A DNA stretch of 64,000 nucleotides. It comes from Hirudinaria manillensis. Its lineage: Eukaryota > Annelida > Clitellata > Hirudinida > Hirudinidae. Shown here piece by piece: positions 1 through 64,000 of the stretch. Every line of letters starts with the position of its first letter. The stretch's first letter is position 1. The notes under the pieces are model-generated. The model ran no database searches. It was not told where the DNA came from and saw only the letters and a list, made by a program, of their open reading frames with translations. The stretch spans positions 3,721,001 through 3,785,000 of the forward strand of contig CM067526.1 of NCBI GenBank assembly GCA_034509925.1, in the 5' to 3' direction. The position numbers and the translations under genes were made by a program.

Positions 1-797
1 ACTCACTCACTCACTCACTCACTTGAAGATCAGAATAGAATATTTCTGAACAGCCAAAATTTTTGCAATCATAACCTCCGTTGGCATTTAATTTGCAGAA
101 TTGTTGCAAGTACAAAATTAAAGAACATTTTTTGGAAATTTCCAATTATCATCAAAGTAGATAGAAAAACAGGAGACAAAATAATGAACCACGTTGTAGA
201 CGGTTATGATGATGATGATATTACGATGATGATGATGACGACGACAATGGTGATGATGTCATCAAAACAAAGTAACTCATCATACGTCAGGCAATTCATT
301 TGCTTATTTATTTCTTCACACATTCCATCTTTCAATCTTTCAATTCAGTCACTGATATGCAATTAGCCATTACAATTATTATCAGCCATATTTACATCCT
401 CAATGAAGACAGAGATTTCGACATGTGATAATGAGACATCTTTCTCAACATATCTTTATCATTATCCCACTCACTGGAACAATCGTCATCACCATCACCA
501 TCATCATCATCATCATCAGATGACTATTTGGTAGAGGTGGCTTAACAAATTTAGAGAAGCTAATGAAGCACCCCGTGGCATAATTTGATGACAACTACGA
601 CGATGATAATGATGGCGACTATGACGGATCGTGCCGACGTTGGGCTATGGCGGTAATTACGATGAGCTGCAGAGGCAAGCCAGAAAGCAACCCATTGCTA
701 TTATTAAGAAATTAAGATTAAAAACAATAAATTTATTTATATTTTTATTAAACAATAAACAACACGAAGAAAATGTATTAAAACCACAGGCACTTGC
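1..797. other. Left flank; probable Graf intron or 3' part
   Basis: No further exon is recognised left of the last BAR exon of the Graf-family gene. The stretch opens with an (ACTC)n run (1-24). It has (GAT)n around 208-255 and (CAT)n at 484-519. Exons for the rest of the BAR domain, and for the PH, RhoGAP and SH3 domains expected of this family, are not visible and should lie beyond the left edge. A plausible acceptor near 674 on the minus strand opens only a short frame ending in a stop, with no PH-like sequence, so it was not called. Confidence 0.5.
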
Positions 798-1189
798 CTC
801 TAATATTTTATTCTTCAGGAGATCCGCTTCGTCTTTGGTCGACTCGAAGTTTGCTCGACACTAAAATGAATGTGAGGATAACATTTCTTGTAAACAATGC
901 ATATCTGATTGTATAATAAGATAACATACATCTGATTGTCAACATAATAAAACATATCTGATTGTATAACAAAATAATACATATCTGATTGTATAACATA
1001 ATAAAACATATCTAATTATATAATAATCACAAGATAATTTCATAATTTCATCTCATTTAAGTACTCTTTTATGCAATTGTTGTCATTGATTTTGAAATGG
1101 GATTTTCTGATGGTATTATATTGATTGAGCAAATATTGGGACACAAACTCTCACAGGCAATCAACACTGTGACAGTTAATAGAATGGTA

Positions 1190-1220
<31 letters not shown>

Positions 1221-1398
1221 CAATAGAAATAATAATGTACCTTTAACTAAGTTACTAAGTTATGCAAATGTATTCGTTCACCTTCTGCAATTTTGAGCTG
1301 AGATCCTTCAGGTATGGCTGGAAGTCGTTACATAATTCATAACCTGTGGAAAAGTAAATAATTTGAATGATAATGATAAAAATAATAATATTAATAAC

Positions 1399-1430
<32 letters not shown>

Positions 1431-1769
1431 TAATAGTAATAGTAATAGTAGTGCTCACTGAATATTTGAAAATGTCAAAGTGCAAATTGAGGTCAGGGAG
1501 TGAGTAATTTCAGAAGAGCCACAACATGATTGGTTAAACTTTTTCATGGAATCATAATTTCATTTCAATAATGATGATGATAATGATGATGGTGGTGGTG
1601 ATAATATATGACCGTTGATTGATCATTATTTCGTACCTTCATGGTAGAAGGTCAACCAGCTGAACATAAACTGGAGGAGCTGGAGAATTAACATCATTAT
1701 CATCATCATAATTAGCATTATCGTCGTCATCATCATCATCATCACTTGCAACAGCATTATCACCATCAC

Positions 1770-1829
<60 letters not shown>

Positions 1830-4800
1830 TAACATCTTCACCAGGATGAAACATCAAAATCAGCAACAACTTCAAAGCACTTTAAGAATAAGAACAACAG
1901 ACCGTGGTTGTTGAAGTGTGATTTGATGACAAACTTGATAAGCATCGCTAAGTGCAGACAGTGAAATTATAATACACAGACATTGATATTATGATATGCT
2001 GATACTGAAATTATAATACACAGACATTGATATTATGATACGCTGATACTGAAATTATGATATGCAGATATGATATTATGATATGCAGATACTGAAATCA
2101 TGACACACAGACATAGTGTTTATGATACACAGATATTGATATTGTGGTACACAGACAAATGATATCATTGAAATCATGATAACAGCTGGCAACATCACCA
2201 GTGGTCATCAATGACCCACTCAATGGGGAAGATATTTGAATACATTTCCCACTCAATGGGGAAGATATTTGAATACATTTCCCCCTTCATAAGTTGAATT
2301 TACAGCCACAAAAAATAAATAAATAAATGTCTGAACTCTGAACATCCTGAACATTCCACTGTTGCGCACAAAAAAATCCAAAACTAAACTCAAAATGTTT
2401 ACATTACACTGCATTTACAAAGTGCTATGAGATTGTTGATCTTTTCAGATTAGCATAAATTATCATAATTTATTAATATTTCCTACTCAGTCAGTAAATT
2501 ATTGGTCCAAGATTGAGGACTCAAAGAGTAAAAGTTCGAAGTTCAACCGACTACAGCCTACATCTTCAGGATTAAGAAAAAACAAGGTATGAATAATAAT
2601 AATAATAATTATTATTAATTATCATAATAATATTATTATAATAATAATTATTATTATCATTATTATAAAAAATAGCCGGCATTCCTATGCATAATTACAG
2701 AAAAGAGAATAATTGCATCAATTATAAGAAATGAGGAGAAGAAGAAAATCTAAATGATATCCTGAACGGTATCCAAAAGACGACAGCCCCGTTCAGGGCA
2801 TCCACAAATGCCATCCACGGTGCCTGCTGCTCACCAATTCAACGAATTCGAACTTCTTCCTTTCTTGTACTTCCTGCAATATGAGCACATAATCCATGGA
2901 TTCCTTGCAGAAACCCCTCCTCTCCTGGTCCACAGACTCGTCTGCCTGAAATGGCCCCCCGAAAAAGTTTAGTCACGACACGATGTAAGCCATGGATAGT
3001 GAGTCGTTATCATCATCATCATCATCACGATTCCTTCATTAGCATCGTCATCATCATCATCATCGCCAACATAGGCGTCAGCATTATCATTAGCATCTCA
3101 TTGTCCCTGTTTTCAGGGCAGGCAGTGCAATTAAAACTAGACACGCAACAGCATTATTGCCTATGTTTGTCATGTTGCTATTCAGTACAAACCCCTCGAA
3201 AAGAAAGAAGACAACTTGTTGAAACAACAAGTTGCAACAGGAAGTTGCAACAAGTTGTCAACAAATGTCTTACAAGAGAAAGTCGAGTTTAACATTTGGA
3301 AGATGTTGACATCCAATTATCCATCATTAATAAATTATCTTTCAGTAAACAAAGAGCAGACACTTTAAACTATAAGCATGTACTTTCAATCAAGAAGCCC
3401 ATCGTGTGTTGTTGCATTTGTCAGGTTACATTTTAATCATTTGATTGTACAAGCATCCATATTTGTACATCTACATTTGTACATCTAGGTCTCATGTGGT
3501 GTACTTCTCAAGTCTCTCAGGGTCAAGGTTTGCATTCCATCAGAGACAAATTCACATCATCAGAAACAACTTCACATCATCACCACAGTCATCTGTTCTC
3601 TCCACCAACATCATCAACAGTTTGAGACATTTTCATGCATTATTCAACCATCCTAATTGGGCTGTTACAAGAACGTTATGATGATGGTGCTGGTGATGGG
3701 TAATGACAAAGAAGATGACGACGACGACGAAGATGTTTATGATAGTGATGATGATGATGATGATGATGACGAAGATGTTTATGATAGTGATGATGATGAT
3801 GATGATGACGATGACGATGACGATGATGATGATGATGATGATGATAGTCACAATGATTCTGAACACTTCAGATATTCACCTCTGCAAGCTGAACCTCCGA
3901 GTTTTTTGCTGGCTTCAAACCGAGATATCTTTCTTGTGATTGATAAAATTTTGACGTTTGTTTCTCAAATGTCTGCCTCCATTTCTGCACAATTAATTTG
4001 TTTCATTTAAAAATATCTAAATACCAAAAATACTGGGATGAATTGTGAAGGACATACAAGACAACTGAATCTAAAACATTATTATTATTATTATTTTTAC
4101 TTTTACATTTATCATTACAGTTCCAAAAAGAAATCTGATAAAACAAGAACATCCCTGTGGTTTTGTGGAACCTAGTGCACCTTTTTTTTGCAACAAATTC
4201 TGAGAAATAATCTGAGAAAAGACCTGCAGTCTTGAAAGGTTTGCAAAAGTTTGCAGAGTTAAAGATCACAAAAACATTGCAACAGCTTAATAGCACCTCA
4301 TTGTTTGCATTACACGACAACAAGGGGAAGATACAAGAACAGACAGCCTATAAAAAGTCCGACTCGACCAGCTTTTATTTTGTAATTGTACGTGGTTATT
4401 GATATCGTATTTTGGAAATTTTGAAAAAAAAGTTGCTAAATATTCATATCAAATCAATTGCAAACTCAGAGAGAATGCTTGGCAAAAGGGCAATCAGATA
4501 AAAATCAGATCACCATCACATTGGCCTGAGTTCCCAATAAAAGACTTGATCATGTGAATATTTGAAATATATTTTTGCAAAAAATTAAACAAATGATCCA
4601 AACAATCAAACCTTAACTTCTCCAATTTTGTCCTTCCTAAATTCCTGCATTGGATTCAAAACTGCAGTCCTCACTCTGTCCAACTAGAAAATCAAGAACA
4701 TAATCATCATCATCATCAACACCACCTTTGTAACTTCAGTCATCACCATCATCATCATCAACAACACAACAGTTGCCATTTTTCCTGAGACCGAAATAGC

Positions 4801-5784
4801 ACGAGAGAAACGAGAAATGATTCACTCACCAGGCTCTCCCGAGCATCCTCGATCGTGGAAATAATCTTCCCAAATTCGCTGAGAGATTTCTCTTGGAAAA
4901 GGAACAAAACGTCGGAAATGGAACAAAATGTCGGGAGAGAAAAACACGGACGATCTACTCACCTATCAGGATCTCGTCGTCCGTCTTCTCCGTGCCGATG
5001 CATTCAAATTCGAACTCGGTCAGGAGCTTCGAAAAGTTTCTTTGAGCCTTGGATAATTCTAAAAAAAAGAAAAAAAAGTTACAATCTGAAATTTAAATCA
5101 AACCAACTTAATCAGAAACATCAAATGACATCCTAAAATTAAAACCACAAGTCAGAAATATTTTGGCTTCCAAATAAGTACACTTTTATCAAACATTGAG
5201 ATTCAAAACACAAATTAGAAACTGATTTTGTTATTCATTTTCTTGAAACCTTTTAAAGTCATAAAATTAATTTTAATCTCAATCAAACCATTTGTAATAT
5301 AAGCATATTTACAATAAATAATATGTTTATGAAATAATCATATGCATATGTGAAAGACAACCATCTCATTTCAAACACTTAGCATTCTTAAGATGTGGTT
5401 AAAGCTTTTAAATGGATAAAACTTAAATAAAATCGGATTAATTTCATAAAACAAGAATTTAAACTGACTTACAATAGTAAAGTAATCAATAATGAATAGT
5501 CAATAATCGTTAAATATCTTTAGCTCGATGAAATTATTGATCAACCGTGGTCAAATCGCACTTTTATTTTTTAACAAAGATGGTCAACTTAACACCTGTA
5601 ATGCTTCACAAAACTCAAAATCCAACTTACGGGAGGCAGCGCCGAGCAGGTCACTGCATTCCTTCACGAGTCCCTTGATGGATTTACTAGTTTTTTCAAT
5701 TTCTTTTTCATGAGCGTGAACTTTTTCTCGAAAAAACGGACTATCCGTGAGACATTCGCTAAATTCCAATGTCTGGAGAACCAT
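798..5784 (-). CDS. Graf: Graf-family RhoGAP (ARHGAP26/10/42, oligophrenin type), N-terminal BAR domain exons, partial
   Basis: Nine exons read on the minus strand: 5784-5631, 5058-4963, 4891-4830, 4683-4612, 3984-3880, 2945-2835, 1679-1637, 1343-1282, 860-798. All have AG acceptors and matching phases, giving about 256 residues. The product starts MVLQTLEFSECLTDSPFF, closely matching the Graf/oligophrenin N-terminus. It continues with typical BAR stretches (FEFECIGTEKTDDEIL, LILQEVQERKKFEFVE, FTWLTFYHEGYEL-like at the 1679/1343 junction). Family members bind curved membrane through the BAR domain, then use PH, RhoGAP (Rho/Cdc42) and SH3 domains in endocytosis and actin control. Those later domains are outside the window. 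The ATG at 5784 was chosen because it aligns with family starts. The last donor, at 797, is a GC donor. Which paralogue it represents cannot be told from the BAR domain alone. Confidence 0.88.
897..1024. repeat. Decayed ~28-bp tandem repeat
   Basis: Four or five imperfect copies of an AT-rich unit containing CATATCTGATTGTATAA, in the Graf intron beside its exon 9 acceptor. Confidence 0.7.
1378..1455. repeat. (AAT)n microsatellite
   Basis: Interrupted AAT/AAC triplet run in the intron just upstream, in transcript sense, of Graf exon 8. Translated frames through it are low-complexity and not genes. Confidence 0.9.
1690..1830. repeat. (ATC/GAT)n microsatellite in Graf intron
   Basis: Long ATC triplet run with CACCATCACC interruptions lying directly upstream, in transcript sense, of the exon at 1679-1637. 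Apparent poly-Asp and poly-Met frames here are repeat artefacts. Confidence 0.95.
1963..2170. repeat. 44-bp tandem repeat, decaying
   Basis: Units beginning GAAATTATAATACACAGACA start at 1963 and 2007 and are nearly identical. They are followed by shorter, more diverged copies to about 2170. It lies in a Graf intron. Confidence 0.8.
2216..2283. repeat. 33-bp perfect tandem duplication
   Basis: Two adjacent copies of a unit containing ACTCAATGGGGAAGATATTT, essentially identical, which suggests a recent duplication. Confidence 0.9.
3660..3850. repeat. (GAT/GAC)n microsatellite
   Basis: Interrupted GAT triplets, including two copies of a GAAGATGTTTATGATAGTGA module, immediately beside Graf exon 3984-3880. 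Acidic and poly-Met frames here are artefacts. Confidence 0.9.
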
Positions 5785-8273
5785 TATGTTCGGATTTTAT
5801 AAAAACTTTTAAAATATTCGGGCATCAAATGCGCATCACGACCTGAACCCCACTACTATTTACAAAATTATGCTGGCGGACAACATGCCGGAATTAATGT
5901 GCTGTCCTATCTTAGTTAAACCTCAGATATAAATGTCGCACAGATGACAAACGAATTTAATTGTTGTAATGTTTAACAATTTATTTCATGCGAACGAGTT
6001 CTCAAATTTCAAAAGAAGTCGTTCGACATCGTAAATTTTCACTAGAAAACTATTCACGATGAGTAATTGATTTTTATTTCATTCCTTAATTAACATTCAA
6101 TGAATTAAAATTTGATTTCCATTGATGATTCATTCTCCACTCTATCGCTCGGAAAATGTTATTTTCCAGACGCTGACAATGAGACGAGTCAAAAGTCTTT
6201 TAACTACTCGTATAAAAGTTTTACCAACGCTTCATTTACAATTAACGAAATAAACTACTGTTTATCTGTTAATCAAGAAACCTCTAAAATCTCGGAGATT
6301 ATTTATATTATTGCACGTTCAAGAAGAAAAGAATGAATTTCATAACTTTTCAGCGGGACAGGTGATTACTTTGGTCACAAAGCGCAAATTCCAAATGATT
6401 AGAACCTTCACATGTTTCCACTCACTGAGTCTTTGCAGGACGGTTTTCAGACACCATCAAAAGCGACCACAATGGAGAGTTCGATGCTGAGGGGATTAAA
6501 ATGCTTTGACAATTGCATCACTATTGTGTTGAAATCGATCCTGCTTTGATATCAATCGAAATACCGTGACACAATGGAAGACATGATAAAGATGAAATCT
6601 CTACATTTCTTGGTTTTACAAATTTATGAATCGCTTTAATGAATGAAATGATTCGTTACACTTTAACCCCAACACTAAGGATTGACTTTTTCTTTTAGAT
6701 TAAAAGCAATACTGATCAAATAGACATTAAATGCTTCAGGAATTTAAAATTTAAGTCAAAGTATTGCTTTTAAGAAGAAATAAATCTTTAGCATGCAAAT
6801 GAAGAACAACACTCAACTTATTTCCTAAATAGGTCAGATGTCAAACATATACTTGTGGATTTCAATTAAGCTAATTAATCCTATTAGAAACTAAAATTAT
6901 TCACTAATTGCCTTGCTGCAGCATTAAACGGCCATAACTATCATAAATACTTCAAACGATCAAAACATTTTAAATTTTACGGAAGCCATTTTTGTCGGAG
7001 TTAAATTTAGATTTAAGTCTAAAAAAATTAATGAGCTTAGAATCAAAATAGATGGCGTTGATTCATTGAGTTATCTGATAACCAAGCATTGTGATCTAAG
7101 CAGTTAATTATCATAATTTAACTTTACTTAAATATAAATTAAACTGTAGATAAATTAAGCATCAGTCTGGAAAATTGTTCGGCATTCCATTAAACGGAAC
7201 CCCTTTGAAAAGTTAAACATCGAGAAAAAGCAAAGATATGAAACCATAGATATGAAATGCATCTTCGACGATGAAGAGGTGGCAGACAACATCACGAAGC
7301 GCTAGAAATGGCGCCGAGAGAGGCATTAGTTGCGATTACTTGATGGCTTAGGCGCCGTTCGCGTCATGAAACTGGAGAATTTTCCATTAAATTTGTCTCC
7401 ATCGCATCCACTCTGCTGAACAATCCAGATGGAACCGCTGGACGGACAGATGGATTTTTGACAAAAGCATTGTCATTCATTAGAAATGTTTCTTGAAAAT
7501 GGACAGACTGTGATATTCGTAGAAATACTAAATAAAAGTACAAATAATGACAAAGATGTACTCGATTTAGTGTCTAGGAAGGCCATATTCTCTCTGCTCT
7601 TAATTAATAAATTAACTCAATTAACTTTTAAATATTTTAAAATGTCTTAAACAGAAATGCTCCAAACATTTGGAACGTCCAAGTGACAATTGATTCTGAG
7701 ACCCAAGCTACCCTGGCAAAACAAGAAACATTTAAAAACATGACTACAACATTCCATTGTTTTTCGAATGCAAGTTTGTGTTTGCACAACTCCGTCGATA
7801 TTGGGAAACATATTCTTATGAGTTAATACCTAATGTATTATGTGCCTAATTCAGATATAATACTTGTAATTGTATTTATAATTATTATTATATTATTCTT
7901 CCTTAACTTAAATTACAGAGACTGCAATGAGATCAATAACAATCAATAATAATTATGGTCATTATCATTATTAACATTAAATTAATTGTCGTGATTGAAT
8001 TATTATTTAATTTAATATAGTTTAACTTTGGAAAAAAAACTCATAATGACGAAACCTGAATTTTCTGACTCCCTTGTTCTGCCATAACAACCAACCACAA
8101 CCACAACAACAACCATAACAACAATTAACAACAACTTGGGAACATAAGGAAGTCTCCTGAAACCTCTTGAACCTCTGCAAAAAGTTTGAGAGCATCCAAT
8201 TTGAGACATAAATGTTATTGACACCGACACGATTTTTATTCACGACTTCAACTTTGTTAACAATTGAAAGTCA
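5785..8273. other. Intergenic DNA between Graf and Otx
   Basis: Holds the presumed Graf promoter and 5' UTR just above 5784 and the Otx 3' UTR below 8400. No exon is recognised. A 74-codon open frame at 6112-6336 has no recognisable motif or splice context. A less AT-rich block at about 7240-7450 contains two GGCGCC sites and could be regulatory, with no further support. Confidence 0.6.
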
Positions 8274-8279
8274 TTTATT
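8274..8279 (-). terminator. Candidate Otx polyadenylation signal
   Basis: AATAAA on the minus strand, about 120 bases after the Otx stop codon. A second copy lies near 8234. Confidence 0.5.
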
Positions 8280-8399
8280 CAAATTGTTCAATCAATTCAA
8301 TCAATCATTCAATCGATCAGTCGATCAATCGATCTTTTCCTGGAAGTGAATTTTGGCAAATTTCCGAAGACATTGAGAAGGAATTCCCAGGGACGACAT

Positions 8400-11054
8400 C
8401 TAGAGGGCCTGAAACTTTGAAGCGCACGCTCCGAGACCCTTATAATCTGTGCCCTGGTTCGAATACTCGACACCCAAGGTTCCAGGTGTGAAGAATCCGG
8501 GCGAGTTGTACTGATTGCAGGGGTTGCTGTACGAAGATTCGGAGTTGTTGTTGTTGTTGTTGGTCGGTGAATGAGGTGAGGTTGATGATGGATGGATGGG
8601 TAGTGGAGAAATATAGTCACCGCACGGATAGGGTGGAAGGTGAGGATGGGAGTAGCCGGAGCCGAATGCTGAACCGTAATAGGTTTGAGAAGGGATGATG
8701 ACGACGGAGGATGAGCTGGAAAAAGTTGGCGATGACGATGACGAAGATGGAAACAGCGTCGGATGGTAGTTGAAGTTGTAAGGAGATTCCAACGTAAGAC
8801 TCCCAACGTGCTTCGATAGAGACGACGACAACGACGACGACGTAGGAAGAAGCGATGATGACGAAAACGAAGATGGCGGATAGAAGATGGCCGACGTGTC
8901 CGGCATAGAAGTCGACGATGACGTCAGAGATCCACGTGCGTCCAGGAATAAAGACGACGGCGAAAATGACTGGGGTGAGTGACAGCCAAACAAGTTTGAA
9001 CCGGAATGGAAAGCCGAAAGTGGATCTGCGAGTTGGTAGGATGAACCGTAAGAGGGCTGAGATTGACGCCAGGGAGAGGTCATGTTCTTGAGGACACCCG
9101 AACCCATGAAGTTGCCCTGGAGGAAGTGGTCCGAGCCCTTGCTCGATCGGCCCGTGGATGAAGTGGAGTTTCCTACGCAGGATCCGCTGGGATATGAGGG
9201 CGAATCCATGCGAAGTTTGTCCGGAGATCTGGGAGAGACCCTGTGGTTGGTCGGGGTGACGGGACGAGTGGTGGTCGGGGAGTCGTTGTTAGAGTTTGGA
9301 GTGTCTGATCTTTTTATCTTCACCAGTGAACTGGTGGATGTTGAAGTTTTTGTTTTGGCCATCGAAGTGACTGCCGAATTTGTTGTCCGAGATACTGTCG
9401 ACGTGAGCAAGTTGTTGTTGTTGTTGCTGCTGCTGTTGTTGTTGGCCGATGTGTTGTTCCGCTGCAAGGAAGAAGCCTGATCGGTTGATTTCTGAAGCTG
9501 ACGACATTTGGCTCGGCGATTCTTGAACCAAACCTTGAAGATTCATTGAAATCCGAAGTCACAAATCGGTGCGAGTAAATTGCAACGTCGGGTGCAACGC
9601 ATGTTTGATCCTATTGCAGCTCCCACTATGTGTGCACAGGTTAGCATAACCGACAAGTGTCAAAAGTCAACCGACCTGCACCCTGGACTCTGGCAGGTTG
9701 ATCTTTAGGGCCACTTCCTCTCTCATGAAAATGTCGGGATACCTCGTCTTTTTGAAGAGAGATTCCAAGATGTCCAATTGGTTTCTAGAAAACGTCGTTC
9801 TTTCCCGTCTCTGCTTCCTGGCGCTTCCTTGTTTCGAATTAAAGTTTGCTTAATTAATCAGCACAATACCATTAATAGTAAAAAATTAAATTTATTTATT
9901 TATCATTGATGTTAATAATAATTTGTTTATTAATAATAAAAGTAAGCCGCTCGGAACAAGTTCGGGGTGCGATTATGCAAGCACCCGGTGCCATGTTGAA
10001 CGATCTGATTTGTGATGTACATTTTGTGTACAAATGAATAAAATCAGTCGTTAATGAGATCAAATACTTTAAACAAAGTAATTACGCAACAGAAGAATTA
10101 TGCAACTTTTAAGTACTTTTTCTGGAAATATCCATTAATATCGATTAATTTGAGACCAAAATTAATCGCAACTGTTTTATTTTATTTCCTTATTATTCTT
10201 TAATAGAAATTTATAAATTATTTTGCGATTTACAATCCATCTTAGGTGCTTTTAAACTCCAGAAATTCCATCTAATGCGTGTAATAAATTTCGACGAAAT
10301 AAAATAAGTTATTACTTGAAACTTGAAAATAAGATAATACTTGAAGGTGACAAGATAACCCAAGAATGAATTCCTACCTGGAAAAGCCATGGCAGCATGC
10401 ATGAGATCCACGTTGGACGTGGGCAGACAGAGGTTGTAAGCGGCAGCGAAACTGGAAGAATGACTCTGCACGGAGGCACTCGAAGCCTTCCTCATGTGAT
10501 TCTGATGAATCCCTGGGTGGCTCAGACCCGAAGAACCAGAAATTCCTCCCCCCAAAGTGGTCTGGAATCCGTTCGAAGAATGAGACGACCCGAAGCCCGA
10601 CGAAGGGGCGTGAGGGTGATGGTAGGGCATTTGGTGTCCCGCATATACCCCCCTGTACATGTACCCTTCGTAGCTCGACATTTCCTCTTGATCTTCCGAG
10701 TCGGGTAAAATGTCTACCGAGTTGTGTCTGTCGAAGTACGTACCTAAAAAAGCACACGGGCGGTGTCAACGTAGCGAGAGGAAATAATTTGGAACATAAA
10801 AAAAGGCCTAGAAGTTAAAATGCTCGGAGTGATACAAATTGGACCTGAGCGCATTCTTGGCAAAGTATTAAGACGCTAATCAGTCAGATCGGAGAATTAA
10901 GTGCTCATCCAGTGGATAGAGGTGGTGTTTTCGAAAAAAAAAACCTTGAGCCAACACACGACATCGGAATTAAACTGTAAGCATGGATAGAGGGAATTAT
11001 AATCCTAACTTTAAACTGCTTACCAACGCTTAGCAGGTCTTTACGTCTATCCAT
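8400..11054 (-). CDS. Otx: Otx homeobox transcription factor
   Basis: Four coding exons: 11054-11024, 10743-10378, 9827-9676, 9533-8400, giving about 560 residues. The homeodomain (about residues 138-197) is split by an intron between ...LPESRVQ and [12 protein letters not shown]. It has Lys at homeodomain position 50, the Otx/bicoid-type specificity that prefers TAATCC. Otx proteins act in the nucleus in head and anterior nervous-system patterning. The N-terminal part is Gly/Ser/His-rich. The C-terminal exon is Ser/Asn-rich with poly-Asn and ends ...[12 protein letters not shown], resembling the Otx tail. The start was set at 11054 because this 31-nt exon ends phase 1 with a GTAAGC donor and joins in frame to the acceptor at 10743. 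A start at 10681 is the alternative. An alternative acceptor at 9848 would add 7 residues before the homeodomain. Helix 1 departs from the usual Otx sequence. Confidence 0.93.
9828..10377 (-). other. Otx intron 2 (before the homeobox exon)
   Basis: Mostly AT-rich. A GC-richer patch at about 9940-10010 opens a short minus-strand frame ([17 protein letters not shown]) with no good donor after it. It is noted as a possible alternative exon but not called. Confidence 0.5.
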
Positions 11055-11084
11055 CTAACGCCCGTCCAGCAACAACTGGCCAGT

Positions 11085-11091
11085 TTATATA
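11085..11091 (-). promoter_or_regulatory. TATA-like element upstream of Otx
   Basis: TATATAA on the minus strand about 30 bases above the proposed Otx start codon. Used as a TATA box it would leave almost no 5' UTR. Either the true start is at a later ATG or transcription begins elsewhere. Confidence 0.25.
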
Positions 11092-12403
11092 TGGCGCTCC
11101 CTACCTCCGAGCACGCGTGTGGAACTCTCCTTTGCACACCGCCCGAGACAAAGACGCAGATATTCGAGGCCACTCTAAAGGACAAACGTCATAACGAGTC
11201 TGTCTCGTCATGACCTGATTATGCGATACTTTATTTCATTTCGGATCGCGTTGCGTAAAGTTGAACGGGTAGTTGAATGTGTTGAATATTTTGCTCGGAG
11301 TTGCAAACTTTTTATTCCATTTCGACGAAAATTATTTATTTCGTAAATTAATTATCGAGCTTAATTTGAGTTTAATTTAACATACAAACAGTGATAAACA
11401 TATCGCAAGACGTTTGACCCTGAACTTCTCACCTTTTCGTGACTGTTTCCTGAGGTCAGTGCCGTCACCTGGGCTCCAAATTGGAACGAAGATAAAAATA
11501 AACAACGCTTCCTATTGGTTGCAACGAGGAGGTCGTGATGACGTCAGAGATGCTATTGACATTAAAATTGTTTATTTGCTTTAGCATCTTCTCCGTTGTT
11601 TAATTGCGATGAAATCTTTCAAGTAAATAAAAATTGTCACGAATAGGTGGACAGGTGAGTGGAAATCGTTCATTTATTAAATCCTGATGATGATGATGAG
11701 GATGATTATGATGCTAGTATTTTAAGATAATAATTCAGATATTAATAAATTAAATAATAATTACTAATCTCTATCAACGATACTCCGTTATTATGAAATT
11801 TTTGTAAAACATTTTTTTAAAAACTTAGTACAAGACTGACTTTTCAAAGATTGATCGAGGATTGAAGACAAAAGCAATTCTTTAAATCCAAATTTATTCG
11901 GGCAACAACAATAATAAAAATAATAGTGATGATAATATTTGCAATGATAATATTAAACAACAATAATAATAATAATTATGATAAAATATCAGGATGGAAA
12001 AGGTGGGGCGCACCTTTCAATCCATGTTCTTGGCATGACCTGGGGTCTGAGAAAAATTCCAGAAAGAGCCTTCAAGAGAGGCTTTCTCTGGGATTATCCG
12101 GATTAAGAGTAACATAAAAGGGGAAGTGGTTAAAAGTGGAGACATTCTGCGGGACCTCATCACTGCAGAGATTCTTTCTCGAGTGTGGGACGCTCAAGAC
12201 TCGATTTTGGATTTTTTTTTAAATTGTAAATTAATTGCCGCGAACAAAATTAATCGTGCGTCGAATCGAGAAAACGTGGAAATTCTCTGAGAATTCTCTC
12301 CGAGTGCTACCCGGAAACCCCGCCCATCGAAGCTTCCATTCTGCTTTCCTTTTCCGTTTAGTTGCACCAATAAAAGCTCCGGAAAAATCAATACTCTCTT
12401 GCC

Positions 12404-12457
12404 ATTGGACGATGAACTGAGGATCTAACTTGTGATTGGTTCAACTCTTGAGCCAAT
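12404..12457. promoter_or_regulatory. Cluster of three CCAAT boxes
   Basis: ATTGG at 12404-12408 and 12435-12439 and CCAAT at 12453-12457, in mixed orientation within 54 bases. Further sites lie near 11505 and 15816. CCAAT clusters are typical of NF-Y-bound promoters or enhancers; no transcript can be tied to it. Confidence 0.25.
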
Positions 12458-13140
12458 CAGAACAGGTTAGCGTTGAGGCTTCAAAATGTGAAGTTTGAAA
12501 TTGAATTTTGAATCGGGAAAATTTTAATTAATTGTTAAATTTTGAGATTTGTTTTTTTGCAATTTCAATTTAATGTTAAAAATAAAGAAAATATTTCACC
12601 ACTCACTTAAACATCTTGAACGACTAGAAATCATTCTTTTCAAATGAATTTGATTTCATAATGAAAATGTCTTAGCTGCAGAGAATTTGTCTAATATTAT
12701 TATATATATTGACGTAATATTTTCAATCATTGTTTCATTATTTTTTATTTACTATTGGGCACCAAACTACGAACAGCATTTCAGCTTCTACCAAGGAATG
12801 ATAAGACAATCTATTTACATTCCTTGTTTACATTTCTTGTTTTTGTTTACTTTTTTTTCTTTTCTTCAAACGTTCAACAAAAGTCAGGGCACAACAACCT
12901 GACCAGGGCTCAACCCATTGACTCCTCCCCCAAATTACATGCGTTCTTACGTAAAGCTCGAATTTATTTAACATTCAGTCATTTCATTGAAACAACAAAT
13001 TAAATGACATTAATCTCAACAATATCAACTTAATTCATTAAAATAATTAAATTAACTAATTAGTTAATATTTGAAACAACTGTGATAAGAGAATTTCTAA
13101 ATCACACAACTTATAATTTCAATGACGCTAAACTGATAAT

Positions 13141-13152
13141 AAGAACAACAGC

Positions 13153-13187
<35 letters not shown>

Positions 13188-13192
13188 CGACA
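13141..13192. repeat. (AAC)n microsatellite
   Basis: About 17 AAC triplets with single-base interruptions. The poly-Cys frame on the minus strand is an artefact. Confidence 0.9.
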
Positions 13193-13435
13193 ACCGAGAA
13201 TGACACACAATAATGGAGCATAAGTTAAACCCAAGAAGGGTAAAGTAACGAGCTTCGAGCATTCCTTTGTCATGAACACCAACCAAGGACGTGATGACCT
13301 CTCGAGAGCTTCCAGTTCAAAGGGCACCCGTCACGCTTCGCTGATTTTCAACTCGCAATTGATTCCTTCCTCTGTGATGCCGTGTTGAAATGATAGCTTC
13401 TTGTAACCGCTCTATTTTAAACGAGCTGCCGAAAC

Positions 13436-13745
13436 TGACGATGATGATGATGATGATTATAATGGTGACGATGACTACGACGATGGTGGTAGTGGTGATG
13501 ATGATAGTGACGATGATGTGGAGATGTGAGGGAAGAACTTATTTGCCGACAAAACAAGAGGAACAGCTGATGGACAACTGAACTCCGCTTCATTTGCCAC
13601 ACGCTTTTGGAAACAGAATCCTACTTTTTAAGGATGGTGACGTTGATAACGATGATGATGATGATGATGATCGTGGTATTTGTGATGATGACAACGACGA
13701 TGACGGCGATGGTGATGGTAGCGATGATCGTAGTGATGATGCAAG
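13436..13745. repeat. (GAT)n-rich block
   Basis: Two interrupted GAT/GAC arrays (about 13438-13516 and 13640-13745) separated by unique sequence. Confidence 0.85.
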
Positions 13746-14558
13746 CCAGCACAGTGCGTGCAGTAATGATGTAAATCATCATCTTTAATTCATTTTATGC
13801 CCTTTTTTTAGTTTTTAGTTTATCAAAAGGCAGGAATTAATAAAAACGAATGAACTTTCACAAATCATAGGAGACAGGCACAAAGACTTACTTGAATACA
13901 ACCAGGTAATAAGGTTTACCTGATCAGAATAAATTCAATTTATATTTACGTAATTTTATTACAAGAATGAAAAATTATTGCAAGAATTCCACGCTTATGA
14001 TTTACATTCTTTACAAGTTCTTTGATGTTTTCGATGACCTGAATGGATGTTACGGCGTTACTGTCTCCAACTGTTGATGACGTCATCATGACGTCTGATA
14101 ACTTGTTGCTATTGTTGTTGTTGTTGTTGTTATTATTATTGTTGTTGTCGTTTGTATTATGTTGTTGAAATGTCTTGTTGTAAAGGGATTTAGGATTTCA
14201 TGGGTGGTCCTATTGTCCGCACTTTGATGTCATTGATATTGAAATATTATAATTGCTTCTTAGCAGGTTGTCATGCTTTCTTCATTTCATGATTTCGATG
14301 ATGATGATGATGACGATCTTCATTCATCCTTCTTCCATCCGTCCATTCTTTCATCCACCCACTCATCAATGCATCCATCTATTCATTACAAAATGACAGT
14401 TACATGTCACATGATCTGTGATGTTTACCTTTTGAATTCATTTGTTTACATTCCCGGATGACCCCGTTTGATGACCTTTTTAGTCGTGTCTAAATATCGC
14501 CAGGTCAATAAAATAACTCACAGTCGTCATCATCAAAATCATCACAATTATTATTTTA

Positions 14559-14597
<39 letters not shown>

Positions 14598-15019
14598 GAG
14601 GTAGTGATGATAATGATCGAACAAACAGGGTACTTGGTGCTGTTGACAGCAATTACTTCCGTTTGTCACGTGCTCTAAATCCATAATTGCTCCTCCCGCC
14701 CTTTTCAAGCCGAACTGTTTCCATGGTAACGAACCAGGAACCCGAATAATATAATCAATTATTTAACTTTTGTTCGGTTATTATATTTATATTTTATATT
14801 TATTCTTTATTATTAGTGTAATTTAAGTGGATATTCAATTATATTTCTAGACAAATTACAGCGCCCCGAGTTATTCTTAATTTTGGTTCAATCATTAAAA
14901 TCTAATTACAAATTATATAAATTTAAATGAAATAATTTAAAATAATTATAATTTTCACAACACGACGCACGTCATGGGAATTGTTGATGCAGCCGTCCAG
15001 AGATTATCCTTCCATTTAA

Positions 15020-15215
15020 CGACCACTCATCATCATCATCGTTGTCATCATCATCATCATTATCATCGTCGTCGTTATCATCATCGTCATCAGCAGCAGC
15101 AGCAATATCGTCGCCGTCGTCGTCATCGTCATCGTCGTCATCATTATCATCAGTAGCATTACTAGAAGCATCACTACAATTGTATCATTGCCATCACCAT
15201 CATCATCATCGTCGT
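15020..15215. repeat. (CAT/CGT)n-rich block
   Basis: Interrupted CAT, CGT and CAG triplets. The His/Arg- and Ser-rich frames are low-complexity artefacts. Confidence 0.85.
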
Positions 15216-15559
15216 CGTCATCATCAGCTTCTGTTTTCATAAATTTTGTATTTTTGCGTAATTCAAAGCACGTGATTGGATTGGTGTTGAACACAAGCGA
15301 CACTCGGTTGATGACGGCGATGAAGACGACGACGACGATGATGATGATGATGATGATGATGATGATAATGATGATGAAGACAACGATGAGGATGGTGTCT
15401 GTTTGTCTTGGGATCTGCTTGCAAGGAGCAGATGGTCTGTTCACAGCATTACATCCACCATTCAGATCTTCTTTCCACGTTTTTTTTCTCTTTTCAGTTT
15501 TTTCCTTCCTTTCATCCATCCATTCATAATATTTTCTAAAATAACTATTTTAAACTTTC

Positions 15560-15652
15560 CTATTCTTCTTAATAATAATAACAATATAATAATTTTTATA
15601 TTATTTATATTATTTATTTTATTTATTTTATTTATATTAATTATTTTATTTA

Positions 15653-15697
<45 letters not shown>
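15560..15697. repeat. (ATT)n / (TTATT)n block
   Basis: Ends in a clean run of about 13 ATT triplets (15655-15697). Confidence 0.9.
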
Positions 15698-15698
<1 letters not shown>

Positions 15699-16063
15699 TG
15701 TTGATATGGCTGTTGTTACTATATTTAGTCTCGGTTACGTTAATAAGTAGGGACTGATTTTTCTTATTCCAGTAGCTATGAATAATCGTCACGTGGTCAC
15801 CCGAGAGGAGTGATTTCGACCAATCATATTTAAGGTCATCAATTAGAAACCAAACCACCAGGAAGGGATCATCCGTGATTGATGAAAGACATTTTCAATT
15901 CACAACAAATTCTTGCAAAAATCGGAAATGCTGTGTGTTCCTATTTTGGGAATTTATGACGAATGAAATTACTTTTTATTTATTTTGTTTATTAATTTTG
16001 TTTATACGTAAATTAATTGAGTGGTTGATGGAATGGATGGTTGACCAGTTAGTTGGCTGATTA

Positions 16064-16325
<262 letters not shown>

Positions 16326-16674
16326 GGAAAAAGCAATCGCAGTTGTCTTTTTGAGCAACTTTATAATCATTACCACGACCACGGGCGTTATCATCACCAC
16401 CGACATCATCATCATCATCATCATAACTGTCACGCTGGCCATCGTCTTCTTCGTCACAGCAACTGACCAATCAGTCAGTGACACGTCACGGAAAAGGGTC
16501 AGAAATTGCGCTTCTCGGCAGCAATTCATTAGGATTCCGCGAGGGAATTTATCCTCCACCCACCCACTCATCCATCCGTCCGTCCGTCCGTCCGACCGTC
16601 CATCCATCCATCCGCCCACTCCACCCCTGCTTAATCTCCTTATCACCTCACACACCTGTACGCTGGAGAATGGA

Positions 16675-16699
16675 GGATTATTCTAATTATGAATAATCC
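16675..16699. promoter_or_regulatory. Palindromic double K50-homeodomain (Otx-type) site
   Basis: Perfect 9-bp inverted repeat GGATTATTC / GAATAATCC around TAATTAT. Each arm contains the Otx/bicoid consensus TAATCC (GGATTA) and the centre holds an ATTA core. It lies about 5.6 kb 5' of Otx. Binding is inferred, not shown. Confidence 0.4.
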
Positions 16700-17683
16700 A
16701 AGCACCCACCGCAATGCGCCATAAAAATTGGCGCGTACGAATACAATTTGAGGTCACTCTTCGAATGACTGGCACATCCATCAATCGCTTTGTTGTTATT
16801 GTTGTTGTTGTCGTCGTTGCTGTTGTTCCGGTCGTCGTCCACGTCGCTATGGTGTTGTTGCTAGGGTTTGTTGAGTGATTGATTGCATCAACATCTTCAT
16901 CATACTCCTGTGGCCGATCTAGGTCGAGAAAGATTTTTAAATGTTTTTCAATCGCTTCAAAGGTCCATCCGATATCCATCCATCCATCGACCCGCAACAA
17001 ATTCATTCTCCTACTTTTCCACCCATCCCCAACCTACCCACTCACCAACCTACCCACCCACCCGTGGTCGTCCACCCACCCGTTCCCCCCTGAAACATCT
17101 CAGGATCAACTTTTAATCCAAACTTTCTGCGACAAACCGATTCTTCCGTTTGATTAGGAAAACCGGAAATAAAGCAACATCACGTGTCACCACCGACTGT
17201 GACGTCATCATGCCGGCCATGTTTCAGACGAAATCAAATGTTTTCAACCTCACCTCTTTTGACGACGACGACGACGATGATGATGGTGAAGATGATGATT
17301 TTGTGATGAGTTTAGATTTCGAAGTCATACAACAAGGATTTCATAGCGAATTATCACTTAATTAAGCCGGATTTTTACAACAATAATGATTATTATTGTT
17401 AGTTTTTATGAATAAATGGTTATAATTTCTGGTAGTTTTAATTCTGCAATTATAATTATAACCTGTCGTTGGTCACAAAATAATAATACCATGATATTTG
17501 CACATAAAATATACAATTTTTTGTATCTTTGACTTATTCAAGCAAATATTTTATTAAAGGAAAATTAAATTAATCTTGAAATCAATTTTATTTTAATCAA
17601 TTTAAGTCAAAAGAATTTTAATCAATGTTCGGAAAAGTATTTAAATTTAAAAGAATCTGATTTTTAGAAAAGGAAAGGGCAAC

Positions 17684-17713
17684 CATCCACCCGTCCATCC
17701 ATCCATCCATCCG

Positions 17714-17746
<33 letters not shown>

Positions 17747-17817
17747 CCAAACGTCCATCCATCCATCCATCCGTCCATCCATCCAAACGTCCATCCATCC
17801 ATCCATCCATCCATCCA
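17684..17817. repeat. (CCAT)n / CCGT array
   Basis: About 30 CCAT/CCGT/CAAACGTC units forming a higher-order pattern. A related short CCGT/CCAT run lies at 16570-16612. Confidence 0.93.
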
Positions 17818-17929
17818 CGAATCCATTTATTATGAAATGAAGTGATGATACGATAGCATCGGTGTCGTCCATCGATCCCACGAAGGTCTGGTGAGCAATG
17901 GTGACCGTTGAAGACCGGTGGTTAACGAT

Positions 17930-18112
17930 GAAGAAGACGATGACGACGACGATGACAGCGATGGTGATGATGCTGATGATGATGATGGCGATGGTGACGG
18001 TGCTGATGATGGTTTTGCTGCTACTGCTTCTGATGATGATAGATTTTGTGATATGATGATGATGATGATGATGATGGTGATAGCGATGGTGATAGTGATG
18101 ATGGTGAGGTGG
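17930..18112. repeat. (GAT)n-rich block
   Basis: Interrupted GAT/GAC/GGT triplets; acidic and poly-Met frames are artefacts. Confidence 0.85.
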
Positions 18113-18309
18113 TGACTGCACGGGAGCGGCACTACAGAGATAACACTAATCCTCGGTGCGTTAGAAACCCTTGAAATACGAGCACCTGCCATCACGTCTC
18201 CTTTAATATTCCTTCTCCACAATCTGCTCTTGGCCCACGTCCTCCCTAACGACGCCATAATTTGAATATTATGAATTATAATCATAATTTAATTATATTA
18301 TTATTTTCA

Positions 18310-18470
18310 ATATTATAATTATTGTTGTGGTTATTATTATGATGATGAGGATGATGATGATGATTATGATTATTATTATTACTACTATTATTATTATTGT
18401 TATTATTATTGTTATTGTTATTATTGTTATTATTATTATAATTATTATAATAATTATTATTATTATATAT
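18310..18470. repeat. (ATT)n / (GTT)n block
   Basis: Interrupted ATT, GAT and GTT triplets. A second (GTT)n patch follows at about 18640-18700. Confidence 0.85.
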
Positions 18471-20410
18471 AATTTGCTGGTATTATTGTACTTGATAATA
18501 TTAATTTTTATTTTCATAACTTTTTCTAGTAAATTATTAGAATATGTTTAGAAAAAAAGGATTTTGTTGCATTGTTTTACATTTGTTACGTTTGTATGGA
18601 TTTTTTAAAAATTAATCTTAATTGTTGTATTGTTTTTATAATTGTTGTTATAATTGTTGTTATAATTGTTGTTGTTATTGTTGTTGTTATTGTTGTTGCA
18701 GAACCACGGTTGATCTCAAACCTCGAGGGAACGTGTGGGGACCTTCAAAAGAAGAAAATGTTGTTTTTGTCAATTTGAATTATCGCTCCAATGCACCTCA
18801 TTCGACGTGCATTTCTGTCTCATCTGCCATGCATTCAAGCATTTAATGTCATTAATTATTAGTAATTTATCGTAATTATAATAAATTAATTAAATATAAA
18901 TAATAATTCATTTCATTTTAAGATGATGAACTTGACAAGAAATGGACAGATACAATGGAAACAGACACATAAAAAAGCATAATAAATAGAACTAAATATA
19001 AACGAAATAATTTAAAATTCAGGATTATATTATTATTAATATTATTATTGTTATTATTATTATTGTTATTAATTGTAAAATGTTCCTTAAAATGGAATTG
19101 CCTTTATTAATTCGTAAGAGTGCAGGGCAGCGACATCTATTAAGATTTGATTTGCGAGGTGAGGACTTAATCCTCTGAGCTGCCTCGAGGCGGGAAGAAG
19201 AACAGGCGATCAGAGCACTTGTTGGCACTTGCTCCGTGAACTTTAGTAATTATTAATAATTATTAAATAATTATTGAATAATTATTTTATTTTCATTATG
19301 ATTTGTAATGAATTTAAGACTTTTATAATTTAAGTCTTTTTAAAATGCTTAATTACTGGAACTCTGTTTATCAAAATCAACGAATTTTGCACACAACCTT
19401 TGATGTATAATAACCATAACATTTGTTGTTATTATCATTCGTAATATCATTAAATAAAGCAATAGTAAATTAAAATATTTGTTCAACATAGTATTAATTT
19501 TAAAATCATCTTAAAAAGTTCACAATCTAGCAAAAAAGGCAAAGAATCATTTACCTCCTTTCAAAGGTTCACCCGAGGGTGATCCCGTACCCTACTCATT
19601 CCCGCCCAATCACGAGATCTACTCACCCTCGTCTAAGATGAGAGACAAAGGAGACAGATGCATCCTCTGTCGCTAGAGGGATGCATTATCAGTCATTTGA
19701 CCGCAAATTAAATACTCTGAACAGGACAGTTGATTGACGGGGATTAGATATTACCCAACTAATTCCGCTCTGCCAACTCTCTTAATCCAGCCAGACCTGC
19801 ACGAACCAATAGGAGAAAGGGCTGAAGTAACAGTCCCAAAAGGTGAGAGAAGTGAAAATTTAAACAATCAAGGTTTGAGGTGTCGTGACCTCTCCGCGAT
19901 AAACTTTATCGTTCTCGTTTGGACCACAAAAATATAACTGCGCAAATAAATAAATAAATTAATTAATTGATACATTTTTACCGTTACTAATTATTTATTG
20001 TATGCCCTTGGATTTTACGAAGTAATAATATAAAATCAAATTTAATATAAAAAAATCTGATAAATTATTAAACGTAATATACAAAATGTAATTATCAAAT
20101 TAAATAATTATTCGTGGAAGGATCATGGCGTGCAGCCCTATAGGGGTCTGACATTCCTTGGTTGCACAACTTTGGACAATTGAACCTTTAATTATGTCTT
20201 CAAAGTTCATGCAAACCAAAGTCAATATCTCCATTATTATTTAATATGGCATAATAAAAATATTATTATTAATATAATAACACTTTATTAAAATTCCAGG
20301 TAATGGTATGGAAACTAAATAGGCTAAATTGGCTTAATGCTTCTTGTTTCAGGATTAACATTCTCCTCCCAAGTTGTTCAATATTTAATTTTTTTAATAA
20401 TTATTTTAAA

Positions 20411-20518
20411 TTTATTATATTATTTAACATAAGTTTATTATATTATTTAATATAAGTTTATTATATTATTTAATATAAGTTTATTATATTATTTAATGTA
20501 AGTTTATTATATTATTTG
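20411..20518. repeat. 23-bp tandem repeat, about five copies
   Basis: Unit TTTATTATATTATTTAATAT plus AAG, with one or two substitutions between copies. Confidence 0.85.
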
Positions 20519-21013
20519 TATATTATTATCACTTCATGCCACGAACATGTTTTCCCAAATACCATTTTTTGAATTTATTCCGTTGTGCTCAGATCATAGT
20601 TATTGTATCATCGAAATTCAGAATAATATTCATCTTTTACTTTCAATTTAACGTTCACTTTTTTTTTCGACGCATTGTAAATAAATTTAACTTGAGCTGA
20701 ACGCAAAGACGCTGACTTTGATTGAAAACTGCCTCTAGTTAGTTAAAATTTCTTAAACGTTTGCAGTATGTTATGATGAACAAGTAGGCATAACTCGAAG
20801 ATTTGTCGGGGAACGGAATTGGCCACGTAGCAGACGATATCGTGAGTTTATTTGAAACTTAAGTTGCAGCATTCAGCCTACTGATCTAATTAAAAAATAT
20901 AAAAGCGAAAAAAAATAGCAGAAGAATATTTAATATCTTTAAAAGAATAAATACTCCATGTCATCTACGACGCTGGAACAGCCAATTATTGCCATAGCTT
21001 CGCAGTTTGTTGG

Positions 21014-21019
21014 TTTATT
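21014..21019 (-). terminator. Candidate laminin gamma polyadenylation signal
   Basis: AATAAA on the minus strand about 340 bases after the laminin stop codon. Another candidate lies near 20842. Confidence 0.4.
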
Positions 21020-21356
21020 AAACATTCGAAAAATAGAAGCATCGCTGCTGTGAAATTGAAATTCTCAATCTTTTCGAAGGCACAAATAACTTTTTAATTA
21101 AAGAAATCTCATGAAAAATGATGAAAAATGTGGATTTAAATCTACAGCCCATGAAAATAAATTATGAAAGAGATTCTATAATAACTAACTAGTCGACCAA
21201 ACCCATGCTCTGACGGCAAGGATGACGTAATTGACGACAACTCTAGTTCTAAAAATACTTAAGAGTCGAAACATCCATTAAAGAAGCCGTGATTATAAAT
21301 AAGGACACTTAGTGATTAACATCTGTGATTAATTAATTAGTTTGTTAATTAGTTAA

Positions 21357-24300
21357 TTAATAGACCCTTCGGCCAAATCTCGAAGTGGACTCCACTGGCT
21401 CCAGGTTGGGGACCCTCATGCATATCCTGGGGATGGTTGCGTTGATGTGCCTGATGTTCTCGACGTCGGCATGGAATTGCATCAACTGGTTGTTGTAGTC
21501 GTGCACCAAGATGGACAGCTGAACGGAATATTTAATTCGTTGAGTTATGAACCTATTATCGCAAACTACTTTAATAAATTAATAATAATAATAATAATAA
21601 TATTAATAATAATTCAGTTCGTTAAAGTGGCGTATGTCCGGTGGAATTCAAGGCTACTGAGGGGAGTGAGGATGACTCTCCCTGAAGAGGAAGATCTTCA
21701 GGGCAGAGTGGAAGCCATAACCTTTTCCACGATGAAATACAAGCTTAATAAATAAATAACACGTTCGCAATTAACACTACAATTAATTGCTAATTAATAA
21801 ACGACGACAAAGCAACAACAAAACGTTTCCACGGCAACCACTGACCCTGTAGTCGAGGTTTTTGAGGACGTCAAGTCCCTCGAGACCCCCTCCCGACATG
21901 AACTTCGCCTCCGTTCGATTGAGTTGCATTTCCAGTTGATCCAATGAACTCAGATCCATGTCTTCCACGTAGACTGTTGTTTTGTTTTGTTATCATCATT
22001 GTTGTTGATACGAGATGATTTTATTTGAATAATGATGATGAAGTAAATTAAAATTGAGGTTAATTTCTTTTTTCATAATTAGTATTTTTGTTAATTAATT
22101 CAACCAATTCTTAATCAAAATTCTTAATAGAAATTAATCAATTTGAAGATGCAATTGATCCAAATAAAAATATTAAATAAAGGAGTAATCAGTCAAGATT
22201 TAAGATGCTTTTTTTAAATATTTTGAAAATTCCAATACACACTTATTTGACTCATGATGGTGGTGATGGTGGTTTGTGCAGTTTTCAGACTCTCGTGAAC
22301 TTCTTGGGCATGTGCCTTGGCAAGGTCGGTCTTCTCCCTTGCCTGAAATCGGATTGGGGTTTTATATTTATTTATTAGGAATAATTAAAAAAATATTTGA
22401 ATAATTAGCATCTGTGTTTTGATATTTAACATTCAAACACCAAGCATTAAACAATAACATTATGTTACATGAGTTCAATTCTAAGCTAATTGATAACATC
22501 CATTGATAGTGATATAAATAAATTAGTAGCAATTATTATTATAATCACATCATATCCAGTGCCACACCATAGCAGTAATACATTATATTTATAAATTATA
22601 TTATATTTAATAACAATAAATTATATTATATTTAATAACAATCAGTTACATTATATTTAATTACAATAATTTTTAAAACAACAAGTGCCGGTGCCAGTCG
22701 ATCACCTCCGCGATGTTCCTCGCGTCCTCCAACGCAACGTCTTCCAGCGTCGACAGCCTCTTCTCCACGTCGAGGATCTTCACCTTCAACTTCACCGACT
22801 CCTCCTTGACGGAAACGAACTTCTCCCTTGCAGTCGAGGTCTCGTTAAGAATGGATTCGAGGTTCTGAATTGTTATTAATAATACGTAATTAGGTGATAA
22901 TTAAGGATATTCTATATTAAATGATGTCCACAAATAACGACGAATAATAATCGTTAGGCAATGGTAACTAATTAGTAATATTAATTCACTTTTTAATTTC
23001 TTTTAACCTATTGTAGATATGCATGTTAAATTTCTTTGCTCATTCAAGCAAAATCAGAATCGCAATGAAGCATCAAAAATATGACCGTCTATTCTTGACG
23101 AACAATTGTAAACATCTTCATCATCATCCTTTTTAACAAAATAATTAATTCTTTCCACTACAATAACAACTACAGCAACCCTCAATGCATCCTCAGCCAT
23201 CTTTTGAGCAGATTCTGCATTGGTTTTGGAAAGTTTGGCGTCTCTTTCTGCATTGGCGATGTTGTCGTGAGCCTGGATTTTGTAGTAAAAACTTGTTGTT
23301 TATCACTTCCAACGGGCATGAAATTGGTGAAAAATTGATAAATTGTGGTTTATAGGAAATTGTTGGACAATTAAAATATTTTCTGACCTGTTGTGTTTTT
23401 GTTTGAGCTGTTCTGATGTGTTGAATGATGGTTGATTTCATACTCAGTGCCCTGTCTGCATCTTCTTTGCTCCTTCGTATGCTGGCATCAAACTCTGGCA
23501 AACGATTTATGAATAAATGAAGTGTAAAGTAATAATTTATTAATAATGATAAAAAGTTAGCAGTAACGGGTCATACCTTCAAGAACTCTCAAAGTTTCAA
23601 CGACATCCTGATAGATCTTCATGCACCTCAGAATGCTGTTCTCAACGTTTCCTTTTATGGCGTCTGCATTGGCCAACAGCTCATCTAGAATCTGGAGGTA
23701 ATTGTTGAATGTTTACCTTGACCAGTTAATAAAACATTGTCAAATAAAAATGAAAATTAATTATTAAAACAAATAGTTAATGAAGTAGGACCTGCTGCTC
23801 GCTTTGTGCCCTGCTGAAGATGTGTTCGCCATTCCTGATGAGGTTCTGAATGTCAATCACGACTCTTGTGTTCTTTTCTTCGTAGATGCGCAATTCCCTT
23901 TCTAGTTCACCAGCCTTTCGTCAAAGACAATAAATAATTATATGTCAATGAAATCATGATAGTATTAATATAATATGTGTGCAATAATAATAAATTGGCT
24001 AGTAACACCTTTAAGAAGATTACTTTATTAATTAATACCACCTTATCATAATAAGTCAAACCTCTGTTATTTAAAATGAAACTACATCACCGTCGTCATC
24101 TTCAATCATCATGTCACCATCATCATCATCGTCATTATTATTGCTATTACTATTATATACTTGATTCAATTATCACTCATTACCTGTTGTTTGAACCTGT
24201 TGAGGAAGTTCTCAATGGAAATGTTGACCTTTGGAACTTCAAGGTTGGTCACCTGCATCAGCAATGACCACGACTCATCGTACACCTTCTTGGCCTGTTC

Positions 24301-24937
24301 CAGGGAATTCCTGGCATTCATGTCCACGGCCTGTTGCTGTTCTCTCAAAGTCGTCAGTCTGTAAATGTAATTTAAATGCCTTGTGATGCAATACAATATA
24401 ATACAATACTACTATACTATGTGATGCAAATCAATGCTATGCAATACTAATATATACTATGTGATGTGATACAATTATAACACAAGCAATACTACATGGT
24501 ATATACTGTAATACTATGATGCTATAATACTTTTAGGTTTTAAAAAGATTATTTAAATTATTTACAAATGCTTAAAAATGGTCTAAATCAAACTTAATTG
24601 TCCAAAACATTCAAACATTTCTGATTTAATTACAATGAATGGAGATCAAACATGCGAATGGAAACAAACGACCGACTTGTATCTGATACGAACGATGTCC
24701 TGATTGACGGGCGATGACTTTCCGGCGATTTGTTCGGCGACCTTCAAAGCTTCCTCTGAGACCTGCAAAGCCTGCCTCAAAATGTCTTCCACGGTGTTGA
24801 CGTCACTTTCTTGTCTGGATAGTGGAAAAGTATTTTTCTTTACAAATTTAGACTTTTGAAAAAATTGTCCTTCTTAGAATGCAAAGCAACATGTTTTAAT
24901 TTGTTTATTAATACCATTATTAATATTATTATTATTA

Positions 24938-24972
<35 letters not shown>

Positions 24973-27900
24973 ATTATTATTATTATTGTTATTATTATTA
25001 TTATTATTATTACAACAAAACATTTAAATGTAAGGCGTCAAAGTGATTGAAACTAAGAAATTATTTGTCACATAATCATCGTATAATTAATGTTACATAT
25101 TATTTTGACTTACTCCTATATTACTTTATTACTGCAGCAAGCCATTTTCCAGCCTAATTAGTTTAAAACCATTGAATAAGTCACCTCTCCACAAGCACTC
25201 TGGCCTCATTTGCAATCCTGGTCAAAGTGTGACTCTTGTGTCCCTGTTTCTGCTGAGCTTCAAGTGCCATCCACAGCAAGAGTCTTGCGTCGTTTTCCAT
25301 CTTCTGCTCGGCTTCCGACAGCTTCCTTTCCATCTCGCTCACCATGTCCTCTGCCAACTTCAGTCTGTGCCTGGCCTGGTCGCTACCTAAGGAGAGATGC
25401 TTCCTCGTTTAAGAATATCTCTGTATTTCTTCTAAACCATAAAATAAGGGGTGAAAATGGAGACAAAATCCTATCGAGAATCAGACTGACTTTGGTGGGC
25501 TGTTTCGTAGCTTGAGTATACTGTGGTGATGATTCTGAAGAAATCGTGGATGGCAACTTGGATGGCCGTCAATTGATCATTATCAGCATGGATGCCTGGA
25601 AACAATTATAGATTTCATTTCATATATCTTGCAATTACATCAACAACGTTCCAGCTCTAAATTGAAATAATTCTTTAACTTCAATTTCAGTTGTTTGAAT
25701 CTAAATCTAATGCTAGACAATTTGTTAAGTTTTTCATTATTTTCGACCACCACTATTCATCACCATCATCGTCACCATCACCACCATCCATCCAACTCAC
25801 CTCCCCCGTTGCCGTATCTTCTCAGCGTCCAGTACAGGTTGATGATGGTGCTGTTGATGTGACGGAGGTTCCTGACGAACTCCACTTCGTCTGACGGACT
25901 GAAGTTATCGCTGAGCATGTAATTGATGAGCACTCGAAGGTCGTTGACCTTGACCTTGACCTCGTTGGACGTCCGCTGCACCAGGGTGTAGCATTCGGGA
26001 CAGTCTGAGAGGCGGATTGAAATTCCAGTCGTTAAGATAATTAAGAAAATTATTTCTCAGGATGTATTAACATGGTTTACTATTATTTTGAAATGAAGGA
26101 ATCAAAACATAAAAATGAGTAAATTAGGAAAGTTAAATTGCATTAATAAACTAAATTACTAAATTAAATTAAATTTAATTTTAGGACGTGACGATTAGTC
26201 AATCGATCGAGATTCATTTAAAATATGCATTTGGAATCACTGACCGACGCAATGTCCTTGACTGAGGAACTTGTTCTCCGAGCACCTGTCACAAGTTCTT
26301 CCCTCGATGTTCGGTCGGCAGAAGCACTTCCCGGTGTTCGGGTCGCATTGTTCTCGAACGGATCCGTGAGGATTGCAATTGCAGGCTGGAAAAACAGACG
26401 AGTTATTGACTCACAAGGATGTGTTTACTAAGTATTAAGGAGGACTTTAGAAACTGTTCCATTGTGTGATTTTTGTTTAAAGTTTATTTTTAAATGAAAT
26501 CAATAAATAGAGTGATAGTTTGTGGATGAATAATTAATAGTTTGATGGTTTTTTTAATTTGTAATTGACGTCTTTGACATCAATTTTACTTACGAGAACA
26601 TCCTGACAACGAGAAGCCGTAATGCTTGTCCGAACAGGCGTCGCATCTCTGTCCCGTCACGCCCGGTTTGCAGAAGCACTGACCGCTTCTCAGGTCACAA
26701 GAGGTGTTGTGAGAACCCATCCTGTCACAGTTGCAGGGCTCACAACCTTTGGAAAACATGAATCAGTTTGTTACAATCAATCGATCTGTTCATGACCATG
26801 GATTTCTCAGGCCAAAAGATTTCGAAGCTTAAGGTCAGCAAGTCTCGTTTATGATGTATTGTCATGTTGTGAATGATAAGGTAAATGTTTTAATTAATAG
26901 CTTGACAATGAACAATAGGTTAACCATAATAAATAATTAATTAATTAACACCTGATCCCCTGGCATTCCAATAGCCCTCTAGGCACTGGTCACACCTTAG
27001 CCCAAAGACATTCGGTTTGCAGTGACATTGCCCTGTGTGAGCGTCGCATGACTGACCAGATTCATGATGAGTTCCGTATGGATCGCAACTGCAGGCTGTT
27101 GAGTCATAATTTATTTATTTATTTACTTATTTATTTAGAAAAATAAATGGAGGTCCTTTTCCAAGATACCATGGAAAACGACCAGACTAGACTAGAAATT
27201 CAAATTGAACTGACGTTGACATTGTCCTTTGGGGTAAGCGAGTGCATTTCCGAAGTGACCAGGCAGGCAGCGGTCGCAGTCGAATCCGCCGGTGTTGTGG
27301 ATGCACTTGAGGCACTGACCGGTGTGTCTGATGTTGTCATGGACACAGAATGTCATTCAATATTTATACTATTCGTTAAGTTATGCTAATGTTTATATTC
27401 TTTCATGACTATTATATTTTAAAATTCAATTCAATTGCACTCAGAGACAAATATTGAAATGCGCAATGTTTGTGGTTAAAACAATAATATCGTTAAATAC
27501 TTAATGAGCAGCAAATCGGCAAACGAACCTGTCACAGTTGCCGACGGCGTTAGGGTCGATGTTGTCATTGCAGGTGCACTTCACGCAGGGTCTCCGAGGT
27601 CCCCTCCTTCCCTCGGGGTCCCCGAAATATCCGTCCGCACACTCCTCGCATCTGTTGCCTGGAAAGGCATTCAAAACGAATCTTTATTAATTACTAATAT
27701 TTGTTGAGGTAATTGATTCAATTTTATATGTAAATTAATATCAGACTTGGTAATGTCATTTCATGGAAAGCAAATTCAATAACTTATAATAATTTACTAA
27801 AGAAAAATAATACTAAAAAAACATATTTCCAGCTATTAATAAAGCATTTTTGAAAACAAAAAATAAAAAAAGAAAACAACTTAGTAAAGATATTCAATTA

Positions 27901-30900
27901 ACAAGAACAAGACCGACCCGTATAACCGGCCTGACACTCGGTGCATGCGACCTCGCCACCTGCCAGTTCGATGCATTCGCCCTGGTTGGGGCAGGGGCAT
28001 GGCTTGCAGTCGTACGGGGTCCCGGCGAGTGCGTTGCCGTAGTAACCGGGCGCACACCTCTCGCAGTTCTTGCCAGCTGTGTTGTGTTCGCAGACGCACC
28101 TACCTGGATTGAAAAGGAATAAATTGTAAATTGTAAAGAAAAGTTGTGAAATATTTTTCTTTTAAAGACAAAGTAATGAGAAAGAAATAATTATACGATA
28201 AGCATTGATAAGTATTTCATTTAATTTTACTTAATCGATTATATTCTAAAATTTATTCATGAATGGCGAATGGCGAGCATACCAAGGGCAGGATCGCAGT
28301 CGGAGGAGTGGCCATTGCAGTTGCAAGGAATGCATCTTCCGAACGGATCCGACCTGCCCGATTCCCTCCTGTAACCGGGCGCGCACGACTCGCAGAACTG
28401 TCCCAAGTAACCCTGGGGGCACTCGCATCTTTCCAGGTTGTAGGCAGGTACGTTGCCATACCTGGGGGTGGCTGATTCCATCCTGAAGTTGTCCAAGAAG
28501 CCGACACCTGTGAAAGTTTAAGGAGGGAATGTAAGGAAAAGAAAGCAAACATGAAAAAACTTCTGAAGATGGAAGGCGACATCGAGCAGACGAACCTTGG
28601 TATGAGTAGGAGCCCCTGATCTTTATTGACCTGATGTTGCTAAGGATAGACACGAACTCGTAATTCGAGAGTTGAGGGTACCATCCGTAGCTCGGGTGTT
28701 CGCTCAGGCGGAACTTGTAGTTGTGGTTCACCGTGCGAGGCTGAGGGTTGTTCTGAGATGTGATGGAGGTGAAGATCTGCTGCCCGTTGACACCTTCGAT
28801 GATGAGGTCGTGGTTCGGTGATTCCAGGTGCTCCTCGCCCACCCTCAGGTCAAAGGACAGGAACAAGTTGTAACTGTTTTTCTGATCACCCAAGTACCTG
28901 TCTGAAATTATGATGAGATTGTAATTAATATTATAATTAATTATTAAATTCATTGTGGTGACAGTCATAACAGAGAACCAGTTTGGTGACAATATAGATT
29001 TCAAAAGAGATTTGAATTTGATCATTTTAGTCTGGCTTTCATTTATTTCTGCATTATTAATATTATATTTATTTATAATTGTTATGATTATTTTTATTAT
29101 CACCTGGAGCCTGGAAATATACAGTCAGTCCAGGTGGGGCTGATATTCCAGCTGCACCACTGACAAAGTTCCATTCCAGTGGAATGATTTCACTCCTCTC
29201 CGTCACTCCTTTCCAACCCTGCAGGTCTGCAAAACAAACAAAAGAACATACTGAAACAACTTCCAACTTTATAGCTTAAAGGAGATTTAATTAAAAAATG
29301 AAATAAATGTCGTTACTTGTTAATTAGTTAATGTTTACAAATAAGTTACTAACTGATGTGAATCTAAAACATTATGTAGCCGAGCATTTCATAACATTTG
29401 ATCCTCCAATTGCATTAACATCTGCACTCCATTTGCACTCACCATTCTTGAAATCTGATTGAAGGAGTTGAACATATCCAGATGACGAGGTGCACTTGTT
29501 TGTGTGTCCAAAGCAGAAACAAGGGGAGCAGCCCAAAGGGTCGTCCGTGTTGAGGCCATAAAAGCCTGGTTTGCACCTTCGCAGGAGGAGGTGGAGATGA
29601 TGTTTTACGTTTTTTATTTTTTATTACTTTTATTATGTTTAATTTAATTTATTGTTTATTTAGTTTATTTACATTTTTTTATTTATTGGTTATTAATTGA
29701 ATAAATGAGGTTTAATTACAACTTTCATCCAATAATCCATTATTTTAAGTATTAATCCCAGAAATTGCATTTAATAAGCACTTGATTTTCAATTTCTTAT
29801 CTGTTTCATCATCATCATCAGCACCAACATTCCCACCATCATCATCATTATCATGACCATACTCACTCATCACAGCTCTGTCCCTGAACATTATCCTTGC
29901 ACCTGCACATTCCACCTTCCGAGATGCACTCAGGTTTGTTGTGGAGGCTACCAGCCAGATTGCATTCGCAGGTCCTTGGATCGGAAAGAAATATGAACGT
30001 GAATATTCATCATTTTTAATTATAATATTAAATTTGTTTACCAATAATTTGTTGCCAAAGTCAATTAATTTAACAATATTTTAGTAATAAATTTAAAAAT
30101 ATATTCAAACTGAATCGGAATTCAAGAACGACTTCGACAAAACCCACTTGCATCCCGAATGTCCAAAGCCGTAATAATTAGGCAGGCACCTGTCACATCT
30201 TTCACCTGAAACACCTGGTTTGCACTGACAGATTCCATTGGTACATTGCTGGTTCTTGGAACCTGAATATTGAAAGGTCGTAGGGTCCATCTTGTGAACA
30301 ATGATATTGCAGTGATATCTTAAAATGTCATTTGCATAATTAAATGTAATTGTCATTTTATAATCTCAGATGAAAAAAAGATTATTAAACATATGAAACA
30401 AACAAAATTGAAACTTAAATTAAAAAATAACCAAAAATCAAAATGAAAGCTTAAAATTTAAATTTAAAAACAGAGTTAAAATGAAAATAAAAACTCGATC
30501 GCACGAGCACAAGCTACCGACCGACGGGATCGCAATCGCACGGCACGCATCTCCCCGTCTGCGGACACCTGTGGAATCCGATCTTGCACAACTCGCAGTT
30601 CGGACCCGCGGTGTTCTCCCTGCACTTTGTGCAGTGACCTCCGTGACCCGTTCTGTCGAACAGGGCCTTGTCGAAGAAGCACTGATCAGACAGGCCGTTG
30701 CAGTTGCAGGCTGGAAAATATGATTTTGAAGTTCACCAAAGTTTTACTTCATGCTAACAAATCAATTTTAGATTTATTTAATATCTTAAACTTTTTTTAA
30801 ATACCTTTATTCAATTCAAAAACTAAATACAATTCCTTACAATTAGAAAAGATATGGAATCAAACTTGAAATGCATAACAAAAACTGCTAGAAATAAAAC

Positions 30901-33900
30901 ATTATTAATATTTATTTAATATTGATATTTAAAAAATAAAAAACCCAAAGTTTGCATAAAATTGATGCTAATTTAATTGCTGCAAATCATTGAAAAATTA
31001 ATTAATTTTTTATTGTCATTTAATACGAATTTAGAGATAAAATGGAGAATAATAATCACGAAGGCATTCGTTAGCATCTGCGGAGGAAGCCCTTTTCCAG
31101 GGTCTGTCGTTGAAGAGGGGCAGGCATTGGCCGCAGTCCACGCCCGTGGTGTTGTGTTCGCAGACGCACATGTTGTTCATGCACTCGCTGGCGTGTCCGT
31201 GGCATTGGCATCTGGTAATTGTGAAAGTCATTTGTGAAGTTTTTGTTGTTAAAATTATTAGTAATTAAAAGTATTAAATTATTATTATTTATGAAGTTCA
31301 AATGTTAAATTATTAATTTTATGCAGTTTAAGGTGCACACAGTGCTGATGATAGGAATGAGTCATGGTTTTAAAAGAGGGACAATCTGTAAATAATTATT
31401 CTATGGAAATAAATAATAATTATAAAAGTAATGTTTTTTTTATAATTACTAAAAAAAAAATTAAAGATTTTAAAATAAAACCTTCCTCCGATAGCAATGT
31501 CTGAAATTGCATAGAAGTAGGACTTGAGTACAATTGGATCACCAAAGACTTCATCTCTGAATGTGTTGATTCTGTTCAGAACAATTCTTATGTCTGTTGC
31601 AGTCACCCATTCCTGGTTTAATTAATAAATCCATCATTTAATTAATTAATTATTTTAATTTTAATTAATTAACAAGTTTAAAAACAACTTTTTAATTGCC
31701 AGTTTTTGTAAAATTAAAGAGAAAATGTGATTTTAATTGAAAAATTATGCTTAGTTTTGAATTTGACAACATTCATCTCTTCAAAAGTATTTTCAAAAGC
31801 ACTTTTAAGAGTAATTTATTGTCCTTTAACTTTTATTATTTATTAATTAATTATACAATTAACAACATAATTAAATATCTTTATTTTCAGATAGTCAACA
31901 ATTTATGGTGATATTAGAAACAATTACAATATAATAATTGCTGAAATTATTACAGCATTATATTATTGCATTGAACATAAACTTTGCATGTAACCAAATA
32001 AATGTAATCCCATAGGTACAGGTAACAAGGTGTAGTTATAAATATTAGTTAATCATTTTTTAATGAAAGTATAAAAGAAAAATTCAAAACATTTTTGCAA
32101 ATGCCTTGGAAGAAATTGCAACCACCCACAGCAAAGGAAACAACTATTTTTAGGCATCCAATGCGAAACGCCACAACAACGTTTGACTTTTTGAAGAGTG
32201 GAATTTCATTTTAAATTTAAAAGTTAGGTTTATTAAATGTTTAAATATTTAATTATTATGTTGTAAATTTAAGTGAATTTATGTGAATTTAAATGAATTT
32301 TGAATTTAATTTGTTGACTTATGCATTCATAATGAATTCTTTTTGGGGTTAGAAACTGAACATGAAACAGTGGGTGTTTACAAAAACAAGTTCATGATGA
32401 TGATGATAATGATGATGACGACGACGATGATGGTTACAAAGACAACTTAAAGAACATTTCATTTTATCTTGTTAGCTTAGGTTAAAACTTTTTTATTTAA
32501 CGCTGCATCTAATTATCGCAAAGAACAAAACAATGATTTTTCATCCAAAAACATTTTCACGTGCACGGTTTATTAAGAAAAATAAAAGTTTTGGAAAGTC
32601 TGGTAAATCTAGCTCATTATTAAATTACAAAATATTAACAATATTTTAACTCTTACAAAGTTAATGAAGGTATAGCAGACATAAGAAATGCAGTTTAAGA
32701 AATTTAATAAATCTAGGACATTATTGAACTTAATGATATTTAACTAAATAATAAAATAATTAACTAAATAAAAATTATTATTATCATAATTTGTCAGTCC
32801 TACAAATCCAAGCAAATCCAAGAGAGCACAAAAACCCGAACCTGGAGCGTGGCACTCTCCTCGAACTTATTGGCTCCCGGTCGACTCTGCAACGTGCTGA
32901 AGGCGGCTGCTGCTCCGGAAGTCGGCGAGATGTCGCTGAATTCGTCCCTGCAGACGACGTCGTCGTCTCTTCTGATGACGGCGTTTTGCGGCAGTTTGTA
33001 CGTCCGTTGACAGGAGGCGCTGTAGAACTCGTAAGGAACCCACGGTGCTGTTCACGAGTTGTTTTGTGCGGTTTTGATGCGATTCATTTTCGATTTATTG
33101 GAACAAACGGTGTGCAATCCGATGTACATGTTCACGTTCACGTGCATCTATTGTACGTGTTTATCGCACGTACGCTCCACACTGACCCCACTGACTACGT
33201 GTGTCCTAATAATGGCCATCAATTTAAGAAAGTGCAGAAGCACACAAGGCTCCACAAAAAAAAAATAATAAATCAAAGGGATATTAATGAGTTCACAAAT
33301 AATATTTAATTTATTCAACCTATCTGTTCCAAGTAATTACATCACCATCAATGAATAACAATATCCAACTACTTAATATTCAGAATTAATTATACAAACC
33401 ATCAGGCCTGGTCCTCTTGTAGATGGCAAAACTTTCAGGGAGACTGGATTGGAACCTCAGCTTCACGTACGTGATTTCGTACGACTTTCCTGTTGTTGGA
33501 AATTAATTATTCAATTATAGCAACAACACCAACATCGTCGTCGTCGTCATCATCGTATCAGTAATTCCGACGGACCAGATGGTTCATTATTTCATTAACT
33601 GCAGACCAGCTAATTATCAATAATGAAAATACAACATCTTTGAAGTTGATGATGATGATGATGACGGTGACGAGGACGACAACGACGATGATGACGACGA
33701 AAGCAACGATCTTCGTGAGGTCTGTTCAAGAAGCTATGAAGACGACGTGCGCTTCGAACAGAGGAAATATTTTCAGAAGCAAATATTTTTGATGGGACCC
33801 CGCATCGTATGACTACGTTCTGCAATTTACGTCACCTTCAGGATCGTTACCAGCACCGACGTAAAGGTTACGTAATTGTTACGAATGTGAACTTTTACGC

Positions 33901-35884
33901 AGTGACATTTTATCATCGTCATCTCGCTAAAAAAACCAGTTTTCTAACCAATTACTCGTCATCGTCATCATGACCCTCGTTATCATCTTTCACACAAACA
34001 CACTCATCATCATCATCGTTCTCATCGTCATAGTCGTAATCATCATCATCATCTCTCCATATAAACAATGACTCATCAGAGGATGCCTGGTTGAACACCT
34101 GAAGAATTCTCTGGGATAGCATCTCAATCTTAGCAACTGGATGCAATGTTCTACTGTGGGTCAAAGTTCAACTGACCATTTTGATGTTACCGCACCATTA
34201 TCGTCATCATCATCATTATCATCATTTCCAACTTATTTGTTTAAGATTAATATACATATTTTTACAAATTTTAATTAAAAGTTTAATTTAATTTATTTAA
34301 ATAGAAATAAAATAAACATTTCACAGGATTCTCTGAGAACCAAATCGAACGAAACAATGAGGAGGATGAAGATGAGATGACGACGATGACGACGACTGTG
34401 ATGATGATGAAGATGAAGACGGTAATGATGATAAGGAAAGTTATGAAGCGCCTTCTGGAAGTTCGCTGCAGACCTCAGTCTTAATTGTTGAGGATCGAGT
34501 TGCGAATTCTGCAGTTCTGAGGCGAACTGAATCGCGTAGGAACTTTTCTATCGGCAGATCGTCATCATCATCATCATCATCATCATCCTTATCATCTTCT
34601 AATTTAACATCATCATCAACGATCACTCGTACACTTCTTAATTAACTTTAGAATTAAGGAGCCAAGAATTCAGAAAGATGGAGAGCTATTTTAAGTACGT
34701 TCTGTAGTCGTTTGTTTGTATACTTATAATTGAGTTCTTGTGCTTCTGCAGTTGAGCAGTTGGCAAACATCCATTTATGGATAAAGATGGAGCGCCAGGA
34801 ATCGGCTTTAGGGAGTCAATTATTTTAGGATTTAAGTATTTTAATTGAGTGAAATTAACGGAAATTAGTGGAAATGAATCGACACGTAAAGTCGTAATAA
34901 AAATAAATCACTAATTGGTTGAGATTGCTCTGTCGAAAACAATTGCACGGTTCCACCAATTACGAATAATGGCCGTCTGTGTTGTGATCTCTTTTCAGGC
35001 CGACACACGAAACAACAAACGCTGCCAACAACAACAACTGTAGCGACTACAAACTCAAATATTGTAAAAAAAAAAACAAACATCAATTTACGCTCACAGA
35101 TGCGTGTATCTTCTTTGCGGCCTACGAAAATAAGCAAAACATATCCAAGGGCGTAGTGCGGTTTTCGGTGGCGGATCCAACATTTTGAGCTTTTGTGATG
35201 GAATTTAAAACCTCCAAGAAGTTTGTTTGGGAAAGAAGAATCAATTATGTTCCCAAAGGGAGGGGGAATGGTCCAAATGTTCCCAGCAAATGTTCATCGA
35301 TGAAGTAGCACGAGAAGAATGTCCGTAAGAGTTTGTAAATGATATAGTTATACCATACCACCGTCAGTAGCAGTCATCAAATAATTTCATTGCCAATTGG
35401 CTTTAATTGTATTTATAGTTAATTCAATACAGCTAAAATGAATGAATGAATGCCAATTAACCAATTGCGAAAGCTTAAACAATCATTCACCTAAATGGAT
35501 GGTGAGGTTGACGCTGTTAGGCCATTGGACGCCCTTCATCATGGTACTGGATTGCCACCAGGTGGGACTACGGTTGTTGTGGAAATCCGTCAGGTGTTCG
35601 GGTGGGAAGCTGTTCTCGTAGCAGACGTCGCATTCCCTCGGCTCCCCATTAGTGTCAGTCTGCCTGCAGAACTCTTCGGCTCCGTCGGAGCCACAAGTGT
35701 TCGTCACTTCGACTCTTGACTCGAAGGCTGCGTTGACAAAAGGAGAGGAACACCTCTGAGCCCTGGCTGCCTCGTTGTAGCAGGAAACCTTTTCCGACGG
35801 AGGTTGTTGATCCAAGAGCCCGTGGCAGACGATCGGCGACCAGCAAACCGCACAGAGGCTCAACAAGACGATCCTATTAAGCAT
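21357..35884 (-). CDS. LAMC1: Laminin gamma chain (gamma-1 / LanB2 type)
   Basis: Thirty-one exons, all closing in phase, 4851 nt, 1616 residues (human gamma-1 is about 1609): 35884-35491, 33489-33400, 33047-32842, 31612-31482, 31211-31060, 30710-30522, 30262-30148, 29974-29867, 29576-29443, 29226-29104, 28901-28596, 28507-28283, 28103-27918, 27658-27529, 27327-27215, 27095-26952, 26746-26594, 26385-26245, 26004-25801, 25595-25491, 25386-25185, 24814-24677, 24358-24184, 23914-23792, 23691-23577, 23494-23388, 23272-23180, 22864-22706, 22342-22243, 21973-21846, 21518-21357. Order: signal peptide (1 to about 23), LN domain (to about 273), LE repeats, L4 domain (about 530-690), more LE repeats (to about 1020), long coiled coil to the C-terminus. 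Markers are SINLTLHLG-like [18 protein letters not shown] and [11 protein letters not shown]. Secreted as the gamma arm of the alpha-beta-gamma basement-membrane trimer. Confidence 0.97.
22579..22671. repeat. ~27-bp AT-rich tandem repeat
   Basis: Three imperfect copies of TTATATTTAATAACAAT-type units in a laminin intron beside exon 28. Confidence 0.7.
24905..25018. repeat. (ATT)n microsatellite in laminin intron
   Basis: Interrupted ATT run between laminin exons 21 and 22. Confidence 0.9.
27529..27658 (-). other. Nidogen-binding LE module of laminin gamma
   Basis: Exon 14 carries NIDPNAV inside [16 protein letters not shown]. This heptapeptide is the established nidogen-binding loop of vertebrate gamma-1, and it is unchanged here. 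Exon 14 ends within the following Arg codon, completed in exon 15 (RHTGQCLKC). Confidence 0.85.
33490..35490 (-). other. Laminin gamma intron 1
   Basis: The largest intron of the gene (about 2 kb), between the signal-peptide exon and the rest of the LN domain. It holds (GAT/ATC)n patches near 33645-33700, 33955-34055, 34370-34420 and 34558-34600. No coding exon is recognised inside it. First introns of this size often hold enhancers, but nothing specific is visible. Confidence 0.6.
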
Positions 35885-38137
35885 AGTTCCTGTCTATTGT
35901 AGAAAATCAACTCGTAATATTCTTTTTAATACATCGGTTTTTAATTCTAATTCGGAAGAATTAGAACTAATCGGAGGCTCTTAATTTTGATGCAATCTGT
36001 AAAAATTTAAAAAAATTGTTTCAAATTGCAGAAGTTTGTTGAAGATCCCTCCGCTTCTCATAACTTTATTCACCTTCCTAAGGAAGCAAACCTGGCTGAA
36101 AACATTTGGAGTTTGTTGCTGCAGGCAGTCCGCTAAGGTATTTATCATGAATATTCAACAGCTTTCATCCTGATGCACGGACAAACCGAGACGTACAAAT
36201 GGCTGTATTAACTTATCACAGGGTTGAGTTATGTTAAATGATATTATAAAAATTTTGCATAAACTTTACATGTTGTAAACATTTAAACATTTAGCAAAGA
36301 TCAATGGGATTGATAATGAAGAGTCATGAAAATTAAATAAGATCAACATTCCGAAGCATAGTGCTCGATCTCTGGCGCATCCCGAGCAGCATCACAGAAG
36401 CATTTCCTAGCATCGCAGAGTGGGGCACTGACGTTTGCATGTCATCTCAGCGTTCATTCATAGAATTTCATTTCTGGTGACGCCATCTCTACAGAATCAA
36501 TACTAATCTCTGAAACATGGTTCTCAGAAGTCATTATGGAGGATGTAATTGGGAGCAATTGATTGGATTCTCAAACAAAAATATTAATTGTCGTTGTTCG
36601 TAAATGAACAGACCTTCGGTGATTTGTATTTTAAAAATTTGTCCTATGTAGATGTTCAAAAGAAGGGAGTTGGTTAGTTCCGTTCTTCAAACTTTTGTTG
36701 ACATTTTTTGGTGCCGGAAATCTAGAAGTGGATGTCATGAACTGGAATCACATTACTACTTGGCCAATCCCAGTCCATTAGTTGACCTTCTCAGTGGACT
36801 TCCCTTTCTCCTTCGGTCGATCCGTGGGCATTTATTTGATCGCTAACGATCATTTATTTACGATATCTTTTACCCTTTTTTTTATTCTTGCACATTTTGT
36901 TGGCTAAAATTTAAAAAAAATCATAAATCAAGTGCCATAATTTAGAGGACAGGAGATGGAGACACACCCTGTCCCTAAATGATTGCTGCTCCCTCCGAAA
37001 AAGTGACCTCTTTGGTTAATAAATAATGGCTGTCTTCAGAACCGTTAAGTGACTTGTAGCAAGTTCAATTCCTACTCACTCCAGTCACTGTTAAGTTTAA
37101 AAGTATGGAAGAGTTGTTTTTGGAATCACCAGTGTAGAAAAATATCGGCGAGAGCCATTCCGATATTGGAGATGAAAAGTTGTTGGACTTAATGATCCTT
37201 GGAAGTTTGCTCGTACTTCATCTGCAATAGCGATAAAACTATCTTCCAAAACGCGCCTGGATATGGAGGCATCATCATCAGACGGCGCTATTACTTCCAT
37301 CAAATTTTTTTCTTCCGAATGTGTTTATAAATACAACCTTATGGATAATTCAACCTTGATTTGTTAACTTTTCTCTCAATTATGTTTGCCGTGCGGGTAA
37401 TAAAGCTAGGCCCGTTACTAAGATTTTTTGCTTGAATATAAAAAATATAGAATATGAGTTCTTTTTTCTAAATAGTGGGAAAATTATGCTAGTAAAGTGG
37501 CTCAAGGAGATTATATAGTAACTTTTGATTGATTATTAAAAAATACTTTAAGAATTACCGAATTGCATTGTATAAGAAAGAACAAATTTTGGTTTTATTT
37601 TTCCAAAGTTTCTTCCATGATTTCCTAGGTGTGGTGCTAATCAGTATTTAATTATATTATTATTTCTACTAGAATTAGGAATTGTTTTCTAATATTGAAT
37701 ATTTTAAAATATTATTTTATGAATTTAATGTAATTATCAAGATAAGCATCAATACGTTCATATAAGTTTAAAATGATTTGTGTTGCATATACTAAAATAT
37801 TTAAGAAATATATACGAACATCATTGAGATTTGATTCTTCATTCTCTGCGGTGCGATTTTTATAATTATTTTTTGTTTATTGTTCTTGGTAGAATAGCTT
37901 ATTATTGGCATAGTATTAGTTCGCCATTTTGTACAAATCTGTGTGGATATTTCTAATTTACGAAGGAGTTTGAAAGTTAATTAGTCGTTTTTTTCTTCGG
38001 CGAGACCTGTACAATAAACTTGAGGGTGATTTTTCAGTTTTTCTTCTAATCACTAGCCGATTTCGCAGCGGCCTCATCGTCAGACAACAATCGTCTCGTT
38101 CTTTAAGGACGATTCCAAACACAATTTTGTTACTTGC
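35885..38137. promoter_or_regulatory. Shared upstream region of laminin gamma and PRRC2
   Basis: Divergent genes leave 2.25 kb that must hold both promoters. No gene is supported. A 68-codon minus-strand frame at 37097-37303 (MMEVIAPSDDDASISRRVLE...) is less repetitive than most but has no recognised family. No clear TATA box was found near either start. Confidence 0.5.
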
Positions 38138-38213
38138 GTAAGTGGAAATAGTTACAACATATTTGATTATATCGTTTAGTGAAATTGCAATGTAATACGA
38201 TGCTTGACTTTCA
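38138..38213 (+). other. Candidate PRRC2 5' UTR intron
   Basis: GTAAGT donor at 38138 and TTGACTTTCAG acceptor ending at 38213, 54 bases before the start codon. Confidence 0.45.
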
Positions 38214-38267
38214 GGACATCAGCGACTTCAGTGAGTGGCGCAGTGATCCAATGAGTGTGATGTCAAC

Positions 38268-50962
<12,695 letters not shown>

Positions 50963-52740
50963 CGTCGGCCCGAAGAAGGGAGGCAGACGGAGACGTCGCA
51001 GGAGGATCGATTCTTGTTATTTGACTCGTCCAGTTGACAATTAGGACGGCCCGAGAATTCGGTGGCGTTTAGGGGCTTGAAGGGGTCAAGAAAAGATCAA
51101 CGAGGTGCATTCTAAGGGTTTCATTCGCAAGAATTCGAGAGATGAATTTTAAGCATAAAAATTGTTTACGACTTCTCGTGCATGTCTCGTCGTCGGCTTC
51201 CTTCGCATGCGGTCGTCACATCGAACGTTATTAATATTATTATTATTATTATAACTATCATAATATTGATTATTATTATTATGTTAACTTGCAAATGAGT
51301 CTTGCGTAAAGGTTACCGAGCATTTTCAAGAACCAGAATCGTCCTGAGGTCGTACTCCAGAATAGCGTTTTACTCGGAATAGCGGGTCGGAAATCCACGA
51401 CTTAAGTCGAGCGAGGTGTATTGAGATACTCTCTGTTTACGTGGCGTGGCTTCGCGTGCACTGAAGCTTAGTAATTGTTAATATTATTACTAGTATCGCT
51501 AGTGATTTTGGTTAGTAACTTATAGTCGTGATCGTTCTTCAATATTGCCAGGGAAGTTTTGGCAGAGTCGATCGTTTATTTCGTTCTCTGAGCTCCGAAG
51601 TGAACTCGAGAACCACGTTTGCCGCGTGTACGCCGTTTCCGACCCGTGATTACGGACGACCTCTACCTTCGATCGACTTCCGAGTGCGTGCCGCGCCCGG
51701 TCCGGCTTCGTTTTGCCTGCGTCTTAGCTATCCGAGGGTATCTCGACGGCATGAAATGAATTCGAACGTATCTATCCGATTTTATTATCTTTACTCCCAA
51801 CTGATTCGACGTCGCACTTTTATTGATTACTCATCGTAATTGATTACTCATCGGTCACGTTTTATTAGCTATTTTTATATCGAGCAAGGACTAATGATTT
51901 GATTTACTAAATTTTTTGAATCGTATTTTTCATTGTTTTTTTCGTCGCTGGAGCTATAGGTGGTCGTTGGTAGTAAATCCATTTTTCAACTGTGACTTGC
52001 CTTCGTCTGCCTCACTGGGCGCCAAAAGTTTCATGGACGGTGACGTAATGTTTATTAGCAGGCGTCCGTTCTGTTGGTTACGTCGTTAGAAAGGTTGGTT
52101 GGGTTGTTGTGTTGAAGTTTAATTCATGCATTCATGAGATTGAAGTTCCAACTTCTGCGAATCGATAATGTGTTTCGCGCTCAATTCGCCACTAAACAAT
52201 GTCCAGTGTCTGTTTACTTCCGAGCAAGTTGTAAATGAATTTAAAGTGGAGTGTTTTTGGGATGGGTTTTTGGCATGGCGAGATATAACGGATATCATCC
52301 GGTCTAAGAGTAATGAGGATGCAAATCTTAGGCTGTTCCTTAGCATAGGTTCGAAGCGATTATGTTGTAAAATAACTGTAAAGATATATCTGTAGATAAC
52401 ATGGTTATCAGATTATTTTAGGGATGAAGGGCTTATCATTGTTATTGTTAGTAAACTTTCAACAATGTTGTAGAGTACAGTTTTAGGTTAGTAGTCAAGT
52501 CATGTAAAGGTTTTAGAATGGATCTGAGAAGAGAATTCTACTTCGAAGGTTAGTGAAGATGAAATCCTTGATCAGATGATGACCCAGAGTAATAAGATGA
52601 GGAACAGACATGATAATGTTGCTGGCTTCCTCTGATGAGCACTCGATGGAATGGTTCGAGCTTTATATTTAGAATTATTATTAGTCATTGGCGAATACGA
52701 TGGCATTAATAATAAATAAATAATTAATCAGTGTTAATAT
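50963..52740 (+). other. PRRC2 3' UTR
   Basis: About 1.75 kb after the PRRC2 stop with no supported coding sequence. Short open frames at 51528-51839 and 52168-52395 have no recognised motif. The first clear AATAAA seen is at 52711. The sequence is less AT-rich than intergenic DNA, which suits transcribed UTR. Confidence 0.55.
52711..52720 (+). terminator. PRRC2 polyadenylation signal (overlapping AATAAA pair)
   Basis: AATAAATAAA at 52711-52720. Cleavage 15-30 bases downstream would fall on the stop codon of the opposing VWA gene. Confidence 0.5.
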
Positions 52741-52746
52741 TATTTA

Positions 52747-55483
<2,737 letters not shown>

Positions 55484-55824
55484 AAAAGTAACAGAACTTT
55501 CGACAGAGGCAATTCGTTTTCATCATCTGGTTTTTATTGTAAAATCGAAACTATAAAACGTAACTGCCCTTCATTCAAGCCTCTCGCAGAAAGTTCTGCG
55601 AATCACCACAAAGGACCAGCGAAGCGGTGTCGAAATCCAAGATTATTTTTAGCAGGGCCGGATTAAGGTCTGTTGACACTCTAAACTATTGATTGCAGAG
55701 GGCATTTTTTGGGCATTCATTTCAGAGCGTCGTTTATCATTGTTGTTTACTTTAAATAATTTTTATTTCATGATTTATGGATCCAGTAGAAGCATTTTAT
55801 TTTATTGAATTGAATAGGAAGTTG

Positions 55825-56132
55825 ATATAATATAATATAATATAATATAATATAATATAATATAATATAATATAATATAATATAATATAATATAATATAA
55901 TATAATATAATATAATATAATATAATATAATATAATATAATATAATATAATATAATATAATATAATATAATATAATATAATATAATATAATATAATATAA
56001 TATAATATAATATAATATAATATAATATAATATAATATAATATAATATAATATAATATAATATAATATAATATAATATAATATAATATAATATAATATAA
56101 TATAATATAATATAATATAATATAATATAATA
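55825..56132. repeat. (TATAA)n pentanucleotide array
   Basis: About 60 perfect TATAA units without interruption, implying recent expansion or ongoing instability. Confidence 0.97.
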
Positions 56133-57890
56133 GAGATAAATGACCTAGCTAATAACACAAAAATGTACTTTTGCAGCCCTAGACTCACCGAACAATTAGT
56201 TTTATTATTAAGTTTAAGTAATTTATTAACGATAATATTTATAATTTGTGGGATTGGCGTGACGATGCCATCCAAAAGTGAAGCAATTAAGTCACGAGCA
56301 GAATATTTCATGCCCTTTAGCTGAGATTTCACAGGAATCCGGTTTATTATCGAGTATTGATCAAGCAAGGGTGGTTATGCAATAAGGGTGACAGACTTTT
56401 GGCCTGATATTTGCGGGCAATACCGTTCGCTTGTTAAAGCCAGCGATTGTCAAGAGACATGCATGTGCATGCCAACTCGTGTTTAATAGTTTAAATAGGA
56501 TTTATAATTTAAATAAGATTTTTAAAATACATAAGAGGAGAGTTAAATTATAAAAGTAGAATTTAAGAAAAAAACGCCTTAATTACCAAAGACACTGAAA
56601 TCATTTTGGGAAAGAATTCTGAAATCTGTAAATTAAGTGTTTAAATTCGGTTAATGTTGTTTTAAGTTGGTTTTAAATTGTTGCTTTTTATTTTTTGAGG
56701 GCAAAATTCAGCTGATACCTAAATCCAATTTTAAAAGTTTCAATTTACTGAATATTAGAGCTAGAGATATTCTCGTAGATTAATTAATATTTAATCCCTA
56801 TTGTTAGCAAATATTCAAAATGCCAATGCATTCCGACGATATTTTGTGTACCATCTGATGCAACCTGATGGGATGTAAAATCACTTCTTAATCGACTCCC
56901 ATTTGTATAGACCAACACCAACAGTAATACCAATACCCGAGGGAGATCCCTTGGATTGGAGGTATCCAACACGGCTCATAGTGACTGATGCCTTGATATC
57001 AAACATAAAAGGTTATCGTAATTTAAATATAATAATTTATGTGACCTCACTTGTCGTAAAATACATTAACTTATTACACGTGAAAAGATTTGCGTAGTCT
57101 CTGGACATCTTTTAAAAACATCATTTGAAACGTGTCTTACAATAACAACTTAAAAATGAAAGTTTTTCGCACGCAACAGAAAGAATTTGAAGTCAGTGAA
57201 ACATTCTTTGTACAATTTATCAATTTATCGAGCATTACTTGAAAATTATGAAGCAATTGTAGAATTAATCACATAAAGTCTTTGCTGTCAACCTGAAATT
57301 TTTTTAATGGAACAATAGATATTGTCCCAAGTTTGGTGAGAACTCTTTTGTCAATCAGTTCTTTGCGAACAATTAATGAGTTTGTAACCTAGCATGGCAT
57401 ATAATAAAAATAATGGCCCTGAGAGTAATACGCACGAACAAAGATAAGTTATCATTATTATTGTAGGGCCTAAAAATAATCTCTCATAACATTTGTAAAA
57501 ATTTCAAGTCCATCTTAGGATCTTCACTAAAATTATGGAAGAGTTGTTTGTATAAAATATGAAATTAATTTGACAATATTATCAAATAATTGCCAAATAA
57601 ATTGACCTTTAAATGCGATAATTGACCTCACTGCATAAACTTTTCAGTTCATAAACGGCTTAATTTTTAAATGATATCAGACAGTATTCTTCGTTTCATG
57701 GAATAAATCTCTTATCGCATATTATTTATTATTCACAAACGTAATAACTATCAGTTAAAATGCTGTTGTAAATGTTGTAATTATTGCAAATAGCACGATT
57801 CATATCACTTATTTTGGCTATTTCAGTAAATTGCCATCGATGTCTCGCATCGGTGATCACTTTTTTTTGTAACAATAACTATGATATGCC

Positions 57891-58011
<121 letters not shown>

Positions 58012-58414
58012 GCAGCTGGTAATCAGACTTTTGAGAATAATTTAGTTTACCCATTAATTAAAATACAAATAACTAATGTAAGCGAATTACAAATAAGAAA
58101 AATTTAAAAAATCCAATCAACAATCCTTGAAGAAAATTGATTTTTTTCGGCGATCGGTTATAATTTCCTCGTCTCGTTTTTCCTGTAAGTGGCTCTCGAT
58201 ATATAATTGTGTATAATTATGTGTTATCAAACCCGTCTTCTCATAGGGCAAGGCCGAATGTCTTTCCAGCACTTAGCTTTATTTTTAGGCCGAAAAAGAT
58301 TAAACATCACCGGCCAGATATTGATGCAACTTCCTTTTGAACATGCCTTTCCCTGCAACCAGCTGGCATGCCTTTATTCATTCATGCTGATTGCGTAAGA
58401 ATTTTGTTTGTATT

Positions 58415-58531
58415 ATTATATTATATTATATTATATTATATTATATTATATTATATTATATTATATTATATTATATTATATTATATTATATTATATTATA
58501 TTATATTATATTATATTATATTATATTATAC
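58415..58531. repeat. (TTATA)n pentanucleotide array
   Basis: About 23 TTATA units. It is the reverse complement of the (TATAA)n array 2.3 kb to the left. Confidence 0.97.
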
Positions 58532-59553
58532 TATATGTTGTTATTTTTTTTTTGTTTTTATTTCTTTGTAAATGTTTCCATATTTATTCAAAAAGTTTCC
58601 TTTTTTTGTTTAGTTTTGAGTGCATATCAATTCATCCACGAGACAAGTTTTTAGTTTGTCGTTTGGATTATTAAGTTTTTATTATTTACGATGAAATAAT
58701 TAATAATAATTATTATTAACAAATTATTAACAAATAATATTATTAGTAAATAATAATTATATTCTAATAATTATCATTACCAAATAATAATTTCAATTAT
58801 ATTAGATATTATATATATATTATAAAAAATAATTACTAACAAATAATAATTATTATTTGTTTTATTTGGTAGTGAGTTCCAGACATTTATTAACGTCACT
58901 CCGTCACCCCTATAAATGAATTTTCTTATCTCCTTACGCGAAATGAAAAAGTGCTTTGCTTTTGTAATTGCATTTGGAATTATTATTTAATTTGTAAATT
59001 ATTTGAAAATTATTCGTAAATTGTGATATAATTTAATTCCTAATTTATGTATAAATTATGTATAAAATGGGGATAAAATTGTCTCTTAAAATCTTGCAGG
59101 ACGCATTTATGTCTTTGTAAATTTGAAATAATTGCTAATCGATTTACGTGGACAAATGTTTTTAAATATTTTACAGCAAATGAGAAATCAAATCATAAAT
59201 TAAGATGAATCTCCTTATTTCGTAGCTTTTTTTCTTATAGGAAATCGTTTAAAAAGTTTTGATCAAGAATTTAAACATTTTTTTGCGAGGAATTTCTGAC
59301 AATTATTTATAAAAATTTATAAAAAATAATCCCCGTCAAAAGTATCGACGTTCTTTCAAAAACTTAAAAGAAATTATTTTAAAAAATCGATTCGTTGAAT
59401 GGAATAAATTCATTTGTCGAACTGTTATTATTTATTACGTGGTCGGTAAATTTGGTCAAACGTTGGAATCATTCAAGAACAGAATTATTTAAAATTGTTA
59501 TGAATTCAAAAATTTAAAAAAAAAACAAACAAACAAACAGACAACAAACAACT

Positions 59554-59559
59554 TTTAAT
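59554..59559 (-). terminator. Candidate GPCR polyadenylation signal
   Basis: ATTAAA on the minus strand about 200 bases after the GPCR stop; weak support. Confidence 0.25.
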
Positions 59560-59758
59560 GAGAAAAGTATCAGTTTCAAGTGAATGTTATTTTAGAAACA
59601 AGTAACATTCAAGACTGACGGTCAAGACTGATGCAAGTAATTCTTGATCTGAACTAGACCAACAACTAAGTCGATGTAAAGAAGATTCTAAGGGGAAGTA
59701 CAAACGCTCGAAGTTCAATACTAGAGAAGTTCATTACTAGAGAAGCCCACACGAAGAG

Positions 59759-61958
59759 TCACCTGCCCAACTTAGAAACAGTCAGAAACAACTGCCTCCT
59801 GAACTTGGCTCCGGTAGCGCAGTAGAGGAAGAAGTTGATGGCGTGATTCGAGTACATGAGTAGGTCGCATACGCTCTGCCACATGAATAGTCTATCTTCG
59901 AGGTCGTCGTCGACTTCATTTTCGTACAGCAGTGTCTTGACTATCATGAATGCGTTGACGGGAAGTGTGGTCAGTAGAAAGGTAAATGATACGACCAGTA
60001 GCATGATGGCCAGTCTTATATCTCCGTCGAGCTTGGTGCGCTTCGAAACCTGCCTCGGGTTATTGCAGTGGAGATTCTTTGAGCTTCTGCAGCAGATTTT
60101 CGATTCGTTACACTTTAACTTGACGGACAAATGCCTCGTCGGCTCTTTGCGCTGCTCGGTCTCCTGGAAATCTTCTTTCGGCTTCTGAAATTTCAGACTG
60201 TTCAAGCTCATGACGATGGCCGTTTTTCTGCTCGTCTTCTTGAGAATCGAATAGTTCTTGGCACGTCGCGAGCGTTCATTTCGAAGCCCAACAGTTGCTT
60301 GAATCGAGTCATTTGTTCTGAAGGATTCGACAAATACGTTGGAACTCTTATCGTCGTCATCTCGGAACGATCTCTTGTGATCTAGGAAAAGCTTCCTGGG
60401 AGTTGTTGGCGCATGTTTTGAGTTTTCGCTGAAGCTGTTCGAACTTGCCAGTCTGTCATTTGTCAATTTGCTCCTTGTCTTTCTCGAATCAGCAACCTGA
60501 GACGAACTCCAATTTTATTTTTACGTTATTATATTTATTGATAAAATAAATTATTATTGCTCTCTACATGTGAAATAATCGTAAAGATTTAACAACAACA
60601 ACAACAACAATTTTTTTAAAGATGTTGCGATTTTATTGAATCAGAACCTTGGCAGCTATGATGAAGTTGAGCACTGATAAAATGATGAATGGCGCCCAGC
60701 AATGGAGCGTGGAATCGATCCACGGCCACACGTACTCATAGAAGAGCTTGTGTTCCTCGAAATTGTCACAGATGTACTTCATCGCCTCGTCCTCTGGGTC
60801 GTCCTGTGCACTTATCGGGAACTTTGCGAGACGCGAATCTACGAATAGGGAAGAATCATTGATGGCCGCCAACAGCAGACCGGAAGTCCGTAGCTTCCGG
60901 AGTAAATCATCTTCCGGAAAATCACTTTCCGCCATCTGTCCGTCCGCCTGACTTTCTCGTTGGAGCGCCGATGGAACGAAGAGATCGGCGGAGGAGTTTC
61001 CTTTTATTTCCTTGTCGACGAAAGGCACGAGATGATTGGTCCAAAGAAAATGGATGTTGATGAAGAGGAAAAAGATGAAGAGTAGCACGATAACGAGAAA
61101 CGTCCTCCGTTTTTTCTCTCCGTGACAACTCGCCTGGAGAGGCCTTGAAGAAATTGAACGACAATAACTTTAAGAATGATATCCTACCCTATCCTATCTC
61201 ATCCTAACCTATGCTAGCCTATCCTAGCTTATCCTTCATCACGACGAAGCCTCTTGGCAATAGTACAATCAATTTTTTTGGCCACAACCAAAAACAGCTC
61301 ATACATTTCCTGGCGACTTTATTTTTGTGCAGCAAGTTTTGAATCACGAAATTGTGAATTGGTTTTCGACGGAAAAATGCTGGACACTATTTGAATATGA
61401 AATGTTTTTAAGCGATTCATCTGAGATGTATTACGAGAAATCATTTAGATTATTTCGAAACGAGATCGTTAGAATTGCTAAAAACATTCGAAAAATGCAA
61501 ATTCAATGCAATCTATCTTGAAGGACATGATGAGACATAAATTGGCCGGAGCGCACTCTAGCGGAAGAAAAGCAATACCTGCACACGGCCATGTAGCGAT
61601 CTATCGTCATGGCCACGATCAACCACCCGGAATAGTGGGTAGTTGTGAAACCGACGAGCGACTTGAGTTTGCAGGCCCAGTTGTGCTGGAGACTGACATC
61701 GTAGCCGGTCAGGGCTTCGATCCATAGCCTCAGCAGATGGGACAACAAGACCAGATTGTCGGTCAGCGAGAGAACTGTCAGGTAGGTGTACGTTGGAAGG
61801 GAGCGCATGGCGGGTCTCGTCAGTATGGCTATGGATATCGTGTTGCCAGTCAGACCCGTCAGAAGGACAATAGGGTAGATGTACAGACGGATGGACTGCT
61901 CGACCCAAAGCTCCGTGCTGACCTTTGAACCATCTGGGGTGGTAAGCTGGGCATCCAT
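59759..61958 (-). CDS. Class A (rhodopsin-family) G protein-coupled receptor, peptide-receptor type
   Basis: Three exons in phase, 537 residues: 61958-61579, 61143-60648, 60496-59759. TM1 (about 27-47) holds GNTISIAIL. TM3 has Cys 96 and ends in DRYMAVCR (DRY at 120-122), split by intron 1. TM4 follows PLQASC. TM5 follows CDNFEEHKLFYEYVWPWIDS, whose Cys should pair with Cys 96. TM6 is RLAIMLLVVSFTFLLTTLPV. TM7 ends SNHAINFFLY, so NPxxY reads NFFLY, as in many invertebrate peptide receptors. The second extracellular loop (about 100 residues) and third intracellular loop (about 150) are unusually long. FMRFamide-receptor-like or GPR139-like orphan groups are closest in style; the ligand is unknown. 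The ATG is the first in frame after a TAG and lies inside a 34-bp inverted repeat. Confidence 0.9.
61001..61034 (-). repeat. Inverted repeat arm 1 (GPCR exon 2)
   Basis: 34 bases in coding exon 2, encoding HLVPFVDKEIK at the start of extracellular loop 2. They are the exact reverse complement of 61956-61989. Confidence 0.97.
61180..61232. repeat. Degenerate (CCTAT)n repeat
   Basis: About ten imperfect ATCCTAxC / ATCCTAT units in GPCR intron 1, next to the exon 2 acceptor. Confidence 0.7.
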
Positions 61959-61989
61959 CTCGTGCCTTTCGTCGACAAGGAAATAAAAG
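61956..61989 (+). repeat. Inverted repeat arm 2 (GPCR 5' leader and start codon)
   Basis: Perfect 34-base reverse complement of 61001-61034. On the minus strand its last three bases are the GPCR start ATG (61958-61956) and the rest lies in the 5' leader. Confidence 0.97.
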
Positions 61990-62311
61990 CAATACGGCGA
62001 AGAATGGCAAAGACTTTTCTAGAACGTGATTATCTTTCTCTGACTGTCTGTCTGTCTGTCTGTCTCTCTTCTCCTGCTCAACAAACTGCTTTGGAAAGGC
62101 TTAAAAAGATCAAGTTAGACTCAATTCAAACAATGTTTGGTTTTCGCCATTTACAAAAAAAAATAAATAACACCACGAAATATTTTATTATTCCGAAAAG
62201 GATTTCCTGAAAGCTTAGACGTCAACAAGGTTTAAATCTTACACTGTAATAGCAGCAGTTATTATTGTGTGATGATGCCGATCATTATAAGACATTAAGA
62301 AAATTCTGAGC

Positions 62312-62924
62312 GAATTTATATAGCGCCATTTGTGCTCGAGCATCAAGAGTACTTAGACCTTTTATGTAGCGCCGGATCGCAGAGGTGTTCTTTGTTATCG
62401 TTCAAATGTTCCTATAAAGTATGATTATATTGTATTATAATATTATATTTATATTAAATTATACGAAAATATTAATTAGTCTCTAGGCGCTCATTAAGGT
62501 CCTTTCCGGGTATTAAAGCTTGTCTCTTTGTCTTTGTCTTTGACAAAATCATTTTTCAGTCATGAAACTCCCCAAAGATTTCAAAGAAACGTAGTCTCAT
62601 TTGAATCCTATAAATCATTTCACATCAACATCAATCTCGAGGAATAAATAATTAAATAAAGAATTTCAAACATTAAAAATGATTATCTTTATTTCAACTT
62701 TAATTCATGCTTCAATTGGGATTCGAATTTATTTATTTTTTGAAATTTATTTTCAAAGTTTAATTCTCAGAAGGACAGTCCATTTCGTGATTCTTTGTGT
62801 GTTTTTTTTTTATCAGAATTGAAGAAATGACTATAAAGAATACTTGAGAAATTTGTATGACATCGTCTGAAGTTAAATTACTGCGCGTTTCTCCTATTAC
62901 GTACTCACGGCGCTATATAAATTC
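62312..62924. mobile_element. MITE-like element with 16-bp terminal inverted repeats
   Basis: GAATTTATATAGCGCC at 62312-62327 is matched exactly in inverse orientation by GGCGCTATATAAATTC at 62909-62924. The 580 bases between have no coding sequence. No obvious target-site duplication is seen, so element status is tentative. TATATAGCGCC-type sequences are common in dispersed animal repeats. Confidence 0.4.
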
Positions 62925-63439
62925 TTTTATCATTATCATAACTTACCACTGGAGCTCATTGTGTGTGGGGAGCAGTTCAATTTGTAAAACGAGAGAAAGA
63001 ATCTTAAAATTCTTCCAAGGAGTCACACGAGGACAGGCATTGACAAAGGTTTGTGACTTTCAATAATTTGTCTTTCACCGACCGATGCTTTCGAGGATAT
63101 GAAATGATTTCCTATAACTTTGATTAAATTTTATTATAAAAAAAATGCCCAGGAAATTGAATCGAACAAAATTATAAATAATAATTATAATTATGTTTTG
63201 TTTTTATATTGCATAAATTTTCCAACCATCCAAAAAAAGTTCATAAGTTTAAAACTCTGTTTGTCTTCTGCAGACCACAACGCGAGTCAAGAACAGAAAC
63301 TACAAATCTTTAAACAATTTTTTGCTTCAAAACCGTTGAATTTTGCGCTCTCAGGATTAAAGACGAGCTATCCAGTGAACATTATTTTCTAAAGATGAAC
63401 ATCGAAAACAACACTTGTAGTAGGAGAAGTTACATAATG

Positions 63440-63440
<1 letters not shown>

Positions 63441-63524
<84 letters not shown>
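63441..63524. repeat. (TAA)n microsatellite
   Basis: About 28 TAA triplets ending just before the LINE fragment. Confidence 0.95.
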
Positions 63525-63539
63525 CCATGACAGGAGATC

Positions 63540-63929
63540 CAAGTCTTGCCTGCTAATCGATGTTTCAGTCCCGGATGATAAGAACATCGCGCTCAAAGAA
63601 GCTGAAAAAATTAGCAAATACAAGGACCTGGAGATTGAAATCAACCTGATGTGGAACGTGAAACGTCTAAAGTCGTTCCGGTAATTGTAGGAGCGCTCGG
63701 AACGCTAAGAAAAGACTTTACAAAGTATGTAGAGTTGATACCAGGACGACCAAAGACTTCGGAGATTCAGAAGATCTCCTTACTGGGCACTGCCCACATT
63801 CTTCGGAAAGTTCTTGGATGAATTGCTGAGAGCAGTGGTAGTGCTCAGCATTCATTCATCACCGGCTATGAGACCGAGAAGAAGCAGGAAAAATGTGTAT
63901 AATAATAATAATAATAATAATAATACCTG
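63540..63929 (+). pseudogene. Decayed 3' end of a non-LTR retrotransposon (LINE) reverse-transcriptase ORF
   Basis: A first frame reads [19 protein letters not shown] +1 shift near 63667 then gives [12 protein letters not shown] and, further on, EIQKISLLGTAHILRKVLG before a stop. The MWNVK...VIPVVIGALGT...LLGTAHILRR block is the familiar C-terminal segment of many invertebrate LINE ORF2 proteins. The copy is frameshifted and lacks everything upstream, as expected of a 5'-truncated insertion. It ends in (TAA)n at about 63899-63926, consistent with a microsatellite-tailed LINE. Confidence 0.75.
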
Positions 63930-64000
63930 TTCATTTAAAAAATTTAAAATAATTGAATACATGCTCGTAGTCTAATGATAGCGCATTATTGCTGTAATAA

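What the first reader, a model, noticed from the sequence alone, without database searches (positions are those of the whole stretch)
61001..61989. Perfect 34-bp inverted repeat linking the GPCR start codon to its own exon 2
The leader plus start ATG (61956-61989) is an exact reverse complement of coding bases 61001-61034. Both arms would remain in the spliced mRNA, so the transcript could form a 34-bp duplex sequestering its own start codon. That duplex could block translation or attract ADAR or Dicer. Thirty-four perfect bases cannot be chance. The conserved identity means either a very recent templated insertion, selection on both arms, or an assembly artefact. It also explains an odd peptide at the start of the unusually long extracellular loop 2.
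Basis: partly seen in the sequence, partly recalled or inferred. Interest (0 to 1): 0.75.

Follow-up and report, generated by a model that had tools for sequence, protein, structure and literature searches.

The report
Inverted gene-copy scar at start codon
In a leech receptor gene, a piece of about 34 letters of coding sequence appears to have been copied backwards into the stretch just before the start codon by a DNA copying or repair error; the messenger could in theory fold back on itself there, but nothing yet shows that it does.

Summary
The inverted repeat is real: 61001-61034 and 61956-61989 are exact reverse complements (34/34; 36/37 extended), far beyond chance. With up to 3 mismatches the 34-mer is found only at these two places in the 148.4-Mb assembly, most likely the leech Hirudinaria manillensis. 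No other filtered perfect inverted repeat of 19 nt or more within 10 kb appeared in 264 kb.

The decisive fact comes from a relative: P0012, 89% identical over 131 aa, reads from another leader straight into the same start methionine, without the arm. The leader arm is thus most likely a lineage-specific insertion of about 46-48 nt: a 31-nt inverted copy of exon 2 plus 17-18 nt of unknown origin, joined at the ancestral ATG. This is the footprint of a template-switch or microhomology-primed templated insertion.

The mRNA duplex would be strong (-59.5 kcal/mol), but transcription of the leader arm and any effect on translation are untested.

The parts
61956..61989 (-). Leader arm of the inverted repeat: 31 nt of leader plus the start ATG (61956-61958); most likely the derived, inserted copy
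   Evidence: Exact reverse complement of 61001-61034; absent directly upstream of the same methionine in P0012
61001..61034 (-). Exon 2 arm, encodes HLVPFVDKEIK at the start of extracellular loop 2; probable donor
   Evidence: its leucine sits in a column that is L in 9 of 11 homologs, V in 1 and I in 1 (alignment A1). P0013 does not cover it
61990..62006 (-). 17 nt of filler inside the inferred insertion, origin unknown
   Evidence: One exact place in the own genome, itself, and one other with 1 mismatch; best local match in 60401-62500 reached by 131 of 300 shuffles
61579..61958 (-). Coding part of exon 1 of a rhodopsin-like receptor
60648..61143 (-). Exon 2 of the receptor (TM4, long extracellular loop 2, TM5)
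59759..60496 (-). Exon 3 of the receptor with its stop codon

Best explanation
The repeat is the footprint of one lineage-specific templated insertion. During replication or break repair just upstream of the receptor's start codon, a DNA end paired by a few bases (candidate: the CAT/ATG of the start codon) with a matching site in exon 2, about 0.95 kb away, copied 31 nt of exon 2 in inverted orientation, and rejoined the leader, leaving 17-18 nt of filler of unknown origin. SHOWN: the exact repeat, its uniqueness in the assembly, the intact receptor frame, and the absence of the arm upstream of the same methionine in a relative. INFERRED: exon 2 as donor, the ATG as microhomology, and the polymerase involved. 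The arms could pair in the transcript as a by-product; no function is shown.
For: Exact, unique repeat. P0012, 89% identical over 131 aa, reads SFREKSLS|MDVGLTTPKG where the window reads CFYFLVDERHE|MDAQLTTPDG in the frame fixed by the same methionine, so the arm is missing there. The window has 46 or 48 extra nt between a shared (E)KSL and the ATG, by the two possible frame assignments. A recipient in the untranslated leader needs no frame to be kept, whereas a 34-nt insertion into exon 2 would. The exon 2 arm starts at a position that is hydrophobic in 11 of 11 homologs, and most of the loop after it is shared with P0013. Inverted templated insertions of 25 bp or more with microhomology are known as human germline variants (PMC8421209, section 10 part 1).
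Against: The relative's DNA was not seen, only a predicted protein from an unnamed 6,570-bp contig; the leader homology rests on 3-4 residues. A deletion in the relative cannot be strictly excluded. P0013 starts downstream of the exon 2 arm, so the arm has not been seen in any relative. The 921-nt spacing is longer than the 100 bp that the human survey searched, and 31 nt is longer than the 1-25 nt of polymerase theta synthesis quoted in PMC7407515. The 17-nt filler has no identified source.
Confidence: 0.85

Rival explanations
1. A selected cis-regulatory hairpin: the exon 2 arm pairs with the leader in the mRNA, covers the start codon and holds down translation, or attracts ADAR or Dicer, and the arms are kept perfect by selection.
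For: Predicted pairing of the arms is near complete (mean probability 0.989 spliced, 0.982 unspliced; duplex -59.5 kcal/mol; energy rises by about 34 kcal/mol when the leader arm is shuffled, 20 shuffles).
Against: Any perfect copy would fold so. The relative lacks the leader arm, so there is no conservation; no covariation can be counted; no transcript data were at hand; the leader used for folding (135 nt) is assumed.
Confidence: 0.06
2. The direction is reversed: the leader arm is old and was copied into exon 2; the relative lost its leader arm.
For: Junctions alone do not give the direction; the exon 2 arm has not been seen in a relative.
Against: Needs a separate deletion in the relative that ends exactly at the start codon, and an in-frame net change in exon 2; the arm's leucine fits a conserved hydrophobic column.
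Confidence: 0.06
3. Assembly or library artefact.
For: No reads could be examined.
Against: Only 34 nt are repeated, 921 nt apart, with unrelated filler beside it; fold-back read chimeras make long palindromes (recalled). The contig figures match an assembly made with HiFi reads, whose single reads would be expected to span both arms.
Confidence: 0.03

Closest known systems
MMBIR-linked templated insertions (MMB-TI), PMC8421209 (passages; section 10 part 1)
   Same: Inverted copy of a nearby template, 25 bp or more, microhomology at most junctions, found as germline variants (10 of 103 and 11 of 99 calls were of the classical class in two people).
   Different: That survey searched templates within 100 bp; here the template is 921 nt away, and one junction is the start codon of a gene.
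Short-range template switch mutations, PMC7954356 (passages) and PMC8794818 (abstract and start of introduction)
   Same: One event creates a perfect inverted repeat; the second paper proposes that it can create RNA stems at a stroke.
   Different: Median copied length there is 12 nt (maximum 128); the present spacing is much larger than a short-range event.
Polymerase theta / SD-MMEJ templated insertions, PMC7407515 (passages)
   Same: Inverted or direct copies near a break, priming by 1-4 bp, mixture of templated and apparently untemplated bases.
   Different: 31 nt copied here against the 1-25 nt of synthesis quoted; template farther from the junction.
Homogenisation of short inverted repeats by template switching in yeast genes, PMC8604942 (abstract and passages)
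   Same: Makes perfect inverted repeats that touch coding sequence.
   Different: There arms of 7 bp or more with spacers up to 70 nt pre-exist; here a whole arm appears to be new.

Membership tests
Templated insertion by template switching / MMBIR | Perfect inverted copy of a nearby template | tested here: met
   34 of 34 bases, 921 nt apart, only two places in the assembly
Templated insertion by template switching / MMBIR | Net insertion relative to an unmutated sequence | tested here: met
   Arm absent upstream of the same methionine in P0012; 46 or 48 extra nt in the window. Protein-level evidence only
Templated insertion by template switching / MMBIR | Microhomology at the junctions | tested here: inconclusive
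   The ATG shared by both arms and by the relative's methionine is a candidate of 3 bases; the other junction leads into filler; the pre-insertion DNA was not seen
Polymerase theta-mediated end joining | Dependence on polymerase theta | not testable with these tools
   Needs genetics
cis-regulatory hairpin | Both arms in the mature mRNA | not testable with these tools
   No transcript reads available
cis-regulatory hairpin | Conservation or covariation of the stem | tested here: not met
   The leader arm is missing in the one relative whose leader could be read
Dispersed or mobile element | More copies in the genome | tested here: not met
   Two places only with up to 3 mismatches; flank searches give no further place

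The most novel reading that the evidence does not exclude
A single mutation gave this receptor a brand-new 34-bp switch: the mRNA of this leech lineage folds its own exon 2 over its start codon, so that translation, RNA editing or small-RNA production from the gene now depends on helicases or on splice-site and start-site choice, with the relative as a natural control that lacks the switch.
Probability: 0.08. Interest if true: 0.6.

Novelty: new member of a known kind. Interest (0 to 1): 0.3.

Why it matters
It is a clean, readable case of how one copying error can create a long perfect inverted repeat between a start codon and a coding exon without breaking the gene. If the leader arm is transcribed, the two leech lineages, with and without it, give a ready natural experiment on how strong long-range structure at a start codon is tolerated or used. 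If it is not, it is an ordinary mutational scar.

Tried and rejected
Dispersed element: rejected, only two places with up to 3 mismatches. tRNA or tmRNA: none in the window. Known RNA family: none at Rfam's gathering scores in the window. Filler templated from nearby: best local match within 60401-62500 reached by 131 of 300 shuffles; no second exact place in the genome and one with 1 mismatch, about what chance gives by my own estimate (about 0.9). A second inverted repeat just upstream (62295-62327 / 62909-62941, 79%) as a mobile element: apart from itself one partial match, 78% over about 76 bases on C6. Hidden intron in the long loop: a 225-nt in-frame stretch (60804-61028) could be cut out to give a homolog-like loop, but its GC of 0.52 is exon-like against 0.363 and 0.238 for the two introns, its donor GTGCCT looks weak by eye, and P0013 shares most of it. 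Rate of such repeats in the genome: only 264 kb were examined; no other case there still allows on the order of ten per Mb, so genome-wide rarity is not established.

Full report
OBSERVATION. The two arms are exact reverse complements over 34 of 34 bases and over 36 of 37 if extended. The expected number of such pairs in the window from base composition is about 5e-11. In the whole assembly (148,429,096 bases, 23 contigs) the 34-mer, with up to three mismatches, is found only at these two places; the control pattern gave none. Searches with 131 and 111 bases around the arms gave only the site and its partner. In 264,000 bases (the window and 20 stretches of 10 kb from contig C1) this is the only perfect inverted repeat of 19 nt or more within 10 kb that passed a simple-repeat filter, while the same script listed many direct repeats. 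The sample is small and from one contig, so rarity in the genome is not established.

ORGANISM. The genome has one hirudin-family match over Pfam's cut-off (E 5.8e-6, profile positions 17-42 of 64, one stop inside); 0 of 14 control genomes have one. Contig lengths of 14.756 Mb (C1), 11.463 Mb (C6) and 9.583 Mb (C12) fit the figures printed for the Hirudinaria manillensis assembly: longest scaffold 14.76 Mb, scaffold N50 11.46 Mb, contig N50 9.58 Mb, 22 scaffolds of 148.59 Mb in total, and a separate mitochondrial genome (passages of PMC10671345). The total here is slightly smaller (148.43 Mb). The Hirudo verbana assembly (177.8 Mb in 27 scaffolds; passages of PMC12820476) does not fit. The organism is therefore most likely H. 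manillensis; no label on the data says so. The same passages say that HiFi reads were used, which makes a small artefact of this kind unlikely.

GENE. On the minus strand a three-exon rhodopsin-like receptor of 537 aa reads through (Pfam 7tm_1 E 8.5e-26). The first protein search gave 11 homologs, with only the 7,994 best of the candidates scored; four are scallop proteins named GHSR type 1-like or GPR139, one a rotifer protein, six without an organism name. In the alignment of these 11 with ours (A1), 89 residues lie between HFLWT (end of TM4) and the conserved loop-2 cysteine in our protein, against 7 to 28 in the homologs. The exon 2 arm encodes HLVPFVDKEIK, starting two residues after that threonine; its leucine falls in a column that is L in 9 of the 11 homologs, V in one and I in one. 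The best own-genome paralog (L010) has I at the matching place by eye.

POLARITY. A search with the first 191 residues gave one hit among 188 candidates: P0012, 253 aa, from an unnamed 6,570-bp contig. It is 89% identical over 131 aa of exon 1. Its predicted frame runs on upstream of the receptor's methionine and reads SFREKSLS|MDVGLTTPKG where the window reads CFYFLVDERHE|MDAQLTTPDG. Because the frame is fixed by the shared methionine, the arm would have to appear there as FLVDERHE; it does not. Further upstream the window also has KSL, or EKSL in the next frame; by the two assignments the window has 48 or 46 extra nucleotides, namely 31 nt of arm and 17-18 nt of filler. This small leader homology (3-4 residues) is weak on its own; the absence of the arm next to the methionine does not depend on it. 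The last protein search, with the exon 2 frame, gave one hit among 58 candidates: P0013, 103 aa, 75% identical over 102 aa. It covers residues 76-177 of the 178-aa exon 2 frame, so at least 58 residues of the long loop are shared, but it begins downstream of the arm (residues 46-56). Whether the exon 2 arm exists in a relative was therefore not seen.

READING. The simplest account is one insertion in this lineage, copied in reverse from exon 2 into the leader and closing on the start codon. That the arm ends exactly at ATG is explained if the ATG (CAT on the other strand) was the microhomology; this step is inference, as is the polymerase. Inverted templated insertions of 25 bp or more are known as human germline variants (PMC8421209, passages and section 10 part 1). 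Template switching is described as leaving perfect inverted repeats (PMC7954356, passages) and as able to create RNA stems (PMC8794818, abstract and start of introduction). Homogenisation of short inverted repeats in yeast genes is in PMC8604942 (abstract and passages); polymerase theta synthesis of 1-25 nt from 1-2 bp of pairing is quoted in PMC7407515 (passages). The 0.95-kb distance here is longer than the 100 bp that the human survey searched.

FUNCTION. Folding of an assumed 135-nt leader with exons 1 and 2 gives full pairing of the arms (mean probability 0.989; 0.982 with intron 1 left in), a duplex of -59.5 kcal/mol, and a loss of about 34 kcal/mol on average when the leader arm is shuffled (20 shuffles). 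Any perfect copy would give this. There is no conservation and no transcript evidence. By eye three things leave room for a transcript without the arm: a GTAAGT donor-like site at 62941-62946 on the minus strand (position checked), acceptor-like AGs between it and the gene, and a pyrimidine-rich tract with AAAG inside the arm. None was tested.

NOVELTY. A search of the open-access library for papers holding at least four of the terms templated insertion, start codon, UTR, reverse complement and inverted duplication counted seven and listed six; none of the six describes such a case in its title or the shown start of its abstract. Two further listings on templated insertions and one on template switching were used only to find background. 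I file the finding as a new member of a known kind of mutation, with a predicted hairpin as a possible, unproved consequence.

Noticed in passing
60804-61028: Extracellular loop 2 of the receptor has 89 residues before its cysteine against 7-28 in 11 homologs; at least 58 of them are shared with a relative (P0013), so the loop expansion is older than the inverted repeat.
   Followed up: partly
62295-62327 and 62909-62941: A second, imperfect inverted repeat (33 nt, 79%) upstream of the receptor with a GGCGCTATATAAATTC-like core; not a repeated element by one genome search.
   Followed up: partly
62941-62946: A GTAAGT donor-like site on the minus strand upstream of the gene, which may mark a 5' untranslated exon.
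   Followed up: no
window, e.g. 1322-1512, 16002-16371, 53536-53797, 63441-63525: The window is dense in simple repeats (ATA, GAT and four-base units); one tetranucleotide array reads as a long NQSI-repeat frame at 16002-16682 on the minus strand.
   Followed up: no
L041 (G000:C4:12249547-12249618): Hirudin-family match over Pfam's cut-off with one stop inside the matched stretch, in a search that ignores introns; used only as a sign that the genome is a leech's.
   Followed up: no
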